This document shows, piece by piece, positions 1 through 64,000 of a stretch of 64,000 nucleotides of DNA. The notes beneath the pieces were generated by a model. That model saw nothing but the letters and a program-made list of their open reading frames with translations. It had not been told where the DNA came from and ran no database searches. The position numbers and the translations under genes are program-made. Numbering within the stretch: position 1 is the first letter of the stretch; every line of letters starts with the position of its first letter. Source of the stretch: Halovivax ruber XH-70 (GTDB lineage Archaea > Halobacteriota > Halobacteria > Halobacteriales > Natrialbaceae); contig NC_019964.1 of the NCBI RefSeq assembly GCF_000328525.1, positions 2,046,001-2,110,000 on the forward strand, written 5' to 3'.

Positions 1-1
1 C

Positions 2-343
2 GGCTTCGACGGCAATACGTCGCTGGCAGACTGGGGAACGGTCAGAAACGGCAGTACGCTCACCGTCGGCTTCGTCGCCGACGCCGACGTGGCCGCCAGA
101 CAGCCGTACCGATCCGACGTCCAGCTCGAAGGTCGCTCGATCGACGGAACCGACGAAGAAACCGGCGTCGACGTGCTGGCGATCGCGGTCGAAGGAACCC
201 CGCTGGAACAGGGGACGGTCCTGGCCAGTTCGATGCGTGATGGGGAAGTCGTCGACGTCACCGCGACCGATCTTCGGTCGCTGGAACTCGTCTGGGACGG
301 GTCGTGGGGAGAGACGACACTCGACGAACACCTCGTCGAATAA
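2..343 (+). CDS. C-terminal part of a hypothetical protein (5' end outside window)
   Basis: The reading frame is open from the first bases of the window to the TAA at 341-343, so this is the last ~113 residues of a gene that begins upstream. A GTG at 89 could be an internal start, but the frame continues unbroken before it. The visible part is acidic, predicted beta-rich, and has no hydrophobic segment or Cys. I recognise no motif. It converges with the Dna2-like gene, whose stop lies 33 bp further on. An exported or pilin-like ectodomain is possible from the composition, but nothing visible proves it. Confidence 0.55.
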   Translation, partial: GFDGNTSLADWGTVRNGSTLTVGFVADADVAARQPYRSDVQLEGRSIDGTDEETGVDVLAIAVEGTPLEQGTVLASSMRDGEVVDVTATDLRSLELVWDGSWGETTLDEHLVE

Positions 344-376
344 GAGAGAGAGATTCCATCCCGCTCCCGAACGCGC

Positions 377-3139
377 TCAGCTTCGCGCCCAGTCGAGCAT
401 CCGTCGGTAGACCGGATCGCTCTCGAGGGCTTCGGCGTCACCCACCAGCACGAGGGCTCTCTTTGGCCGCGTGAGTCCGACGTTGATCCGCCGATAGTCC
501 TCGAAGATCGGGCCGTCGAGGTCGCCGCTCGCGACGAACGAGACGACGATTACCTCCTGACTGGACCCCTGGAAGCGATCGACCGTGTCGACGGTCACGT
601 CGGCGGGAACCCGTCGCTCTATCTCGGAGACCTGCGCCCGAAACGGCGCGATGACGCCGATGTCGTCCCGGTCGAGCCCCGCAGCCTCGTAGGTCTCGAT
701 CAGGTCGGCGATTCGAGCCGCTTCCTCGGCGTCGGTGTGACGTTCCTCGTCGCCGGGAACGTCGATGAACGTGACCGGATCGCGCCGGTCGGCCGGCAGC
801 GCCGACCGGGAGACGCCGTCGAGATCGTCGAGCGTCCGGCTCGCGACGGCCGGTGTCGCCGGACGGAGGCGGCCGTCGTAGAACTCGCGCGACGGGAACG
901 CCTGAATGCGCTGGTTCATCCGATACTGTCGGTCGAGCATGACACCCGCGTCGGGGTAGGTCTCGACCAGTCGCTCGAACAGCGACTCGACGAGCTCGTT
1001 CTCGGCCTGCACCACCGGCGGCAGCTGGTGGTGGTCGCCGACCAGCACGAATCGTTCGGCGAGATTGATCGCGGCGTACGTCCCCGGTTCCGTGAGCTGG
1101 GCGGCCTCGTCGACGAGCGCCACGTCGAACGACTGCTCTTTCATGATCCGGGAGCCACACGTCGCTGTCGTCGCCGCGACGATCTGGGCGTCCTCGAGCG
1201 CTCGAACCCGGTCGTCCGGGTCGCCTTCGCGTTCGAGGCGCAAGTGCTGGAGATCCGGTCTGACGCCACTCTCCGTCCCGACCCGGGCGATTCGATCCGG
1301 GTCGATACCCGCATCCAGGAGCGCTTCGAGCGCGTTGTCGACCGCCCGGTTCGTAAACGCGGACAGCAGGATTCGCTCGCCCCGCTCGACCATCGCGTCG
1401 ACGGAGCGGGCGATCGTGTACGTTTTGCCGGTCCCCGGCGGACCGTGGATCAGCGCACAGTCACGGGCACCGACGGCCTTGCGAACCGCTTCGTCCTGGG
1501 CAGCATTGTTGTCGACGAACGTCTCGTCGAGTGACTCGAATGCCGGTTCGGCGCGTTCGAAGAGGATGTCCTTGCGCCGCTCGTCGCCCTTGAGGAGCGC
1601 GTCGTGGAGCGCCACGAGGAGTCGATCGGTCGTCAGCTCGCTCGGGTAGATGTCGATACGGGCGACCTCGACGGGTTCGTCGGCCGTCAGGACCACGTCC
1701 TCGTCCAGCCGTTCGATCCGCGCCAGTTCAGCGTCGCCCCCGACCGGCTCGCCGTCGCTCGCGAGGACGAGATCGCCCTCGCGGAACTTGGCAGTTCCCG
1801 ACGAGCCGCGTCGGGCCCGCAGTTCCCATCGGCCACCGTCGAGTTCGCGCGCCTCGACGAACTCGAGATCGACGATGGCGCGATCGTCGTCCGCTCGCTC
1901 CTCGGGGGTCTGTTCCCAGAGTTTTCCGTACTCGCGATGGACCTCGCGTCGTTCCTCCTCGATCGCGCGATAGAAGCGCTCGAAGTGGTCGAGTTCCGCC
2001 TCGGGCAGTGCCTGGCCGACCTGTCCGGCCTTCGACTCCTGATCGAGGCGGCCGGAGACGACCATACAGGTGTCGCGTTCGAAGCAGTACTCACACTTCG
2101 CGTCGGCTTCCTTCCCCGTCGGGACCGTGCCCGACGCCTCCATCGCCGCGATCTCGTTCCGGAGCCGGAGGACGTACTCGAGGAGGCCACGACCCATCGA
2201 GAAGTCCTTCGCCGGGGTGAGGTCGCCCGTCTCCTCGTTCCGGTCGAGCGCCGAGTTCTTCGTGTACAGGAGCGTCCCGGTGTCGATCGAGCCGCCGTGT
2301 TCCTCGAGGACGAGCGCGTACAGCGCCGCCTGCACCTTGTCCTTGAATCGGGGCTCCTTTCGCAGGTTCTTGCCCGTCTTGAGTTCGACCGGCGCGCCGC
2401 GGCGGATCGCGTCGGCCCGGCCCTTGAGCCCGAACGTCTCGCTGATGAGCAACTGCTCGGAACGCCAGTCGTCTTCCTCGCTCAACCGGCCCTGTTCGAG
2501 CCAGCCCTCGATCGCCGCGGCGTTCTGTCGAACGTCCTCGGCGGCCGACTCGGCCGACTCACCGAGCAGGCCGAGTTCCAGCGCCCGCTCCTCGATGCGC
2601 TCGTCGATCGAGGCGTCGAGGTCGCGACCGCGGAGGAGATCGCCGAAGACCTCGTGGACGAGCGTCCCCTTCACGACGGGGTAGTTGAGCGGAACGCCGG
2701 AGAGCTTGTTGAGGTAATACAGTCGCGGGCACTGCACCCAGTTGCGGACGTCGGTCACGTCGACGAGGTAGGACGGTTCGACGACGACGTAGGAGTCTGT
2801 CGTGGTCGCGTACTGGGTCTCACCGCGGAACTCGTCGCGTCCGGCCTCGGTCACCACGAGTTCCATCCCCGGTTCGAGCACGTCGGCGGATTCCGTCCAC
2901 TTGCCCCACAGCGTGACCGTCGTCGCATCGACGTCTGGCCGGTCGGCCTCGACGGAAGACCGAGCCGACGTGGCTGCATCCGTGGTGTGGTCGAGGGTTG
3001 CAGTCTCGTCACCGGTCCCATCCGCCGCGACCGTCTCGTCCGCCAGCTGCACCGGCACCTCGGCCAGCTCCCGTTCGCCAGCGCTCGTCGAGACCGTTCG
3101 CGCCGTCACCTCGCCGACGACCGTTCCACGTACCTTCAC
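377..3139 (-). CDS. dna2: Dna2-like nuclease-helicase (Cas4-type nuclease + SF1B helicase)
   Basis: This 920-residue protein joins two modules. The N-terminal half is a Cas4/RecB-type nuclease: Cys137, then Cys349, Cys352 and Cys358, the pattern that holds an iron-sulfur cluster in Dna2/Cas4, and the catalytic E-L-K around residues 252-254. The C-terminal half is a superfamily 1B helicase: Walker A GPPGTGKT at about 566-572, DEAA box at 677-680, then QLPP, QYRMN, DRFQGS and GLTR motifs in the usual order. Family members process 5' flaps and DNA ends in replication and recombination. The start is a GTG; an acidic low-complexity stretch at residues 35-70 is a typical haloarchaeal insertion. The following gene on the same strand encodes TFS, transcribed separately across a 144-bp gap. 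Confidence 0.93.
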   Translation of the reverse strand: MKVRGTVVGEVTARTVSTSAGERELAEVPVQLADETVAADGTGDETATLDHTTDAATSARSSVEADRPDVDATTVTLWGKWTESADVLEPGMELVVTEAGRDEFRGETQYATTTDSYVVVEPSYLVDVTDVRNWVQCPRLYYLNKLSGVPLNYPVVKGTLVHEVFGDLLRGRDLDASIDERIEERALELGLLGESAESAAEDVRQNAAAIEGWLEQGRLSEEDDWRSEQLLISETFGLKGRADAIRRGAPVELKTGKNLRKEPRFKDKVQAALYALVLEEHGGSIDTGTLLYTKNSALDRNEETGDLTPAKDFSMGRGLLEYVLRLRNEIAAMEASGTVPTGKEADAKCEYCFERDTCMVVSGRLDQESKAGQVGQALPEAELDHFERFYRAIEEERREVHREYGKLWEQTPEERADDDRAIVDLEFVEARELDGGRWELRARRGSSGTAKFREGDLVLASDGEPVGGDAELARIERLDEDVVLTADEPVEVARIDIYPSELTTDRLLVALHDALLKGDERRKDILFERAEPAFESLDETFVDNNAAQDEAVRKAVGARDCALIHGPPGTGKTYTIARSVDAMVERGERILLSAFTNRAVDNALEALLDAGIDPDRIARVGTESGVRPDLQHLRLEREGDPDDRVRALEDAQIVAATTATCGSRIMKEQSFDVALVDEAAQLTEPGTYAAINLAERFVLVGDHHQLPPVVQAENELVESLFERLVETYPDAGVMLDRQYRMNQRIQAFPSREFYDGRLRPATPAVASRTLDDLDGVSRSALPADRRDPVTFIDVPGDEERHTDAEEAARIADLIETYEAAGLDRDDIGVIAPFRAQVSEIERRVPADVTVDTVDRFQGSSQEVIVVSFVASGDLDGPIFEDYRRINVGLTRPKRALVLVGDAEALESDPVYRRMLDWARS

Positions 3140-3283
3140 GCAGGATACCTGCGCCGGAACCTGAAAAACGCTGTCGGTCCCGGTTCCGTTTCCGATTGTC
3201 GGCAGCAGATAACAACTGTCAGCCCGGCAACGCCGTCTCGACCCGGTACCGAGAGACCGTGTGGTCGGGCGAGTCGCGACGAA

Positions 3284-3607
3284 TCAGTTGTACCCGCGCC
3301 ACTTGTGGCCACACTCGGTACACTTGAAAAATCGCGTCGGTGGCTCGTCCGCCGACGCCGTCTGCTGGATGTAGTACCACGCCTCTTCGGTGCCACACTG
3401 GTCACAGCGGACGTCGGTCGCCTTCGGCTTTCCCTCGAAGTCGGCGTTTTCCTCGGTCTCGATCACCTCGTCGTCCGTCTGCGTCTCCGTCGTGACGAAG
3501 TCGGCCTCCTGCTCGCGATCACGATCGATCGTCGCGTCACAGGCAGTACAGACAAGCTGGTCGCCCTCGGGTTTCATCATCGAACCGCACTCGTCGCAAA
3601 ACTGCAT
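3284..3607 (-). CDS. tfs: Transcription factor S (TFIIS/RPA12-like RNA cleavage factor)
   Basis: At 107 residues this has the two-zinc-ribbon layout of archaeal TFS. The N-terminal ribbon is C-x2-C (residues 4-7) with C-x2-C near 20-23. The C-terminal TFIIS-type ribbon is C-x2-C near 70-73 with C-x2-C near 96-99. Between the last two Cys pairs lies the acidic hairpin with the catalytic Asp-Glu (SADEPPTRFF). TFS enters the RNA polymerase pore and stimulates transcript cleavage to rescue backtracked complexes. An acidic linker of about 40 residues joins the two ribbons. The length matches haloarchaeal TFS. The ATG at 3605-3607 is the only sensible start. Confidence 0.96.
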   Translation of the reverse strand: MQFCDECGSMMKPEGDQLVCTACDATIDRDREQEADFVTTETQTDDEVIETEENADFEGKPKATDVRCDQCGTEEAWYYIQQTASADEPPTRFFKCTECGHKWRGYN

Positions 3608-3752
3608 GAGTGGTCGTAGACCCCGACGGGTGAAAAGTCCCGCCGTCTCGGGCGAGGGGACGGCTGGCGATCGACAGAAGAGCTGCCACCGACACCATCG
3701 ACCCGGACACCAACGAGACGGGACCGAGACGGCTGTACGTCGTGTCCCTGCG

Positions 3753-4283
3753 TCACCGATCTTCGATCGACTCCTCTTCGAGAACGACCGGACAGTTCGC
3801 GACTTTCACCGTCTGGACGTCGACGAGTTCGAGGATCGACGTGCCCTCGTGTTCACAGCGGACGGCCGGTGGGTCGGCAAAGTGAACGCACTGATGGCAG
3901 TACCGCCGCTTGTCGATGTCTCGGATCTCTCGCTCGTGAATCTCCCCAGTCGGCGGGTCGTCCGCCGCTTCGAGCTGGGCCCAGACCCGCTCGCCGTCGA
4001 GTGTCGCGACGTCCATCTCGTCGAACAGCGCCTGGACCTCGGCGCCGTCCGAACCCGGCGACAGCTCGTCGGCGAGGTCACCCATTGGGCTCGTCTCGCT
4101 AGCGCTCTCGGGGGTCTGCGATTCAGTCGCGTCGACGTCACCGTACGTCATGGACGTTCCGGTCGGCTCTGTGGTGTCCGACTTCGTCCCTGGCGATTCC
4201 GGATCGACCTCCTCAGGTTCGGACGTGTCGATCTCAGAGCGGTCACCACCATCTCCGGACGCATCCGACGTGTCGTCAGTCAT
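3753..4283 (-). CDS. Conserved haloarchaeal acidic protein with a four-Cys C-terminal domain
   Basis: The 176-residue product begins with about 85 very acidic, Ser/Thr-rich, probably disordered residues. A compact C-terminal domain follows, with Cys-x2-Cys (YCHQCVHF), a Cys about ten residues later (VRCEHEG) and a final Cys (KVANCPVV), a plausible metal site. The start is the ATG at 4281-4283, which overlaps the end of the upstream gene by 8 bp (ATG ACT GA), so the two are translationally coupled. The open frame continues upstream but only as the complement of the neighbour. The function is unknown. Coupling to a ribbon-helix-helix/zinc-ribbon protein suggests the pair acts together. Confidence 0.75.
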   Translation of the reverse strand: MTDDTSDASGDGGDRSEIDTSEPEEVDPESPGTKSDTTEPTGTSMTYGDVDATESQTPESASETSPMGDLADELSPGSDGAEVQALFDEMDVATLDGERVWAQLEAADDPPTGEIHEREIRDIDKRRYCHQCVHFADPPAVRCEHEGTSILELVDVQTVKVANCPVVLEEESIEDR

Positions 4284-5136
4284 GGGATTCCTCGTTCGAT
4301 GAGCCGGTATCAACCTCGGCCGCTTCCTCGAGTCGCTCTCGCTGGGGACCGCCGGGATCCGAATCACCGGGGAGCGCCGGAGGCTCTCCCGTAACCAGCG
4401 TGTGCGAGCCGAGGATCGACGATCGGCGCTCGACGTCGGCGATCGACGCCCCGCAGTGAGGACAGGTCGGGGTCGTGAGCAACGAGATGTCGACGCCCGA
4501 CCCACAGTCGGCACACGAGGCGCTCCGGACGTCGAGTCGGTTCGCCGCCAGTTTCAACTCGTCGGCGGCGGCTCGGCGGTTCGCCCGCGCTTGCATCGCC
4601 GTTCGCGTGTCGCGGAGATCGAGAACGGCGTTCGCCAGCACGGTGGATCGATCGGACACCAGTTCGAGGTCCGCAGCGAGTTCGTCGAGGATGGTCTCGT
4701 AATTGTCGAACCCTTCGTCGACTCGGTCTGCGAGCGTCTGGAGGCTCGCATCGATCGCCTCGACGTCGGCCACGACGGCGTCGATCGTCGACTCCAGCGC
4801 TTCGACCGTCTCCGCGTCGGCGTAGCGCTCGTGGTCGTGCTCGAGTAGGGCCCGACCGTCGACCTCGCGTTTGACCTGCACGACGCGGTCGCGGACGTCC
4901 TCGACGTGATCGATGAACTCCTCGCGCTGGGCCTCGACGTGGGCCCGAAGCGACGCCAGTTCCTCGGCGTCGGCGAGGTCGCCGTCGGTCGAGACGTCTC
5001 GAACCCCCTTGAGAAGTTGCCGACAGATCGCCTCACGAGACGATCCGTGCCGCGTCGCCTGTTCGTCGAGCCAGTCGCCGACCTCGGGCGGCACCGAAAC
5101 CGTCATGGTATCGTTTTCGCGCCCGTCGCTGGCCAT
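4276..5136 (-). CDS. Ribbon-helix-helix / coiled-coil / zinc-ribbon protein
   Basis: This 286-residue protein has three visible parts. Residues 10-45 (TVSVPPEVGDWLDEQA, then REAICRQLL) look like a ribbon-helix-helix DNA-binding or dimerisation unit. Residues 60-205 are a long, heptad-rich acidic coiled coil. Residues 208-235 hold two CxxC pairs (CADCGSG and CPHCGAS), a zinc ribbon. The tail is disordered. The gene overlaps the next by 8 bp. A TTAAGG element at 5162-5167 sits about 27 bp before the ATG and could be a TATA box for a leaderless mRNA. I infer a DNA-associated or scaffold role; no family function is known to me. Confidence 0.7.
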   Translation of the reverse strand: MASDGRENDTMTVSVPPEVGDWLDEQATRHGSSREAICRQLLKGVRDVSTDGDLADAEELASLRAHVEAQREEFIDHVEDVRDRVVQVKREVDGRALLEHDHERYADAETVEALESTIDAVVADVEAIDASLQTLADRVDEGFDNYETILDELAADLELVSDRSTVLANAVLDLRDTRTAMQARANRRAAADELKLAANRLDVRSASCADCGSGVDISLLTTPTCPHCGASIADVERRSSILGSHTLVTGEPPALPGDSDPGGPQRERLEEAAEVDTGSSNEESHD

Positions 5137-5267
5137 TTACCGTACATTGGGCAGTGAAATCCTTAACCGTTGGTCTCGACTCAGCGTTCGAGTCGAGCAC
5201 TGGCCGCCTGGGTGAGAGACAGCTGACTGCCTCGCAAGGACCCAGCGACACGACGACAGTGACTCCG

Positions 5268-6104
5268 TTATCGGATCTTCCGGACGTTGCTCACGTCGAA
5301 CCCGGTGTCGCCGATCTCGGTCTCGAATCGGACGATGTTCTCGTCTTCGAGCCGGGAGAGGACGCCGCGGAACTCCTCGACGACGAGCGTGCGTGCGCGT
5401 TCGGAGCCGCCCGTCTCCCACTCGAACAGCAAGGTCCCGTCCGCAGCTTCTTTGAGCCGGCCGAGCGTGCGTGCATCGAGCGGTTCGACGTTGACCAGCA
5501 AGAGGACGAGCCCACCCCATCGATAGGTCGCCCGTGCGAGCCCCTTGAGGAGAAAGGTGAGGTCGGCCGGATCGAACCGGTCGGTCGAGGCGGCGATGAG
5601 GTCCGTCACGGAGTCGATCACGACCAGGTTGCCCGGCGCGTTCGCCGTAAGATACTCGCTGACGGCCGCCAGTACGTCCCGCCTGTCGGTGGACTCGCCG
5701 AGCGCCCTGATATCGGGCGTCCGATCAGAGTACCACTCCGTCGGAACGGGCGAGAGCTGAAAGTACTCCTGTGAGAAGTCGGCTATCGTGAGCTCCGGGG
5801 CCGCCGCGTCGACGAGGTCGTCCGCGAGGGCGAAGCGCATCTCGTCGACGACCGCCGCAGACTCGTCCGTGAACGTAACGTAGTGAGCGTCGGCCGGCGG
5901 GGACGCCGACCCCTCCAGATCGCCGTAGTAGAGGTCGAACGTTGCCGAATCCGCCGTCGCGAGCGCGTTCATCGCCGCACTCGTGTAACAGAACTCCCTG
6001 GCACCCGCGCCGGATTCGCCGGCGAGCAGAACCACGCTCCCCGCCGGGGCGCCACCACCGATCATCGCGTCGAGGCGGGAGACGCCGAAGGGAATCCGCT
6101 CCAT
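5268..6104 (-). CDS. RecA/KaiC-like ATPase ('HTR-like' protein) with a degenerate Walker A
   Basis: The 278-residue product has the single-domain RecA/RAD55-KaiC fold common in haloarchaea, often annotated HTR-like. The P-loop near residues 29-36 reads GESGAGAR: the lysine that contacts the phosphates is absent (Ala-Arg instead of Lys-Thr). A Walker B-like strand is present (NLVVIDSVTDLI, about residue 156), and a basic C-terminal strand ends the protein. Such proteins are proposed to be regulatory or signalling ATPase relatives. It is a stand-alone gene between the coiled-coil protein and the GHMP-family gene. Whether it binds or hydrolyses ATP cannot be told from sequence. Confidence 0.8.
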   Translation of the reverse strand: MERIPFGVSRLDAMIGGGAPAGSVVLLAGESGAGAREFCYTSAAMNALATADSATFDLYYGDLEGSASPPADAHYVTFTDESAAVVDEMRFALADDLVDAAAPELTIADFSQEYFQLSPVPTEWYSDRTPDIRALGESTDRRDVLAAVSEYLTANAPGNLVVIDSVTDLIAASTDRFDPADLTFLLKGLARATYRWGGLVLLLVNVEPLDARTLGRLKEAADGTLLFEWETGGSERARTLVVEEFRGVLSRLEDENIVRFETEIGDTGFDVSNVRKIR

Positions 6105-6212
6105 AGCCGTCCATCGAACGGCGCCGGGTTAGCTGTTGTGGCACCCCCGATCCAGCGGGAGTGACCGCACCCGTGCATCCAGAGTCCGTCCGCCCCTGAG
6201 CGGGTAGCCACC

Positions 6213-7178
6213 TCACTCGTGTACCCGGAACCCGTCCGCAGCCGGACGGGTGACGTAGACCGTCCCGTCCAGTCCGAGTTCGTCGAGACTGTCACGGGCG
6301 AGTGTCTCGGCCTCGTCACGGTGGGTTCGGTCGGTCACGCCGTAGACCGCCGGGCCCCACGACGACTGGCCGATTCCGGTGAGTACCGGGGCCTCGTCGA
6401 GGTGCTCGACGAGGCGACCGGCTGGTGGGCGAAAGACGCCGCCCTGGGTCTCGGTGTACCAGGTCCCGTTCAGGCGGCCGATTCGCTCGACTGCGTCGCC
6501 AAAGGCGTCCAGGTGCCCAGCCGCGGCTGCGGGAAGCAATCGCCTGGTGAGGACGCCAGCGATCTCGTCTGCGACAGCTGGTGACGCGTCTTCGACGACG
6601 GACCGGATGCTCGCGTCTTCCGCGTCACCGCTCCGGCCCGGCGTCGCGTCCGGAACGACCACGACGAACCGCCACGACTCCGGGAGTTTGTGGCGAGCGA
6701 CCACCGGCGGGACGGTCCACTCGCCACGTTCCGGTGGCGCCGTCGTGAACCTGGCTGTCGGGTGGCCGGCATCGACGACGAAGCCGCCGCGTTCGAACGT
6801 CGCCACGCCAACACCGCTTCGCCCACCGCGTCCCAGTTCGGGGGCGTCTGACCGAATCGCGAGCGGGCGATCGTGTGCGAGTGCGGTCGCCGCGTAGACG
6901 GCCAGCGCGAGTTGCGTCCCGCTCCCGAGACCGACGTGGCGGGGGATCGACGACTCCACCTCGATCTCGACGCCGGACACGCCGAGGCGTTCGACCGCCC
7001 GGGTGGCGTACCGGCCAACTGGCTGGCCCGCCACCGAGATATCGTCGGCCGGTTCGGCGCTGATTCGGGTCCGCGGCTCGGCGAGGCCGACGCCAACGCC
7101 GCCGTACAGGCGGTCGTGTGCGAGCGAGAGGTTCTGAAACCCGACGTGGAGGCGGGCGCCGGTGCTGACGGTGACCAT
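6213..7178 (-). CDS. Beta-ribofuranosylaminobenzene 5'-phosphate synthase-like GHMP-family protein
   Basis: The 321-residue product matches the beta-RFAP synthase branch of the GHMP superfamily. The N-terminus has the TGARLHVGFQNLS strand-loop, and the glycine-rich motif PRHVGLGSGTQLALAV sits near residue 80. Toward the C-terminus comes GIGQSSWGPAVYGV, the third GHMP motif. In methanogens the enzyme condenses PRPP with 4-hydroxybenzoate in the first step of the methanopterin branch. Haloarchaea lack methanogenesis but often keep this gene, presumably for a pterin cofactor. The ATG is at 7176-7178. The gene diverges from the RNase H-fold gene across a 165-bp promoter region. Confidence 0.85.
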   Translation of the reverse strand: MVTVSTGARLHVGFQNLSLAHDRLYGGVGVGLAEPRTRISAEPADDISVAGQPVGRYATRAVERLGVSGVEIEVESSIPRHVGLGSGTQLALAVYAATALAHDRPLAIRSDAPELGRGGRSGVGVATFERGGFVVDAGHPTARFTTAPPERGEWTVPPVVARHKLPESWRFVVVVPDATPGRSGDAEDASIRSVVEDASPAVADEIAGVLTRRLLPAAAAGHLDAFGDAVERIGRLNGTWYTETQGGVFRPPAGRLVEHLDEAPVLTGIGQSSWGPAVYGVTDRTHRDEAETLARDSLDELGLDGTVYVTRPAADGFRVHE

Positions 7179-7343
7179 CGACGTCTCCTCCGTATGCTCG
7201 ACCGCCTCAAGGGAATTTCGCCCGCGTCAACGTCTGCGGGCATCGGCATCAACGTCTGCAGGCGCCGGCGTCCCCCATCGAGCCGCGGAGCGAAATCACG
7301 GCGACGAGGGCACACTTATTCCCGTCGGGGCAGAACTCACCCC

Positions 7344-8093
7344 GTGATCGTCGTCCGCACGACCGACTTCGAACTCTATCACGGGGTGGTCACGGAGCTT
7401 CGCGACCGCGACGTGACGTTCACCACGATCGAACCGGCGCAGCCACTTCCCGACGAGACGACGGTCGTGATCACGGACGACGCGACCGAGACGACCGACA
7501 TCGACGCGGACCTCCCGATCGTAACGGGTGAGCCGGATTCGCCCCGTCAGGCTGTCGATTGCGCGCTCACGCTCACCCGCGGCGATAGCGGCCGGACCAT
7601 CGTCGGCGTCGATCCCGGCCGAAAACCGGGGATCGCCGTCCTCGTCGACGAGGTCGTCGTCGCGGCCTTTCAGGTGCCACTCGCGGATGCCGTCGAAACT
7701 ATCGAGGCAGAACTCGCGACGGCCGACGATCCGATCGTCCGAATCGGAGACGGCGCCCGACTCCAGGGGACCACGATCGTGAACGATCTCGCAGACGACA
7801 TCCGGGTCGAACTGGTCGACGAGACTGGGACGACACCGTATCTGGGGACCGGCGCTCGCGGCATGGGCGACGTCCTCGCCGCGACCAACATCGCCCGGAT
7901 CGAGGGCGAATCGATCACCGAACGCGAGTTCGAGCCGACCGCCGGCGAGCTACAGGTTATCAAAGATCGCTCCCGGAACGCCGGCGAGACGAACCGGGCG
8001 ATCGACGACCGATTCGCGCGGCAGGTCGCCGCCGGCGAGTTGACGATCGCGGAGGCACTCGCCGCGCATCGAGCGGAGACGGACGACGAATAA
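7344..8093 (+). CDS. RNase H/RuvC-fold-like conserved archaeal protein
   Basis: The 249-residue product has an N-terminal half of alternating strands and acidic helices (residues 1-85). A central segment, RTIVGVDPGRKPGIAVLVD (about 90-108), is the G-x-D-x-G-x3-G-x-A signature of the RNase H/RuvC-like fold. The C-terminal helix-rich region contains IKDRSRNAGETNRAI. I start it at the GTG at 7344, 17 codons before the VTELRD segment. The open frame extends far upstream, but only as antisense of the neighbouring GHMP gene. The actual activity (nuclease, ATPase or structural) is not established. Confidence 0.7.
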   Translation: MIVVRTTDFELYHGVVTELRDRDVTFTTIEPAQPLPDETTVVITDDATETTDIDADLPIVTGEPDSPRQAVDCALTLTRGDSGRTIVGVDPGRKPGIAVLVDEVVVAAFQVPLADAVETIEAELATADDPIVRIGDGARLQGTTIVNDLADDIRVELVDETGTTPYLGTGARGMGDVLAATNIARIEGESITEREFEPTAGELQVIKDRSRNAGETNRAIDDRFARQVAAGELTIAEALAAHRAETDDE

Positions 8094-8177
8094 GACCGGC
8101 ATCGAACACTTCGCAATCGAAAATCGCGTCCGCACCACAGTATCGAGTCGACCGATCCGGGGGCGAGCGGTCCGCCG

Positions 8178-11153
8178 TCAGTCGTCTTCGTCCGACGGGA
8201 GCGTGTCGTCGGACTCGCTTGCCGGACCGGTCTTCCCACCATCACTGGCGGCAGGCTGTGCGCCAGGGACGGCGAACGAGACGTCGTCCGGCCCCAGGTA
8301 CTTCGTCCAGAGCACGAGCAGGCTCGGCAGGACGAGCACGCTCGCGAGGAACGCGTAGATGATCGTCATGCCCGTGATGATGCCGAACTGCTGGAGCGGC
8401 GGGAGGATGGCGAACGCGAGGACGCCGAATCCACCGACGGTCGTCGCCGCGCTCCCGAGCAGTGCACCGCCCGTGCCGGTGATCGTCCGGGACATCGCCT
8501 CCCAGACCGATCCCGTCCGTTCGAGTTCCAGGTTGTAGCGTTCACTGATGTGGATGCTGTAGGCCACGCCGAGCCCGACCGTGAGGCTCGTGATCATCCC
8601 CGTCATCACGTTGAACGGAATGCCGGTGAGATACATCGTCCCCAGGATCCACGAGACGCTGAAGACGACGGGCATCAGCGTGACCGCGCCGAGGGTCGCG
8701 CTCCCTTCCGTGAGCCGGTAGGTGAGCATGAGGAAGGCGAAGACGGCCACGAGCGTGATCACCAAGCTCTCGATGACCGTATCCATCAGCTGGTCGGAGA
8801 CGATGTCGAACAGGATCGTCTGACCAGTGGCGGTGGCAGAGACACCCGCCGTCCCGTCGATGCCGGACGCGATGGTCTGCATCTCGTCGGTGACGTCGCT
8901 CATCGCCGCCGTCCCTTGCGTCGAGATGACCATCCGGACACCCTGGTACTGGCCGTCGTCGGTCTGGTGAATCACGTTGGACGCTTCGGTGGGCGCAGTC
9001 GCGAACAGGGCATCGTAGACTCCCTCGACGTTCTGGTCTGGCACCATGTCGTCGTTGGTGTCTGCCGCGGTGAGCGTCGCGTTGAACGATTCGTTCTCCG
9101 CGGCGACCGCCTGCATCGTTCGAATCGGACTCTCGAGGTCGGCGTCACCGCTCCCGAGCGTCGCGACGACGCTGTTGTTCGCGGCCTCGCGCTCGGCATC
9201 GTGGATCCGTTGTAACGTCTGTGGATCCGTGACGCCGTCACCCTGAACCACGATCTGGGCCTGTGCGTCCTCGCGGACGAAGTGCTGGTTGACGTAGTCC
9301 AGGTTCTCCTTCATCGTGTACTCGGCCGGTTTGAACGGTTCCGGCAGGTTCTTCGTCCACTCCGGTGGGTCCTCGGCGATGAAGTCCTCCTGATCGAAGG
9401 TCGTGTCGACCTGCGTCGCGCCGTAAGCACCGCCGGCGCTCACGAGCAGTGCGATGAGGATGACGGCAATCGGAGCGCGCCGTGCGGCCACCGACCCGGC
9501 GCCGAGGAGCTGGCTGAATCGGCCGCCGCCGGTCCCGAACGCCCGCTTCTTGCGATCGAACCCGCGGTTCTCGAGGAACTCGTCGAGTTCGACCTTGATC
9601 GCCGGGATCAGCGCGCCGAAGATCAACAGCGCGGCCGTGATCCCGGCCGCGCTCACCACGCCGAAGTCCTGAATTGGCGGGACGGGACTGGTGAGGTTCG
9701 AGAGGAACCCGATCACGGTCGTCGCGGTCACCCAGACGAGGGCGATCCCGACGCCGACGAGGGCCGTCCGCATCGACCCACGGGAGTCCGCTTCTGCGTA
9801 CGCACCACCCTCGTGGCGCTGCTCCCGGTGGCGCATGAAGATGTGGATTGCGTAGTCGATCGAGAGCCCGATCAGCAGAACGGGAACGGCGATGAAGATC
9901 TGGTTGAAACTGATCCCAGTCCAGCCCATGAAGCCGAACGTCCAGACGAGGACGGCGATTATGCCGAAGAGCCCGAGGAGGATGTCCAGGACGTCGCGGT
10001 AGGCGACGATCAGCGCGAGGACGACGAACAACAGCGCGAGCGGGCCGACGATGGCCAAGCTGTCACCCATCGAGTTGTTGATCTCCTCGGTCATGACGCC
10101 GCCACCGAAGATCATGACATCGGTTCCGGGGGCGTCGTCCGCGTTCGCGATCGACCGCATCTCGAGCTGGGCGTCGACGATCGACTGCGGCATCGAACCC
10201 GTCTGGGCTTCAGCGCCCCCACCACCCTCCATCTGGTGGGTGACGAGCATCATCGTCGCGTTCGCGCTCGTCGAACCGACGTCGTAATCGACCGGCATGA
10301 AGGCGAGACCGTTCAGTTCCCCCGCTCCCTCTTCGCTGAGGACGGTGCCGAGCGTTCGGTCGAACGTCGTCTCGTTCATCGCCTCGATCGCCGCGATCTG
10401 ATCGGCGATCGGCGGTGCGGAACCGTTCTGCAGGGCAGCCTGGCGCTCCTGCAACCGCTCACTGCGTTCGCTCAGTTGTGCGTACTCGTCCTCGAGGACG
10501 CCCTGCGTACCGAGCTGGTAGGCCGATTCGACCTGCGACTCGTTCTCGGCACTCTGGAGCATGCCGACGGCCTGTTCGAACGGCTGGAAGTGCGAGTCGG
10601 TCAGGGTGACGGGCGAGTTCTGGTTCGCCGATTCGAACGCCTCACGCGCCGACGACGACTCTCCGTCCCGGATCGAATCGAGCGACGCGCTCAAGGCTTC
10701 GGCGGTCGCGTTCAGTTCGGCCTGTCGCTGTTCGAGGGCAGCAGCTTCTTCCTGCAACTCGCGCTGTTGTTCGCCAGAGATCGCCGTGATGGCGACGAGA
10801 TTCGCAACGCCGACCGAGGGCTGCTCCTCGGAGAGCGTTCGATTGACCGTCGGCTCGTCTCTGAAGGACTGCTGGAGTTCGAGCTGTGAGACGAGGGCGT
10901 CCTTCGTGAGAACGTTGTCCCCTCTGACGATCACCTGCGCAGAGGTTCCGTTCTCGTTTCCACTATCGAAGTTGTTCTGCGCGTACGAGAGCGCCGTCGA
11001 TTCGTCCGAGTCACCCTGGAACGTATCGAGCGAGGACGTCTGGTCCACCATCCCTGCGCCCGCGCCCATGATCACAGTGAAAACCAGCATAACCGCGATC
11101 ACCGCTTTGGAGTGATCCATGATCGCTCCGGCGAGGCGGTCCATCCAGCTCAT
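8178..11153 (-). CDS. RND superfamily (MMPL-type) exporter
   Basis: This protein of about 991 residues is a large RND/MMPL transporter. One TM helix lies near the N-terminus, followed by an extracytoplasmic domain with Gln/Glu-rich coiled coil. A block of about five TM helices (SLAIVGPLALLFVVLALIVA onward) follows, and then the whole pattern repeats. Such proteins export hydrophobic compounds, lipids or carotenoid-like molecules using the ion gradient. I choose the ATG at 11151-11153 (MSWMDRL); a TTG at 11231 would add 26 residues but falls inside the operator-like palindrome. The divergent tetR gene and the two shared palindromes point to drug- or ligand-inducible control. Confidence 0.9.
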   Translation of the reverse strand: MSWMDRLAGAIMDHSKAVIAVMLVFTVIMGAGAGMVDQTSSLDTFQGDSDESTALSYAQNNFDSGNENGTSAQVIVRGDNVLTKDALVSQLELQQSFRDEPTVNRTLSEEQPSVGVANLVAITAISGEQQRELQEEAAALEQRQAELNATAEALSASLDSIRDGESSSAREAFESANQNSPVTLTDSHFQPFEQAVGMLQSAENESQVESAYQLGTQGVLEDEYAQLSERSERLQERQAALQNGSAPPIADQIAAIEAMNETTFDRTLGTVLSEEGAGELNGLAFMPVDYDVGSTSANATMMLVTHQMEGGGGAEAQTGSMPQSIVDAQLEMRSIANADDAPGTDVMIFGGGVMTEEINNSMGDSLAIVGPLALLFVVLALIVAYRDVLDILLGLFGIIAVLVWTFGFMGWTGISFNQIFIAVPVLLIGLSIDYAIHIFMRHREQRHEGGAYAEADSRGSMRTALVGVGIALVWVTATTVIGFLSNLTSPVPPIQDFGVVSAAGITAALLIFGALIPAIKVELDEFLENRGFDRKKRAFGTGGGRFSQLLGAGSVAARRAPIAVILIALLVSAGGAYGATQVDTTFDQEDFIAEDPPEWTKNLPEPFKPAEYTMKENLDYVNQHFVREDAQAQIVVQGDGVTDPQTLQRIHDAEREAANNSVVATLGSGDADLESPIRTMQAVAAENESFNATLTAADTNDDMVPDQNVEGVYDALFATAPTEASNVIHQTDDGQYQGVRMVISTQGTAAMSDVTDEMQTIASGIDGTAGVSATATGQTILFDIVSDQLMDTVIESLVITLVAVFAFLMLTYRLTEGSATLGAVTLMPVVFSVSWILGTMYLTGIPFNVMTGMITSLTVGLGVAYSIHISERYNLELERTGSVWEAMSRTITGTGGALLGSAATTVGGFGVLAFAILPPLQQFGIITGMTIIYAFLASVLVLPSLLVLWTKYLGPDDVSFAVPGAQPAASDGGKTGPASESDDTLPSDEDD

Positions 11154-11216
11154 GGGAGAACCGGTCCTCCGGTGGTCGTCGCTTTGGTTACCCGTCGTTG
11201 GTCGGCAGTCATCTTG

Positions 11217-11234
11217 TGACTGAATATTCAATCA
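11217..11234. promoter_or_regulatory. Candidate TetR operator, copy 1 (exporter side)
   Basis: TGACTGAATATTCAATCA is an 18-bp near-perfect inverted repeat (TGAYTGAAT / ATTCAATCA) containing the perfect palindrome TGAATATTCA. It lies 64 bp upstream of the exporter ATG. A second copy with two mismatches lies 200 bp away next to tetR. The arrangement fits a dimeric repressor that controls both divergent genes; the protein-site match is inferred. Confidence 0.7.
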
Positions 11235-11295
11235 GCACTTAAGAACTTTCTCACTTCACGTGCCCGCCGCTGAGCGAGTCGATAACTGATAACTG

Positions 11296-11317
11296 ACACA
11301 CACACACACACACACAC
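11296..11317. repeat. (AC)11 dinucleotide tract in the exporter-tetR intergenic region
   Basis: Eleven uninterrupted AC units lie between the two operator-like palindromes. The tract is alternating purine-pyrimidine, so it can adopt Z-DNA at the high ionic strength of the haloarchaeal cytoplasm, and its length could vary by slippage. A similar tract precedes tiaS (30034-30058). Confidence 0.9.
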
Positions 11318-11434
11318 CTCTACAAGCACTACAATTACCTCTACAATCCTCGGACAGTTCGGGGCCGCATACCGTTCGAGGTTGGTTGTGACCACCGCCC
11401 CCCGACCACTCGTTCGCGCTTCGTCCCGATCTGA

Positions 11435-11452
11435 TGACTGACCATTCAATCA
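11435..11452. promoter_or_regulatory. Candidate TetR operator, copy 2 (tetR side), next to a TATA-like element
   Basis: TGACTGACCATTCAATCA matches copy 1 at 16 of 18 positions. It is followed at once by an A/T element (ATTTTTATA, 11452-11460) that can serve as the tetR TATA box, so the repressor bound here would occlude its own promoter. The gene start is about 80 bp downstream. Confidence 0.65.
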
Positions 11453-11535
11453 ATTTTTATAGCCAGCGCCGATATGGGACCTATCATGGACTGTGGGATA
11501 GTCGGACCCGGGCACACGAACCGCCGTGAGTTGCG

Positions 11536-12141
11536 ATGAACCAGGGAACGTCGTTTCTCGACGATCCGGACGATACCCGGGAAGCGATCATGCGCGCGAC
11601 CTACGTCGCACTCGGGAAGCACGGCTACTCGGATCTGACGATCCAGCGAATCGGTGACGAGTTCTCGAAGAGCAAGTCGCTGCTGTACCACCACTACGAC
11701 AGCAAAGACGATCTCCTGCTCGACTTTCTCGAGTTCATGCTGACCCAGCTCGAAGAGCAGTTGCCGGTGTACAGGGATAGCGGCGCCGACGACCACATTC
11801 AGGATATCGTCGACCAGACCTTCGTCTTCGGCGGGAGCCACACCAGCGACGACTTCGCTCGCGCGATTCTCGAACTGCGTACACAGGGAGCCCACGACGA
11901 CGCGTTCCGTTCGTACTTCACCCGCAGCGACCAGTTCGTCCGAAAACACGTGGCCCACACGATTCGATCCGGCATCGAGCAGGGAATCTTCCGGGACGTC
12001 GATCCACAGGAGACTGCGGCACTGTTTCAACTCACGTTCGTCGGGACGATGACGCAGCGCGTGACGAGTGACGACGACGTCCTCGAAGATGCACGCGCCG
12101 AGTTCGAACGCTACGTCCGCGAGTGTCTGCTGGCCGAGTAA
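11536..12141 (+). CDS. TetR/AcrR-family transcriptional regulator
   Basis: The 201-residue protein has the TetR layout. The N-terminal helix-turn-helix domain spans residues 12-58 (ALGKHGYSDLTIQRIGDEF, then SKSLLYHHYDSKDDLL, the family's recognition helix and helix 4). An all-helical ligand/dimer domain follows to residue 201. It is transcribed divergently from the RND exporter. Two 18-bp palindromes in the shared intergenic region are likely its operators, so autoregulation and ligand-relieved repression of the exporter are the simplest model. The start is the ATG at 11536; there are further in-frame Met codons inside but none better placed. Confidence 0.92.
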   Translation: MNQGTSFLDDPDDTREAIMRATYVALGKHGYSDLTIQRIGDEFSKSKSLLYHHYDSKDDLLLDFLEFMLTQLEEQLPVYRDSGADDHIQDIVDQTFVFGGSHTSDDFARAILELRTQGAHDDAFRSYFTRSDQFVRKHVAHTIRSGIEQGIFRDVDPQETAALFQLTFVGTMTQRVTSDDDVLEDARAEFERYVRECLLAE

Positions 12142-13348
12142 ACGGTGCTGACCGGGTGAGTTGCTGCCCGACGAGTGTACGTTTGAACCCACGAGTGAGC
12201 GATCAGTTGATTGGCTCTCAGAGCCCAATCATGCACTACCAGCGTCCCCGCACCTCAGTACGCCTGTCGTGGCTATTTCAGGGAAACAACGGGTCGACAC
12301 TCAAACGGGGCAGACAGTTGTCGTGCACGGCTCGGTACAGAGAGCAGCGAGGCACACAGTTCCACAGACAGTGACGGAGAGACCAGATTCGTCAGTGCTG
12401 GGAGCCGCCAGATGACCGGATTTTCGGTCCGTCCCCACCCCGACAGAGACGACGATTCGCGGTGCCAGCTGTAAGCGACACCATCGCCACGTCTGGTTTG
12501 GGCCGGGTTACTACGCAGCCAAGAATCGACAGCTGTGCTACCAATCAGCCGGAATGAGGGATTTTGAGTGCGTAAAGAGGCGGGTAGCGGTCTCGAAACT
12601 GGCGAATTCGACGGGAGTTTAAATACTATTTCGGGAACTGCAACAACAGATTTTGATATAGCATTATGCAATTCATTTGTCGGTGACAGCGGACCCCTTT
12701 TAAAGAAGCAAGGTCGTTCGTCGGGCCAGCACAAATCATCCGATAGCGCTCGGTCTCGACAGGGAGCAAAATTAGAACCTACTGAAAACCGAGAACACGG
12801 GGACACAACGGAGAACTGATCAGAAAGCGACGAAGGGCGAACACGAGGACAATTCGCGAACGCGAAACGCGTTCGAACACGTCAACGACCAGCTATCGGA
12901 CGACCCGGTCGGAATATCACACTGCGCCAGTATTATCGGATCGTTCGTTCGATGGGTGGCAAAAACCGATCACACAGCCCATCGAGTCGATCGGAGTAGC
13001 CGATCAAACCATTCGATAGGTCGTGCAGTTCCGATCGGGCAGTCCGAGTAACTGTACAGGAGAATTCTTCCGACAGAGCTGCGTCCAGACGATGTCGAGA
13101 ACAGCAGGACGTCCTGGGTAGCAGGACGACCGATTCGCTGTCGAGACGATCAATTGGTGTTCGTGTACGCGTTGCACCAGAGAGGCTCGCCTCGGCACAG
13201 ACAGGGCGAGCCAGTCAGGGCACACGAGGGCAGTAACCCTAAGGGCGTTCGAGTACCAGTAGCACACGTGAGTGTGAGTGCAGTATCGTGAGCAAAAGAG
13301 CTATCCGGCGAGCAACCGGAGTACCGTCAACGTCGTCCACCACAACCT
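12142..13348. other. Long intergenic region before cdc48, no convincing gene
   Basis: About 1.2 kb with only short, low-quality open frames on both strands (for example 12273-12806 minus and 12568-12819 plus). None has a haloarchaeal codon pattern, motif or ribosome site. Base composition drops locally around 12,600-12,720. That patch contains two TATA-like elements, GTTTAAATAC near 12,617 and CTTTTAAAG near 12,698, so a short or non-coding transcript is possible. The region may include decayed coding sequence. The cdc48 promoter must lie at its right end. Confidence 0.5.
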
Positions 13349-15577
13349 ATGAACGAAGTGCAACTGGAGGTCGCGAAGGCGTATCCCAACGACTCGGGCC
13401 GCGGCATCGCCCGGCTCGACCCCGATACGCTGCTGCACCTGAAGCTGAGTCCGGGAGATATCATCGAGATCGAAGGGGCGAACACCACCGCCGCCAAGGT
13501 CTGGCGAGCCGATCGACAGGACTGGAACACAGACACAGTCCGGATCGACGGCTTCACGCGCCAGAATGCGGAAGTCGGCATCGGCGAGCGCGTCACGATC
13601 CGTAAGGCCGAGGCCACGAAAGCCGAGTCGCTCGTCCTCGCCCCGCCGGAAGAGGCGTCTGTCCAGTTCGGTTCTGACGCCGCCGGGATGGTCAAGCGCC
13701 AGATCCTGAAACGGCCGGTCGTCGAACGAGACATCGTCCCGGTGATGAGCTCGACGAACCACCCATTCATGCGCTCGCCGGGGCAGGCGATCCCGCTCAT
13801 CTCCGTCGAGACTGAACCCGACGGCGTCGTCCTCATCACCGAGGACACGGACGTCGAGCTCCGCGAAGAGCCGATCTCCGGCTTCGAGAAGACCGGCGGC
13901 GGCATCACCTACGAGGACATCGGCGGCTTACAGAACGAGATCCAGCGGGTCCGGGAGATGGTGGAACTCCCGATGAAGCACCCGCAGATCTTCAAGAAGC
14001 TGGGCATCGAGCCGCCCCAGGGCGTCCTCCTGCATGGCCCGCCCGGCACCGGGAAGACGCTGCTCGCGAAGGCCGTCGCCAACGAGACGTCGGCCTCGTT
14101 CTTCTCGATCGCTGGCCCCGAGATCATCTCGAAGTACTACGGGGAATCCGAACAGCAGTTACGCGAGATCTTCGAGGACGCCAGCGAGGAGTCTCCCGCG
14201 ATCATCTTCATCGACGAACTCGACTCCATCGCGCCCAAGCGCGAGGACGTCACTGGCGAGGTCGAACGCCGCGTCGTCGCCCAGTTGCTGACGATGATGG
14301 ACGGCCTCGAATCCCGTGGCCAGGTCATCGTCATCGCGGCGACCAACCGCGTCGACAGCGTCGACCCCGCCCTCAGACGCCCGGGCCGGTTCGACCGTGA
14401 GATCGAGATCGGTGTCCCCGACGAGACGGGCCGCGAGGAGATACTCCAGATCCACACGCGCGGCATGCCGCTTTCCGACGACGTCAACCTCTCGCGGCTG
14501 GCCGACGACACGCACGGCTTCGTCGGCGCCGACATCGAGAGCCTCACCAAGGAAGCTGCGATGAAGGCACTGCGTCGCTACCTGCCGGAGATCGATCTGG
14601 ACGAAGAGGACATCCCGCCGAGCCTCATCGACCGGATGATCGTCAAACGCGACGACTTCGGCGGCGCACTGAACGAGGTCGAGCCCTCGGCGATGCGCGA
14701 GGTTCTGGTCGAGCTCCCGAAGGTCTCTTGGGACGACGTCGGCGGCCTCCACGACGCCAAAGAACAGGTCCAGGAGTCCGTCGAGTGGCCGCTCAACGAC
14801 CCCGAGAAATTCGGTCGCCTCGGCATCGACCCGCCGGCAGGCGTCCTGCTGTACGGCCCGCCCGGCACCGGGAAGACGCTGATGGCGAAGGCGGTCGCCA
14901 ACGAGACGAACGCCAACTTCATCTCCGTGCGCGGCCCGCAGCTGCTCTCGAAGTGGGTTGGCGAGTCCGAGAAGGCCATCCGCCAGACGTTCCGGAAGGC
15001 CCGGCAGGTCTCCCCGACCGTCATCTTCTTCGACGAGCTGGACGCGCTCGCGCCGGGCCGCGGCGGCGAGGTCGGCTCGAACGTCTCCGAACGCGTCGTC
15101 AATCAGCTACTGACCGAGCTCGACGGGCTCGAAGACATGGGCGACGTGATGGTCATCGGCGCGACGAACCGCCCGGACATGATCGACCCGGCACTGCTTC
15201 GATCTGGCCGCTTCGACCGACTCGTCATGATCGGCGAGCCCGACACGGACGGTCGCGAGCGCATCCTCGAGATCCACACCGAGGACATGCCGCTGGCGGC
15301 CGACGTCAGCCTGCGCGAGATCGCCGAGATCACCGACGGCTACGTCGGCTCCGACCTCGAGTCCATCGGTCGCGAGGCGGCGATCGAAGCCCTTCGTGAC
15401 GACGACGAGGCCGAGGTCGTCGAGATGCGCCACTTCCGACAGGCACTCGAGAACGTCCGACCGACGATCACCGAAGACATCCTCGAGTACTACGAGGGAA
15501 TCGAAGACCAATTCCGCGGCGGCACCGCCACGCGACCGGCGAGCGGTCGCCGTGGCAGCCGGATCGGCTTCCAGTAG
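13349..15577 (+). CDS. cdc48: Cdc48/p97-type AAA+ ATPase (CdcH/VAT)
   Basis: The 742-residue protein has the full Cdc48 architecture. The N-domain (residues 1 to about 185) is a double-psi barrel plus the CDC48_2 subdomain. D1 has Walker A GPPGTGKT at about 229-236 and Walker B IIFIDELD near 286. D2 has Walker A at about 503-510 and Walker B VIFFDELD near 557. Both domains carry the arginine-finger segments ([10 protein letters not shown] and RSGRFDRLV). The hexameric unfoldase feeds proteins to the proteasome and remodels complexes in the cytoplasm. The C-terminal tail is short and basic. The gene is monocistronic, with a long upstream region and a convergent permease gene downstream. Confidence 0.97.
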
Positions 15578-15789
15578 CACACTCGATCGGCACGATTTCT
15601 GTCGCTCACGTTTCGACGATTTATCCGGCCTCGACTCGCCTCAGTCTACTTGACTCGTCTCTGGCTACTCGATACGTCTCAGCCTACTTCGCTCGTCGAC
15701 GCTCGCTACTCCGCTCGACGACACACCGGCTACCCAGTTCGCACACTGCTTGCACAGCACCGACCGAGTCGTCGTGATCAGTGGCGGCG

Positions 15790-16701
15790 TCAGGCTCGCA
15801 ACTTGGCGAGTTCGCGGGTGATCGCCCGCCGTTTCACCAGCAAGAATCCACAGAAGATGAAGACGAACCCGACGACTGTGGCCGCATCCACCGGCTGGTC
15901 GAGGTAGAACCAGCCGACGACGGCGGCCACGATCGGGGCCACGTAGGAGACCATGTTGATCTCGACGGCGCCGAGTCGGTCGAGCAGGTCGAAGTAGATG
16001 AGAAACCCGATCGCACTCGAGAAGATCGAGAGATACGCGAGTGCGCCGATCGCTTCCAGATGCGCCCAGTCGGCGATAGCGAAGGACTCGCCGAGGCCGA
16101 CGCTCAGCACGTGTAAGATCACGGCGCCACCGAGCATCGACCAGGCCTCCATCGCCTCGATCTCGAGGTCGGCATCGAGCCGGCGCGTGAGGACGCTTCC
16201 GAGTGCGAACGCTGCGGCGGCACCGAAGACGAGGAGGTTCGCGACCGTATCCGTCGTCACCACGTTCGACGGGTCCGGCCGGGAGATGACGAGCACACCG
16301 ACGAGCCCCAGCCCGACGCCGACCACGCCGATCCGGGACAGCGCGTCCTGTGGAACGAGTGCGCGTGCGAACCCGGTCGTGAGGACCGGCGACAGACTGA
16401 CGAGGACGGCGGCGGCTGCCGCCGTCGTGTTGAGCTGGCCGACGAAGAGAAAGGCGTGGTACACCGCGATCATCAACACGGCCCCGGCACCCACAGTTAG
16501 CCACGCTTGCCGTCCGCGGGGGAGCGGGTCGTCGGCGACGACGAGCGCGTACGCGAGCATGATGACGCCTGCGACGTCGTACCTGACCGCAGCGAAGAGG
16601 ACGGGTGGCAGGTAGGTCAGCCCGGCGTCGATAGCCACGAACGCGGACCCCCAGGCGAACGCGAGGACGAGAAACAGGGTTGTCGTACGGTACTGACTCA
16701 C
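15790..16701 (-). CDS. EamA/DMT-superfamily permease
   Basis: This hydrophobic protein of about 303 residues has ten predicted TM helices in two homologous EamA halves. The first half contains LAFAWGSAFVAIDAGL. The second contains AYLSIFSSAIGFLIYFDLL, followed by VAPIVAAVVGWFYLDQP, a DMT hallmark. Family members export metabolites or amino acids. I place the start at the GTG at 16699-16701 (VSQYRTTTLF), directly before TM1 as in homologues. An ATG at 16752 or the frame's upstream ATG would add a non-hydrophobic, Arg-rich leader. It sits downstream of the peptide ABC operon on the same strand, with a 134-bp gap. The substrate is unknown. Confidence 0.85.
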   Translation of the reverse strand: MSQYRTTTLFLVLAFAWGSAFVAIDAGLTYLPPVLFAAVRYDVAGVIMLAYALVVADDPLPRGRQAWLTVGAGAVLMIAVYHAFLFVGQLNTTAAAAAVLVSLSPVLTTGFARALVPQDALSRIGVVGVGLGLVGVLVISRPDPSNVVTTDTVANLLVFGAAAAFALGSVLTRRLDADLEIEAMEAWSMLGGAVILHVLSVGLGESFAIADWAHLEAIGALAYLSIFSSAIGFLIYFDLLDRLGAVEINMVSYVAPIVAAVVGWFYLDQPVDAATVVGFVFIFCGFLLVKRRAITRELAKLRA

Positions 16702-16835
16702 GACGAAGACCGAGGGGGTGTCCGTACGAAGTTGTTTCGAATCGCAACGCATCGGTGGCCAGAGAAACCGCACCGTACGACACTGGCGGCCCGCAAATAC
16801 CCCACTGACCGGCTTTGGGCTTCCAACGCGCCGCG

Positions 16836-18926
16836 TCAATCCCCGGACGGAATTGTCTCTGCTGGTTCTTTGCGAACGTCAGTCCGCAGGTGACAGGCCG
16901 CAGCGTGGCGTTCCGTCGCGAGACCGGGATTCACTGTCTCACAGACGCTCTCGTATCGTTCCCGGAGGGTATCAGCGGCAGTCGCCCAGTCGTCGTCGAC
17001 GACGTGCTCGAGCGCGGAGCGCACCGTCGATCGATCGCGGTCCGGAAGGTCGTTCGCGAAGTAGCGCTCGTACAACGCGTCGACGAGTTCGGCTCGATCG
17101 GCCGCCGTCGATTCGTCGCCGGCAGGAACGTCGACCGTTTCGCGAACACGCGCTATCGGCAATTCACGGTCCTCGATACGCTGGCGGAGGTCCATGATCG
17201 CTCGGTACGCGCTCTGTTCGAGTTCGACGTCGTCCGGTTGAATCACCTTCGGACAACGGGTTCTGAATCGGCAGCCGCTCGGCGGATTGCGCGGCGACGG
17301 CACGTCCCCCGATATCGTCTCCCGTGTCCGGTTTCGTTCGTCGGTACTCGCTCGGGGGACGCTTTCGAGTAACGCCTCAGTGTAGGGATGCTGTGGGTCG
17401 GTGAACAGGTCGTTTGCCGGCCCGATCTCGACGATTTCGCCGAGATACATCACCGCAACGCGATCGCAGACGTGGCGGATGACGGAGAGGTCGTGACTGA
17501 TCAACAGGTACGTCAGGTCCAGTTCGTCCTGGAGATCGTCGAGGAGGTTGAGAACCTGAGCCTGGACGGAGACGTCGAGCGCACTCGTCGGTTCGTCGAG
17601 GACGACGAAGTCCGGTTCGAGTGCCAGCGCCCGGGCGATGCCGATCCGCTGGCGCTGCCCACCGGAGAACTCGTGAGGATATCGATCGAGTTGATCCGGA
17701 GAGAGGCCGACCCGTCGCAGCAGGAACTGCACGCGGTGTTTGCGGAGTACCGCATCCGATTCGGGTTCGATGGAGACGGTGATCGTCTCCGAATCCCGAT
17801 TCACCGTCGCCGTTACCAGTTCCGGAGTTTCGACCACGATAGCGCGGTCGGAACCGGTCGATCCAGTCCCCGATACATCGACAGACACACCCGTTTCCTG
17901 CGTGATGACGTCCGCGTCGAGCGACGATGGCGTGGCGATAGTCAATTCGCCGGGATCGCTCGCCGTCGTATCGATCGTCTCGCCTGCCGTGCCAGCACGC
18001 ACGGTTACAGGGACGGTCACGGTCGAGCCATCCGGCTCCAGCGCTTTGTCCACGTTCGCGTCAACGTGCACGGACAGTTCGTCCGGTCCGATCCCATCGG
18101 TCGTCACGTCGGCGTTGGCGTCGATTTCTGGGTCCGATATCGGCCAGTCGTGGGTCTTCAGCGGAGCCTCGATGATGTCCCCGATCGACTGACGCGGATC
18201 GAGGCTCGAGAACGGATCCTGAAAGAGGATCGCCGTCTCTCGTCGGAACGCAGGTGGTCTGAAGTAGGCGCGAGCGATCTTGAACAGGGAAAGCACACCC
18301 AGCACCGAGGCGACGACCCCAACCACGGCGACGATCGGTTCGACGAAAAGCGTCGCGATGGCGAGGACCAGGAGTGCGCCGAGCGTCCAGACGGCGAGTC
18401 GCCAACCCCAGACACGCTGGGTGGCCAGGCCGAACGAACCTGCTAACAGTGCCGCCCCTGCAAGAGCCCACAGGACGCCGAGGACACCGAGCGGGGTGGA
18501 TGCCCCCGTTCCGACGGGATCGAATCCGGCGAACGCACTGCCGGCGGCGAGCACACCGCCGACGAGCGTGGCGAGCGCGAAGACGGCGAGTACGCCGGCG
18601 AGAAGGTACGCGCGAACGGACAGCGATCTCGGGGCCTCGCTGTACGATTCGATATCGGAGACATTCTGGCCGTCGTATTCGATGTCTCCAATCGTCGGGG
18701 ACTGCAGGTCGAGAATCGTCTCGCCCGTCGTCGATTTCCCACTACCGGACTCACCGACCAGGCCGAGCGTCTCCCCTTCCTCGATCTCGAAGGAGAGGCC
18801 ATCGACAGCGCGGACGGCCACCGGATCGGTCCGCAATAGCCGATCGACGAGCGTGTTCTGTTCGAAGAAGTATTTCCGAAGCCCCGAGACCCGAAGCAAG
18901 GACCGATCGGATCCGTCCTCACTCAT
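16836..18926 (-). CDS. dppF: DppF/OppF-type ABC ATPase with membrane-spanning and extra-domain insertions
   Basis: This is the last gene of the peptide-type ABC operon, 696 residues instead of the usual ~330. Walker A ([10 protein letters not shown]) is at about 57-66. About 115 residues then follow (104-218) with four hydrophobic helices and a WGWRLAVW segment, before the Q-loop ([12 protein letters not shown]) at 232-243. A second insertion (about 261-392) is a Thr/Val/Asp-rich, beta-type segment before the ABC signature (SGGQRQR, 421-427) and Walker B ([11 protein letters not shown]). The C-terminal oligopeptide domain is also interrupted by about 130 residues between FRTRCP and the final CHL. 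The ATG at 18924-18926 overlaps the upstream stop by 8 bp. Catalytic motifs are intact, so it is probably functional. Confidence 0.88.
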
Positions 18927-20235
18927 TGGTCTCACCCGAGTTGGCTCCCTCACTCGGAGGGGAATCGGATGCAACCGATCGACCGGTCGCAGTGTCGACC
19001 GCCTGCGAGTCTGCATCCCGACCAGCCACCGGACGGACGTCGGTCGGGCTCGCGTCGTCTGCGAAGTAATCCGCTGGAAGTGCGAGATCTTCGCTGTAGG
19101 TCAGGTCGGTGAGGACACACCGCGCTTCGTGATTCGGTGAGTCGTTCGCCTCGTTCATCGACGGATGTTCGAGACACGCCTCCATCGCCTTCGGACACCG
19201 GTCTGCGAAGTAACAGCGATCGTCCATCTCGTGATCCAACAGGCTCGGGACGTTCCCCGGAATCGGCGTGAGTCTATCGCCCATGGTGTCCAGATCCGGA
19301 ACGCTGCCGAGCAGCCCTTTCGTATACGGATGAACAGGTCGATCGAACACGTCTTCGAGCGTCCCCTGCTCGACGATTTCACCGGCGTACATTACACCAA
19401 CGCGGTCGCACATGCGGGCGATGACTCCCAAATTGTGCGTGATGAGCAATATCGTCATTCCCGTCTCCGCCTGCAAATCAGAGAGGAGATCCAGAATCTG
19501 GGCCTGTATCGTCACGTCCAGTGCCGTCGTCGGCTCGTCGGCGATCAACACGTCGGGTTCGCCGGCCAGCGCTTGCGCGATCATCGCCCGTTGCAACATC
19601 CCCCCAGAGAACTCGTTCGGGTACTGGTCGGCTCGTTCGACGGGATCGGGAATGCCGACCTGCTCGAGCAGTTCGACCGCACGGTCCGTGCTGTCGTCGG
19701 TGACGAACTGCTTCGAGGGCAGCACGCCCGAGACGAGGTAGTTGCTGAACGAGTACATGTCGCCGCCCGTTCGGGCCCGCGTCGACCGTGGGTTCGCGCT
19801 CGCACGTCGCTGTACCTCGACGGCCTCCGCAATCTGTTCGCCGACCGTGAGACTCGGGTTGAAGCTGCTCTCCGGGTCCTGAAAGATCATGCTAAACGAC
19901 GTCCCACGGAGCGAATCCCAGATCGATTCGGGAACGTCGAGCAGGTCGACGAACTCGCCGTCGACGGCATCGGGGTAGTCCGCTGCCAGGTCCTCGGCGA
20001 GCGACGGCTTCCGGTACTCGATCGATCCCGACGTAATCTGTCCGGGAGATTCGACGAGATCCATGAGCGAGAGGGCGGTGACACTCTTGCCGCTCCCGCT
20101 CTCCCCGACGATACCGAAGACCTCCCCCTGCTCGATCGAGAGGGAGAGGTCCGAGACGGCGTTTACCTGCCCCTCACTCGTGAAGAATCGCGTCGATAGG
20201 TTCTGAACGTTTAGAATTGATTCACTCATACTCAC
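18919..20235 (-). CDS. dppD: DppD/OppD-type ABC ATPase
   Basis: The 438-residue protein has Walker [15 protein letters not shown] near residue 42. The Q-loop [15 protein letters not shown] comes next, then a ~45-residue insertion ([16 protein letters not shown] onward). The signature is FSGGMLQR, Walker B is [12 protein letters not shown], and the switch His lies in LLITHNLG. The C-terminal peptide-transporter Fe-S/Zn-type motif ([18 protein letters not shown]) ends the core, followed by an acidic tail. It energises import with the DppF-type partner. Its ATG overlaps the dppC stop by 4 bp (ATGA) and its own stop overlaps dppF by 8 bp, so it is part of a tightly coupled operon. Confidence 0.93.
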
Positions 20236-21233
20236 ACACCTCGTTCGCCGCCTTCGATGTTCGGATCCAGTGCATCACGCAGCCAGTCACCGAGTAGGTT
20301 GACGCCGATGATCGCCAGCATGATACCGATCCCGGGCACGACCGAAATCCACCAGCTCGACTGGAGAAGGTCCTGCCCGCGCTCGATATCGTACCCCCAG
20401 GAGAGCGTCGTCCCGGAGAACCCGAGATAGGCGAGCGACGCCTCTAACAGGATAACCGCCGCGACCTGGATCGTCGCCAGGACGATGATCGGCGTGAGAC
20501 TGTTCGGGAGGATATGCGTGGCGAGGATCTTCGCATCGCTCATGCCGTAGCTCTTGCTCGCTTTGACGTACTCGGCGTTACGCAACGAGATGGCCTCACC
20601 GCGTGCGACACGAGCGAACCAGACCCAGATGACGAGGGCCGCGACGAGCGTGACAGAGCCCGGTATCGGAATACTCTCTGGCATCCCGGATACGACCCCC
20701 AGTTCGACGAATGGGTCGGGTATGTGTATTGGCGCCGACCCGAAGACGCCAATGAGCGCCAGTGCGAGGACCAGTGCCGGGAATGCGAGCATGATGTCAG
20801 CCAGTCGCATGAGCGTGTCGTCTACCTTCCCGCCGTAGTACCCGGCGACCAGTCCGATCGGGACGCCGATGAGGAGCGCGAGGAACGTCGCGAACACCGC
20901 AACCAGGACGGAAACGCGAGCCCCGTAGAGGAAGCGCGAGAAGACGTCCTGGCCGACGTTGTTCGTCCCGAGGATGTGTTCGCTCGTCGGCTCGACGGTT
21001 GCCCTGGTGAATTCACCGTCTTCGGTGATCGGCGTCGACGTCTGGGTGAAGAGCGGTGGATACTCCGCACCTTCCTCGCTGTAGTACCCGGTTCGGGTCG
21101 GGTCGTGTGTCGCTAAGAGTGGGGCAAACGTCCCCAGCAGGATGATCACGACGAGCAACACGAGCCCGAGCTTTGGGAGAAAGCTGTTCGAAAACGTCTC
21201 TCTCAGGTTCGTTTTAACACGGTCAGAGATCAT
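20232..21233 (-). CDS. dppC: DppC/OppC-type ABC permease
   Basis: The 333-residue membrane protein has one N-terminal TM helix (LGLVLLVVIILLGTFAPLLA), a periplasm-side loop, and five TM helices carrying the binding-protein-dependent permease signature (EYVKASKSYGMSDAKILATH, which contacts the ATPase). The order and spacing match the DppC/OppC family for di-/oligopeptides or nickel. It overlaps dppB and dppD by 4 bp each (ATGA junctions). Substrate specificity cannot be read from the permease. Confidence 0.93.
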   Translation of the reverse strand: MISDRVKTNLRETFSNSFLPKLGLVLLVVIILLGTFAPLLATHDPTRTGYYSEEGAEYPPLFTQTSTPITEDGEFTRATVEPTSEHILGTNNVGQDVFSRFLYGARVSVLVAVFATFLALLIGVPIGLVAGYYGGKVDDTLMRLADIMLAFPALVLALALIGVFGSAPIHIPDPFVELGVVSGMPESIPIPGSVTLVAALVIWVWFARVARGEAISLRNAEYVKASKSYGMSDAKILATHILPNSLTPIIVLATIQVAAVILLEASLAYLGFSGTTLSWGYDIERGQDLLQSSWWISVVPGIGIMLAIIGVNLLGDWLRDALDPNIEGGERGV

Positions 21234-22294
21234 TCGGTTCTCACCTGCGGATCGAGATATCGGTACGTCACGTCGACGACGATGTTGATGATGATGAACA
21301 TGACTGCGACGAACAGGATGATTCCCTGCATGAGCGGCCAGTCACGAATGCCGATGGCCCGGATCAACCGGAGTCCGAGTCCCGGCCAGTTGAACACCGT
21401 TTCCGTGATCACGGAGCCACCGAGCAGGGTCCCCATCTGGAGACCGAGCACGGTGATGATCGGAATCATCGTGTTGCGAAGGACGTGCTTGTATCGGATG
21501 AGAACATTCGGGAGCCCCTTCGCTTCCGTTGCCGTGACGTAGGGTTTGCCGAACTCGTCGATCATTCCACTGCGCGTCAACCGCGTGATGAGCGCCGTGA
21601 AGTACGTGCCAAGCGTTATCGCTGGCAACGTGATGTACTTGAGCCAGGTGAGTAACTCACCAGGCGATTGCTGGAAGATGAGCGTCGAGAACGCCTCTCC
21701 GAATCCGACAGCCCGTCGCTGCGTTGGGAACGAGAAGTACTCGAACCCGAGCGACCCCGGGAGCGTGAATCCCGATTCGGCAGAGATACGTATCACAGGG
21801 TATGGAATCCCGAACCTGACGCTGAAAATGAGGATGAGCATCAGGCCAAGCCAGAAGTTCGGCGTGCTGATTCCGAGCAAGGAAAACAGCGTCGCGCCGT
21901 AATCGGATGCCTCGCCCCGTCGTGTTGCGGAGATGACGCCGAGCGGAATCGCGATGGCGATAGCGACGATCGTGGCTGCGATCGTCAGTTCGAGTGTCGC
22001 CGGAACGCGTTCTAAGACCATCGCGGAGATCTCCCGTTCGGATTGCCACGAATAGCCCAGATCGCCGGTGAGCAACCCTTGCACGTAATCGACGTACTGG
22101 ACGAGTATCGGCCTGTCTAACCCCTCCTGTTCACGAACGAGTTCGATCGTCTCCTGGGTCGCCCCCTGACCGAGCATCAACGTCGCAGGATCACCGGGCG
22201 ACACGGCCCGCAAGGCGAAAAGAACGGTAACGACACCCCAGAGAACGAAGACACCCTGGGCCAGGCGGCGAACGAGGAATCTAGCAAATGTCAT
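21230..22294 (-). CDS. dppB: DppB/OppB-type ABC permease
   Basis: The 354-residue protein has six predicted TM helices. It begins with ARFLVRRLAQGVFVLWGVVTVLF, and the DppB hallmark P-G-D-P (SPGDPATLML) lies after TM1. The cytoplasmic EAA loop is PYVTATEAKGLPNVLIRYKH. It pairs with the DppC-type subunit to form the channel. It is the second gene of the operon, 52 bp after the solute-binding protein, and overlaps dppC by 4 bp. Confidence 0.93.
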   Translation of the reverse strand: MTFARFLVRRLAQGVFVLWGVVTVLFALRAVSPGDPATLMLGQGATQETIELVREQEGLDRPILVQYVDYVQGLLTGDLGYSWQSEREISAMVLERVPATLELTIAATIVAIAIAIPLGVISATRRGEASDYGATLFSLLGISTPNFWLGLMLILIFSVRFGIPYPVIRISAESGFTLPGSLGFEYFSFPTQRRAVGFGEAFSTLIFQQSPGELLTWLKYITLPAITLGTYFTALITRLTRSGMIDEFGKPYVTATEAKGLPNVLIRYKHVLRNTMIPIITVLGLQMGTLLGGSVITETVFNWPGLGLRLIRAIGIRDWPLMQGIILFVAVMFIIINIVVDVTYRYLDPQVRTE

Positions 22295-22346
22295 TATGGT
22301 GTAACTGAATGAATACTGATATCGATCGGGGACCGGCGGGCAACCG

Positions 22347-23954
22347 TTACTGGCTCATTTCCCAGACGTAGATCGACTCGTCTTCCCGAGGCTCCCACTC
22401 GATGGCCGAGTTGGCACCGTAAAGACTCTCTTGGGTGTGCAAGAAGACGAACGGCGCCTTCTCACGAGCGAGCGCGTTGACGTCCTGAAGGGCCTGCGTT
22501 CGTTCCTCGGGGTCTTCGATCTGCTGACTTTCGAGGATCGCATCGCTGAGTTCCTCGTCGTCGAACGTTCGGGACGGATTGTCGGGGATGGTGAAGAATC
22601 CCTGAACACCGTAATCAGTGTCCCCGGTGATCGTTCCCCAGCCGATCAGGTAGAACGGGATGTCGAACGAATCGGGGTCGACGCCGGCGGAGTTCGCGTC
22701 GGAGACCACACTGAACTCGACGGGATTGACGGAGCAGCTCACGTTCGAAAGCTGGTCGATGTGATCTGCGGCTGTCTCGGCGACGGCGACGTCGTTCAAG
22801 TAACGACCCTGTGGCGTCACCAGTTCGATCTCGACGCCACCGTAGCCGCTCTCCTCGACCAGGCTCTCGGCCATTCCAATATCCTGTTGGTACGGCTCGA
22901 GGTCCTCGTTGAACCCGTTGATACCCGGTGCGACCGGCTGACCGCGCGCCTCGCCAAACCCGTCGAGGACGTTTTCGACGATCGCCTGATTGTCCACAGC
23001 GTAGTTCATCGCCTGCCGGAACTCCAGACTGTCGAACGGTTCGACCGTGTTCTTCATCGGCAGGAAGATGTTGCGGAAACTGGTAACCGTCCGCATCCCG
23101 ATGCCATCGGTGTCGGCGACACGAGTGGCGTCGGTCGGCTGGATGTTCATCGTCACGTCGGTTTCGCCGGCCTCGAGAGCGTTCACCCGGCCGCTTGGCT
23201 CGCCGTTGGAATTGAACGTGACGCGCTCGAACGGTGGTTCGTCACCCCAGTAGTCGTCGAACCGCTCAAGAACGATCTCTTCACCGGAGGTGAAGTCGAC
23301 CACTTCGTACGGACCGGTGCCGTTGAAATCGTCGGCACTCGAACCGGAGATCGCACCGTTCTCCGCGTCGTGGTTGTCGATTGCCCACTGCATGTTGATC
23401 GCACGAGCGTAGTTCCCGAACTCGAACTCCGCGAGGCCAGGTGCCGCACCGTAATTGATCGCGACGGTGGTCTCGTCGACCGCTTCGGCGCCTTCGATCG
23501 AACCGAGGCCGAACGCCCCGATGTCGCTTACGACACCCATGTCGTTGTCGACTGTCCGATTGATCGTCCACGCGACGTCTTCGGCCGTGAGGTCGTCGCC
23601 GTTGTGGAAGACGACGTCGTCCCGGAGCGTGACGTTCGTCGTGCCACCACCCTGAATCTCCCAGTCTTCCGCGACCCGGGCAAAAATCCCCTCACCGGGT
23701 TCGAAATTGAACAGTGGTTCGTAGATGTGGTCGTAAATGTTGAAGTAATCACCCGTAATGTGATCGAGCGGATCGATCACGTCGGGGAACTGGGTCACAG
23801 TGATCGTGATTTCCTCGATATCACCATCATCGTCACCACCGTCTCCTCCCTCGATACACCCGGCCATCGCAAGGAGGCCCGAGGCGCCGGCCAAGGTACC
23901 GCTGTATCGAAGCACCGATCGACGATCAATAGTTGGGTTGTCAGCACCCTGCAT
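22347..23954 (-). CDS. dppA: Tat-exported lipoprotein, family 5 peptide-type solute-binding protein
   Basis: The 535-residue protein starts at the ATG at 23952-23954 and opens with a Tat signal, DRRSVLRYSGTLAGASG, ending in the lipobox LAMAGC. The mature protein therefore starts with a lipid-anchored Cys outside the cell. The mature part is the class C (family 5) binding-protein fold: ITVTQFPDVIDPLDH, then DVVFHNGDDLTAEDVAWTI, which is the family signature. It delivers peptide-like or metal-chelate substrate to the DppBC channel. A TATA box 27-36 bp upstream gives a leaderless mRNA. In-frame sequence further upstream lacks signal features and lies before the promoter's start site. Confidence 0.93.
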   Translation of the reverse strand: MQGADNPTIDRRSVLRYSGTLAGASGLLAMAGCIEGGDGGDDDGDIEEITITVTQFPDVIDPLDHITGDYFNIYDHIYEPLFNFEPGEGIFARVAEDWEIQGGGTTNVTLRDDVVFHNGDDLTAEDVAWTINRTVDNDMGVVSDIGAFGLGSIEGAEAVDETTVAINYGAAPGLAEFEFGNYARAINMQWAIDNHDAENGAISGSSADDFNGTGPYEVVDFTSGEEIVLERFDDYWGDEPPFERVTFNSNGEPSGRVNALEAGETDVTMNIQPTDATRVADTDGIGMRTVTSFRNIFLPMKNTVEPFDSLEFRQAMNYAVDNQAIVENVLDGFGEARGQPVAPGINGFNEDLEPYQQDIGMAESLVEESGYGGVEIELVTPQGRYLNDVAVAETAADHIDQLSNVSCSVNPVEFSVVSDANSAGVDPDSFDIPFYLIGWGTITGDTDYGVQGFFTIPDNPSRTFDDEELSDAILESQQIEDPEERTQALQDVNALAREKAPFVFLHTQESLYGANSAIEWEPREDESIYVWEMSQ

Positions 23955-23980
23955 ACACCATCCATGAGCGGACCGGCTAC

Positions 23981-23990
23981 TTATATATAT
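23981..23990 (-). promoter_or_regulatory. TATA box of the peptide ABC operon
   Basis: On the minus strand the element reads ATATATATAA, ending 27 bp before the solute-binding-protein ATG. Archaeal transcription starts about 25 bp downstream of the TATA box, so the mRNA would begin at or a few bases before the start codon (leaderless). Confidence 0.75.
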
Positions 23991-24149
23991 TGGATTTGTG
24001 CATACAATACACAACTCACTGTCTGTTCAGTTACGATTTCGGACGGTCCCGAGGGGGCAACTGATTCCGACGTACCTGTCCGTTTCGAACACCTTCTCGC
24101 CGTGCAACACGCCCGTACAGTTAAGGCAATCCGGACCTGATCCAGCAAT

Positions 24150-24773
24150 ATGGCCGCTCACGGCCGTCCCGCCCTACGGGATCTCTTCGACGAGTCGCCG
24201 ACACCGCACATCGCCCACCACCCCCGGACCCACCACCGGGACTTCTACGTCGCCTCCGACGGATCGTTCCGGAGCGACCGCGGCGGGCTCGGTGCGGTGA
24301 TCGAGACGCGAGATGGGGCCCGCGTCGCTCGAGTCTCGCGACCGGACTCCCCACCGGACAACAACGTCGCCGAGTTCCGGGCGCTTCACCTCGGCCTCGA
24401 CGTGCTCGCCGCCAGAGCGCCGCCGAACGCCAGCGTCGGCATCCTCGTCGACCACGACGAGCTCGCGAGTAACGTCAACAGCGCCATCCTCGCCGGCCGG
24501 CACCCGGACGGACGGCCACCGCGACCGTTCTCCGTTCCAACGGCGAGCCGAAATCACTGGCGTGGCATTCGGGCCCGGCTCACCGGGTTCGGCGACGTCA
24601 GAGCCGCCCGCATCGATAGCGACGACAACCCGGCCCACCCGCTCGCCAACGCCCCCGACCAGTACCGACACGTCAACCGCGAACCGTTGCGGTGTGTGCG
24701 CCCGGATCCCGTCGAGTCGACGACGAACGGCTACCTCCCGCCATCCCGTGCGAACCGAAACGTGAGTCAATAA
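24150..24773 (+). CDS. RNase H-like protein
   Basis: The 207-residue protein shows the RNase HI catalytic layout. The first Asp is in FYVASDGSFRSDRGGLGAV (about residues 32-50), and the Glu is in DNNVAEFRALHLGLDVL (about 72-88). The next Asp is in GILVDHDEL, and the final Asp is in RIDSDDNPAHPLAN. A basic tail follows. Such proteins cut the RNA strand of RNA-DNA hybrids; haloarchaeal copies are stand-alone like this one. The ATG at 24150 follows the divergent promoter region of the ABC operon. The downstream PAP2 gene is convergent. Confidence 0.78.
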   Translation: MAAHGRPALRDLFDESPTPHIAHHPRTHHRDFYVASDGSFRSDRGGLGAVIETRDGARVARVSRPDSPPDNNVAEFRALHLGLDVLAARAPPNASVGILVDHDELASNVNSAILAGRHPDGRPPRPFSVPTASRNHWRGIRARLTGFGDVRAARIDSDDNPAHPLANAPDQYRHVNREPLRCVRPDPVESTTNGYLPPSRANRNVSQ

Positions 24774-24812
24774 TCGCGCCGTCGGTGATCGTCGGCCAGA
24801 GCTCGACCGTCG

Positions 24813-25544
24813 TCAGTCGGCCGAGAGTGGTCGACTCGCCGACACAGGTCCGACTCGTTCTGCAGCCACCCACCCCGTCGCCCCACCGACACAGCCGAGA
24901 AACGCCGCGATACCGTCCGTACTCGCGCCGGTCACGATCAGTGCGATCACGCCGAAGACCGCTGCGGCCCCGAGCGCCCGTCGCGGGTCACCGTCGAGGA
25001 CGACGCCGGCGACGACGAGGAACCCGACCGCGAGGGCGACCGACACGACTACGTCGGCCAGATAGTGCACGCCGAGGACGAGTCTGGAGACGGCGACCAG
25101 CCCGACGATCGACGACGCGACGAGGAGTCGCGTCCCTCGGCGCCCGGTCCGACCCCAGATCGCCAGCGCACCCCACAGAAGCGCCGCAGCCATCGTGTGT
25201 CCACTCGGGAAGCCGTGCCCATGACGGCCGATCGCCTGCAGCTCGGTAGGTGGACGATCGGCCGCCACGACGGTCTTCAGGATCAGGGTGAACGCGAGGC
25301 CACCGAGAACGACGCCGACGAGGAACGCCGTCCGATCGGAGACGAGGCGCTCGCGTGAATCGCGTCGTCCCCGCCGGATATCGACGAGCACCGCGACGGC
25401 GAGTCCACCGACGATGACCGCAAGGTCGCCGAGCAGCGTCACCGCGTCGGCGAGCGGGACGAGCCACTCCGGGGCCGACTCGCGGAGCATGCGCGTCACG
25501 CCAGCGTCTCTGAGGGAAGTCACGGCTGCTGGCTCGATACTCAT
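24813..25544 (-). CDS. PAP2-family membrane phosphatase
   Basis: The protein of about 243 residues has six TM helices and all three phosphatidic-acid-phosphatase motifs in order: K-x6-R-P (KTVVAADRP), P-S-G-H (GFPSGHTMAA) and S-R-x5-H-x3-D (SRLVLGVHYLAD). The His residues form and hydrolyse a phospho-enzyme on the outer face of the membrane. Likely substrates are lipid or isoprenyl (di)phosphates, for example recycling of the polyprenyl carrier. The start is the ATG at 25542-25544; the frame upstream is Ser-rich and not hydrophobic. Confidence 0.88.
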   Translation of the reverse strand: MSIEPAAVTSLRDAGVTRMLRESAPEWLVPLADAVTLLGDLAVIVGGLAVAVLVDIRRGRRDSRERLVSDRTAFLVGVVLGGLAFTLILKTVVAADRPPTELQAIGRHGHGFPSGHTMAAALLWGALAIWGRTGRRGTRLLVASSIVGLVAVSRLVLGVHYLADVVVSVALAVGFLVVAGVVLDGDPRRALGAAAVFGVIALIVTGASTDGIAAFLGCVGGATGWVAAERVGPVSASRPLSAD

Positions 25545-25754
25545 CGTGGAGCTACTTATGTGTCGCTCCGTCCAGGAGGAGTCGGGCGCCTGCACCAGAG
25601 ACAGCGGCCTCCTGTTGGGAGAAACGATGAATTTGTCGAGAGGTACTGGAACAAAACACTACTCGTCACGGCACTCGGTCGCAATATTTTCAAAACTGGG
25701 AGAATCAGATGGGAAACCTTTACTCTCCCCTCTGAGTAGCCGCGCCTGACTACG

Positions 25755-27239
25755 ATGTCATCAGGGTCGACAGATGGGCAGGGCGACACGGGTGGAATCG
25801 CCGAGTACTTCGACTTCGACGAGTACGGAACTGACTTGCGGACCGAGACCATCGCCGGGCTGACGACGTTCCTCGCGATGGCCTACATCATCGTCGTTAA
25901 TCCGTCGATCATCGCGCCGGCGATAATGGGCGAGTATCCCGATGCAATCGAGCCCGGGATGACGACGACTATCAACGGAGAGACCTTCGTCTACGGCGAG
26001 GTGGTGCAGATGCTCACTGTCGTGACGATCCTCGCGTCGGTGATCGCAATCCTCGTAATGGCGTTGTACGCCAACCGGCCGTTCGGCCTTGCGCCGGGGA
26101 TGGGGCTGAACGCCTTCTTTACGTTTACTGTCGTACTCTTGCTGGGCGTTCCGTGGCAAGTTGCGCTGGCTGCGGTGTTCGTCGAAGGGATCGTCTTCAT
26201 CGTTCTCACTGCCGTCGGCGCCCGTCGGTACATTATCGAACTGTTCCCGGAACCAGTGAAATTCGCAGTCGGTGCGGGGATCGGGGTTTTCCTCCTCTTT
26301 CTCGGATTTCAGGAGATACAGGTCGTCACCGGTGATCCCGAGACACTCGTCACGCTCGGGAACGTGCTCCAGTCACCAGTTGCCGCGGCAGGCCTCGCTG
26401 GCCTCGTTCTGACACTATTGCTGTACGCTCGCGGGATCACCGGGTCGATCGTCATCGGCATCCTGCTAACCGCCGTGGGCGCCTGGCTCGCGACCTTCGC
26501 CGGCCTCGTCGAGCGCGGGACCATCACGCCGACCGAGGAGGAGGTCGTGACGAGCGTGCAATACGACTTCACGCCGCTCGTCTACGAGTTCGTCGACGGC
26601 CTCGGGATGATCACCGAGGATCCGCTCGTCTTCGCACTCGTCGTTTTCACCTTCTTCTTCGTCGACTTCTTTGACACCGCCGGGACGCTTATCGGTGTCT
26701 CGCAGATCGGTGGCTTCCTCGACCAAGAGGGAGATCTCCCGGACATCGACAAACCGCTGATGGCGGACGCCGTGGGAACGACTGCCGGCGCCGCTATGGG
26801 CACCTCGACCGTGACAACATACATCGAATCCTCGGCGGGAGTCGAGGAAGGCGGCCGGACCGGCTTCACCGCACTCGTTGTCGGCGCACTATTCGCACTC
26901 TCGTTGGTTCTAGTCCCAGTCGTCACGGCAATTCCGACGTTCGCCACGTACATCGCTCTCGTCGTCGTCGGGATCATCATGCTCCAGGGCGTCGCCGACA
27001 TCGACTGGCAGGACCCAGCCTGGGCAATCTCCGCCGGCCTCACGATCACCGTCATGCCACTGACGACGTCGATCGCCAACGGACTCGCCGCCGGGATTAT
27101 CAGCTACCCGCTCGTGAAATCTGCAAAAGGTGAGGCCCGTGATGTCTCGATCGGACAGTGGATACTCGCGGTTGCAGTCGTCGCCTACTACGGTGTCTAT
27201 TTCGCGGTGCAAGCCGGCGACGTTACCTTCACGCTGTAG
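25755..27239 (+). CDS. NCS2-family purine (adenine/guanine/hypoxanthine) permease
   Basis: The 494-residue protein belongs to the AzgA/PbuG branch of NCS2: FDFDEYGTDLRTETIAGLTTFLAMAYIIVVNP at the N-terminus, the GLNAFFTF motif, and the FVDFFDTAGTLIG substrate-site helix, with GTSTVTTYIESSAGVEEGGRTG following. About 12-14 TM helices are predicted. It imports a purine base with protons or sodium. The N-terminal 20 residues are a cytosolic tail. The ATG at 25755 follows a 210-bp spacer after the divergent PAP2 gene. No purine-metabolism gene is adjacent. Confidence 0.92.
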   Translation: MSSGSTDGQGDTGGIAEYFDFDEYGTDLRTETIAGLTTFLAMAYIIVVNPSIIAPAIMGEYPDAIEPGMTTTINGETFVYGEVVQMLTVVTILASVIAILVMALYANRPFGLAPGMGLNAFFTFTVVLLLGVPWQVALAAVFVEGIVFIVLTAVGARRYIIELFPEPVKFAVGAGIGVFLLFLGFQEIQVVTGDPETLVTLGNVLQSPVAAAGLAGLVLTLLLYARGITGSIVIGILLTAVGAWLATFAGLVERGTITPTEEEVVTSVQYDFTPLVYEFVDGLGMITEDPLVFALVVFTFFFVDFFDTAGTLIGVSQIGGFLDQEGDLPDIDKPLMADAVGTTAGAAMGTSTVTTYIESSAGVEEGGRTGFTALVVGALFALSLVLVPVVTAIPTFATYIALVVVGIIMLQGVADIDWQDPAWAISAGLTITVMPLTTSIANGLAAGIISYPLVKSAKGEARDVSIGQWILAVAVVAYYGVYFAVQAGDVTFTL

Positions 27240-27326
27240 GCGAAGCAACGCTCTACGAGGACGTTTCTCGATTTATTTCGGATGGATAACCGACGCGCTC
27301 TTTCCCGTCGCGGTCCTGTGTCACGT

Positions 27327-27578
27327 ATGGCCGACATCACGTACTACGAACTCCCCGGCTGTCCGTTCTGTGCGATGGTTCGCACCAAACTCGACGAGCT
27401 CGGGCTTGACTACGAGACGATCGAAGTGCCCGCCGCCCATCACGAGCGAACGCGCGTCCAGGAGGTGAGCGGCCAGACCGGCGTGCCAGTCATCACCGAC
27501 GAGGCCCACGATGTCGTCGGCATGCCCGAGAGCAGCGACATCGTCGCGTACCTGGAGGAGACCTACGGCGACGCGTGA
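27327..27578 (+). CDS. Glutaredoxin-like / GST N-terminal-domain thiol protein
   Basis: This small 83-residue thioredoxin-fold protein has the redox motif CPFC at residues 11-14 (LPGCPFCAMV). The cis-Pro loop is TGVPVI and the C-terminal signature is GMPESSDIVAYLE. It is probably a glutaredoxin-like electron carrier; haloarchaea use gamma-glutamylcysteine rather than glutathione. I choose the ATG at 27327 because the upstream 15 codons do not belong to the fold. It stands alone downstream of the purine permease. Confidence 0.88.
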   Translation: MADITYYELPGCPFCAMVRTKLDELGLDYETIEVPAAHHERTRVQEVSGQTGVPVITDEAHDVVGMPESSDIVAYLEETYGDA

Positions 27579-27718
27579 GAGCGACGCGAGGCGTGTGTAC
27601 TAGCGGTGCTTCTGCCAGCGAACGAGTAACCGTTCTGCGGACGAGTACCGAGAGTAGCAGGGTCAGGTTCGAGTGAAATCGGTTGGAGCACGTACTCCTG
27701 TGCAGCCAAATTGGAATC

Positions 27719-27988
27719 TCACCGACCGTACAGCGCGTAGATCATGACGAGAAACCCGGCACCGATCAGGAGGCTCTCGACGAGCAATCCGGCGGTGAGG
27801 CCGATACCGACGATGTGGTGTAAGAAGCCGACCAGCGTCGTTCCCACCGTGATGACGAGGAGGCCGACCGCGAAGTACTGGAGGCCGTCCATTCCCGTCT
27901 GGCGGTACGCTCGATAGGCGAGCAGCGCGACCGTACTGCCGAGGACGAGCAGGCCGACCTTCACGACGACGAGGAGTGGCTGGAGCAT
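27719..27988 (-). CDS. Small three-TM haloarchaeal membrane protein (DUF7521-like)
   Basis: The protein of about 89 residues consists of three hydrophobic helices (LLVVVKVGLLVLGSTVALLA; FAVGLLVITVGTTLVGFLHH; GLLVESLLIGAGFLVMIYAL) joined by short loops. A GTG at 27994 overlapping the upstream stop is an alternative start. It forms an overlapping pair with the winged-helix regulator, an arrangement often seen in haloarchaea. I infer a sensor or accessory membrane partner of the regulator; no activity is known. Confidence 0.75.
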   Translation of the reverse strand: MLQPLLVVVKVGLLVLGSTVALLAYRAYRQTGMDGLQYFAVGLLVITVGTTLVGFLHHIVGIGLTAGLLVESLLIGAGFLVMIYALYGR

Positions 27989-27993
27989 CGTCA

Positions 27994-28539
27994 CTAGGAA
28001 TCAGCCCCTGGGGAGTCGCCGGCTGTAGTGTCGGCAGCGGACTCGCGGTCGTCGGCACCATCACTCGTCTCGTCACGTACACCGTCGCCGTCGGACGACG
28101 ATTTCATCCCGGCCCAGAACGCCGCCATGCGATCGGTCGGATCCGCGGGCGGGCGCTCGATCGCCAGGTCGAACTCGTCATCCTCGTCGATCTCGATCGA
28201 GATCGACGTGACGTCGCGCTCGTACAGCGTGGCGTTCGGGCCGTCACGTCTGATCTCGGTGTACTCGGTCACCAGCGCGGCCTCACTGAGTTGCTCCAGT
28301 TTTCGATAGACCGTCGAACGGGGCAGTCCGCTCTCCTCGCACAACTCGGCCGCAGACGTCGGTCGGTGGAGACACGCGAGCATGGCGCGACAGTCCGCGT
28401 CCTCGATCGTCGTGAGGACAGCCTCGAGCGACGGCGTCCGATCGGTCTCGTCTGATCCGCCGGTCATCGATCGAGCGGGGTCTCCCTGGCGTGATGCGAA
28501 CGGGGACCAGCGGTCCCAGCCGGTGGGTGTTTCAGTCAT
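27994..28539 (-). CDS. Winged-helix transcriptional regulator (ArsR/TrmB-like)
   Basis: The protein of about 181 residues has a winged helix at residues 40-100: VLTTIEDADCRAMLACL, ELCEESGLPRSTVYRKLEQL (recognition helix), then the wing LVTEYTEIRRDGPNATLYERD. An acidic middle part and a Ser/Asp-rich disordered tail follow. It is cotranscribed with the small membrane protein that follows (start and stop overlap). The start is the ATG at 28537-28539; a GTG four codons upstream is less likely. Targets are unknown. Confidence 0.82.
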   Translation of the reverse strand: MTETPTGWDRWSPFASRQGDPARSMTGGSDETDRTPSLEAVLTTIEDADCRAMLACLHRPTSAAELCEESGLPRSTVYRKLEQLSEAALVTEYTEIRRDGPNATLYERDVTSISIEIDEDDEFDLAIERPPADPTDRMAAFWAGMKSSSDGDGVRDETSDGADDRESAADTTAGDSPGADS

Positions 28540-28882
28540 GTGGGCCGTCACCAGTCGGTGGTCAGTGGCCGATACCTCGCACTCGGTCGGGTTGGGTCCA
28601 TCGATGTCGATCTGATCCGAATCGGCCCATGCTGACCGAGAGCCTGTCGAAACCGGGACTCCGACGTCCGTGCTCGGCAGGACAGAGGATGGCCACCCCT
28701 ATAGCGCACCGGTCGAATCCCAGTCCGCTGGACAACTGCCTCGGAACAGGTGACCCAGCTGGGACTGAGACGGGACGGGCGAGAGATACGATGGACGGAG
28801 AAACACGGCGGACGGCCGACCCATCCAGTTTCGGTCAGGAACAGCCGAAAAACCGGTGCGGGTCGTTCCGGTGACCCAGTGG
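28540..28882. other. Intergenic region between two same-strand regulators
   Basis: About 340 bp with no gene that I can support on either strand. It must hold the promoter of the winged-helix gene at its left end and the transcription end of the HTH gene at its right end. Confidence 0.5.
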
Positions 28883-29851
28883 CTAGAGCGCTTCTTCCGG
28901 TTCCGCGCGTTCGCGGATCACGGCCCGAAGCTCGTCGGCGTCGTCCATCGCCTCGAGTTCGTCGCGCTCGACGAGTGCGGTCCCGTCGACGGACTCCCGG
29001 GAGGCGTCGTCGACGACGTAGACCGAGCGCGTCCGGGCGACGTGGCCGATCGAGGACATGATCTTGGCCCGCTTCTTCGCGGCCTTCGTAAAGGTCGAGT
29101 GGCCAGTCAGCACGGGTTCTTCGTTCCGGTCTTCCTCGGTACTGACGGCCTTGAACGGGGAGCGGGTCGTCGGGTGAACGGTGAACCCGGTTCGAACGAG
29201 CGTCGCGACCAGATCGGCATCGTTCGGATCGGCTTCCGGATCGTCAGGCGTCGGCTCGGAGTCGTGGACGTCGTCATCGTCGTCGAGGACGTCGACCGGG
29301 TGGGTCAGATCGCCATCGAAGAGTTCTTCGAGCGCCATCGCAACCTCGACCGAGGCGTTCATCCCGTCTTCGTACTTCGAGACCGTCCGGCGCGAGACGC
29401 CGAGTTCCGACGCGAGCCGTCCGAGACTCCAGTCGCGTCGCTTACGTTCGTCCGCGAGCAGGTCGCCGTCGATGTTGACGTACAGGCCGCCGGGCGCCGC
29501 GTAGATCAGCGGCGGGACCCCCTCGATGAAGAGGTTGTAGGCCGTATCCGGGCTGAAGACCGGAACGCCGTGGCGGAAGTAGACGACGTCCGGTTTGAGA
29601 TCCTCGTCGCGGCTGCGAAGCCCGATGACGAACGGCGTCGCGCCGAGGTGGGCACCGAGACGCCGCATCTCGAGTCCGGTTGCCTCGTTGAACGCGTCGA
29701 TGTTCCCGAGGATCTTGACGAGGATGAGGTCGTTTCCACGGCGTGCTGCGACGTCGAAACTCTTCGGTCGGATCGCACACCGGTCACTCACCACGAACCC
29801 AGCGTCCGAGAGCATCGCAGTGACGTTTCCGACCAGTGCAGACCGAGACAT
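28883..29851 (-). CDS. Conserved archaeal HTH regulator (XRE-type helix-turn-helix with nuclease-like N-terminal domain)
   Basis: The 322-residue protein belongs to a conserved archaeal family of putative HTH regulators. The N-terminal part (residues 1-125) is an alpha/beta domain with [20 protein letters not shown], resembling a degenerate PD-(D/E)XK fold. The Cro/XRE helix-turn-helix follows at about 135-185: [22 protein letters not shown]. Next come an acidic linker and a C-terminal alpha/beta domain. A TATA box at 29870-29880 predicts a leaderless transcript. It diverges from tiaS. Its regulon is unknown. Confidence 0.85.
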
Positions 29852-29869
29852 GGTGTGATCTAGCTATTC

Positions 29870-29880
29870 ACCACATATAT
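29870..29880 (-). promoter_or_regulatory. TATA box of the HTH regulator gene
   Basis: Read on the minus strand, ATATATGTGG lies about 20-30 bp before the ATG at 29849-29851, so transcription would begin at the start codon or only a few bases before it. Confidence 0.6.
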
Positions 29881-30033
29881 GCTTTTCCCGTACGGCACCG
29901 ACCCGGCTTGCGTTTTCTGACCGAGACCGCGGGCTCGGTTTAACTAATCGAAGATATCGCCGGATAGGTTTGTAGAAAGTGACCCGAAGAGCGGGTCGCC
30001 TGCTCGCCGATGTTCGAGAGGGATCTGGGTGTT

Positions 30034-30058
30034 CACACACACACACACACACACACAC
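30034..30058. repeat. (CA)12 dinucleotide tract upstream of tiaS
   Basis: Twenty-five bases of perfect CA alternation lie 45 bp before the tiaS start. Read in the tiaS frame the tract would encode a His-Thr repeat, which argues against the longer upstream start. It is similar to the tract between the exporter and tetR genes. Confidence 0.9.
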
Positions 30059-30102
30059 TCGCAGTCCGAAACGCGTACCAGCCCACGCACCAAGGGATGT
30101 AT

Positions 30103-31449
30103 ATGACGATCGTCGGGCTGGACGACACCGACTCCCGCGAACGAGGGATGTGTACCACCTACGTCGCCAGCCGGATCGCGTCGCAATTGCGCCAGCACGG
30201 CACCGTCGACCGACTCCTGCTGATTCGGCTCAACCCCGCCGTCGAGTACAAAACGCGGGGCAACGCAGCGATCGCGATTCACACCGACGTCGATCCCGAG
30301 GCGGCGCTCCGAATCGCCGAAGACCGGCTCGACGAGTTGGCGATCACCGCCGACGACCGAACGAATCCCGGGCTCGTCGTCACCGAATCGACAGCCTCGG
30401 ACACCCACGAGAGTGTGAACGACACGGTGGCGACGTTTTCACGACGGGCAATTCACGAACAGCTCTCGATCGACGACGCCAAGACGGTCCTCGACGAGAC
30501 AGGCTACCGACACCGCAGCTGGGGGAACGGCCGTGGCCGCATCGGTGCACTCGCGGCCGTCGGTGCCTGGCGCGCGTTCGACGAGTGGACCGTCGAACAC
30601 ATCACCTACCGAGAGCCGACGCGATGGGGAACGCCACGGGAGGTGGACCCGGAATCGCTTCGTACCGCTGCACAACGGGCGTACCCGACCGTCTGGGACA
30701 CGATCGACCGGGGGACCGGCGAGCTCGTCTGCGTGCCCCGGACGCCGGGGCCGGTACTGGCCGGCATTCGGGGCGACCAGGCAGCCGCCGTCGACGACGT
30801 CGTCGCGAGTCTCGAGGGCGAACCGATCGCGAGCAGCGAGCGATTCCTGACCAATCAGGGAACCGATGCCCACCTTCAGCCCGGCCGCCTCGGAACGCTA
30901 GAGAACGGGCACGCCTACACCGTCGATGGGATCGTGACGAGTGAGCCCGAAACACGACGTGGCGGACACGTCTTCGTCACCATCGCCGCCGGCTGGGGTG
31001 ACCAACCGCCGGCCGACACGACCGACGGACACACCACAGCCCCGGACGGGCACGATCCTCCCGAGCACGAACGAACCTGCGTCGCGTTCGAACCGACGAA
31101 ACGATTCCGCGACCACGTCCGAGCGCTCCGCCCGGGAGACTGCGTGACCGTCTGCGGCGAAGTCGCGCGCGGAACGCTCAAACTCGAGAAGTTCGCCGTC
31201 CGGGACCTCCGCAGGGAGCAATCGGTCACGCCTGCCTGCCCGTCGTGCGACCGGACCATGAAGAGCGCCGGGAGCGATCAGGGGTACCGCTGTCGGGACT
31301 GTGGAACGTCGACCTCGACCCGCGACCGGGTCTCGATCGACCGGAACCTCGAAGTGGGCTGGTACGAGGTGCCGCCACGGGCGCGCCGTCACATCGCGAA
31401 GCCGCTGATCCGTGGTGGCTTCGACGCGCCCACACATCCCGAGCGCTGA
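30103..31449 (+). CDS. tiaS: tRNA(Ile2) 2-agmatinylcytidine synthetase TiaS
   Basis: The 448-residue protein matches archaeal TiaS in full. The N-terminal domain has GLDDTDSRERGMCTTYVA, with the Asp triad that binds ATP/Mg. The ferredoxin-like domain includes AVEYKTRGNAAIAI. The C-terminal part has an OB-fold and a zinc ribbon (CPSCDRTMKSAG and CRDCGTSTS). The enzyme attaches agmatine to C34 of tRNA-Ile(CAU) so that it reads AUA, an essential archaeal modification. I start at the ATG at 30103, with 30097 as an alternative; a frame running back through the CA tract is rejected. It is divergent from the HTH regulator gene. Confidence 0.95.
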   Translation: MTIVGLDDTDSRERGMCTTYVASRIASQLRQHGTVDRLLLIRLNPAVEYKTRGNAAIAIHTDVDPEAALRIAEDRLDELAITADDRTNPGLVVTESTASDTHESVNDTVATFSRRAIHEQLSIDDAKTVLDETGYRHRSWGNGRGRIGALAAVGAWRAFDEWTVEHITYREPTRWGTPREVDPESLRTAAQRAYPTVWDTIDRGTGELVCVPRTPGPVLAGIRGDQAAAVDDVVASLEGEPIASSERFLTNQGTDAHLQPGRLGTLENGHAYTVDGIVTSEPETRRGGHVFVTIAAGWGDQPPADTTDGHTTAPDGHDPPEHERTCVAFEPTKRFRDHVRALRPGDCVTVCGEVARGTLKLEKFAVRDLRREQSVTPACPSCDRTMKSAGSDQGYRCRDCGTSTSTRDRVSIDRNLEVGWYEVPPRARRHIAKPLIRGGFDAPTHPER

Positions 31450-31460
31450 CCGAGACAGCG

Positions 31461-31757
31461 TCAGGTCTCGATCCGGGTGAGTAACGACACCTCGTCCCAC
31501 CTGACCCCTTTGCCAGTCGGTCCCTCGCCGTCGAGTTCCAGATAGCCGGGTTCGAAGCCAGTGACCTCGCCTTCGACTGTGGGCGATTCGGAGACGCTGT
31601 GGCCCATCGTGTCGGCCGTGTGCACCTCGACGAGCACACCTTCGTCGACGAAGTCACGAACGAGTGACGCCGCAGTCGGTTCGTCGGCGTCGGGCGGAAT
31701 TTCGAGTTCGGTCACGCGCTCCGGTACGCGGTGTGAGATGAAAATGGAACAGGGCAC
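31461..31757 (-). CDS. Conserved haloarchaeal hypothetical protein
   Basis: This acidic soluble protein has up to 98 residues and a compact beta-rich appearance (EGVLVEVHTADTMGHS, then VEGEVTGFEPGYLELDGE). No Cys, TM helix or known motif is present. The ATG at 31757 gives 98 residues. A GTG at 31715 (VTELEIPPDADEP) gives 84 and is perhaps likelier, because the first 14 residues are unlike the rest. It ends 12 bp from the convergent tiaS stop. Function unknown. Confidence 0.7.
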   Translation of the reverse strand: MPCSIFISHRVPERVTELEIPPDADEPTAASLVRDFVDEGVLVEVHTADTMGHSVSESPTVEGEVTGFEPGYLELDGEGPTGKGVRWDEVSLLTRIET

Positions 31758-31794
31758 CGGTCAGTGTGCGTAATTGTCACCACAATACCTGCAG

Positions 31795-31947
31795 TCAGTC
31801 CCCACGGAACTCGTCGGGAACCTCCTCGACACAGCCGGCTTGCATAACTGATCGAATGTGGTAGTCCTTCTCGGCCGGGTCGTCGGCCGCCAGCGCCAGT
31901 TCGAGGTGTGTCCGACACGATTCGGAGAGTTGACTGAGCCGTCGCAT
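31795..31947 (-). CDS. Small conserved-looking protein, 50 residues
   Basis: A short frame from the ATG at 31945-31947 to the TGA at 31795-31797 encodes MRRLSQLSESCRTHLELALA, then AADDPAEKDYHIRSVMQAGC, then an acidic end (EEVPDEFRGD). Codon choice is haloarchaeal (third-position GC, Asp/Glu-rich) and the product reads as a two-helix protein. It sits on the same strand as the downstream hypothetical gene. Function unknown; the main doubt is its small size. Confidence 0.6.
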   Translation of the reverse strand: MRRLSQLSESCRTHLELALAADDPAEKDYHIRSVMQAGCVEEVPDEFRGD

Positions 31948-32337
31948 TGTGACACACGAGAACACCTTGGTCGATTACAAAACCGTTTCTACGATTCACC
32001 GGCTGGCCCGGTGGTAATGTCGCATTTCCCCCGCGTTTCAGCCATCAATCTCGGCTCACTGTAGCGACGGCTGAGACTCGATCGGCGTCGGAGTACACAG
32101 GCGAGGGTCGGCCAGCGTTCGTCGAGCCCCCTATCGGCACCGACAGCGCCGTCCCCTCGCCGTTTTTCAGTGTGTTCGACCGCGTGTTAGGCTTACTGGC
32201 CCACAGGAAGTCTGGACCGCCGCAACGGACCGATTTCAGTCGCCAGTAGCAACTGCTTACCCAGGGGTCCGAGAAGTGGATTTTCGGCCGGTAGCGGGTG
32301 CTTAGAGAGCAGAGATGACTGCTTTCAGAAGTTCGAG
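31948..32337. other. Intergenic region left of the provirus
   Basis: About 390 bp without a supportable gene. It is the original chromosomal sequence downstream of the tRNA-Pro 3' end before integration. Its last part (32271-32304) is 85% identical to sequence just inside the other provirus end. Confidence 0.5.
32271..32304 (+). repeat. Extended direct repeat outside attL (partner at 50752-50785)
   Basis: The 34 bases around TGGATTTTCGGCCGGTAG match 29 of 34 positions of 50752-50785. Both copies lie 67-68 bp before their copy of the 13-bp core. The repeat could be an integrase arm site, captured flanking DNA, or the trace of an earlier insertion. Confidence 0.75.
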
Positions 32338-32350
32338 TGGGACCGCCGAG
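32338..32350 (+). other. attL core, 13 bp
   Basis: TGGGACCGCCGAG is identical to 50820-50832, which is the 3' end of tRNA-Pro (complement) plus one flanking base. It marks the left limit of the integrated element, 54 bp beyond the integrase stop codon. Confidence 0.85.
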
Positions 32351-32403
32351 CGCGACAATCCGGTTTTTGGACGTACTGGTCCGTCTACTGCTGGATTTGG
32401 AAA

Positions 32404-33492
32404 TCATGTATCAGCCTCCTTGTTGAGGAATGACCGCCGAGACTGCATTCGGCGGATCGGGTCGGGGTGGTCATAGTGCGCCCTGATGACCTCAGGGGTG
32501 GCGTTCACTCGTTCGGCGACGACCTCCGGCGGCCATCCCTCGTCGCGCATATGGGTGATCGCGCCGGTTCGGATTGGATGGGGAGATCGTGAACTTGGGC
32601 AGCGCGCTTCGTGTCCGTGTTTCAGCGCCTCGCAGTTCTCCTCGTCGCGGTTGTGCGGGCACGTCCCGTAGCGACAGGGCTGAGTCAGGATATAGATGTC
32701 TCGCCTAATGCTCGACTTCGAAACGCGGGCGTTGTCGCCCTTCTCGGTCGTGAATAACGGCCGTCGGTCGCCGTCCGACCGCTTCGCCCGTTTGACCTGG
32801 ATGTAGCTTTTGATCAGGCTGGCAACGTCGTCAGACAGCGCGACGGGGCGCTCTCCCTGTTTCTTGTTCTTCAGCGGCGTGTCGGTCTCGGGCCGGTGGC
32901 GGAAGTACAGGAACGGGAGATCGACCTCTTCGAGCGCTTCGTGATCGATGTCGTCCTGGTGGCGTAGACGATCGAGGTCCGACGGCTCGAAGAAACAGTC
33001 TTCGAGATCGAGCGCGCGAAGCCCACCCAGCCGGCACCCGCAGTGCCAAGCAATCGCGAAGATAGCGTGGCGGCGTGATGCCCGGTCGTACAGTTCGAGG
33101 TCTTCGAGGATCTGCTCGGCTCGTTCAGCGCGAACGAGCTCGTCGTTGACTCGCTCCGCTAACTCGACTGTCGGAACCTCGACCTTCTCGTACAGGCCTT
33201 CGGGGACGGCTTCGAGTCGGTCGCAGAACTCGAGGAAGAGCTTCAGCGTTCCGAGCTGAGTCTTCAGTGTCGCCGGGCTGAGCCCTTCGCTCCGGCGCTC
33301 CGAATCGTACCGAAACACGTCACGACTCGTCAGGTCGTTCAGATTGTCGATTTCCTCCTCATCGCACCACTCGACAAACGATTGCATCCGGTAGCGGTAG
33401 CTCTCGATCGTCGCCTCGGATCGAGTAGACTGCAGCCGTTCAAGCCATAGTTCGAGCGCTTCGAGAGGGCTGAGTGGTTCGAGCTCGCTCAC
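32404..33492 (-). CDS. int: Tyrosine recombinase / integrase (SNJ2-type)
   Basis: The 362-residue protein has a SAM-like core-binding N-terminus (ALELWLERLQSTRSEATIES, residues 10-90) and a tyrosine-recombinase catalytic domain. The first Arg is in CGCRLGGLRALDLED, HxxR is HPIRTG, and the nucleophile Tyr is in IRAHYDHPD near the C-terminus. A Cys-rich insertion (CRYGTCPHNRDEENC) may bind zinc. It catalyses integration and excision at the tRNA-Pro core. The GTG at 33492 is preceded by GGAGGT at the right spacing and overlaps the previous stop (GTGA). A longer upstream reading is the complement of the small-gene coding sequence and is rejected. Confidence 0.93.
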   Translation of the reverse strand: MSELEPLSPLEALELWLERLQSTRSEATIESYRYRMQSFVEWCDEEEIDNLNDLTSRDVFRYDSERRSEGLSPATLKTQLGTLKLFLEFCDRLEAVPEGLYEKVEVPTVELAERVNDELVRAERAEQILEDLELYDRASRRHAIFAIAWHCGCRLGGLRALDLEDCFFEPSDLDRLRHQDDIDHEALEEVDLPFLYFRHRPETDTPLKNKKQGERPVALSDDVASLIKSYIQVKRAKRSDGDRRPLFTTEKGDNARVSKSSIRRDIYILTQPCRYGTCPHNRDEENCEALKHGHEARCPSSRSPHPIRTGAITHMRDEGWPPEVVAERVNATPEVIRAHYDHPDPIRRMQSRRSFLNKEADT

Positions 33493-33659
33493 TGTCTTAC
33501 CTCCTGTCCGGCGCGATCGCGGCGCTTGGCTTCGCGATAGGCGTGTTCGATCTCCCGCGCGCAACTGGCGCAGACGTAGCCCTCGGGAGTGATCTCCTCG
33601 GCCGTCCCGTCGCAGCGCGGCGTGTCGCACTGGCCGGGTTCAACGGGTTGGACGCTCAT
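33489..33659 (-). CDS. Small zinc-binding protein cotranscribed with the integrase
   Basis: The 56-residue product (MSVQPVEPGQCDTPRCDGTA at the N-terminus) has Cys-x4-Cys then Cys-x2-Cys (VCASCARE), a treble-clef or zinc-ribbon pattern, followed by a basic helix. Its ATG overlaps the stop of the preceding micro-ORF (ATGA) and its stop overlaps the integrase GTG (GTGA). Its 3' end contains the integrase ribosome site. In SNJ2 small genes cotranscribed with the integrase regulate recombination direction, so a recombination-directionality role is plausible here by position. Confidence 0.8.
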   Translation of the reverse strand: MSVQPVEPGQCDTPRCDGTAEEITPEGYVCASCAREIEHAYREAKRRDRAGQEVRQ

Positions 33660-33733
33660 GCGGCCACCTCGGGAGTGTCTGAAAACTGGCTGTTAGCGAT
33701 ACGCTGAAGGGTCGTGCGAATGTTTGCCTGCAT
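33656..33733 (-). CDS. Micro-ORF, 25 residues, first gene of the integrase operon
   Basis: The product MQANIRTTLQRIANSQFSDT plus five residues is a single amphipathic helix. The ATG at 33731-33733 has AGGTGAG a few bases upstream. The stop overlaps the next ATG (ATGA), and the 3' end supplies the next ribosome site (GAGGTGG). The frame stays open back to an ATG at 33925 (89 residues), but that extension has atypical composition. An imperfect hairpin (33734-33752) covers the ribosome site. It could be a leader peptide or a tiny accessory protein. Confidence 0.5.
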   Translation of the reverse strand: MQANIRTTLQRIANSQFSDTPEVAA

Positions 33734-33925
33734 GGTCTCACCTTGTGGGACCACGGACGGAACCGGGCGCACATCATGTCCAGGTGCGCGCGCCCGGTGG
33801 GCGTCCGTTGGTCGAGTAGACTGTTGCTGACCGGGCCCCATAAGCAAGAGAGCCCACTTTCCGGAATTTCCGATACACCACTGCCGAATGGGACTTTCAT
33901 ATCCCGCCGCGCCTGATTCTGACAT

Positions 33926-33974
33926 GGTTCTCTCACACCAGAGAACCGCTCAGACCCGCGCCACAACGCGGGTC
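33926..33974. repeat. Two tandem perfect stem-loops upstream of the integrase operon
   Basis: Stem-loop 1: GGTTCTCT (33926-33933), loop CACACC, AGAGAACC to 33947. Five bases later comes stem-loop 2: GACCCGCG (33953-33960), loop CCACAA, CGCGGGTC to 33974. Both have 8-bp perfect arms and 6-base loops. They could be protein-binding inverted repeats or RNA leader structures controlling the integrase operon. Confidence 0.8.
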
Positions 33975-34057
33975 GTCACTTTTCTTCAACTCATCGGTCG
34001 GCCCAAGCCCAAGCGGAACTCTGTCACCGTGGCCAAATATTCACAACATCTTAAATC

Positions 34058-34077
34058 TGTGCAATAGAATATGCACA
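34058..34077. promoter_or_regulatory. Palindromic operator candidate in the integrase-repressor intergenic region
   Basis: TGTGCA and TGCACA are spaced by 8 A/T-rich bases, just right of a TTAAAT element. The identical 10-mer TCACAACATC flanks the site at 34041 and 34101. The position between divergent integrase and repressor genes fits a lysogeny-control operator for the wHTH protein. Confidence 0.55.
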
Positions 34078-34146
34078 AGAAGGACATAACATGCGATCTG
34101 TCACAACATCGGAGAGTCTAAGAAAGGTACCGGGGAAAACGGGGTT

Positions 34147-34443
34147 ATGCGCCCCAGGGTACCGTGGATGAACGAAGTAGACGACGCTATCCTTGAATTT
34201 CTCGATGAAGCTGATGTCGACGATCAACCGATTGCACTGAAGCCTGGGGCCGTTCACTACAACCTCGTTGAGGAGTTCGAAATGGTCGACAAGAGTCTAA
34301 GTACGTTCTCCCGGAAAATGGCGCGCTTGGCAAAGAACGGGTACCTCGAAAAGACCGAGGAGGGAAAGGGATCTCCGTACAAGATCACTGACAAAGGCCG
34401 CGCATATCTCGCGGGCGAGCTCGACGCCGACAATATCGAATAG
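34147..34443 (+). CDS. PhiH1-repressor-like winged-helix protein
   Basis: The 98-residue protein opens MRPRVPWMNEVDDAILEFLD, the characteristic start of haloarchaeal PhiH1-like repressors. A winged helix follows: YNLVEEFEMVDKSLSTFSRK (recognition region), then LAKNGYLEKTEEGKGSPYKI (wing). It is divergent from the integrase operon and is the best candidate for the lysogeny repressor. Its stop (34443) directly abuts the stop of the convergent next gene with no intervening base. The ATG at 34147 lacks a strong ribosome site. Confidence 0.85.
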   Translation: MRPRVPWMNEVDDAILEFLDEADVDDQPIALKPGAVHYNLVEEFEMVDKSLSTFSRKMARLAKNGYLEKTEEGKGSPYKITDKGRAYLAGELDADNIE

Positions 34444-35229
34444 TCACTGCCCGATCGCGTCCGTCGCGTCCCGCGAGAGGATCACGTTCTTTTCGGAAAC
34501 CGAAACGGAAGCGCCCGCCACGTCTTCGATCAATCGGGCCAGATCTCGGAGGTACGCATCGGTTCGCTCCTCGCGGAACCGCACAATCCCGTTGTGGGGC
34601 TTTGTCGCGCGATTTTCCAGATAGCAAAGCACGAACGTCTCTCGAATCGCGTCTGGCGCGTCCTCCAGGTACCCGGGCAACTCAATTCGTTGCTGAGTCT
34701 TCGAACCTACAGGAGCGCCGAGACACGCAAGCACCCGGCCCAGAATCGTACCGTGTTCGGTCGGACGCACTTCATCTGCCCGGCCGTCACGATCGTCGAC
34801 GATCTCGTAGTCGACGCCGACCGCCTCGATCGCGTCGACGATGTGCAGCTGGCGTCGGTTCGGATCGAGCGCAAACGACGGCCGATAGTACTGCTCGGCA
34901 ATCGACCCACCTGAAAACACGTTCGAAACCATGGCGTTCAGTCCTTCGAACGTCGGACTCGTCGCATCGGTTTCGATCCAGTTCATCCGACGCGCAACGT
35001 CGATAGCATGGGCCGCATCGGGCTGTCCCCCGTCGAGCCAAGTACGGATACGGCTTCGCGGGAGTTCGAGCGCGCTCGCGATCGCAGACGAACCTTTGTT
35101 TGGGTGGCGCGATCGGTAGTCCATCACGTCCCAGTACTGTTGTACGATCGGCCAGACGTCATCGTAGTAGCCACCGTCGTAGGTGCGCGCGAGATCCTCG
35201 GCAGTCACGATCGCCTCGTCGGTCATCAT
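34444..35229 (-). CDS. Provirus protein with N-terminal HTH, unknown function
   Basis: In this 261-residue protein, residues 25-65 look like a helix-turn-helix (GSSAIASALELPRSRIRTWL). The middle contains QLHIVDAIEAVGVDYEIVDD. The C-terminal part (APDAIRETFVLCYLENRA, then VRFREERTDAYLRDLARLIE) has the alternating helix/strand look of a LAGLIDADG-like or WhiA-like domain. I cannot assign a catalytic motif. It may be a second regulator or a domesticated homing-endonuclease-like protein. It is convergent with the repressor gene, end to end. Confidence 0.65.
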   Translation of the reverse strand: MMTDEAIVTAEDLARTYDGGYYDDVWPIVQQYWDVMDYRSRHPNKGSSAIASALELPRSRIRTWLDGGQPDAAHAIDVARRMNWIETDATSPTFEGLNAMVSNVFSGGSIAEQYYRPSFALDPNRRQLHIVDAIEAVGVDYEIVDDRDGRADEVRPTEHGTILGRVLACLGAPVGSKTQQRIELPGYLEDAPDAIRETFVLCYLENRATKPHNGIVRFREERTDAYLRDLARLIEDVAGASVSVSEKNVILSRDATDAIGQ

Positions 35230-35519
35230 TCGACTCAGGGGCCGAGCCGTCCAAAACGGTTATGGGCGCTCACGCTCCGCCACAGATATGTCGATTTCAA
35301 GAGTTTCAGCGGCTTCAAGAGGTGCTTGGAACCGACCAGTGGACAGTTAGGACGCCTTGAAACTCACTCTGGCAAGTAGGTTTATTAGATAGCCGTTCCC
35401 CGTCTTGTTTGAATCCAGTCACAGAGAAAGCCGTGGACGGCGCCCGCTCCGCGATGGACGGACGCACGTAGGTCGATGCTGACGCGTTGGATACGCTTTC
35501 CCAACTGGAGGAGATCAAC

Positions 35520-35966
35520 ATGATGGACGGAAAAACAATTCGCGATAAATTGGTCGGATCGGACGATGAACGGGCTGTCTCGCCTGTTATCGGAGTAATC
35601 TTAATGGTCGCTATCACGGTCATTCTGGCGGCCGTCATCGCGACGCTCGTGATGGACTTCGGTGACAGTACAGAGAGCCCAATCAACGCTCAAACTACGT
35701 CGGATGTGAGTTCTAGCAACGATGAAGTGAAAATCACAATTCAGGAGACCGGAAGCGCTGAATACTTCATGCTCGGAGGCCAAGCCGGCGATCTCAGCAA
35801 CGTTTCCTTCTCTGATGGCAATGCGGACAAATTCGCCGAGAATCCCTCGACCGGGGATATAATCACTGTCACATTCGACGCTCCAGCTGATGAGAAAGAA
35901 GTGAATGTGATTGCTGTTGAAGGCCAGCAAGAGGAGACCGCTGGCTCGTTCACTGTCGGAAACTAA
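35520..35966 (+). CDS. Type IV pilin (archaeal DUF1628-type)
   Basis: The 148-residue protein has a short charged N-terminus, then RAVSPVIGVILMVAITVILA, the class III signal and hydrophobic helix of haloarchaeal pilins. The prepilin peptidase would cut before or near VSPVIG. An Asn/Asp/Thr-rich beta ectodomain follows (DEVKITIQETGSAEYFMLGG). A strong GGAGGAG ribosome site precedes the double ATG at 35520. It lies inside the provirus, 100 bp before the virion operon, and is more AT-rich than that operon, so it may be acquired cargo that alters the host surface, or a virion component. Confidence 0.85.
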   Translation: MMDGKTIRDKLVGSDDERAVSPVIGVILMVAITVILAAVIATLVMDFGDSTESPINAQTTSDVSSSNDEVKITIQETGSAEYFMLGGQAGDLSNVSFSDGNADKFAENPSTGDIITVTFDAPADEKEVNVIAVEGQQEETAGSFTVGN

Positions 35967-36069
35967 CTCGTCCGAGAATCGCTGAGTACCGGACCCATTT
36001 CTTCGCGCCTCTAACCGAATGTGAGGTATATGGCTCGCGTCAGGAAATCGGCCGCTTGGGTATCATCCC

Positions 36070-36471
36070 ATGGCACTGACGCAATCGAAAGGAGTTGACC
36101 TCACAGACGCACTGCTCGCACCGCTGTTCGTCGCGGCTTCCCTCGTGATGGGAGGGCTCGGGACGTTCAGCCTCGATCAACCGCTCTCGTTCTCGCTGTC
36201 GGACGTGCTCTATGCCGCGTCCGGCGTCGAGATTACCTACGCGTTCATCGCCTCGATCGTCGTCCTGGTGATCGCCTGGCTCACCAACGAAGCCAGGGAC
36301 ACGTCTGACTACAGCCAGGAGCAGCTGGCGATCATCGGCGCGATGGTCCTGCTGAACTTCGCGGCAGTCCTCGTTCCGCCGGTCGCAGCGGCGATGGACA
36401 CGTACTGGTACGCGGGCGGCCTGCTCGTCATGATCAACAGCGCCGGCTACTACCTCATCGCCTACTACTGA
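36070..36471 (+). CDS. VP3-like four-TM virion membrane protein
   Basis: The 133-residue protein has four predicted TM helices ([72 protein letters not shown]). Size, topology and position immediately before the spike module match the internal membrane protein VP3 of pleolipoviruses, which lines the inner face of the vesicle-like virion. It is the first gene of the rightward virion operon; the next ATG is 5 bp downstream. Assignment is by architecture. Confidence 0.7.
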
Positions 36472-36475
36472 GCCC

Positions 36476-37036
36476 ATGCCCACCGCACAATCCACTCACT
36501 GCAGGACGGGGTACCGCTTCGCCGCGATCGTCGCGGTTGCACTGTTCGCGATCGGCGCGATCGTCTTCGGCGCCGCGGTCGCGACGGCCGACGGCCCGGA
36601 CGAGCTCGGAAACGAGACGGTGAACGTCTCCGCGGACACGGACCCGCTGGAGGTGACCGTCGACTTCGCCGACGAGTTCAACGAGACGGACACCGAGACG
36701 GTGACCGCGACGTTCTACAACGAAACCGAGTACGCCGACGATCCGGCGACGGCCACCGAGTTGCACAACGTCACGGTCACCGGCGATCCCGGCGAGACGA
36801 TCACCGAGGAGGTGAACGTCTCCGAGACGGACGCGCTGAACCTCAGCACCGAGTATCGGCTGATTCTCACCAGCACCGAGGAGAACGTCGACAGCGTCGA
36901 AATCGGCGGGCTGATCGGCGGCCCAGTCGTCGTCGACGGCGACGGAATGCCCGGCTTCACGCTCGGCGCCGCCGTCGCCGCGCTGGCACTCGCTACCGCG
37001 TTCGTCGCCGCACGTCGGCGCGGAGGTGGCGAATGA
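36476..37036 (+). CDS. Secreted protein with PGF-CTERM-type anchor
   Basis: The 186-residue protein has an N-terminal signal helix (FAAIVAVALFAIGAIVFGAA), an acidic Thr/Glu-rich beta ectodomain, and a C-terminus MPGFTLGAAVAALALATAFV followed by ARRR. That is the tripartite PGF-CTERM signal recognised by archaeosortase A. It would be cleaved and lipid-anchored at the cell or virion surface. It lies between the VP3-like and spike genes and overlaps the spike ATG by 4 bp, so it is probably a virion or envelope component made with them. Confidence 0.8.
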   Translation: MPTAQSTHCRTGYRFAAIVAVALFAIGAIVFGAAVATADGPDELGNETVNVSADTDPLEVTVDFADEFNETDTETVTATFYNETEYADDPATATELHNVTVTGDPGETITEEVNVSETDALNLSTEYRLILTSTEENVDSVEIGGLIGGPVVVDGDGMPGFTLGAAVAALALATAFVAARRRGGGE

Positions 37037-39693
37037 GCGCGGACCCGATCACGGTCGACTCGGCGAACGGAGGTGATCCTGTCGATCACCACCGCCCGGA
37101 AGGGCGCGAGATAACGCGACGTACTCTGCTCAAGACCGGCGCCGCAGCTGGCGCCGCGATGGGAATGGGCGCGATCCCGAGTCAATCTGTGTCGGCAACG
37201 ACGGCGCCGTCACTCGTCGCTACGCCAATAATCTCACCGGGGTTTCTGGCTGTCTCTGCCATCGGCTCCGCGATCGATGGCGTGTTCGGCTCTACGCCCG
37301 ACACGGGCGATCGTCTCACGCTGCACCAACAGGCGACACAGCAAAAAGAGGGCTGGGACGGCCACGTCGTCCAGTTCAACAACCGGCTCACGGACGCCTC
37401 GACGATTGCAGATATCGAAGCCCGTGACGGAATCGCCCAGAGCTACGAAAACGGTGCGACGGAGAACGAGGCCTTATCAAACGCACTCGCTCGAATCCGA
37501 TCGTACTACGCGGATGCGCCGGAACACAACGCGATCGAGATCGCCAATAAGGCGCTCCTGTCCTACCGTGTTATTCAACACGCTGGGGACCAGACCGACC
37601 CGGTTTTCACGGTCCCTACGGCGTGGCAGAACGAAGATGACACGGTAACTGGCCAAATCGTGTTCCGGCCCGACGGCACTGCCGATCTGTCGAAGGACGA
37701 TCCTGGGTTGACCAGCTCGACCATCACGCGCCACGACGGCACCGAGCACACGGTCGGCGTCGGGGTTCAAAACGCGGATGACAATCCGCTTGACGAACCG
37801 ATGACGCCCATCCTCGAGATTTACGACGACAGTTATTACGCTGACGGCGCGTCGAAAGTTGATGAGATTGTCCCGCTCTCGGATGAGACGATCGACGCAT
37901 ACGATTCGTCGGCAGATGAATTCGTGTTCACACTCTCGGATAATTCAGTAATCCACACGAATCTAAAATTCACCATCCCACCGATCACCGATTCGGATGG
38001 GAATCAGCTTCGCGAGTCGAAAACCGTATTCGATCTTCGCGAACTCATGAAGATTCTTACTGAAATCCAAGACCAGAGTGACACGATCGTCGGCAACTAC
38101 GATGCCAATTTCGTCGGTGAATTGTACGCGCTGATGGACGACGGCACGATAGATCCGGGCGATATCCGTGGCTCCGCTGGAATCGCTCGTTTCCTCTCCG
38201 GTACGGACGACGCGAGTGACTCGCGCTTTCAGCTGGCGTTGATGCAGCAACTCGGAATGTCCCGATCGGACCTCTCGAACGTCGCGAGTATGTCGGTCAC
38301 GCTCCAGGGCGCGACCGACAGCAAGGTAGAGTACACCGATTCGGGAGACAGGAACGTCATTCCGACAGATTTCGAGTCATTGGAACTCGAAGGCCAGTTG
38401 TTCGCTCGAACTGATGTGAGTGAGATCGCATCTGGTGAGGTGTATTTCCCGAGGGAGCGTGTCTACGGCGTCGGTGCTGATTCGAGTATCTACGCAATCG
38501 ACCCGTCCGATGGGTCCGAAATCTGGGCATCTGATCACTCGTTCTCCAACGGCATGGCAATCGCCGAATCGGTGAAAGGGGATAAGGTGTTCGTCGCAGA
38601 CAACAACGGCGGAAACGTCGATTGCCATGATGCTACCTCTGGTTCCATCGAGTGGACTGGGTCGGTGTCTGGTCCCTGCGAATCAATCGCCGTTGATCCG
38701 GCTGATGAGGCCGTCTACATCGGGACTAACGATGGCGTCCTCGATGCGATCGACCCGGCCGACGGCTCTGGCCTCTGGTCGGAAAACATCGGTGGCGAAA
38801 TCGCGGCACTCAGCGCCCAACACGACGGCGACTGGCTCATAGTTGCTTCTGGCTCGGCCATCCGTCGCGTCTCGACGGCTGATGGATCGGTCGATTGGGA
38901 GTACACGGAAGCTTCCTCCGCGTTGGTCGATATCGACCTACTGGGCGACGGTTCGGAAGCCATCGCGACCGACGGCTCGACGTTCCACATAGTGGACACT
39001 GCAGATGGAACACAGAAACGCACCTTCTCGGACCCGAACAACTCTGCGCGAACCTCCGCAGGGCCGGACGGTGAAGCCGTCTATTCGGTCAATGGGAACA
39101 CTTCGGACGTGTACGCAATCAACACGTCAGATGGGTCTACCCGGTGGACGAACTCGTCTCACACCTACGAACCGGAGGTCGTAACGGTCACGCCGTCGGG
39201 AAGCGAGATCGTCACGGCGAGCTATGACGAGATCGTCGCGTTCGACTCGACCGGTTCCCGATCCTGGTCGACTAGTTCGATGAACGTTCAGTATAAAGTG
39301 GCGTCTGGTCCTTCGATCCCCGGAAAACCCGGCGGGAAACTCTCCAACGCGCTGTTCTTCGACGTAGCAAATGGGGAGGAGTACGAACTGCAGTCTGGGT
39401 CGATTACTATCGAGGAGATTACCGATGCAGACGGTAACGAACTCGATTCGTCGGATTACAACGAACCCGGCTACGACACCTATGACAGCCAGGAATACGC
39501 GGAGTACGTCGAGGAGCACACGACATACAAAGAGACGATATACCGGGAGGAGGATTCTGGCCCCTCAGTGCCCTGTCTGATCGGGTGCGGCGACGATGGG
39601 GGCGACTGGATCGGCCTCGTGGTCATCGGCGCGATTCTATTCATGGTTGTCGGCTGGGTGACTGACCTGCTCCCGTTTGTCGGTGGTGACTGA
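37033..39693 (+). CDS. Pleolipovirus-like spike with an inserted seven-repeat PQQ-type beta-propeller
   Basis: The 886-residue protein has a Tat signal (ITRRTLLKTGAAAGAAMGMG, residues 33-52), an envelope-type N-terminal domain of about 430 residues (RLTLHQQATQQKEGWDGHVV onward), and a C-terminal TM helix (WIGLVVIGAILFMVVGWV). Between them, at about residues 480-760, seven repeats of the form AIDPSDGSEIW occur, the PQQ/quinoprotein-like propeller motif: IYAIDPSDGSEIW, VDCHDATSGSIEW, LDAIDPADGSGLW, RRVSTADGSVDW, HIVDTADGTQKR, VYAINTSDGSTRW, IVAFDSTGSRSW. Known spikes are about 500-600 residues, so the propeller probably accounts for the extra length. It is the presumed receptor-binding and fusion protein. 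Confidence 0.82.
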   Translation: MSADPITVDSANGGDPVDHHRPEGREITRRTLLKTGAAAGAAMGMGAIPSQSVSATTAPSLVATPIISPGFLAVSAIGSAIDGVFGSTPDTGDRLTLHQQATQQKEGWDGHVVQFNNRLTDASTIADIEARDGIAQSYENGATENEALSNALARIRSYYADAPEHNAIEIANKALLSYRVIQHAGDQTDPVFTVPTAWQNEDDTVTGQIVFRPDGTADLSKDDPGLTSSTITRHDGTEHTVGVGVQNADDNPLDEPMTPILEIYDDSYYADGASKVDEIVPLSDETIDAYDSSADEFVFTLSDNSVIHTNLKFTIPPITDSDGNQLRESKTVFDLRELMKILTEIQDQSDTIVGNYDANFVGELYALMDDGTIDPGDIRGSAGIARFLSGTDDASDSRFQLALMQQLGMSRSDLSNVASMSVTLQGATDSKVEYTDSGDRNVIPTDFESLELEGQLFARTDVSEIASGEVYFPRERVYGVGADSSIYAIDPSDGSEIWASDHSFSNGMAIAESVKGDKVFVADNNGGNVDCHDATSGSIEWTGSVSGPCESIAVDPADEAVYIGTNDGVLDAIDPADGSGLWSENIGGEIAALSAQHDGDWLIVASGSAIRRVSTADGSVDWEYTEASSALVDIDLLGDGSEAIATDGSTFHIVDTADGTQKRTFSDPNNSARTSAGPDGEAVYSVNGNTSDVYAINTSDGSTRWTNSSHTYEPEVVTVTPSGSEIVTASYDEIVAFDSTGSRSWSTSSMNVQYKVASGPSIPGKPGGKLSNALFFDVANGEEYELQSGSITIEEITDADGNELDSSDYNEPGYDTYDSQEYAEYVEEHTTYKETIYREEDSGPSVPCLIGCGDDGGDWIGLVVIGAILFMVVGWVTDLLPFVGGD

Positions 39694-39695
39694 CC

Positions 39696-40235
39696 GTGCA
39701 CCGGCTTTTCATTGCAATCGCGACGGTAGCACTGGCGCTGTGTCTCGCGACCGGTGGCGTCGCGGCCCAAGCCCAAAACGCGAGCAACGAGACGACGGCG
39801 GCGGCCGGCGACGACTACCAGGAGGTTATCGACGAGGACACACGAATCACCAACTGGCAGTATTCGCCGGGCCAGTTCCTCATCACCATCCAGGCTGACG
39901 CATCGACGTCAATCTCACTCACCGAAGCTGGATCGTTCGACGAGGGAACCAGCCAGTTCAACTACGGCGAGCGCGAGCTCGAGGAAGGTGAGAACGTCAT
40001 CCGGTTCTCGGTTACCGACCGCCAGGGTGCGGCCGTCGCGATCGCGACGAGACAGTCACTCCAGAACGGCGGCGGCGCGATCGTCTCGACTGGCGCCGTC
40101 GAACGCAACCCGATGAGCAATTTCGGCGGTGAAAGCGGACTGCTGTCCGGTATCGCGATCACAGTCGCGATGGCCGGACTCGGCGCCTTGTACGTCGTCC
40201 GTTCGGAAGACAGCGGGGTGAGTGTCGCATCATGA
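39696..40235 (+). CDS. Virion-operon membrane-anchored secreted protein
   Basis: The 179-residue protein has a signal peptide (LFIAIATVALALCLATGGVAAQA), a beta-rich ectodomain (ITNWQYSPGQFLITIQADAS), and a C-terminal TM helix (LSGIAITVAMAGLGALYVV). It starts with a GTG at 39696, 2 bp after the spike stop, and its stop overlaps the next ATG (ATGA). The position corresponds to the conserved small membrane-protein gene after the spike in pleolipoviruses. The exact role is unknown; a spike partner is plausible. Confidence 0.72.
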   Translation: MHRLFIAIATVALALCLATGGVAAQAQNASNETTAAAGDDYQEVIDEDTRITNWQYSPGQFLITIQADASTSISLTEAGSFDEGTSQFNYGERELEEGENVIRFSVTDRQGAAVAIATRQSLQNGGGAIVSTGAVERNPMSNFGGESGLLSGIAITVAMAGLGALYVVRSEDSGVSVAS

Positions 40236-41026
40236 GCGAGCTCGGTACTACCTTCGCCTCCTGGAAGGACCGCGCGACCTACCTCGCCGCCGAAGCGCAG
40301 CTGCTCATCATCGGCCTCGTCTTCTCGATCGGCGCGCTGTTCTTCTACTTCAAGCCAGAACTGCCAGGCATTCCGCCCATCGCCCACGGCTGGCTCGCCG
40401 CGCTCATGATCTTCGGGCCGCCGCTGCTGGCGATGTTCGTCACGGGCGCCCGGCGGCTTCGCGACCGACACCGGGTCACCGTCCACCACATTAACGCCGT
40501 GACCGACGAACGCGAGAAGTACAACGTCGAGCCCGGCGTCTGGGACGAGAAGACCGTCGAAGGCCCGTCTCCCTACGTCGTTAACGACGGCGACGCCTAC
40601 GAAGTCCGGGAGTTCGAGTGGCACGCGGACACGGAGACGCTGATCGTCACCGGGTGCCACTTCTCAGAACTCGCCGACTCGAAACTCATCACGGTGAAGG
40701 CGATGCTGGAAGACATCCACGGCCAGCTGATCGAGACGGCGATCGCCTACAACAAGTTGCGAGCTCGAATCTCGCGCATGGGCGTCGAGATCGAACGCGA
40801 CGTGGTGAACTTCCAGGCCGAGGCCGACGAGCGTGGGCTAATGGGCCAGAAAACGGCGGTGAAAGAACGGTTCGAGGCGGCCGAAGACGAAGCGCAGGAG
40901 TGGGACACCGACGAGATTCGCGACCTCGGCGACTACGAACACGAGTACGATCCCGTCGCGAACCCCGAAGGCGTCACCGTCGACACCGGCCATCAGGCCG
41001 CCACGGACGGAGGTGAGCAGCGGTGA
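40232..41026 (+). CDS. Virion-operon protein with two TM helices and coiled coil
   Basis: In this 264-residue protein two TM helices lie at residues 18-75 (AQLLIIGLVFSIGALFFYFK; GWLAALMIFGPPLLAMFVTG). A cytoplasmic alpha/beta domain follows, then a charged coiled coil (RISRMGVEIERDVVNFQAEA). The C-terminus reads ATDGGEQR because the ribosome site of the next gene is embedded in it. It is the position of the conserved ORF7-type gene of pleolipoviruses, probably an assembly or inner-membrane factor. It overlaps the ATPase gene by GTGA. Confidence 0.72.
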   Translation: MSELGTTFASWKDRATYLAAEAQLLIIGLVFSIGALFFYFKPELPGIPPIAHGWLAALMIFGPPLLAMFVTGARRLRDRHRVTVHHINAVTDEREKYNVEPGVWDEKTVEGPSPYVVNDGDAYEVREFEWHADTETLIVTGCHFSELADSKLITVKAMLEDIHGQLIETAIAYNKLRARISRMGVEIERDVVNFQAEADERGLMGQKTAVKERFEAAEDEAQEWDTDEIRDLGDYEHEYDPVANPEGVTVDTGHQAATDGGEQR

Positions 41027-42195
41027 CCGACGAACAGGAGATCTTCACCGCGGCGCAACTCCGGGAGCATCAGGACGGCTACCAGGCACGCGAGAACCGC
41101 GAACTCCTCCCGCACACGGGCATCGTTCGGGACCCAAAGATCGAGCGGGCGCTCTCGATCCGCGCCGTCCACTACGATCCAACCGACTGCGACCGGCCCG
41201 ACGAACTCCCGGCGAAGTCCAAAGACCTCGATAAGCACCGCCAGATCCAGCGGATCGAAGGAACCCAGGTTGCCCGCCAGGCACTCGAAAACGGCGACAT
41301 GGCGACGGTCAAGCACCTCACCGGCGACACCAACCAGCGCGCGGACGTGAGCGGCATTCAGGCGATCGGCAACGTCGACGATCTCGTCACCGGCCCGGCG
41401 TCGATCATCTACATCTACGCCGAGCCCGGCAGCGGGAAGACTGACTTCGCGCTCCTGCTCGGCCAGCGCTGGCGTCACCACCAGCCGGGGGACGCCCTGG
41501 TCGCGTCGAACATCCAGACGCTCGAAGAAACCACCGAGTGGACCGATGACGACGGCCGGCTTCGCGACGGCTGGCTCGCCAACTACGGCGCGCTCGACGA
41601 GTGGATCAAGCAGGACGGCGAACCCACCGAGAACGCACAGACGCCGAAGCTGTTCATCTTCGACGAGGCGAGCTCGCACGCCGCAGGTGGTGGCGCGCAG
41701 GGCTACGAAACCCGCCAGAAGATGGGGCCACTCGTCTACAAGATCCGCAAGTACGGTGGGTCGCTGATCATTATCGGCCACGACGGCGGCGACGTCCACC
41801 CGATGGTTCGCGAGCAGTCGAAGGTGGTCAAGAAGGACGGAAAGAAAGAGGCGACAATCTACGACTCGATCCGGAATCGCAAGCCCCAGGGCAAGATCGC
41901 GGGCATCACCGGAATCCCGCCGACTGACTGGCGCTTCGACACGCACGAGGCGACCGCCTGGAGTTGGCACGACCTGCGAGCCGAGGACGAAGACGACGGA
42001 CTCGACGAAGCCGAGGCGGTCGAGCAGGCCGCGATCTACACCGTGATCCGGGCGAAACAGCAGGGAATGAGTAACCGCCAAGTCGCGAAATTCGTTCCCT
42101 GGAGCCACGAGACCGTCCGGAAGCGCTGGAACGAGTATCAGAACGACGGCCGGTACACCGACACGGTTGCCAACGTCGAGGGCGTAATCGCATGA
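41023..42195 (+). CDS. P-loop ATPase with C-terminal HTH (pleolipovirus VP8-like)
   Basis: The 390-residue protein has Walker A YAEPGSGKTDFALLLGQRWR near residue 130 and Walker B LFIFDEAS near 210. A sensor-like strand is GGSLIIIGHDGGDVHP. The C-terminal helix-turn-helix MSNRQVAKFVPWSHETVRKR lies near 350. A conserved P-loop ATPase ends the virion gene block in pleolipoviruses (VP8). It may move genome DNA or act in assembly at the membrane. It starts with a GTG overlapping the previous stop, with a GGAGGTG ribosome site. Confidence 0.8.
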   Translation: MTDEQEIFTAAQLREHQDGYQARENRELLPHTGIVRDPKIERALSIRAVHYDPTDCDRPDELPAKSKDLDKHRQIQRIEGTQVARQALENGDMATVKHLTGDTNQRADVSGIQAIGNVDDLVTGPASIIYIYAEPGSGKTDFALLLGQRWRHHQPGDALVASNIQTLEETTEWTDDDGRLRDGWLANYGALDEWIKQDGEPTENAQTPKLFIFDEASSHAAGGGAQGYETRQKMGPLVYKIRKYGGSLIIIGHDGGDVHPMVREQSKVVKKDGKKEATIYDSIRNRKPQGKIAGITGIPPTDWRFDTHEATAWSWHDLRAEDEDDGLDEAEAVEQAAIYTVIRAKQQGMSNRQVAKFVPWSHETVRKRWNEYQNDGRYTDTVANVEGVIA

Positions 42196-42318
42196 CGGGA
42201 CGCCATCGACAACCCGTCAACGACAGCAGACACCCCACTAATAGGGCCGCGGACTTACCTACTCGGTTCAAACCCTGCGGCCCACCGCTCAGGACAAGTA
42301 ACAGCCGGGAGGAGTCGA

Positions 42319-42327
42319 TATATAAAA
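42319..42327 (+). promoter_or_regulatory. TATA box before the nuclease-like gene
   Basis: TATATAAAA lies 23-31 bp before the GTG at 42350, so the transcript would be leaderless and separate from the virion operon. Confidence 0.7.
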
Positions 42328-42349
42328 CGCGCGTGGCGCGTGATTCGGC

Positions 42350-42733
42350 GTGAATCGCTCGAAGCGGGCGAACCATTTCGGCACGATCTGCGAGAAGCGG
42401 ATGGCCGCGAAGCGTCGCTTCGATCTCGAACGGGCGAGCTGGCACGATGCCCGCTTCGGAAACGGCACGCCGGTCGAGATCAAGTCGACGATGCTCGAAC
42501 ACTCGGACGGTCAGCCGGGAAATTTCAAGGTCTACCACGCCTATCACCGGAAACTCCGTCGCCACGACGGCTGGTACTGCTTCGTCGTCTACCGCCCGCA
42601 CGGCCGCTCAGGCTGTACGGTCGTCAAGGACAAGATGGTCAAGGCAGCGAATCTCCCGCTACTCCGGTGGCACGGGGGCGGCGATCACCGCGATACCCAA
42701 CAGGCGAAGATCGCGATCTGCGACGTGTTATAA
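42350..42733 (+). CDS. PD-(D/E)XK-type nuclease-like protein
   Basis: The 127-residue protein begins with an N-terminal helix containing Glu (HFGTICEKRMAAKRRF), then SWHDARFGNGTPVEIKST. The Asp followed by E-I-K is the PD-(D/E)XK pattern of Holliday-junction resolvases and restriction-like nucleases. A strand (DGWYCFVVYRPHG) and a basic C-terminus follow. It has its own TATA box and probably a leaderless mRNA. It may resolve replication or recombination intermediates of the virus, or act on host DNA. Its size fits an Hjc-like resolvase. Confidence 0.7.
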   Translation: MNRSKRANHFGTICEKRMAAKRRFDLERASWHDARFGNGTPVEIKSTMLEHSDGQPGNFKVYHAYHRKLRRHDGWYCFVVYRPHGRSGCTVVKDKMVKAANLPLLRWHGGGDHRDTQQAKIAICDVL

Positions 42734-42785
42734 TACTCAAAACCAAACGCCAATAGACATATAAAAATTGTATATTATATAAAAA

Positions 42786-43673
42786 CTACCACCAGATGGC
42801 AATCGGATGAACAACTTTCCCAGGCCCTTCTACCCCCATATGACGATCTTCCATCATAATATCTCGCCCAGCGGCGATCTCCCTAATCGCTTCATTAAAT
42901 GGAGTGCCAGCATCTTCTGATAACGCTTTCAGAGTACGGATCATGTCTCCGGGAACCCATGAGTCATTGGTACCGATTCGTCCTTCTATTCTTCCAAAGA
43001 CGGTGTAGGGCCGGGGAGAAGAGAAAGCGTGCGCTAGTGGAGTCCGCTTAGAGTCTCGACGCAACGGTACTGCATATGATTGACCATCATCATCTAACCT
43101 GAGAGGCACTCTATCTGAATGTAGTCTCTTTGCCATTGATGCCGTCGCTTTGTTACCCTTGGCCTTTTCCCCCATTAGACCCAACTCTTCAATTAATTCA
43201 TCATCAACGTCGGGGGAGTTTTCAACAGTTTCAGCTGCTTCGCTAAACGCCTCTCCCCAAGATGCTATGGCTTCATCGTGTAGTTCAATCCGGAAAAGAG
43301 ACATCGCCTCCATTTCACCTTCTATTTTCACTACATCTCCAAAACTCACTCCCTCATCGGATGGGTCTTTGATTTCTATTCCTTCGGATTGGAATTCCTT
43401 CTGTAGCCGGTCAAACCGATAAGGTGCTGTCAATTTAATTTGTTGTTGGAAGTTTTGTGAGTCCAGCTCCCTTTGACTCACTTCGGCATCCACAGCGCCT
43501 GCAAATAGAGGTAGTATAGACCTTAATCGCCCCTGACGTTCACTCTCCGATTCGGACTCCCTTTGGGCATCAGTAGCGACACCTACCCCTATTGAGGAAA
43601 GATGGCCATTAATGCTCTCTTCGTCTAAATATACGAATTCACGTGGCTCCGGGTCATGCCATTCTGAAGACAT
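42786..43673 (-). CDS. DUF6414-like protein (AT-rich cargo gene)
   Basis: The 295-residue soluble protein has an N-terminus REFVYLDEESINGHLSSIGV that resembles DUF6414 proteins. A Glu/Ser/Gln-rich helix and a segment with LTAPYRFDRLQKEFQSEGIE follow, then an OB-like strand set (FGDVVKIEGEMEAMSLFRIE). A C-terminal beta domain ends the protein (RPYTVFGRIEGRIGTNDS). It has no catalytic motif I recognise. The gene is clearly AT-richer than the virion operon and uses A/T-ending codons. ATTTAATAA at 43694-43702 is a good TATA box for a leaderless start at 43673. The family's function is unknown. Confidence 0.7.
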   Translation of the reverse strand: MSSEWHDPEPREFVYLDEESINGHLSSIGVGVATDAQRESESESERQGRLRSILPLFAGAVDAEVSQRELDSQNFQQQIKLTAPYRFDRLQKEFQSEGIEIKDPSDEGVSFGDVVKIEGEMEAMSLFRIELHDEAIASWGEAFSEAAETVENSPDVDDELIEELGLMGEKAKGNKATASMAKRLHSDRVPLRLDDDGQSYAVPLRRDSKRTPLAHAFSSPRPYTVFGRIEGRIGTNDSWVPGDMIRTLKALSEDAGTPFNEAIREIAAGRDIMMEDRHMGVEGPGKVVHPIAIWW

Positions 43674-43775
43674 ACAACTATTTCAGTGAGAGGGTTATTA
43701 AATATCCGTCACTAATGGTTAGCCAGTCCAGAATCTGGTGACAAAAAGAAGCTCGAACAAATACTCAGGTACTCT

Positions 43776-44030
43776 CTATTCTTTTGAAACTATAACCTCA
43801 GAATCTACATTGAAACGAACAACTCTCGTCGAGAGTGTCTCGGCGATCTCCTGACGCTGTTCGGCAGTGAGGTCGTCGCGCTCGAGTACCTGGCGCGCTG
43901 CCGCGACGAGTTCGGGAACGTCCTCGCACGCCTGCGTGACTGCCTTCGTCTTGTTACACCCGTAGTAGTCCGCTGCTCGCTCGATCACGTCCTTTCGGTA
44001 CGCGTAGTCACCGTCGGTGCGGATTCGCAT
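43776..44030 (-). CDS. Small haloarchaeal protein (DUF7692-like)
   Basis: The protein of about 84 residues, MRIRTDGDYAYRKDVIERAA onward, has helices YYGCNKTKAVTQACEDVPEL and LTAEQRQEIAETLSTRVV. It resembles small haloarchaeal proteins often found in plasmids and proviruses, possibly RHH-like or antitoxin-sized. The ATG at 44028-44030 is chosen over one 12 bp upstream because AAAAACTAGG at about 44057-44066 sits at TATA distance. It lies between the DUF6414-like gene and the divergent membrane-protein gene. Function unknown. Confidence 0.6.
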   Translation of the reverse strand: MRIRTDGDYAYRKDVIERAADYYGCNKTKAVTQACEDVPELVAAARQVLERDDLTAEQRQEIAETLSTRVVRFNVDSEVIVSKE

Positions 44031-44310
44031 ACTCGTACACACGGACCCCCGAATCCTAGTTTTTTCGTCTCACTGGACCCGGCCCACAGCCCATAATCGG
44101 GGGTAGTTCTGTCAGACTGGCTGAGTGGTGCCGGGCCCGCGGGCTCGATCGGCACGGGATATGCACACGGCCAGCTGGCGCTCGTGTGCATATTCGGGAA
44201 ACCGGTTCTCTCGACGCGCAAGTGGTGGGGATAACAGGTGAAAGGTCAAAATGATGGATTGGTGATTGCCCAATCCTTATATTCAAAACAACCTTCGTTT
44301 CTACCAATAA

Positions 44311-44844
44311 ATGAATCTAAACCCTACGATCATAGGGGCCATTATTGGGGCGATTGGTACCTTCATTACAATTCTGGTCGGCCGTATCCTATTCTACCAG
44401 TGGGAAAGATACCTGAAGAGACAGAAGATACGTAATGCCTTTCTAACGGAAATTGACAATATTGTTGAAAAAACAGAAGAGATGAATAGGCGCAGAAAGG
44501 AGAAAAGCGACGTTTGGACAACCCCCATGGGGAGAAGTGAAAACATACGTATACTCTTAGAAGAAGTTCCTACGCCAGTATTCGAGAATAGTTCAGAACT
44601 CCTCTATGAACTTTCCCAAGAAGAAGCAAGGTGCATCATCGAGCTCTATACAGAAGTTCAAATGTCGAGATGGTTTGAAGCGCCGGATTCCTATGATGAA
44701 CAGGGAATTACAACACGCTTCAACGTCCACAAGGTTAGAAATAAGGCCAATATAGCTATTGGAGAAATAAACACGCAGAGGGAAAACGACAAGCCATGGG
44801 GATTTTCCATTGAACTTCCGTCTTCTAAGAGCTTAGGTCGGTGA
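44311..44844 (+). CDS. Single-TM protein of unknown function (AT-rich cargo)
   Basis: In this 177-residue protein an N-terminal TM helix (IIGAIIGAIGTFITILVGRI) is followed by a cytoplasmic helical domain rich in Lys/Glu (RNAFLTEIDNIVEKTEEMNR). The second half includes YELSQEEARCIIELYTEVQM. Lysine is frequent and the DNA AT-rich, unlike the surrounding provirus. CTTATATTC at 44277-44285 lies at TATA distance from the ATG, giving a leaderless mRNA. I recognise no family. Together with the convergent two-TM gene it could form a membrane-acting pair. Confidence 0.65.
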   Translation: MNLNPTIIGAIIGAIGTFITILVGRILFYQWERYLKRQKIRNAFLTEIDNIVEKTEEMNRRRKEKSDVWTTPMGRSENIRILLEEVPTPVFENSSELLYELSQEEARCIIELYTEVQMSRWFEAPDSYDEQGITTRFNVHKVRNKANIAIGEINTQRENDKPWGFSIELPSSKSLGR

Positions 44845-44909
44845 GTTACAGTTTCGAAATTGCCGCAAGTTCCATTACTGGAGCTATAACCCCAGGAATG
44901 GATATATCA

Positions 44910-45659
44910 TCAGTCCTGCTCAAGGTAGGAGGGGATCCTATCATCAACAGTTCGACGCACTTGCCGTCGTATGAATTCTCCTGAGTTCATGCCTGCGCAC
45001 TCCTGGACCTCTTCCTTCAACTCGGCCGATATCCTCCCATACAGTCCTGCATTAATCGTTCTGATAATAGATAGAATCACTAAGCAAATGTGGGTTGATG
45101 GAGATAGTAAGCTCCGGTTCCATAGAAACTTGGACACAATCAAATTCCAATCCCTATCGTTGTTGCGGATGTCACCCGGCATTTCCACCAATTCCTGATT
45201 GAACTTAGTTACTAAATCAGCATTTGTTTTTATCTGATGGATCAATATGTTCAACAGCAACATGGCACCAACGCCACTGATTCCTAATCCAATTCCTACA
45301 ACTTTGAACGCGGTTGATACTATTGAAGAATGAATTTCCAATACACCGACAACGGTGAGACCACCTCCCAACCCTCCACATGCTGCGGCAATATAGTAAG
45401 TTATGATTTTAGCCTTTGAAACCCAATCCTCAAATATCGAGATAAGTTCTGACAACTTGTTGGTTTGGTTAAACTTCTTAGCGTCTGTACCGGCATTCTG
45501 AGCTAACTCAGTCAGTTTTGAAATCTCAATATCATAATTCTCCTTAACATAATCCGTTTGTGTTCCCTTGTAATACCAACTCAAGAAGTCTTGCTTCACC
45601 GATTCATGTATTATGGGAAAGTAACCTATGTCAAATACAAACTCTGAAAGACTTCTCAT
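44910..45659 (-). CDS. Two-TM protein of unknown function (AT-rich cargo)
   Basis: In this 249-residue protein an N-terminal soluble region of about 90 residues is followed by two TM helices (IITYYIAAACGGLGGGLTVV and VGIGLGISGVGAMLLLNILI). A helical region follows, with KTNADLVTKFNQELVEMPGD, a weaker hydrophobic stretch (ICLVILSIIRTINAGLYG) and a basic tail. It is AT-rich like its neighbour. A TATA-like TATATGGG lies about 25-30 bp before the ATG. The layout recalls SLATT-type pore-forming effectors only in its paired helices; I do not assign that family. Confidence 0.65.
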   Translation of the reverse strand: MRSLSEFVFDIGYFPIIHESVKQDFLSWYYKGTQTDYVKENYDIEISKLTELAQNAGTDAKKFNQTNKLSELISIFEDWVSKAKIITYYIAAACGGLGGGLTVVGVLEIHSSIVSTAFKVVGIGLGISGVGAMLLLNILIHQIKTNADLVTKFNQELVEMPGDIRNNDRDWNLIVSKFLWNRSLLSPSTHICLVILSIIRTINAGLYGRISAELKEEVQECAGMNSGEFIRRQVRRTVDDRIPSYLEQD

Positions 45660-45830
45660 GTCCAGAACTGTCTACTTCCTCCCATATAGAATTACATGCA
45701 ATTCGTGCAAAATCCACCGGATGCTGTTATGTTAGGTGGGGTTTGACCTACATCCCTTCGCTTCAGTTGGACCGGCCAGCGGCGCGTCGGTTAGTTTGAG
45801 ACTCTGTCAGTCGGCACAGAGTGGGGAAGT

Positions 45831-46082
45831 TTAGTGAAGGTGATCCTCTGAAACGACGTGAGCGGGCCAGCAGTCGGGGCACATCTCGACCCCACGCTCG
45901 GCTATCGACTTTCGAAGGTCCGTCTCCTGCGCCGCGCCACGCCCCAGAACCATCCCGCACTCTGTAAGGTCCGACCGATACTCGACGTCGTGGAGATCGC
46001 TCACGACTGCGTGACACAGGCTTTCTCGGACGATGGCCGAGTGACCGTGTAGATCGGGGTCACACTCGGGCGCGGCTATCAT
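45831..46082 (-). CDS. Small provirus protein with CxxC, distal to the replication gene
   Basis: The 83-residue product MIAAPECDPDLHGHSAIVRE onward has a Cys at position 7, one in DLTECGMVLGRG, and a terminal MCPDCWPAHV, which could make a zinc site with the His residues. It starts at the ATG at 46080-46082. The longer frame would read through the AT palindrome next to it. It is the last gene on the leftward strand before the cargo island. A hairpin (CTCTGT / ACAGAG, 45802-45821) just beyond its stop may end the transcript. Function unknown. Confidence 0.6.
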   Translation of the reverse strand: MIAAPECDPDLHGHSAIVRESLCHAVVSDLHDVEYRSDLTECGMVLGRGAAQETDLRKSIAERGVEMCPDCWPAHVVSEDHLH

Positions 46083-46394
46083 GCTGATTACAGCTGCGGG
46101 GCCTGGGGTCGAAAATTTTTCGCGCGCCCGCAAGGGGCGCGAACGGGTACCCCGCTCCCTCCGGCTTCGCCTGCGGTCGCGGTGCGGCGGCGGGGGTTGT
46201 TTGATTTTGTGGGCTTACCCACACCCCTAAGGGGAACCCCGACAGTTGCGGTCGGCCCGGCCGGGCGCCGATGAGCTAACGGCGAGCTCGAGGAGCGGGA
46301 CGATCGTGCCGATCGGGCCGAAACCCGGTCGTATCTGTCGCGCGAGTGCCGAAAAGAAGGGGTCAGAGTAGTGATGCCTCTCACGAGGGCCGCG
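46083..46394. other. Non-coding region dense in inverted repeats, candidate replication origin
   Basis: About 310 bp with five perfect inverted repeats in its left half: CGAAAA-T-TTTTCG (about 46111-46123), CGCGCCC-GCAAG-GGGCGCG (46123-46141), TGTGGG-CTTA-CCCACA (46208-46223), CCCCT-A-AGGGG (46224-46234) and the 12-bp palindrome GCCCGGCCGGGC (46255-46266). No gene is supported. It directly follows the candidate replication gene, so an origin or strong terminator is likely. Confidence 0.5.
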
Positions 46395-48068
46395 CTATCG
46401 GTGCTGCACGTACCGGGCGCGGCCGCGATTCGCGTCGAGATACCGGCGAGCGGCGGCCAGTCCGCCGTTGACCTCGACCTGGGCCTGGCGGAACCGAACC
46501 GGGTCTTTCCCGGCGTCACACCAGAGGCGATAGGCTTCGCTGAGCCGGCGCCGGGCGTCGTGCGTCGAGGCGACGTCACCGAGTCGAATCTTCAGGCGGG
46601 CGTCGGCTCGATCGTCGACATCGACACCGTGCTTCGCGCACCACGCCATCAGCGCACTCGTTGTCTCGTCGAGCCCACGGTCGGCCGCGGCGACTGCTTT
46701 CGCGCCCGCCTCGACCGCCCGTCGAGTCGCGTCTTTCGCCTCCTGCACCGCGTTGTGAACGAGTTCGGCGATGTGGTTCGACCGGAGCGACACCCGGCCG
46801 TATTCGCTCTCGACGAGCTCGGGGATGCGGTTGAGCGCACGGCGAACGCTATCCTCGTGACGGCCTTCGGCGGCGGCGATATCCTTCGGGGCGACCTCTC
46901 CGCCGTCGGTGACGAGATATTCGAGCGCTTCCCACTCGACGGGCGAGAATCCGCCGTCTGCCAGGTGACGGATCACGACCGACTCCTGGTGAGACTGGAT
47001 CTCGGTCAAGTTGAGTTCGACCAGCTCGCGCTCGATCGAGCGGGACGGGTCGAAATAGCGATCCTCGACGAACGGCCCACCGCCACCGCTCCCGTCCTGA
47101 GGATGAACGTTGATCCCCGCGTCTGCCAGCACCGCGAGCAAGGTCTCGTCGAGCTGACGGACGAGATCGCGAAGGCTCTCGGGATCGACACCGACCGACT
47201 CGTCCCACCGACTCGCCTGGTAGGAGACCTCGACCTTCGGGTTCTTGATCGGGTGACTCGATTCGAGAGACTTGTACTCTCGGGACTTGTAGTGCTTGAT
47301 CTCGCGGGGTGCACGGTGGCCGGGGAACGCTTCGGTGACGCGTTCCGGACCGAGCGTGACCGTGTGATAGTAGCCGGGCACGGTCTCGCCGTCTTCGTCG
47401 CAATCGTTCTGGACGACCTTCCGGTAGCCAGTCCGATCGGATTCGAGCAAGTGGCCGAGATTCGCGATCGGCCCATCCCGGGCGTGGACCGGACCGCTCC
47501 GGTCGTCGTCGACGCGCACGTACCGGGCCAGGTCCTGGACGTTCGAGTACTCGTGTGGATCCTCGAAGTAGCCGGCGCTGATATCGACGGATTGGAACGC
47601 CCGCGCGACGAGATCCTGATACCGGAACACATCGACGTTACTGCCCTGCACGCGGACGTTCACCGCCTCGCTGATCCCGGTCGGAATCGACAGTTCCGAC
47701 CGCTCGCCGTAGCTGTTCTCGACTTCCATTCCCTGCCAGCGTGGGGAAAGGTGGGCGTTCAGCCGTTGTTTCTCGATCGGGTCTTCATCCGACGAGCGCT
47801 CGATCGCGAGGCGATACTCCCGTATCTCGTCGATCGCGATCGGCGTTCCCTGTGGTGTCTCGTCGCCCGGATGGCAGATACCGCTCTCTTGGTAGTACAG
47901 GGTCGCTTTCCACTGCTCGCCATCGAGTTTGAACGCACCCGTTCGAGACCCGCCGCCAGTCTTGATCGACTGGAAACAGGCGAAATAGGGGTTCAGCCCA
48001 TCGTCCGCAAAGATGTAGTTGAGCGCGACCTCGTGGGTCTGGGGCTCAACTGCCTCGATCGTGCTCAT
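46395..48068 (-). CDS. Large provirus protein, candidate replication initiator
   Basis: The 557-residue protein is the largest gene of the leftward operon. The N-terminal two-thirds are alpha/beta without a classic Rep or polymerase motif that I can point to (LNYIFADDGLNPYFACFQSI; DVFRYQDLVARAFQSVDISA). A C-terminal winged helix follows at about 385-450 (EWEALEYLVTDGGEVAPKDI, then HEDSVRRALNRIPELVESEY), then a helical tail. Betapleolipoviruses carry a large, poorly characterised putative replication protein at the equivalent place. The ATG at 48068 overlaps the previous stop (ATGA) and has a GGAGGA ribosome site. A repeat-rich non-coding region follows it. Confidence 0.65.
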   Translation of the reverse strand: MSTIEAVEPQTHEVALNYIFADDGLNPYFACFQSIKTGGGSRTGAFKLDGEQWKATLYYQESGICHPGDETPQGTPIAIDEIREYRLAIERSSDEDPIEKQRLNAHLSPRWQGMEVENSYGERSELSIPTGISEAVNVRVQGSNVDVFRYQDLVARAFQSVDISAGYFEDPHEYSNVQDLARYVRVDDDRSGPVHARDGPIANLGHLLESDRTGYRKVVQNDCDEDGETVPGYYHTVTLGPERVTEAFPGHRAPREIKHYKSREYKSLESSHPIKNPKVEVSYQASRWDESVGVDPESLRDLVRQLDETLLAVLADAGINVHPQDGSGGGGPFVEDRYFDPSRSIERELVELNLTEIQSHQESVVIRHLADGGFSPVEWEALEYLVTDGGEVAPKDIAAAEGRHEDSVRRALNRIPELVESEYGRVSLRSNHIAELVHNAVQEAKDATRRAVEAGAKAVAAADRGLDETTSALMAWCAKHGVDVDDRADARLKIRLGDVASTHDARRRLSEAYRLWCDAGKDPVRFRQAQVEVNGGLAAARRYLDANRGRARYVQHR

Positions 48069-48358
48069 CGGTCCTCCTCCGCGGCCCGCTCGGTCTCGAC
48101 CAACCCGGACAGGACCGCCGTCGGGTTCCACCACGTCGCGGTCTGGCAGCGGTAGCAAACGTGCTTGAACGACGTGAGTGCCCTCGCGTCGAGCGTCACC
48201 GGGTCCGCATCGGTCGTCTTCGTGACCTCCGACGGCCGGACGCGCTTGACGTGGACCGTCTGGCAGCCCGTGCAGATCGCGTCGACGGGGATGCCGCGGT
48301 GACCGGCTCGCGGACTCGCGAGCTCGGCGCCCAAGTCGCGATCGGTCTCCACACTCAC
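48065..48358 (-). CDS. Small zinc-binding provirus protein
   Basis: The 97-residue protein has two CxxC pairs (AICTGCQTVH near residue 30 and HVCYRCQTAT near 69), which together would bind one zinc ion. A hydrophobic/aromatic WWNPTAV segment and an acidic tail follow. It starts with a GTG overlapping the previous stop, and its stop overlaps the candidate replication gene's ATG. It belongs to a series of small zinc proteins in this operon. Function unknown. Confidence 0.72.
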   Translation of the reverse strand: MSVETDRDLGAELASPRAGHRGIPVDAICTGCQTVHVKRVRPSEVTKTTDADPVTLDARALTSFKHVCYRCQTATWWNPTAVLSGLVETERAAEEDR

Positions 48359-48546
48359 GGCAGATCACCCGCCTTGATCGGCGTGCGCGACTGGTTCGGC
48401 AGCCGGCGTGGCTTGTACTGCCGCGCCTTCGGATACGCGGTCTGGCAGCCCACGCACAGGGTGAGACCGACACCCTCGTCCGGCGGAACGTATACCGTCG
48501 CGAGTCGCGGGTTCACCCGGTCAGAACACTCGAAACACCGGGTCAC
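48355..48546 (-). CDS. Small zinc-binding provirus protein
   Basis: The 63-residue protein has CxxC at residues 4-7 (MTRCFECSDR) and CxxC at about 31-34 (LCVGCQTAYP), then a basic Arg/Lys/Gln tail. It reads as a single zinc finger with nucleic-acid-binding charge. The GTG at 48546 overlaps the methylase stop, with GGAGGTG embedded in the methylase 3' end. Function unknown. Confidence 0.72.
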   Translation of the reverse strand: MTRCFECSDRVNPRLATVYVPPDEGVGLTLCVGCQTAYPKARQYKPRRLPNQSRTPIKAGDLP

Positions 48547-49421
48547 CGCTGCTCACCTCCATCGGTCGCGGCAACGAGAGTCTGCTGGTGGGTCGAATCG
48601 TCGACGAGTCCGGCCGTCGCGTCCGGATCGAAGTTCGTCACCAGGCGCTCAGTGTTCTCCTGCTCCCAGTCGCCCTGACCCGACCGCATCGTCCCGCGGG
48701 CCGACCGTTCGATCACGTATTGCTCGCCCTCGAGCGAACGCGGGAGGTCGGTGTAGGAGACGATCCACTTCCCCTCGATCTCGTCGAGGACCTGGGTAAA
48801 GCGGTCGTGGTCAAACCCGCCCTCGTGGGAATAGAGATCGTCGCCAACGTCGACATACGGCGGATCGAAATAGAACAGAGTGTCTTCGGCGTCGGTTCGC
48901 TCCACCAGATCGGCGTAATCACGATTCGCCAGCTGGACGTTACGCAGTCGATCGGCGACCGCGTGGAGCTTTTCGCTCCGGTTTCGATAGACTCTCGCGT
49001 GGTTTCTGGCCTGGCAGAGACGGAAGCCACTGAAGCCGGTATACTTCTGTGCAAACTGCGTGTTCCGCAGGTAGAACCACCGACCCGCTCGCTCGAGGTC
49101 GTCAGCCGGTCGGTAGCCTGCGTAAAACTGGTGAGCGTACTTCCGGTGCAGGTCGCGACTGAACGGCGTGTTCGAAAGCCATTCGACGAGTTCCGCCTCG
49201 CGATCGCGAAGCGTCTCGTAGAAGTGAACGATATCGCTGTCGCGGTCGTTGAAGATCTCGACCGTGCTACGCGGCTTCTGGAGCATGACCGCAGCGCTGC
49301 CGCCGAACGGTTCGACGTAGCAGTGATGCGCCGGGAACTGCTCGATGATCCAGGTCGCGAGTCGCCCCTTGGAACCGGGGTACGGGAACGCGCCCGTTCG
49401 CTCGAGCCCATCACTCGACAC
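48543..49421 (-). CDS. Dam-type (D12 class) N6-adenine DNA methyltransferase
   Basis: The 292-residue protein has the SAM-binding motif I at the N-terminus (FPYPGSKGRLATWI, then YVEPFGGSAAVML) and the catalytic DPPY (LFYFDPPYVDVGDD) near residue 190, the D12/Dam order. The central target-recognition part contains RNTQFAQKYTGFSGF. No cognate restriction endonuclease gene is evident beside it, so it probably protects viral DNA or times replication. I prefer the GTG at 49421, 6 bases after GGAGGTG, over the GTG at 49430, which lies inside that ribosome site. Confidence 0.9.
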   Translation of the reverse strand: MSSDGLERTGAFPYPGSKGRLATWIIEQFPAHHCYVEPFGGSAAVMLQKPRSTVEIFNDRDSDIVHFYETLRDREAELVEWLSNTPFSRDLHRKYAHQFYAGYRPADDLERAGRWFYLRNTQFAQKYTGFSGFRLCQARNHARVYRNRSEKLHAVADRLRNVQLANRDYADLVERTDAEDTLFYFDPPYVDVGDDLYSHEGGFDHDRFTQVLDEIEGKWIVSYTDLPRSLEGEQYVIERSARGTMRSGQGDWEQENTERLVTNFDPDATAGLVDDSTHQQTLVAATDGGEQR

Positions 49422-49704
49422 GGTGATCACCTCCTGGCTGCCCGTGACAGTCGTTCAGCGACCATCTGAGTTGGAAGCAAAGCGCGCCAAGGTCTGCGAG
49501 TTCCTCGGCGACGCGTTCTGGGTCGCCACCTTCGTAGGCAGCTTCGAGGAACGCCTGAGCGAGTTCTCCCTGTTCCTCTTGCATCGCCAGCAGTAGGGTT
49601 TCAACGTCCTGCAGGCCCCACTCCTCGACGTTCTCCTCGGCTTTCCTCCCCCATGACTGGCCGATATAGAGGTAGTGCCGGCGCCCCGTCTCCTCACTCG
49701 ACAC
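49411..49704 (-). CDS. MazG-like nucleotide pyrophosphohydrolase-like protein
   Basis: The helical protein of about 97 residues has the all-alpha NTP-pyrophosphatase pattern: QEEQGELAQAFLEA (the E-E-x2-E helix) followed by ERVAEELADLGALCFQL (E-x2-D helix), which bind Mg and hydrolyse (d)NTPs. Viral MazG proteins adjust nucleotide or alarmone pools. I start it at the GTG at 49704, after GAGGTGG; the GTG at 49713 is an alternative. It overlaps both neighbours by about 11 bp. Confidence 0.75.
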   Translation of the reverse strand: MSSEETGRRHYLYIGQSWGRKAEENVEEWGLQDVETLLLAMQEEQGELAQAFLEAAYEGGDPERVAEELADLGALCFQLRWSLNDCHGQPGGDHRVE

Positions 49705-50221
49705 GGCGACCACCTCGCGATTCGTCGACCGTCTCCGGGTCGATCACGTGCGACCACGCGAGTTGCGCGACCTCCTGCTCGGACCGGTCAGCGTCGACAT
49801 CGTACCACCGACCGCGGAGGAGTTCGTCGACGAGCGTCGCAGGCACGATCGCCCGCGCCACGTTCGGCAGGCCCGGCCAGGGCACGTACACCGCGAGTAG
49901 GTACATCCCGGCCGCATCGAGCAGCTGCTCGTGTGCGCGACGCTTGACGTAGAACCGGCCGCGGGTCGACCGCGAACCGTTGCTCGTCCGGACCTGGCAG
50001 GCTTTGATCTCGATCGGCGTCTCCGGCTCGACGACCACGATCCCGTAAAACGGCAGCGTCGTCGACGGTTCGAGGAGGCCGGTTGTCTCCGCGTCGTGCC
50101 AGGTGGCCGTCGCGTCGCCCACGTAGCCCAACGCGTCGACCGCCTGGATCACGTCGGCCTCGATCGCGTCACCGCTGGCCTTCGGGCTCTCGATCTCGCC
50201 GAGGCTCGCTCGCGAGCTCAC
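49694..50221 (-). CDS. PD-(D/E)XK-type nuclease-like provirus protein
   Basis: In this 175-residue protein, after an acidic N-terminus, a strand-loop (YGIVVVEPETPIEIKACQVR) carries the E-x-K of the PD-(D/E)XK fold. It is followed by RGRFYVKRRAHEQLLDAAGM and a hydrophobic strand (YLLAVYVPWPG). The upstream acidic residue may be Asp in ATWHDAETTG. Catalysis is not certain. It may be a recombination or genome-processing nuclease. It starts with a GTG overlapping the previous stop by GTGA. Confidence 0.68.
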   Translation of the reverse strand: MSSRASLGEIESPKASGDAIEADVIQAVDALGYVGDATATWHDAETTGLLEPSTTLPFYGIVVVEPETPIEIKACQVRTSNGSRSTRGRFYVKRRAHEQLLDAAGMYLLAVYVPWPGLPNVARAIVPATLVDELLRGRWYDVDADRSEQEVAQLAWSHVIDPETVDESRGGRRVE

Positions 50222-50337
50222 GGAAGATCACCTCGCGCTTTCCGCACCTCGCGAACGCACTCGGGACACAGGCGGCTCGTCGCGGCGGCCGGATCGCCGC
50301 AGCGCTCGCAGTCGTCGCGTTCGACGAGTCGGGTCAC
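50218..50337 (-). CDS. Tiny zinc-finger protein, 39 residues
   Basis: The product MTRLVERDDCERCGDPAAAT, then SRLCPECVREVRKARGDLP, has two CxxC pairs (C-ER-C and C-PE-C) about 15 residues apart, a single zinc knuckle with a basic helix. The GTG at 50337 and the stop overlap both neighbours by GTGA, and the ribosome site GGAGGTG lies in the preceding gene, so it is very probably translated. Function unknown. Confidence 0.7.
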   Translation of the reverse strand: MTRLVERDDCERCGDPAAATSRLCPECVREVRKARGDLP

Positions 50338-50468
50338 GCCGGCTCACCTCCGGCCTTCTCGACGGCCTCACGGACTTCGATGTCGCTCGCCTGTTTCGCC
50401 GGGTGAACGAACGTCGAGCGCGTCTGCACGTCGTACAGCACCGACGCGGGAACGAACGCGTCGGTCAC
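50334..50468 (-). CDS. Small provirus protein, 44 residues
   Basis: The product MTDAFVPASVLYDVQTRSTF, then VHPAKQASDIEVREAVEKAG and GEPA, has one or two strands and a helix and no Cys. It is held in the overlapping chain: GTG at 50468 overlaps the previous stop, its stop overlaps the next GTG, and its 3' end encodes the next ribosome site (GGAGGTGAG). I recognise no family. Confidence 0.6.
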   Translation of the reverse strand: MTDAFVPASVLYDVQTRSTFVHPAKQASDIEVREAVEKAGGEPA

Positions 50469-50701
50469 AGTCGCTCACCTCCGTCGGTCGCGACCTGGCG
50501 ACTGGACCCGGGTAATCGAATGCTACGCGGACAGTCCCAGTTGTGACCAACTTCCTGAACGCCGTCAGTGAGCCGCGTACACCGGCGCCCACAGTCCGGG
50601 CAGAAGAACTCTCGACTCTTCTCCGCGGTCGGATGAGCATAGTGTCGACGGCGGAGTTCGTCGGCGTCGATCTCGTCGACCAGGGCGGCCAACGACTTCA
50701 C
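50465..50701 (-). CDS. First gene of the leftward early operon, zinc-binding protein
   Basis: The protein of about 78 residues has an N-terminal helical part (KSLAALVDEIDADELRRRHY), then CPDCGRRC (three Cys) and a later Cys in NWDCPRSIRL, a zinc-ribbon-like site. The C-terminus VATDGGERL contains the next gene's ribosome site. The GTG at 50701 is preceded by GGAGG; a GTG at 50710 is possible. As the first gene after the promoter it may be an early regulator. Confidence 0.7.
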   Translation of the reverse strand: MKSLAALVDEIDADELRRRHYAHPTAEKSREFFCPDCGRRCTRLTDGVQEVGHNWDCPRSIRLPGSSRQVATDGGERL

Positions 50702-50751
50702 GCCGACCACCTCCGAAGGTCATGACAACGGCCACGAACTACCAGAAACCC

Positions 50752-50785
50752 GAGAATTGGATTTTCGGACGGTAGAAGGTGCTGA
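50752..50785 (+). repeat. Extended direct repeat inside attR side (partner at 32271-32304)
   Basis: Sequence around TGGATTTTCGGACGGTAG matches the copy outside attL at 29 of 34 positions, with the same spacing to the core. Here it forms the leader region of the early operon. Confidence 0.75.
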
Positions 50786-50792
50786 ACGCTCT

Positions 50793-50805
50793 GGTGTTGA
50801 ACACC
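50793..50805. promoter_or_regulatory. Palindrome just downstream of the early-operon TATA box
   Basis: GGTGTTGAACACC is a perfect inverted repeat (6-bp arms around one base) overlapping the TATA end and lying before the expected start site, a typical place for a repressor to block an archaeal promoter. Confidence 0.55.
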
Positions 50806-50813
50806 TATAAAAT
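50804..50813 (-). promoter_or_regulatory. TATA box of the leftward early operon
   Basis: Read on the minus strand: AATTTTATAGG, centred about 12 bp from the tRNA-Pro 3' end. Its upstream activating sequence is therefore tRNA sequence in the integrated state and the opposite provirus end in the circular state. Confidence 0.65.
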
Positions 50814-50819
50814 TTCTAA

Positions 50820-50832
50820 TGGGACCGCCGAG
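50820..50832 (+). other. attR core, 13 bp, within the tRNA-Pro 3' end
   Basis: Identical to attL (32338-32350). Twelve of the 13 bases are the acceptor-stem 3' strand and the adjoining T-stem bases of the tRNA gene, so the tRNA stays intact after integration. Confidence 0.85.
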
Positions 50833-50890
50833 AGTCGAACTCGGGTCCTACGGACCCCATCCGCAGAGGATACCACTACCCCACGGTCCC
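50821..50890 (-). tRNA. tRNA-Pro(GGG)
   Basis: The 70-base cloverleaf reads on the minus strand. Acceptor GGGACCG pairs with CGGTCCC, the D-arm is GGGTAGTGGTATCC, the anticodon stem is TGCGG/CCGTA around loop ATGGGGT (anticodon GGG, codon CCC), and the T-arm is CCGAG-TTCGACT-CTCGG. CCA is not encoded, and there is no intron. Its 3' end is the integration target of the provirus. Confidence 0.96.
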
Positions 50891-50973
50891 GTACCCGGAT
50901 CGACGGCCGGTTGCCGTTTAAGCGTGTCGTTTGAGCGCGATCACACCCAACCAGACTGCGGGTTCGGCGACGC

Positions 50974-51996
50974 TCACCCGAGCCACGTCAGCATGGTCGC
51001 CGCCCAGGTGTAACCTGTCCCCGCCGCCAGGAAGCAGACCAGATCACCCGATTCGAGCAACCCCGCTCGGCGCCCCTCCTCGAGTGCGAGTATCTGGTCG
51101 ACACTCTGGACGTGCCCGTACTCGTCCAGGTAGTGGCCATCGGTCGCGGAGTCCAGGCCGAGTTCGTCGAAGAGCGTCTCGTGGAACGACCGCTTCATGT
51201 GCGTGACGGCGACGAAGTCGAGGTCCTCACGGCCGAAGCCGGATCGATCGAGCGCCGTATCGGCGACCGTGAGGTAGTTCGGTAACGACACCGGGGCCAA
51301 TCGTTCCTTCATCCCGTCCGGATCGGGGACGTCGAGGGTGTGTCGGCTCGCATCGACGCTCTCGTGGCTCGCCGGTTCGACGGAGCCGCCGGCGGGCATG
51401 ATCACGTCCCTGGAGAACGAGCCATCGGTCAGAGCAGCGCTCTCGTGGACCAGTGCCCGCGCTCGCTCGCCCGGGTCCGACTCCAGCACCATCGCACTCG
51501 CGCCGGAGCCGAAGTTGAACATGAACGACGAGCGCTCGTTCTCGTAGTCGACGAGGCTCTCCTCCCGACTCGCAGCGACGAGCAGGACGCGATCGACGTG
51601 GTCGACCTGGAGCTGGGCCCTCGCCTGTCTGATGGCGATCGGTGCGCCTGCACAGAGCGTGTAGCTCTCCGTCGCGAACGCCTCGTCGGCACCGATTCGC
51701 TCGCAGATGTCGGCCGCCGCCGACCAGACGACGTGATCCTTGAACTCGCTCCCGTGGTAGAGCACCATGTCCAGTTCGGAGGCATCGACGCCCGCGTCGG
51801 TCAGCGCCGATTCGGCGGCCGCGACCGACATGTCGCTGACGTGATCCTCGCCGGGCCGACAGACCCGTTTTGCCGAGAGCCCCATCTTCTCGACGACGAC
51901 CGACTCCGGAATCCCGCTCGCCTCCGCGATCTCCGCCCCGGTCAGGACCGACTCGGGCAAGTACCGGCCGTAGCCGGTGAGGCCGACGGTCGTCAT
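50974..51996 (-). CDS. 3-oxoacyl-ACP synthase III / thiolase-fold enzyme
   Basis: The protein of about 340 residues is in the FabH/HMG-CoA-synthase-like thiolase superfamily. The N-terminus is TTVGLTGYGRYLPESVLTGA. The nucleophile Cys lies in ESYTLCAGAPIAIRQA, and the catalytic His in VAVTHMKRSF. The third position, normally Asn in GN(T/S), reads EYGHVQSVDQ, so Asn appears replaced by His. The glycine-rich end is FLAAGTGYTWAATML. It would condense or transfer acyl groups on CoA/ACP. The ATG at 51996 is chosen over an upstream Arg/Ser-rich extension. It sits at the distal end of the Liv operon. Confidence 0.82.
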   Translation of the reverse strand: MTTVGLTGYGRYLPESVLTGAEIAEASGIPESVVVEKMGLSAKRVCRPGEDHVSDMSVAAAESALTDAGVDASELDMVLYHGSEFKDHVVWSAAADICERIGADEAFATESYTLCAGAPIAIRQARAQLQVDHVDRVLLVAASREESLVDYENERSSFMFNFGSGASAMVLESDPGERARALVHESAALTDGSFSRDVIMPAGGSVEPASHESVDASRHTLDVPDPDGMKERLAPVSLPNYLTVADTALDRSGFGREDLDFVAVTHMKRSFHETLFDELGLDSATDGHYLDEYGHVQSVDQILALEEGRRAGLLESGDLVCFLAAGTGYTWAATMLTWLG

Positions 51997-52167
51997 CGCA
52001 TCCTCCACGGTGAGTCGGCTGTTCCGCTGCGAACGATTGTCGGTGACCCGCTGCTCGCGGTCGAAGCGGCTGATCGATCGGACGGATCCGTCATTACTCA
52101 AGAAAGGAGTGGACGGTACTTGAGCGGCGACGTTGATAAGAGAACGACGGCGGGTCAGGATGGGCCG

Positions 52168-53589
52168 CTACCGGCGGCGATATCGCTCCAGGACGGCTGG
52201 CAACCGCTTCGCGACGGTCCCACCGAGTCGATCCCGGAGGCTCCCGAGCAGCCCGTTCGGAACGAGCAGGACGAACGCGACGAAGACGATGCCGAGGTAC
52301 AGCGGCGCGCGTCCGGCGACCGCGGAGTTGATCACGTCGCCGAGCGTCACGCCGAGGACCTCGGTCGAGAGGATCGGTTCGCCCAGCGTCTCCCGGAGGT
52401 ACGGGGCGAGCCCGCCCTGTTCGGCCGACAGCACGTCCTCGAGCCACTGGAAGAACCCGGCGCCGAACAGCGGCCCGGCCAGCGTCCCGATGCCACCGAT
52501 GATCGTCACGATCAGCGCGTCGGCGGTCACCAGGAAGTAGAACGTGTCGTCGGGCGAGGCGTTGTTGGAGAAACCGGCGAAGAGCGCGCCGGCGATCGCC
52601 GCGAAGAAGGCGCTGAAGCCGAACGCGACCATCTTGTACCAGAAGACGTTGTAGCCCACGGCGCGGGCACGCTCCTCGTTCTCGCGGATGGCGATCATCA
52701 CCCGGCCGAACGGCGAGTGGATGATCCGCTGCATCGCGAAGTAACAGACGAGGACGACGAGCCCGATTGCCCAGTAGGATACCCACGTCGCCGAGAGGTC
52801 CAGCCCGAGGCCGAACACGTTCTCGAAGCTGTCGCCGGCCAGCCGTCCGATCGCGACAGAGAGCGAGTCGACGTACGGAATCCCGATCTCCGGGGTAGGT
52901 CCGTTGTGACTCGGTCCACTCAGCGGATTCCCGGCGGCGTAGTCCCAGTTGCGCACCAGGACGTAGATCACCTGGGCGACGCCGAGGGTGATCATCGCGA
53001 AGTAGACCCCCGAGAGCCGGAACGAGACGAGGCCAATCGCCAGCGCGAGGGCGAACGCGACCAGGCCTGCCAAAATCATGGTAACCATGAACGGCGTCTC
53101 CGGGGAGAGTCCCGGAACCTTGCCGTTCGCCGCCAGAATAATGCCATAGGCACCGACGCCGTAGAACGCCGCGTGGCCAAACGACAGGTACCCGGTGTAG
53201 CCGCTGATAAAGTCGAAGCTCATCGCGAACAGCCCCAGGAAGAACAGTGCGATCACGAACGTCGTCGCGGGGAGGAACGCGTCGAAGAACGCGCCGGGAT
53301 CGACGGTCGCGACGACGAGGTCGATCGCAGGAATGGCCGTCAGCTGGGCGTACAGGAGCGGATACACTACGAAGAGCGCGACGACCGCCGCGTGAGAGAG
53401 GTGGTCGCGCGCATAGAGGTGAAGCCAACTGTCGGCTTCGTCCGCCGCTGCATCGGCCGGCGAGGAGTCGCCCTCGGGAGTCAGCCGCTCCACCTCGCCG
53501 GTTGGCGTCGTCCGAGTAGACTCGCTATCGGTCGTCGAACGATCCGTCGTTGCCGTCCGTCCGGTTCCGTCATTCGTCGAATCAGTCAT
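52168..53589 (-). CDS. livM: LivM-type branched-chain amino acid ABC permease
   Basis: The 473-residue protein has an acidic N-terminal extension of about 65 residues, then about ten TM helices with the LivM signatures FDFISGYTGYLSFGHAAFYG and IRENEERARAVGYNVFWYKM (the ATPase contact loop). GGIGTLAGPLFGAGFFQWLE follows. It forms the channel with LivH. A C-terminal basic tail ends the protein. It lies 103 bp after livH in the operon. The real substrate may be a carboxylic acid rather than an amino acid, given the CoA-ligase neighbours. Confidence 0.92.
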   Translation of the reverse strand: MTDSTNDGTGRTATTDRSTTDSESTRTTPTGEVERLTPEGDSSPADAAADEADSWLHLYARDHLSHAAVVALFVVYPLLYAQLTAIPAIDLVVATVDPGAFFDAFLPATTFVIALFFLGLFAMSFDFISGYTGYLSFGHAAFYGVGAYGIILAANGKVPGLSPETPFMVTMILAGLVAFALALAIGLVSFRLSGVYFAMITLGVAQVIYVLVRNWDYAAGNPLSGPSHNGPTPEIGIPYVDSLSVAIGRLAGDSFENVFGLGLDLSATWVSYWAIGLVVLVCYFAMQRIIHSPFGRVMIAIRENEERARAVGYNVFWYKMVAFGFSAFFAAIAGALFAGFSNNASPDDTFYFLVTADALIVTIIGGIGTLAGPLFGAGFFQWLEDVLSAEQGGLAPYLRETLGEPILSTEVLGVTLGDVINSAVAGRAPLYLGIVFVAFVLLVPNGLLGSLRDRLGGTVAKRLPAVLERYRRR

Positions 53590-53692
53590 GTTCGATGGCG
53601 TTCGCCCGGAGTCCGGTTCCTGTCCACCGTCCGTCCGGACCAGCGATCGGCGGTCGGCTGCAGGTGGGTCACCCGCGTCGCGTCGAGGGGAG

Positions 53693-54793
53693 CTAATGGC
53701 CGCCCACCTCCTCGACCCCGTAGAGTCCCTGCGGTTTGACGACGAGCGTTGCCACCAGCAACAGGAAGATCGTCACTTCGGGGAGGCCCGGGAACGTGAC
53801 GATCCCGGTGTGGAACAGCCACGTCGTAAACGAGTCGGCGACGCCCACGACGAGCGCTGCCGCGACCGTCCCCTTGAACGAGCCGAGGCCGCCGATGACG
53901 ACGACCACGAACGCGAAGAGGAGCACGTCGATGTTGAGCAGGACGCTCGGGCCCCACGTTGGATCCCACGTGAGGAAGACCCCGCCGAGGGCGGCCAGGC
54001 CGGTTCCGATCCCGAAGACGACCGTGAACGCCCGGCGAACGTCGACGCCGAGCGCCTCGACCATCTCCGAATCCTCGCTCCCCGCGCGAATGTACAGTCC
54101 GTACAGGGTCCGCGTCAGGAAGAGCCAGACCGCAGTTGCGACGAGGATGCCGCCCGCCGCGGCGAAGAGATAGAAGGCCCTGACGTTGATACCGAGCGTC
54201 TCCTGTAAGATATCGATCGATCCTTCGAGGACGGCAGGGATCGTTCCCGCTGCAGCGGACCACGTCGGTTCGGGTTGAATACCTCGCAGCGTCGTGACGA
54301 TCCGGGACAGTTCCTCGAGGACGAGGCCGATCCCGAACGTCAGCAGGATCTGGTACGTCGGCGGCCGGTCGTAGATCGGTCTGACGAGCTTCGTCTCGAC
54401 GGCGGCGCCGAACGCCGCCATCACCGCGAAGACGACGCCCGCAGCGACGACGAACAGCAGGAGACGGGTACCGACACCCGAACCGGCCGAGATCGTCCCG
54501 ACGAGGACGATCCCACCGACGTAGGCGCCGAGCATGGCGAACGCACCGTGAGCGAAGTTGAGGACGCCCATCAGGCCGAACACCAGTGTCAGCCCGACCG
54601 CGATCATGAAGTAGATCGCCGCCTTACCCATCCCTTCGAGGAGGATCCGGACGAGCGTGTCGGGCTGGAGTAGTCGAGCCAGGAAGTCGCCGACTCCGCC
54701 GAGCGCCAGCGGCACGTCGACAAACGACACTATCGCGGCGAGTTCAGGGACGACAGCGAGTCCCGCGAGGAACCCAGACAGTGTCCCGATCAT
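53693..54793 (-). CDS. livH: LivH-type branched-chain amino acid ABC permease
   Basis: The 366-residue protein has about eight TM helices with the LivH hallmarks: YFMIAVGLTLVFGLMGVLNF followed by AHGAFAMLGAYVGG, the EDSEMVEALGVDVRRAFTVV loop, and VIGGLGSFKGTVAAALVVGV. Its ATG overlaps the livF stop by 4 bp (ATGA). It pairs with LivM. Confidence 0.92.
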   Translation of the reverse strand: MIGTLSGFLAGLAVVPELAAIVSFVDVPLALGGVGDFLARLLQPDTLVRILLEGMGKAAIYFMIAVGLTLVFGLMGVLNFAHGAFAMLGAYVGGIVLVGTISAGSGVGTRLLLFVVAAGVVFAVMAAFGAAVETKLVRPIYDRPPTYQILLTFGIGLVLEELSRIVTTLRGIQPEPTWSAAAGTIPAVLEGSIDILQETLGINVRAFYLFAAAGGILVATAVWLFLTRTLYGLYIRAGSEDSEMVEALGVDVRRAFTVVFGIGTGLAALGGVFLTWDPTWGPSVLLNIDVLLFAFVVVVIGGLGSFKGTVAAALVVGVADSFTTWLFHTGIVTFPGLPEVTIFLLLVATLVVKPQGLYGVEEVGGH

Positions 54794-55488
54794 GCCGCGA
54801 GGTACCTCCGGATTCGTTCGTCGTCCGCGGTGACGCCCTCCGTCGATCCCGACTCGACGACGGTCCCCTGATCGAGCAGGTAGAACCGGTCGGCCAGGTC
54901 CATCGCGAGCGGGAAGTTCTGTTCGACGAGGATCATTGTCGTCTCCGCCGAGGCTTCGCGTAGCGCGTCGACGACCTGTTCGACGATCATCGGCGCCAGT
55001 CCCTCGCTCGGCTCGTCGACGAGCAGGAGATCGTTGTCACCGACCATTCCGCGGGCGATGGCGAGCATCTGCTGCTGGCCACCGCTCAGGTTGCGCGCTT
55101 CTTCGTCCCGGAACCGTTCGAGATCCGGAAACAGCGTGAAGATCTCGTCTCTGAGCGACTCGTACTCGCCGTCCGGGCCGACGGCGATACGGACGTTCTC
55201 CTCGACGGTGAGGTAGCCGAACACGCGTCGCTCCTCCGGGACCCACCCGACACCGCGGTTCGCGACGTCGCTGGTCGCCAGGCCGGTTACGTCCTCGCCT
55301 GCGAACCTGACAGTCCCCTCCCGCGGCGGTGTGAGTTGCAGGATCGATCGGAGCGTCGTCGTCTTGCCGACTCCGTTGCGCCCGAGAAGGGCGACGATCT
55401 CACCCGCCTCGACCTGTAGGTCCACGCCCTGCAGGACGTGACTCTCGCCGTAGTACGTGTGGACGTCTTCGAGTTCGAGCACGCTCAT
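54790..55488 (-). CDS. livF: LivF-type ABC ATPase
   Basis: The protein of about 232 residues has Walker A LLGRNGVGKTTTLRSIL, a Q-loop region with VGWVPEERRVFGYLTVEENV (typical LivF), signature LSGGQQQMLAIAR, Walker B LLLVDEPSEGLAP and the switch strand TMILVEQNFPLAMDLADRFY. The ATG at 55486-55488 is chosen; the upstream frame extends antisense to nothing recognisable. It energises the LivHM channel with LivG. Confidence 0.93.
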   Translation of the reverse strand: MSVLELEDVHTYYGESHVLQGVDLQVEAGEIVALLGRNGVGKTTTLRSILQLTPPREGTVRFAGEDVTGLATSDVANRGVGWVPEERRVFGYLTVEENVRIAVGPDGEYESLRDEIFTLFPDLERFRDEEARNLSGGQQQMLAIARGMVGDNDLLLVDEPSEGLAPMIVEQVVDALREASAETTMILVEQNFPLAMDLADRFYLLDQGTVVESGSTEGVTADDERIRRYLAA

Positions 55489-55555
55489 GGTCGGCCCTCC
55501 GCAGGCGCCACGACTGCTCGCTGTGATACGATCGCGACCGCATCGGCCCGACACA

Positions 55556-56377
55556 TCAGGCGCTCACCCCGACGTCGCCGTTCGCGTCGTCGTCCGATTC
55601 GACTGCACCGCCGGAACTATCGTAGCCACCCAGGTACGCGCGCTGGACCGCATCGCTGTTGCGAACCGTCTCCGGCTCGCCCTGTTCGATCAGTTCGCCC
55701 TGGTTGAGGACGGCGACCCGATCGCTGATGTCCATGACGACGTCCATGTTGTGCTCGATCAGCATGACCGCGTGATCGGCAGCGACGTCTTCGATAATGT
55801 CCGTCACCGTGCCCACGTCTTCGCTCGAGACGCCGGCCGTCGGCTCGTCTAACAGGAGGAGGTCAGGGTCGCCGGCGAGTGCAACGCCGATCTCGAGCGT
55901 GCGCTTCTCGCCGTGGCTCAGGTTCTCCGCGGGTTCCGCGGCGTCGGCGGCGAGGCCGATCCGGGAGAGAATCGATTCGGCTTCCGCGACGTGGTCGTCG
56001 AACGCGTTCGCGTTGCGCCAGAACTGCCAGGAGTCGCGCCCACGGTGGGCCTGCACGGCGATCCGGACGTTCTCCAGAACCGACACCGTCGGGAAAACAT
56101 TCGTGATCTGATATGAGCGATGGAGGCCAAGCAACGCCGTCTCGTGGGTCGGCGCGTCCGTGATGTCGACGGGGTCGGACCGCGACGTCGGCGCGAACTC
56201 GATCCGTCCGGCGGTGGGTTCGAGGGCACCGGTCAGCAGGTTGAAAAAGGTCGTCTTCCCCGCTCCGTTCGGCCCGATGACCGAGCACAGCTCACCGTGG
56301 TCGAGGGTGAAGTCGACGCCCTCGACCGCCGTGATGGCCCCGAAGTCCTTCGTCAGGTTGTGAGTCGAGAGGAGCAT
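55556..56377 (-). CDS. livG: LivG-type ABC ATPase
   Basis: The 273-residue protein has Walker A VIGPNGAGKTTFFNLLTG, the Q-loop LHRSYQITNVFPTVSVLENV (LivG pattern), signature LSHGEKRTLEIG, Walker B LLLLDEPTAGVSSED and the switch strand AVMLIEHNMDVVMDISDRVA. It ends with an acidic tail. It lies 4 bp after the solute-binding-protein gene and 67 bp before livF. Confidence 0.93.
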   Translation of the reverse strand: MLLSTHNLTKDFGAITAVEGVDFTLDHGELCSVIGPNGAGKTTFFNLLTGALEPTAGRIEFAPTSRSDPVDITDAPTHETALLGLHRSYQITNVFPTVSVLENVRIAVQAHRGRDSWQFWRNANAFDDHVAEAESILSRIGLAADAAEPAENLSHGEKRTLEIGVALAGDPDLLLLDEPTAGVSSEDVGTVTDIIEDVAADHAVMLIEHNMDVVMDISDRVAVLNQGELIEQGEPETVRNSDAVQRAYLGGYDSSGGAVESDDDANGDVGVSA

Positions 56378-56381
56378 GGTC

Positions 56382-57740
56382 TCAAAGCGAGCAGCTCGAT
56401 TCGCTGGCCGGTACCATCACCTCGTCGGCCGCGTACGTCTCGACCGGTTCACCCGGCATGACTGCGGCGTCCCACGAATCCGCCCACTCGTCGGTCGTCG
56501 GCACGGGCCAGGCGACGGTCATCGAGGAGGCCGCCTGGTTGTTGTGCTCCTGGAACGTGTACGCACCCTCGCCTTTCGGCGTCTCCTCGACAGTCATCCC
56601 GCGCATGGCCGCGGCGACATCGGCGCCCTGGGTGGAGCCCGACTCGTCGATGGCCTGGCCGACCGCCGAGCCGCCGACGAACGTCCCCGCGCTGAAGAGG
56701 TCGGGGACGATGCCGTAGGCGTCGACGTGCATGTCGATGAACGAATCGTTGATCGGGTTGTCGTACTGGTTCCAGTGGTAGCGCGTCGTGAACGGCCCCA
56801 GCTGGGCGTCCTTGATGTCCTGCTCGGTGAATCCCTCGCCGAGCGTCGCTTCGATCGTCGAGCCGATGACCTGGTTCGTCACCAGTTCGGCGAAGCCGCC
56901 GAACGCCTGCATCTCGTCGTACTCCATCGCCGTCGGCAGGAACTCGGGCAGCGTCGCGAACGTGAAGCCGCCGACGACCCCGTCGGCCCCCTGCTCGACA
57001 GCCTCGTCGAACAGCCCGCCGAACTCGCTGTAGCCGGACTCGACGAAGCGTGGCTCCAGCACGTCGATCCCCTCGCCTTCGAGCACTTCGGTGTAATTGC
57101 TCGCGACGCCCTCACCGAAGGCACCCTCGGCGGCGAAGATCGCGACGGTCGAGACGTCTCCCTGCTCGGCGACGTACCGGCCGCCCGCACGGGCGTCCAT
57201 CGCAGTGTGCTCGCTCGCGCGGAACAACTGTTCGTGACAGTAGTCGTTCGAGACGGTGATGTCGGCGTCCGCGGCCGGGCCGACGACGTAGGGAATGTCC
57301 GTCTCGGTGAGCACGCTGGTCGAGATCTGGCGCGCCGAATCGGAACTGGAGGCACCGAACAGGAGGTCGACGTCCTCGTCGATGATCAAGTCCTCGGCGA
57401 CGCTCTGGGCCGTGCTCGGATCGAACCCGGTGTCCTGGACGACGAACTCGAACGTCGGTCCGTCGTCGGTCTCCATCTCGTACGTCCCCGTCTCCACGCT
57501 CTCGACCGGGTCAGCCCCGTATCGATGCGCGAGGCCGGAGTAAAAGCCCATCAGGCTGATCTCGCCGTAGTACGCCAGGTCGCCCGACGTCGGCTGCAGG
57601 GCCCCGATTTTGAAGGTGTCGCCGCCACCGCCGCCACCGTCTCCGGGATCGGCGATACAGCCAGCGAGGCTCGCCATGCCGGCCGCCCCGAAGGCGCCTG
57701 TACTCCGCAGCACCGTCCGTCTGTCGAGACGTTTTACCAT
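56382..57740 (-). CDS. livJ: Tat-exported lipoprotein, Liv-type substrate-binding protein
   Basis: The 452-residue protein has a Tat signal LDRRTVLRSTGAFGAAGMAS with lipobox SLAGC, then a Gly/Asp linker and the periplasmic-binding-protein type 1 fold (FKIGALQPTSGDLAYYGEIS at the start, DLLFGASSSDSARQISTSVL in the first lobe). It captures a branched-chain amino acid, amide or similar organic acid and delivers it to LivHM. It is the first gene of the operon. An ACTCTAGTGT motif lies directly upstream of its ATG. Confidence 0.93.
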   Translation of the reverse strand: MVKRLDRRTVLRSTGAFGAAGMASLAGCIADPGDGGGGGGDTFKIGALQPTSGDLAYYGEISLMGFYSGLAHRYGADPVESVETGTYEMETDDGPTFEFVVQDTGFDPSTAQSVAEDLIIDEDVDLLFGASSSDSARQISTSVLTETDIPYVVGPAADADITVSNDYCHEQLFRASEHTAMDARAGGRYVAEQGDVSTVAIFAAEGAFGEGVASNYTEVLEGEGIDVLEPRFVESGYSEFGGLFDEAVEQGADGVVGGFTFATLPEFLPTAMEYDEMQAFGGFAELVTNQVIGSTIEATLGEGFTEQDIKDAQLGPFTTRYHWNQYDNPINDSFIDMHVDAYGIVPDLFSAGTFVGGSAVGQAIDESGSTQGADVAAAMRGMTVEETPKGEGAYTFQEHNNQAASSMTVAWPVPTTDEWADSWDAAVMPGEPVETYAADEVMVPASESSCSL

Positions 57741-57897
57741 ACACTAGAGTTTAAGGTTCCTTACCCTGCAAAGCCGGCGGGGTTGATATGCGAACCTTCG
57801 ACGGGCGCTCGGGTCGGATTCCGTCGATAGCTCCGGGACGAGGACGGCGTCAGACAGTTGAGAGAGGCAAGAAAGAGTGGGTAGCGGAGGAGAGAAA

Positions 57898-57961
57898 GAG
57901 GAGAGAAGGGGTGCGAGAAAAGAAGAGAAGAGGAGAGAAGGGGTGCGAGAAAAGAAGAGAA
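57898..57961. repeat. Two perfect 32-bp tandem units inside a homopurine tract
   Basis: Units 57898-57929 and 57930-57961 are identical (each begins GAGGAGAGAAGGGG). They lie within about 130 bp that is almost entirely A/G on the plus strand (57,865-58,000), upstream of the Liv operon. Such mirror-like purine tracts can form triplex DNA and slip during replication. Confidence 0.92.
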
Positions 57962-58003
57962 GAGGGAGAGAGGGAGAGGGAGAAAAAGGATAGAGAGAGC
58001 GCC

Positions 58004-58714
58004 TCAACGCGTGTCTTCGATCGTGTCCATCGCGTCGACGACGCGTTTCAGGATCTTACGCTCTGCGCGGCGAACGTTCTTCGAGACCGCCGTGTCGGAG
58101 ACGTCGAACTCGTTTGCCAGCATCTGCAGGGTGGCGCCGCGAGGCTGGTTGAAGTAGCCCTTCTCGGCCGCGACGGCCAGCGTCTGTCGTTCCGTCTCGG
58201 AGAGCTGGCGACAGGCTTCGAGCAGCGTCTCGGCGGCGTCGGTGTTCTTCATGAGGTCGAACATCGGGTCGAGTTCGAGGCCGTGGCGCTCCTCGACGGT
58301 GAACTCGTTGTTGACCTCGAGTTCGGCGAGCGTGTCGTCGGCGACCGTTGCATCGTCGAAGCCGACCTCCCAGCGCTCGCTACCGGCTTCGATCTCGAAG
58401 GGGCCGGTGATGAATCCGCCGTTGTTCCGGATGACGCGCATGGCGTTGGTCTCGGCGATCGTCGTCTTGATCAGTGCGACGTCGTCGTGCTTTTTGAACA
58501 ACTCGCACTGGTGCATGTTCCCGTGCGTCTGCAGCGTCGACAGGCCCGACTCGAGCGAGTTGCGGCTCCGGCCCTCGACCATCATCCGCGTCTCGAGTTC
58601 GCGGGTGGCCGAATCGAAATCCCACTGCAACGCACGGAAGGTCACGTCGTGGTCGTCAGTGGTCTCGATGAACGGGCAGTCGTACTGCTCCATGTCCATC
58701 GTGACGTCGATCAT
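58004..58714 (-). CDS. HTH-10 (bacterioopsin-activator-like) transcriptional regulator
   Basis: The 236-residue protein has an N-terminal sensor-like domain (residues 1-150) and a C-terminal HTH_10 domain: LSETERQTLAVAAEKGYFNQ, PRGATLQMLANEFDVSDTAV, SKNVRRAERKILKRVV, the standard form in haloarchaea. It sits between the Liv operon and the acyl-CoA synthetase gene, transcribed in the same direction, and is probably their regulator. CTCTAGTG occurs just before its own ATG and again before the Liv binding-protein gene. The signal sensed is unknown. Confidence 0.88.
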   Translation of the reverse strand: MIDVTMDMEQYDCPFIETTDDHDVTFRALQWDFDSATRELETRMMVEGRSRNSLESGLSTLQTHGNMHQCELFKKHDDVALIKTTIAETNAMRVIRNNGGFITGPFEIEAGSERWEVGFDDATVADDTLAELEVNNEFTVEERHGLELDPMFDLMKNTDAAETLLEACRQLSETERQTLAVAAEKGYFNQPRGATLQMLANEFDVSDTAVSKNVRRAERKILKRVVDAMDTIEDTR

Positions 58715-58826
58715 GACACTCTAGTGCGGACGAACGCGGTTAAGTGTTGCTCGTCCTCGACGGAACCGACTGTGACAGTCCCGCTGTGTCGAAGAACCAT
58801 CGATTCTCCCCGGAGAAACTGACCGT

Positions 58827-60374
58827 TCATGCGGACTCACCGAATTCGGCTGCGATCGCCTCACGATCGAGTTTCGACGGGCCGCTGGTGGGCATCTCGT
58901 CGACGAACGCGAGTGCGGCCGGGATCTTGAACCGGGCGATCCGCCCGTCGAGGAACGCCTCGAGTTCCTCGATCGTCAGCGACTCGTCGCCCTCGACGAC
59001 GGCCTTGCCGACGGTCCCCCACGTCTCGTCGGGAACGCCGATGACGACGACCTCCTCGACGGCCGGGTGGTCGGCGACCGCGTCTTCGACCTCCGGCGGA
59101 AACACGTTCTCACCCCCGCTGACGAACATGTTCTTCTTTCGACCCTCGATGTGGTAGTAGCCGTCCTCGTCGACGCGGGCAAGATCGCCAGTCGAGATCC
59201 AGCCCTCGCCGAAGGTCTCGGCCGTCTCCGTCTCGTTGCCCCAGTAGCCGGCGGCCGCGTGGGGCCCGGACAGTTCGAGTTCGCCGATCTCGCCGTGCTC
59301 GACGGGGGAGCCGTCCTCGTCGACGATCCGTGCATCGACGTACGGCGCGGGCCGACCGACGCTCGCCACCTTTTCGGGCTCGAACTCGTCCGGCATCGCG
59401 AAGTTGTTCGGCCCGATCTCCGTCAATCCGTAGCCCTGCGTGAGGTCGACGCCGCGCTCGCGCCAGGCCTGCACGATCGAGTCCCGGCAGGGACCGCCGC
59501 CGCTCTTGGCGAACCGAAGCGTCGAGAGGTCCGTCGACGCCCAGTCCTCGTGGCGAGCCATCGTCCGAAGGACGGCCGGCACCGCGACGAGCACCGTCGC
59601 CCCCTCAGACTCGACCTGTTCGAGCACGCGCCCGGGATCGACCTCGCGGTCGATGAGCAACGTCCCGCCCATCGCGAGGATCGGCAACGTGAGGACGTTC
59701 CAGCCGCCGGTGTGGAACGAGGGGAACACCATCGGCGCGATGTCGTCCGGCCGCAGCCCCCACGCGGTGATCGTGTTGAACGCGTTCCAGTGGATCGAGC
59801 CGTGCGTGATCGTCGTCTCCTTCGGCGTGCCGGTCGAACCGCCGGTGTGCAGGAGGAGGTGCGGATCCCCGAGTGACCGTTCGCACGACGCGACGGGACT
59901 CCCGTCGGCTGGAAGTTCGTCGTCGTAGATTCCCCAGCCGCCGGCAGGTTCGTCGGTCTCTATCTCGAGGACCGTCGGTTCGACGGACGCCCGGGCGATG
60001 GCGTGCTCCAGCCGCTCGACGTAGGGCGACTCGATCACGAGCAACTGCGGATCGATCAACTCCAGCAACTCGGCGAGTTCCGGCGGCGCCAGTCGGTAGG
60101 AAAGTGGCGCGAGCACCCCGCCGGTCTTGCCGCAGGCCGCGAAGAGGTCTATCATCTCGATGCGGTTCCGGGTGACCAGCGCGACGCGGCTCCCGTCGAC
60201 GACGCCGTTTGCCTCGAGCAGTCGGGCGGTCCGGTTCGCCCGGCGGTCGAGGGCGGCGTACGTGTAGGACTCGCCGTAGCCTTCGTCGACGATTGCCGTC
60301 CGATCGGGCGACAGCGACGCCCGTTTCCCGGTCCAGTCACCCACCCACTCGTAGGCCGGCTCGCCCCACGTCAT
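58827..60374 (-). CDS. Acyl-CoA synthetase (AMP-forming)
   Basis: The 515-residue ANL-superfamily ligase has the phosphate-binding motif LLLHTGGSTGTPKETTITHG, the adenine motif QGYGLTEIG, the STGDLARVDEDGYYHIEGR hinge motif and the C-terminal GPSKLDREAI with the catalytic Lys. It activates a carboxylic acid through an acyl-adenylate to acyl-CoA; substrate length cannot be read reliably. It overlaps the preceding hydrolase gene by 4 bp (ATGA), so the two act in one pathway. Confidence 0.92.
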   Translation of the reverse strand: MTWGEPAYEWVGDWTGKRASLSPDRTAIVDEGYGESYTYAALDRRANRTARLLEANGVVDGSRVALVTRNRIEMIDLFAACGKTGGVLAPLSYRLAPPELAELLELIDPQLLVIESPYVERLEHAIARASVEPTVLEIETDEPAGGWGIYDDELPADGSPVASCERSLGDPHLLLHTGGSTGTPKETTITHGSIHWNAFNTITAWGLRPDDIAPMVFPSFHTGGWNVLTLPILAMGGTLLIDREVDPGRVLEQVESEGATVLVAVPAVLRTMARHEDWASTDLSTLRFAKSGGGPCRDSIVQAWRERGVDLTQGYGLTEIGPNNFAMPDEFEPEKVASVGRPAPYVDARIVDEDGSPVEHGEIGELELSGPHAAAGYWGNETETAETFGEGWISTGDLARVDEDGYYHIEGRKKNMFVSGGENVFPPEVEDAVADHPAVEEVVVIGVPDETWGTVGKAVVEGDESLTIEELEAFLDGRIARFKIPAALAFVDEMPTSGPSKLDREAIAAEFGESA

Positions 60375-61189
60375 GCGTCCCCCAGCGGGTGGGTTTCGAG
60401 GAACGAACGCACCCGCTCGGTCACCGCGTCGGCTTCCTCGATGAAGAAGAGGTGGTGGGCGCTCTCGAACCGTTCCAGGGTGACGTTCGGGAGCCCCTCG
60501 GCCAGCAGCGTCGCGTTCTCGAACGGGAGCACGCGATCCGCCGTCCCGTGGGCGACGAGTGCCGGCAGGTCGATGGACGAGAGTTCGTCGCTCGCGTCGA
60601 ACTGCAGGACGCCGACAGCCTGTGCCTCACGAGCCGCGTCGCTGGCGTCGCTCTCCAGGCGCCAGTCCACGATCCGTTCGACGAGTTCCGGATGCTCCGC
60701 GTAGAACGTCTCCGAGACGGCCGGTCGCATCCGGTGTGTGATCGTCTCGCGCTCGTCGGCGCCCTCGGGTACGTCGAACATGACCTGCTGGGTCTCCTCG
60801 GGAACGGGGATGGCGTCGGGACCGCCGGGAGACGTACAGAGCAGTGAAAGTGTCGCCGCCCGGTCGAAATCTGTCGCGTATCGCAGGGCGATCATCCCAC
60901 CCATGCTCGCGCCGACGACGTGGGCACGGTCGATCGACTCGGCATCGAGGACGGCCTCGACGTCGCCCGCCATCTCGGCGATCGTATACGGCCCCGATGG
61001 CGCATCGGAGTCGCCCGCACCCCGGTTGTCGATCCGGACCGTCCGGTACTCGTCGGAGAGCCCCTCCCGTTGCCAGCGCCACATCCAGCGACCGTAGCCG
61101 AGTCCGGCGAGGAAGACGACCGGGTCGCCATCTTCCGGCCCCGCGATGTCGTAGGCCAGCTCGACCCCGTCGTGTTTCGTGGTCTGCAT
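60371..61189 (-). CDS. Alpha/beta hydrolase
   Basis: The 272-residue alpha/beta hydrolase has an oxyanion loop (VVFLAGLGYGRWMW), the nucleophile elbow VGASMGGMIAL (Ser), Asp in LVAHGTADRVLPFEN and His in FESAHHLFFIEE. It resembles 3-oxoadipate enol-lactonases and related esterases. It is the first gene of the pair with the acyl-CoA synthetase, suggesting hydrolysis of an ester or lactone whose acid is then activated to CoA. The ATG at 61187-61189 fits the fold start. Confidence 0.88.
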   Translation of the reverse strand: MQTTKHDGVELAYDIAGPEDGDPVVFLAGLGYGRWMWRWQREGLSDEYRTVRIDNRGAGDSDAPSGPYTIAEMAGDVEAVLDAESIDRAHVVGASMGGMIALRYATDFDRAATLSLLCTSPGGPDAIPVPEETQQVMFDVPEGADERETITHRMRPAVSETFYAEHPELVERIVDWRLESDASDAAREAQAVGVLQFDASDELSSIDLPALVAHGTADRVLPFENATLLAEGLPNVTLERFESAHHLFFIEEADAVTERVRSFLETHPLGDA

Positions 61190-61276
61190 GTCTCTTCGTA
61201 CACACCGTTCGGAAAAGTACCTCGTCGTTCGAATATCAACCCGCGGCTACAGGCCGGTCGGGTCGAAAGGGAACGT

Positions 61277-61672
61277 ATGCCCGTAGCCAGCCCTGGCGAC
61301 AGCGCTTCGGCCAGTCGGACCGTCACCCAGGACCGAATCCGTGACTTCGCAGCCATCACCGGCGACCAGAATCCGCTCCACACGGACCCCGACTACGCGA
61401 GCGACGGCTTCTTCGGCGAACCGATCGCTCACGGGATGCTCGCCGCCGGCGTCGTCTCCAGCGCACTCGCGTCGCTCCCCGGCGACATCGTCTACGTCTC
61501 ACAGGATCTCGGCTTCGAGGCGCCCGTCTACCCCGGCGACACGGTGACGGCGACGGCCGACGTGCTGGAACCGATCGAGGGCGACCGCCTGCGCGTCGAA
61601 ACCACCGCAGAAACCGAGGACGGCGTCGTCGTCACCGGCGAAGCCGTCGTCCTCTCGCTCGAACACGAGTGA
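61277..61672 (+). CDS. MaoC-like (R)-enoyl-CoA hydratase
   Basis: The 131-residue hot-dog-fold protein has the hydratase-2 motif FAAITGDQNPLHTDPDYASD, with catalytic Asp and His, and GEPIAHGMLAAGVVSSAL following. It hydrates trans-enoyl-CoA and fits the acyl-CoA theme of the neighbouring genes. The ATG at 61277 is used; the longer open frame is antisense to the hydrolase gene. It is divergent from the hydrolase and convergent with truB. Confidence 0.9.
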   Translation: MPVASPGDSASASRTVTQDRIRDFAAITGDQNPLHTDPDYASDGFFGEPIAHGMLAAGVVSSALASLPGDIVYVSQDLGFEAPVYPGDTVTATADVLEPIEGDRLRVETTAETEDGVVVTGEAVVLSLEHE

Positions 61673-61699
61673 CGGTCGCTTCGTCGACGAGACTACCGA

Positions 61700-62629
61700 T
61701 CACACCAGCACGCGCTCGAGTTCGACGACCGTTCCAGACTCGGCATCCGGGTCGCCGATCAGATTACCCAGACAGACCGCCGATCCGTTCGGCGTGTAGC
61801 AGGCGACGAGTGGCGCGTCAGTTCGCGAATCGCCGTCCGCCCCATCGCGCCCGGAGTCCACGTCGAGGACCCCCGGCGCGTAGACCGGTGCACCGTTGGC
61901 GACCTCCGCCGCCGCGTTCTCCGCGATCGTCACCGCCGGCAGGTCCGACAGGATGCGTTCTGCGGGATCCACCATCGACCGGAGCGGGTCCGGCTCGTCG
62001 TCCTCGATCCAGAAGGCGAGCGCGTCGATCAGATCGGTCGCGCTGACGAGATCGCGGTCGTCGAACGGGTCGGTCGCCGTCCGCCGCAGATCGCCCATGT
62101 GCGCGCCCGTTCCGAGTGCGAGGCCCAGGTCGTGACAGAGTTTCCTGACGTAGGTTCCGCTCTCACAGCGAATTCGCAGGAGGACCCGACGGTCCTCGAT
62201 CTCCAGCGCGTCTATGTCGTAGATCTCCCGGACGCGAAGACGGCGCGACACCGCGCTCTTTCGAGGCGGTTTCTGGTAGATCGGCCCCTCGAATTCGGCG
62301 AGCGTCGACTCGACGTCGGTTGGAACCGGCCCGTGACACTCGAGAACGGCGACGTACTCCTTGGCCCCTTCGAGAAACACCTGGGCGAGCCGGGTCGCGT
62401 CGCCGAGCATCACAGGGAGACAGCCGGTTACCTTGGGATCCAGCGTCCCGGCGTGGGCCGCTCGTCCGATCGGGTCGTGACCGGCCTCGGCGAGGCGGTC
62501 GTCGACGGCGTCTCTGATCCAGGCGCTCACCTGGTGCGACGAGGGACCAGGCGGCTTGTCGAGGTTGACGACGCCGAAGCTCAACAGGGACGCGATCGAC
62601 CGGTCGTCGGGTGGGTCACGGAGTGACAT
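61700..62629 (-). CDS. truB: tRNA/rRNA pseudouridine synthase TruB/Cbf5
   Basis: The 309-residue protein has the TruB family catalytic motif RAAHAGTLDPKVTGCLPVML, with the nucleophile Asp. The conserved YQKPPRKSAVSRRLRVR and SGTYVRKLCHDLGLALG segments follow, with a C-terminal PUA-type domain (DLPAVTIAENAAAEVANGAP). In archaea it is the catalytic subunit of box H/ACA RNPs and also makes pseudouridine 55 in tRNA. It ends the conserved DUF106-cmk-truB gene group; cmk lies 11 bp upstream. Confidence 0.95.
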   Translation of the reverse strand: MSLRDPPDDRSIASLLSFGVVNLDKPPGPSSHQVSAWIRDAVDDRLAEAGHDPIGRAAHAGTLDPKVTGCLPVMLGDATRLAQVFLEGAKEYVAVLECHGPVPTDVESTLAEFEGPIYQKPPRKSAVSRRLRVREIYDIDALEIEDRRVLLRIRCESGTYVRKLCHDLGLALGTGAHMGDLRRTATDPFDDRDLVSATDLIDALAFWIEDDEPDPLRSMVDPAERILSDLPAVTIAENAAAEVANGAPVYAPGVLDVDSGRDGADGDSRTDAPLVACYTPNGSAVCLGNLIGDPDAESGTVVELERVLV

Positions 62630-62640
62630 GGGTGAGGCAG

Positions 62641-63216
62641 TCAGAAGTCGACGTCGAGGTCGACGGGAGCCAGGCCCTCGTCACCGTCGGCGTCGTACTC
62701 CTCGACGGCGGTGGTGAGCATATCGAGCACCGCCTCGGGGGTCCAGCGGGCCGTGTTGACCGAGAGGTCGTAGATCTTCAGATCCTCGATGTCGATCCCG
62801 TAGTACTCCTCGTAGCGCTGGGCCTCGCTGGCCTCGCGGGCCCGCGTCTCCTCCGTTGCAGCCACCGGATCCTTCTCTTCGCGCTCGGCGATGCGCTCAC
62901 CACGGACCGGGGCTGGTGCGTCGAGCCAGAACTTGAAGTCGGCGTGTTCAGCGGCGAGCCAGCCGGCGAGTCGAGATTCGAGGACGAGGTCGTCGCGTTC
63001 GACGGCGACCTCGCGGAGACGCCGGTCGAGGTCGCGATCGATCGAGTCGTTCTCTTCGGCGAGTTTGTTGAACTCGAGTGGCGTGTAGCCTCGTTCGTCG
63101 GCGAGTTCACGGAAGATGTCTCCGCCGCTTACGTGTTCGAGGTCGAAGTGTTCGGCGAGCAAGGCCGCCGTCGTACTCTTTCCGCTCCCGGGTGGGCCGG
63201 AGACGGTCAGTAACAT
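62641..63216 (-). CDS. cmk: Cytidylate kinase, archaeal type
   Basis: The 191-residue protein has a P-loop at the N-terminus ([20 protein letters not shown]) and [20 protein letters not shown], the archaeal CMP-kinase NMP-binding segment. The LID-like region [20 protein letters not shown] and the C-terminal [19 protein letters not shown] follow. It phosphorylates CMP/dCMP. The ATG at 63214-63216 is chosen because it starts the P-loop strand; the upstream frame has no homology-like features. It precedes truB by 11 bp. Confidence 0.95.
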
Positions 63217-63488
63217 ACCCGATGTGCGCGGGGGGACCTGAAAGGGGTTTTGAATCGCCGTTCGTCCCGCGTACGGCGGTAGCGGTGGAACACCGCTCAC
63301 CACCCACCCAGTAGCTCATACACAAACAAAATCTCACACACACACCATCAACCGTGGATCACGAACGTGGAGTGAGACGGTGGGCCGACGCTCGGTTCAC
63401 GCTCCGGTGATCGAGAGTCGGTGGCAACGGACAGATGAACGTCGTTCGGTGTAGAACAGATCGAAGAAGGAAGTCTGACCAGCGAACT

Positions 63489-64000
63489 TCAGTCCGTGGT
63501 GGGACTCATGTTGATGTCGAGGGCCTTGCGGATGACCTGCGAGAAGCCCATCGAACACAGGAAGTACCAGATAATCCAGGCCGGCATCGGACCGAGCGCG
63601 CCGTCACGTAACGACGTCTCGCCGATCATCGGGAGGATCATCCGGGCTTCCATGCCACTGACCGCCTGCGGTGCGGACGGAGAGACACGGAGCTTCCAGT
63701 ACATCCAGAGGAACAGCGGGATGATAAAGAGCATCGACCAGACCATCATCCGGCCCTGCTCTTTGAACATACCGAGGTTCTCGCCCATCGACTCCATCTG
63801 CTCTTTCTGGACGCGGTCGACCTCGTTCTGGAGGCGTTCGATCTCGGCCTCGTTGGCGTCGCGTTCTTTCGCCTCCTTGAGCGCCTTCTGGGCCTCCTTC
63901 GTCCGCTCGCTGACGGCCTGCATGCGCTTCTGGTACTTCCCCATCCGTTCGGGGTCCATGACGTTCGACTGGACGAGGGCCGAGGCCAGCCCGGTCAGCA
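63489..64000 (-). CDS. DUF106/EMC3-like membrane insertase-type protein (5' end outside window)
   Basis: At least 169 residues are seen; the frame stays open to the window edge (ending in LASALVQSNVMDPERMGKYQ), so the N-terminal TM helix lies outside. The visible part has a cytosolic Glu/Lys-rich coiled coil (RDANEAEIERLQNEVDRVQK) and two TM regions (MMVWSMLFIIPLFLWMYWKL and IIWYFLCSMGFSQV). DUF106 proteins are archaeal relatives of the Oxa1/EMC3 insertases. The gene order with cmk and truB is typical for haloarchaea. A short CA tract (63334-63345) precedes cmk. Confidence 0.9.
   Translation of the reverse strand, partial: LTGLASALVQSNVMDPERMGKYQKRMQAVSERTKEAQKALKEAKERDANEAEIERLQNEVDRVQKEQMESMGENLGMFKEQGRMMVWSMLFIIPLFLWMYWKLRVSPSAPQAVSGMEARMILPMIGETSLRDGALGPMPAWIIWYFLCSMGFSQVIRKALDINMSPTTD

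Follow-up and report, generated by a model that had tools for sequence, protein, structure and literature searches.

In the 64,000-nucleotide stretch of Halovivax ruber XH-70 DNA analysed here (the window; NC_019964.1, positions 2,046,001 to 2,110,000), the product of the gene at 37033–39693 (+) is probably the membrane-fusion spike of a temperate SNJ2-like pleolipovirus, with a complete seven-bladed β-propeller inserted into it, a reading that includes a role of the propeller as a host-recognition head and its exchange between viruses. For the surrounding clade of enveloped archaeal viruses, we give about an even chance to the view that a propeller was inserted once and that whole propellers were then swapped at conserved edges, as an exchangeable receptor-binding head inside a fusion protein. 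Neither the provirus nor the fold family is new. The searchable literature, outside which some relevant papers lie, yielded no mention of a propeller in a pleolipovirus fusion spike, of its single origin or of its replacement; it held no paper joining pleolipoviruses with PQQ or twin-arginine, and none relevant to propellers in pleolipovirus spikes. A survey of 184 pleolipovirus-like genomes, 164 of them new, describes V-shaped folds and leaves the propeller unmentioned (PMC10599561). The propeller-bearing spikes thus extend the reported diversity of pleolipovirus spikes.

The spike gene and its provirus

The gene encodes a VP4/VP5-like protein of 886 residues, and its ATG shares 4 nt with the stop codon of the upstream gene. 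The protein begins with a Tat signal (RRTLLKTGAAAG, residues 26–52, 37108–37188, +), which matched PF10518 at 24.2 bits and TIGR01409 above its cut-off. The spike core (residues 91–462, 37303–38418, +), as delineated by AlphaFold2 (AF2) modelling and the VP5 profile, is composed of a long-helix N1 bundle, with modelled helices at 91–139 and 144–188, a β-rich N2 and a third helical region, and is followed by the insertion point. The propeller occupies residues 476–757 (38458–39303, +), as indicated by Pfam, AF2, Foldseek and the alignments. The sequence of propeller-free spikes then resumes in a conserved β segment (residues 768–800, 39334–39432, +), which corresponds to AF2 strands 354–363 and 368–384 in the numbering of the domain model. 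A transmembrane anchor, evident in the sequence and modelled as a helix, lies at residues 860–878 (39610–39666, +).

The initial annotation, made from the letters alone, had proposed a viral spike with an envelope-type N-terminal part and a C-terminal membrane anchor, and this description was right. The spike protein matched phrog_2231 (E = 7e-44), and its N-core is homologous to VP13, the 541-aa spike of the betapleolipovirus SNJ2 (27% identity, E = 5e-17). An N-core profile, built from residues 85–466 of the spike (first row) and its relatives, matched VP5 of HRPV-2 and HRPV-6 (6qgi, E = 9e-8; 6qgl, 2.1e-5; 6j7v, 2.4e-5). The protein shares N-core and C-terminal homology, gene order and phrog_2231 with SNJ2 VP13, whereas VP13 has about 30 residues in place of the block of about 320 and a signal without the twin-arginine motif. 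With the V-shaped fusion spike VP5 it shares the N1/N2 profile match, long helices and the C-terminal transmembrane anchor, but the VP5 proteins are propeller-free and, at 533 and 537 aa (PMC6381117), as short as the initial annotation had said of known pleolipovirus spikes. HRPV-6 VP5 fuses membranes with the host S-layer as trigger, and receptor binding in HRPV-2 and HRPV-6 has been proposed to lie with N2 (PMC6381117, PMC8875312). The core of the present spike, which has a hydrophobic N-terminus besides the long helices, N2 and the C-terminal anchor, probably brings about membrane fusion in the manner of HRPV-6.

The gene lies in an SNJ2-like provirus of 18.5 kb, flanked by 13-bp attachment repeats (TGGGACCGCCGAG). 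The left repeat is at 32338–32350 (+) and the right one at 50820–50832 (+), within the 3′ end of a tRNA-Pro gene (50820–50890, −). The SNJ2-type tyrosine integrase (32404–33630, −; start uncertain) was recognized by PF02899/PF00589 and by tblastx to the SNJ2 integrase. It is followed, in an order matching SNJ2, by a repressor-like gene, an archaeal type IV pilin-like gene in the position of SNJ2 gp10 (35487–35966, +; Pilin_N, E = 6.6e-16), a gene for a VP3-like membrane protein of 133 aa (36070–36471, +; phrog_3232, E = 1.9e-29), the spike gene, two conserved pleolipovirus open reading frames (ORFs), a putative NTPase gene and more genes up to 50.4 kb. The VP3-like protein gave a weak tblastx match to SNJ2 VP12, with the order preserved. 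The two conserved ORFs are at 39696–40235 (+; phrog_1938, E = 2.2e-48) and 40232–41026 (+; phrog_3526, E = 1.5e-123; 58% to SNJ2 by tblastx), and the NTPase gene, which resembles SNJ2 gp17 and shares its synteny, is at 41023–42195 (+; phrog_1979, E = 3.5e-151). The SNJ2-type integrase, the tRNA attachment site and the synteny identify a temperate betapleolipovirus provirus of the SNJ2 type, while the VP5 N-terminal homology, the signal peptide with the C-terminal anchor, and the core gene block (VP3-like, spike, two ORFs, NTPase) identify the gene as that of a pleolipovirus spike. The provirus is probably the Halovivax one already reported (Liu 2015, as cited in PMC8371274).

Between the VP3-like and spike genes lies a gene for an accessory secreted protein (36476–37036, +), which overlaps the spike gene in ATGA. 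Its PGF-CTERM-like tail (MPGFTLGAAVAALALATAFVAARRR; TIGR04126, E = 4.5e-4, below the cut-off of that model) makes it a possible archaeosortase substrate. SNJ2 is devoid of this gene, and a survey of neighbouring genes found one with a similar tail or a plain transmembrane tail upstream of most propeller-size spikes and some short ones. Elsewhere in the provirus, a 32-nt inverted repeat with 91% complementarity is located at 40997–41028 and 48541–48572, and a 264-aa ORF and a Dam-like methyltransferase share the terminal peptide ATDGGEQR, suggesting an exchange of gene ends within the provirus.

The inserted propeller and its predicted fold

Seven blade motifs, IYAIDPSDGSEIW (486), VDCHDATSGSIEW (529), LDAIDPADGSGLW (570), IRRVSTADGSVDW (~610), FHIVDTADGTQKR (~651), VYAINTSDGSTRW (693) and IVAFDSTGSRSW (~734), are spaced by 40–43 residues (about 41) within the block, the last one ending near residue 745. 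The strict blade pattern matched four times in the insert; when the insert was shuffled 10,000 times, it matched 0.0008 times on average and never more than once. Pfam PQQ_2 (PF13360) matched residues 483–707 with E = 2.5e-25 and 89.9 bits against a cut-off of 27.6, and a six-frame search of the organism's own genome agreed with this assignment.

The full-length AF2 model, computed from six sequences, had a mean pLDDT of 56 and was weak outside the propeller; the propeller region mostly reached 65–90 and contained about 28 strands, consistent with seven four-stranded blades. A second model, of residues 415–805, had a mean pLDDT of 75.6 and a pTM of 0.75. In Foldseek, both models superposed on the designed seven-bladed protein v31WRAP-T (7bid) with TMt 0.86, at 2.3 and 2.7 Å over about 295 residues, while the eight-bladed BamB fitted much worse (TM 0.5–0.6). 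A closed seven-bladed propeller is therefore well supported as a prediction, and the seven-repeat PQQ-like propeller that the initial annotation had read from its motifs passed the structure prediction that it had proposed as a check. The same fold is shared by v31WRAP-T and the archaeal S-layer YVTN propeller (1l0q), although these are non-viral and only 16–17% identical. Haloarchaeal secreted PQQ_2 proteins likewise share the blade motif and the HMM membership, but their cellular propellers are at most about 33% identical. The PQQ repeat protein of Haloarcula californiae tailed virus 2 (R4T7S6), a structural match, is also a PQQ-type propeller from a haloarchaeal virus; unlike the spike propeller, it is a separate 417-aa protein of a tailed virus, outside any fusion spike.

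Distribution and origin of the insert

The search for spikes covered the family (125 genomes) and the class (391 genomes), and the spikes fell into two size classes, 24 long and 33 short. All of those scanned shared phrog_2231 (20/20 long and 10/10 short). Between the equivalents of residues 462 and 782, 20 long spikes of the family have 312–348 aa, as compared with 25–37 in the short ones. The insert sits in a loop between β-strands of the C-terminal half. The propeller of the long spikes is flanked by a GxxYxVG strand and by LMFD..GVxEVxEM strands, and the SNJ2 junction reads ...TYEGLLFSSETPESGFETGVTYDVSNLNG-TQRMVTG...FYRGKFTITEMTDGDGN. As the initial annotation had it, the propeller is thus an insert, at a single defined point where SNJ2-type spikes lack it. 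The annotation had also allowed that the repeats might be general to all spikes of the lineage: the 33 short spikes sampled show that they are not, but the block is a common feature of one clade rather than peculiar to this protein.

PQQ_2 matched 21 of the 24 long spikes and none of the ten short ones scanned. One of the remaining three, L032, matched other β-propeller models. The inserts of the other two, L029 (residues ~460–800) and L079 (~440–780), are of the usual size at the usual point, with no propeller signature by any profile and nothing useful from a PDB sequence search; they may be very divergent propellers or a different domain.

In a maximum-likelihood tree of the N-core, which excludes the insert, the 24 long spikes formed one clade among 30 short ones (support 100/98, present in all bootstrap trees), adjoining short spikes from the same host family. 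A single gain of the propeller thus appears to fit best and is well supported by these sequences. An earlier tree of 30 rows had left three changes between long and short without resolution, and the addition of more sequences reduced them to one. Since long spikes also occur in three further host families of the order (L079, L080 and L081), the clade has spread. The initial annotation had further supposed capture from a host secreted protein. The single, ancient gain agrees with this, but no donor could be identified: in searches with three propellers, the best cellular matches had about 28–37% identity, which gives no recent donor. The propeller of the present spike was nearest to cellular proteins and other spikes at about 31–33%, that of L020 to other spikes (E = 8e-31), and that of L021 to cellular proteins of about 400 aa (E = 8e-10). 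IMG/VR scans with the protein and two alignments found no relative, plasmids gave no match to the core, and SNJ2 was the sole match for the whole spike among phage records, where the propeller alone matched only weakly, to Klebsiella phage proteins annotated for outer-membrane assembly and to unannotated phages. Giant haloarchaeal open frames of 2000–3900 aa, in which several PQQ_2-like propellers follow one another, occur in G032 (C1:3012239–3016798), G085, G110 and other genomes, and some of these belong to the closest cellular relatives that the spike propellers have.

A twin-arginine motif was found in all 24 long spikes, with RR invariant in the 20 aligned, and in 2 of the 33 short ones (L034 and L109), the start being impossible to fix for a few of the latter. 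Because the long spikes form one clade, this link amounts to a single correlated event and, by an independent-pairs test, is not a statistical association. Tat export would fit a domain that is folded before it leaves the cell. L034 and L109 are propeller-free and yet carry Tat signals; given that L034 branches near the long clade, the switch to Tat may predate the insertion.

Replacement of the propeller and its likely role

A contrast between core and propeller is seen in the spikes L020 and L021, whose proviruses, L045 and L046, come from two species of one genus and for the most part share about 90% DNA identity. Their alignment is broken at L045 9950–10889, and the propeller is encoded at L045 9994–10872. 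In the proteins, N1, N2 and N3 are 98%, 91% and 85% identical, whereas the propellers are 31% identical, within the range of shuffled sequences (mean 27%, maximum 34%). Codon-aligned identity of the two spikes falls from about 80% to 41–49% at residue ~455 and returns at ~775. The pairs L013/L017, L012/L015 and L014/L018 show the same contrast, and L016 and L083, from one genome, have cores with 55–61% identity and propellers with 30%. Overall, the propeller is the least conserved part of the spike (median 26% against 30–39%). Neither of the two proviruses checked contained a silent propeller cassette, so that new heads likely come by exchange, either among co-infecting viruses or with genes of the cell.

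These comparisons bear on what the propeller may do. A host surface protein or a chimeric artefact, in place of a viral spike, can practically be dismissed as a reading of the gene: host genomes carry many PQQ_2 propeller genes, but this one sits in order within an SNJ2-like provirus with attachment repeats, its core and C-terminus are homologous to SNJ2 VP13 and to VP5, and the same architecture recurs at 24 loci. It is also very improbable that the propeller is an enzyme, either a quinoprotein dehydrogenase or a glycan-cleaving propeller, working on the host surface. In its favour are the naming of the PQQ_2 family and the weak score (E = 2e-8) of a model for PQQ alcohol dehydrogenase, whereas the propeller has seven blades rather than the eight of BamB and the quinoprotein dehydrogenases, and every enzyme model scores far below its cut-off. 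The absence of a vicinal cysteine pair from the propeller, together with the restriction of the invariant or nearly invariant residues across relatives to the D, G and W of the blade framework, argues against an enzyme. On the same grounds, the term 'quinoprotein-type' in the initial annotation finds no support in its chemical sense. As individual candidates, a PQQ-dependent dehydrogenase was rejected for its eight blades against seven motifs and about 28 strands, the missing CC and a TIGR03075 score of 33 bits against 480, and BamB, an eight-bladed protein that binds BamA, for a TIGR03300 score of 68 bits against a cut-off of 285.

A less remote, although still unlikely, alternative sees the propeller as a fixed structural spacer or stabilizer, giving reach across the thick S-layer or stability in salt, while N2 binds the receptor and the propeller diverges under weak surface constraint. 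N2 is indeed kept in all long spikes, where it is the second most variable region, and it differs along with the propeller in most pairs. The insert belongs to the C-terminal half, the part that lies close to the membrane in HRPV-6 (PMC6381117). The propellers of the related pair L026 and L027 are identical and, like the inserts of L029 and L079 without a detectable propeller signature and the retained, variable N2, weigh against a head. However, drift under weak constraint predicts a gradient, not an unrelated module, and the nearly identical proviruses of L020/L021 differ by outright replacement of the propeller, with abrupt edges. A decoy or shield, covering the fusion core or blocking re-infection and diversifying to escape host surface defences, would produce similar hypervariability and exchange, but we hold it to be very improbable. 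No surface immunity that would select for variation of this kind is known to us in archaea, and the known selective partner of the spikes is the host-specific S-layer (PMC8875312, PMC10599561).

The conservation of the fusion core, the variability of the propeller and its replacement as a unit, and the lack of enzyme features suggest that the propeller is most likely an exchangeable host-recognition head; the receptor or glycan binding put forward in the initial annotation is plausible and gains from the swaps, although N2 may share in host recognition. A fusion spike core would have acquired a complete seven-bladed propeller in a single gain, as an independently folded head recognizing the host surface, with the S-layer glycoprotein or the glycans on it as the most likely target. 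Viruses would then trade propeller sequences by recombining at the conserved edges, resetting the specificity while the fusion core is kept. The logic is comparable to the exchange of phage tail-fibre tips. In paramyxovirus attachment proteins (HN/H/G), a β-propeller is the receptor-binding head of an enveloped virus (e.g. PMC10653815). These propellers have six blades, are separate from the fusion protein and are unrelated in sequence, so that the analogy is one of use only.

Little is known about the receptors that pleolipoviruses use on their hosts, and a single protein is responsible for both receptor binding and fusion. A head that can be separated from this protein and is rapidly replaced would offer a direct handle: its S-layer ligand could be sought with the propeller expressed alone, and near-isogenic proviruses with different propellers would serve as natural host-range experiments. 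One genome (G068) carries three pleolipovirus spikes, of which L016 and L083 are long with different propellers and the third, L112, is short.

Follow-up and report, generated by a model that had tools for sequence, protein, structure and literature searches.

The provirus and its genomic setting

The window, that is the whole stretch of 64,000 nucleotides analysed here, comes from Halovivax ruber XH-70, whose genome is a 3,223,876-bp single contig. Judged from gene content, the segment 32338-50832 is a betapleolipovirus-like provirus, bounded by a 13-bp putative att repeat and a tRNA-Pro gene (Table 1). Homologues of the hypothetical protein that the family conserves and of its NTPase were found in order, together with an integrase and a putative att at the tRNA. 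The genes at 40232 and 41023, assigned to two phrog families, also match SNJ2, HHPV3 and HRPV-3. By its NTPase, the closest named locus is that of Halovivax asiaticus, which is 93% identical. No relatives were found in an IMG/VR scan with the NTPase as query, and the relatives of the provirus were taken from genome contigs (9 loci) and whole genomes (a match in 124 of 392).

Between the two modules of the provirus lies a block of about 400 bp (43823-44228) that is 85-87% identical in L038 and L047, with a partial match in L048, and is possibly an origin or regulatory region. A low-GC stretch (42786-45659, GC 0.47-0.53), also between the modules, holds a DUF6414 gene and two other genes and looks like cargo. 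The 557-aa DUF7845 protein F08 (46395-48068) shares about 25-32% identity with the allele of most relatives; its identity is 59% to L084 and 90% to L279, with a change near the F08 start. In genome G001, related proviral operons beyond L047 were found in L279 (6388-10448) and L280 (9842-15293), the NTPase of L280 being matched over its last 70 residues only.

Table 1. Features of the provirus and its gene joints (positions in the window; SD, Shine-Dalgarno)
Feature	Position	Strand	Details
Putative att, left copy	32338..32350	+	13-bp direct repeat TGGGACCGCCGAG
Provirus tyrosine recombinase (integrase)	32404..33558	-	PF02899, PF00589
Joint 1 upstream gene	40232..41026	+	264 aa, phrog_3526, tail QAATDGGEQR
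Joint 1	41009..41028	+	20-mer: SD GGAGGTGA, spacer GCAGCG, overlap GTGA, then CC
Joint 1 downstream gene	41023..42195	+	390 aa, phrog_1979, putative NTPase in relatives' annotation
Joint 2 downstream gene, F06	48355..48546	-	63-aa cysteine-rich protein
Joint 2	48541..48560	-	second exact 20-mer
Joint 2 upstream gene	48543..49421	-	D12-class adenine DNA methyltransferase (Dam), PF02086, tail VAATDGGEQR
24 bp upstream of F06 start	48547..48570	-	identical in L279 (element 2 of G001), whose upstream gene there codes for an unrelated DUF6884 protein
11-bp overlap, MazG-like gene / Dam gene	49411..49421	-	GTGTCGAGTGA
11-bp overlap, 175-aa gene / MazG-like gene	49694..49704	-	GTGTCGAGTGA
Gene behind joint 4, F02	50218..50337	-	39 aa, zinc-ribbon-like
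Joint 4	50332..50351	-	3 mismatches, tail EKAGGEPA
Gene behind joint 3, F01	50334..50468	-	44 aa
Joint 3	50463..50482	-	3 mismatches, tail VATDGGERL
First early-operon gene, F00	50465..50701	-	78 aa
Putative att, right copy	50820..50832	+	13-bp direct repeat TGGGACCGCCGAG, at tRNA-Pro gene 3' end
tRNA-Pro	50820-50890		

Anatomy of the gene joints

A search of the window found the 20-mer exactly at joints 1 and 2 and with 3 mismatches at joints 3 and 4, all four sites lying inside the one provirus. The initial annotation had described the first three, with the tails ATDGGEQR, ATDGGEQR and ATDGGERL and a next gene starting GTG ACC, and both the positions and the tails were confirmed; joint 4 had been left out of it. 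In the whole 3.22-Mb genome there are 6 matches at no more than 3 mismatches, 4 of them inside the provirus, and dinucleotide shuffles gave a mean of 0.01 matches, so that, as raw DNA, the sites cannot be put down to chance. The proper null for sharing of the 20-mer is, in turn, the set of other SD overlap joints and not shuffled DNA.

All four sites are real gene joints. The upstream gene ends GGAGGTGA-N6-GTGA, in which its TGA stop and the GTG ACC of the next gene overlap by 4 bp, resulting in a layout of SD, six-base spacer and GTGA stop/start overlap. In the reading frame that ends at the upstream stop, GGAGGTGA encodes Gly-Gly-Asp/Glu. A role of the 20-mer as a promoter or a recombinase site was rejected, since every copy in the window is a joint between reading frames, with the spacing of an SD.

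What had been taken for a repeated cassette is probably an ordinary translational-coupling joint. The explanation that we prefer, and hold to be probable, is that the 20-mer is such a joint and that the joints of the early operon are also gene-exchange points, two of them with retained tails. The upstream gene carries the full SD GGAGGTGA within its last codons, and its TGA stop six bases past the SD overlaps the next GTG; by this explanation, terminating ribosomes would reinitiate there. The Gly-Gly-Glu/Asp forced by the SD, together with a GC-biased spacer, would then make two unrelated joints identical. Coupling is predicted here from published work. In the part of Huber et al. 2019 (PMC6728339) on haloarchaeal overlapping pairs, tests of 14 pairs (9 from Haloferax volcanii and 5 from E. 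coli) showed coupling in 13, and 6 of the 7 H. volcanii pairs examined reinitiated less once the SD was removed, the SD share being variable. The provirus pairs resemble those pairs in their stop/start overlap and in an SD inside the upstream gene, here at the usual spacing; they differ in that all eight bases of the SD often match, the operon is viral, and coupling is a prediction.

The joints also resemble the start-associated sequences (SAS) of Cluster K phages, described in the relevant part of PMC3203893 as a repeated short SD-containing sequence just upstream of starts, found before many non-structural genes. Those are 13 bp long and much more copious and uniform, with 93 sites identified over the phages studied, whereas the Halovivax genome holds the 20-mer exactly only twice and six times at no more than 3 mismatches, instead of many near-identical copies.

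Frequency of the joint and the chance of identity

The joint occurs throughout the order. Across 146 genomes of the order, the pattern GGAGGTGANNNNNNGTGA was matched 626 times and its reversed form 24 times, and 137 of the genomes have matches. Overlap joints of the form GGAGGTGA-6-RTGA are denser in the proviral loci, numbering 30 in 43 loci with flanks (698,640 bp) versus 1 in a 445,000-bp chromosome sample.

The chance of two joints sharing all six spacer bases is 0.0033 as estimated from 37 spacers and 0.0021 from the 150 joints listed of the 626, and 5 of 946 pairs were identical in spacer among 44 joints of IMG/VR contigs. Among the window's four joints, the chance that two match exactly in spacer is about 2%. 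The earlier claim that a ribosome site would need less identity than is seen holds only weakly, at about 0.2-0.5% per pair and this 2% for the provirus. Furthermore, a search of 61 genomes for the form GGAGGTGANNNNNNGTGACC gave 48 joints with two further identical within-genome pairs, one of which (G014) was dropped as a segmental duplication, while the other (G025) is an identical 20-mer pair in two unrelated chromosomal operons. Given the spacer odds and the G025 pair, the exact match of the 20-mer is only a mild surprise. Among the 150 listed joints, identical pairs numbered 17 of 529 within genomes versus 1.1 expected and 91 of 10,646 across genomes versus 22 expected, where the expectations take positions as independent and the counts include duplications and orthologues, from which the excess stems in part. 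Two exact 20-mers in IMG/VR lie at joint-like sites, and thus show only that the joint is widespread; the upstream open frame at L007 has only 32 codons.

Pure chance and codon bias, with no history needed, would explain the match with these spacer odds, with an identical 18-mer pair in 6 of the 26 genomes listed (some probably duplications), and with GCGACCGAY, which makes up 14 of the 45 sampled ATD codings. Such an explanation is quite improbable in view of two long shared tails that exceed all unrelated pairs scored and of spacers that follow the upstream gene, both given below.

The ATD residues and the tail of the core gene

The two exact copies of the 20-mer lie in opposite modules and on opposite strands, and the ATD codons before them differ (GCC ACG GAC versus GCG ACC GAT). 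The 264-aa core protein upstream of joint 1 and its orthologues have a C-terminal AATDGG conserved at the peptide level. In this family, ATDGG was found in 25 of 49 distinct orthologue tails (53 loci), with nine codon sets for ATD; GGAGG was kept in 24 of these 25 tails and GGAGGTGA in 5. ATDGG was absent from the orthologues of SNJ2, HHPV3 and HRPV-3, the three isolates compared. The sequences downstream of the orthologues differ, which together with the nine codon sets argues that the tail is old and held at the peptide level. On these comparisons, the upstream tail at joint 1 is inherited and not swapped in, and its ATD part would be an old tail, kept at the peptide level, of a pleolipovirus core protein. 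PMC10599561 assigns the genes lying between spike and ATPase to the core of Pleolipoviridae, and this status makes joint 1 an unlikely swap point. An origin of joint 1 as a copy of the Dam joint was rejected, as the ATD codons differ and the upstream tail is inherited.

The ATD motif was also counted at other joints. GCNACNGAY before a joint was found in 13 cases in 9 of 146 genomes, and the TAD permutation before an SD joint in none of the 146; without an SD (GGS GGS), ATD and TAD numbered 15 versus 4. Outside Halovivax lie 6 of the 13 ATD joints, mostly in cellular-looking operons (classed by eye from translations), and the ATD joint of L270 precedes a homologue of provirus gene F01. ATD stands at 7 of 29 SD joints in three Halovivax genomes versus 6 of 597 elsewhere, with orthologues included, and as it is commoner in Halovivax, simple chance plus constraint cannot account for it in every case. 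No part of the coupling-joint explanation accounts for the preference of ATD over TAD.

One alternative holds that ATDGG is a selected haloarchaeal C-terminal peptide, serving stability, solubility or contact, which was recruited at joints because the SD already supplies GG. It would fit the many codon sets in the core family, the order of ATD over TAD with and without an SD, and the cellular-looking operons that carry ATD. We regard it as possible though doubtful, since ATD is so rare at joints outside Halovivax and 24 of the 49 distinct tails of the core family, the three isolates included, are without ATDGG.

Gene exchange in the early operon

Eight Halovivax elements were compared, namely those of the window, L047, L279, L280, L048, L082, L083 and L084. 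Their early operons have 61 joints, 48 of which show an overlap of 4 or 11 bp and an SD. The F06 gene behind joint 2 has four upstream families across the eight relatives: Dam, a DUF6884 protein, a second DUF6884 protein that clustered apart, and a 35-aa protein. Alignment blocks of the window DNA stop at joints in L047 (48066-48566 and 50218-50348), in L048 (48087-48560) and in L038 (48066-48369 and 49688-50494). Neighbour exchange among related genomes is thus seen at the early-operon joints and not at joint 1. The initial annotation had proposed that viral genes are swapped along such junctions, and this has partial support for the early operon, where the neighbour changes in eight Halovivax proviruses coincide with joints. 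It is not supported for the exact copies that had inspired it: these sit on opposite strands and in opposite modules, the gene pair of joint 1 is kept together in its family, its upstream tail is conserved at the peptide level with differing sequences downstream of the orthologues, and identical joints of unrelated genes also occur in chromosomes, as in G025.

Identity around the joints, averaged over the 61 joints including F03 before F07 in element E3, which is a missed gene, changes at the start codon. When the upstream gene is the same and the downstream gene different (31 pairs), identity upstream of the start codon is 0.58-0.61 (0.61 directly before it), save for a value of 0.47 at -27 to -15, and falls to 0.23-0.37 past the start codon. 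When the downstream gene is the same and the upstream gene different (48 pairs), identity is 0.46 in the spacer, 0.36 at -27 to -15, and 0.31 and 0.29 beyond 27 bp upstream. Unrelated joint pairs (1644 pairs) gave 0.41 just before the start codon, in the spacer, 0.29-0.45 past the start and 0.28-0.30 farther upstream. In 37 gene-pair combinations from 43 loci, in which the pairs are not independent, the spacer followed the upstream gene (0.51 versus 0.34 shuffled, p at most 0.0025), a pattern that tells against pure chance, and less clearly the downstream gene (0.45 versus 0.35 shuffled, p 0.06). The spacer and identity profiles suggest that, in most cases, an upstream gene keeps its tail and the ribosome site. 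By the preferred explanation, the early-operon joints would be points where related proviruses exchange whole genes, and in the usual exchange the tail and ribosome site would remain with the upstream gene, so that similarity would end at the start codon.

Two long shared tails

Tails were scored as identity extended upstream from the start codon, against a null of 1240 unrelated joint pairs with a maximum of 17; 4 of the 61 joints (gap >30 bp, probably a missed gene) were dropped, and F11, F18 and F26 were placed with F01 on visual inspection of the N-termini. Two of 14 replacement combinations lie above the maximum for unrelated pairs, the other 12 scoring 0-15. In the best provirus pair at joint 3, a stretch of 29 bp with a single mismatch (score 26) is common to the first genes F00 and F17, which are unrelated; in the best pair at joint 2, Dam and a DUF6884 gene share 24 bp before F06 (score 24). 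Outside the tail, blastp of the upstream proteins found no convincing similarity, with best E values of 0.097 and 0.26, and downstream of the stop 0 of 9 combinations exceeded the unrelated maximum of 7. Across 43 loci, the two extra G001 elements not being among them, a scan of 92 combinations against 28,263 unrelated pairs (maximum 20) gave no further clean long-tail case. The combination that scored highest there (39) reflects similar DNA in two relatives that was read in two frames; the second (23, L114/L115) lies beside an N base and a near-tandem copy, and neither was counted.

Tails of 24-29 bp appear to be the trace expected from a gene replaced with its tail kept. At these two joints the upstream gene would have been replaced and 24-29 bp of the old tail retained, and it is through this retained tail that unrelated proteins would share ATDGGE by descent.

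A second alternative is that the joints are short conserved homologies at which host or virus recombinases cross over, the 20-mer copies being swap products. The coincidence of exchange points with joints in eight early operons and the two unrelated-gene pairs with a common tail agree with it, as does the retention of overlap and SD at 48 of 61 joints despite neighbour changes, for which random end joining would need selection. However, selection that keeps genes intact and the ribosome site working predicts the same breakpoints as homology-driven exchange; most replacement combinations stay within the unrelated-pair maximum, and the exact copies lie on opposite strands and between unrelated pairs, one of which is core and syntenic. 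This crossover at joints is thus unlikely, although it retains some chance.

The closest precedent for the tails is found in mycobacteriophages of Cluster I, where, as given in the part of PMC3029335 on Island3, the unrelated neighbours 67 and 68 have 18 C-terminal residues and 60 bp in common at their 3' ends. There the sharing was explained by recombination and likened to short conserved boundary sequences. The Island3 event is clearer than that of the provirus, as the shared piece is longer and the genomes before and after are nearly identical elsewhere. The provirus is also like the mosaic Pleolipoviridae, in which a stable core that includes the gene beside the ATPase is set against other, variable modules; the relevant part of PMC10599561 treats modules and plasmid exchange, whereas the provirus case is one of single-gene exchange at ribosome-site joints.

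A second joint type and the cassette reading

An overlap of 11 bp was found at 7 of the 61 early-operon joints, all of the form GTGTCGAGT(G/A)A. At these joints the start VSS(D/E/N) recurs in unrelated genes and the ending RVE in the genes upstream of them, a sharing that is due in part to the 11-bp overlap itself.

A broader proposal is that the early operons of Halovivax pleolipoviruses are interchangeable single-gene cassettes plugged at joints, with tails and starts passing between unrelated proteins and ATDGG selected as a peptide. The last codons of each gene would carry the ribosome site of its successor, so that any cassette would fit any other, and recombination at the joint would pass on the tails ATDGGE and RVE and the start VSSDG. 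We consider this rather improbable as a whole. The preferred explanation, if right, would show for one archaeal virus family how tightly overlapping operons can still exchange single genes, with the ribosome site placed in a dispensable tail and tails passing between unrelated proteins. It would also caution that common C-terminal peptides in compact genomes need not imply common function. The GTGTCGAGT(G/A)A overlap word itself is also present in L048, L082, L083 and L084.
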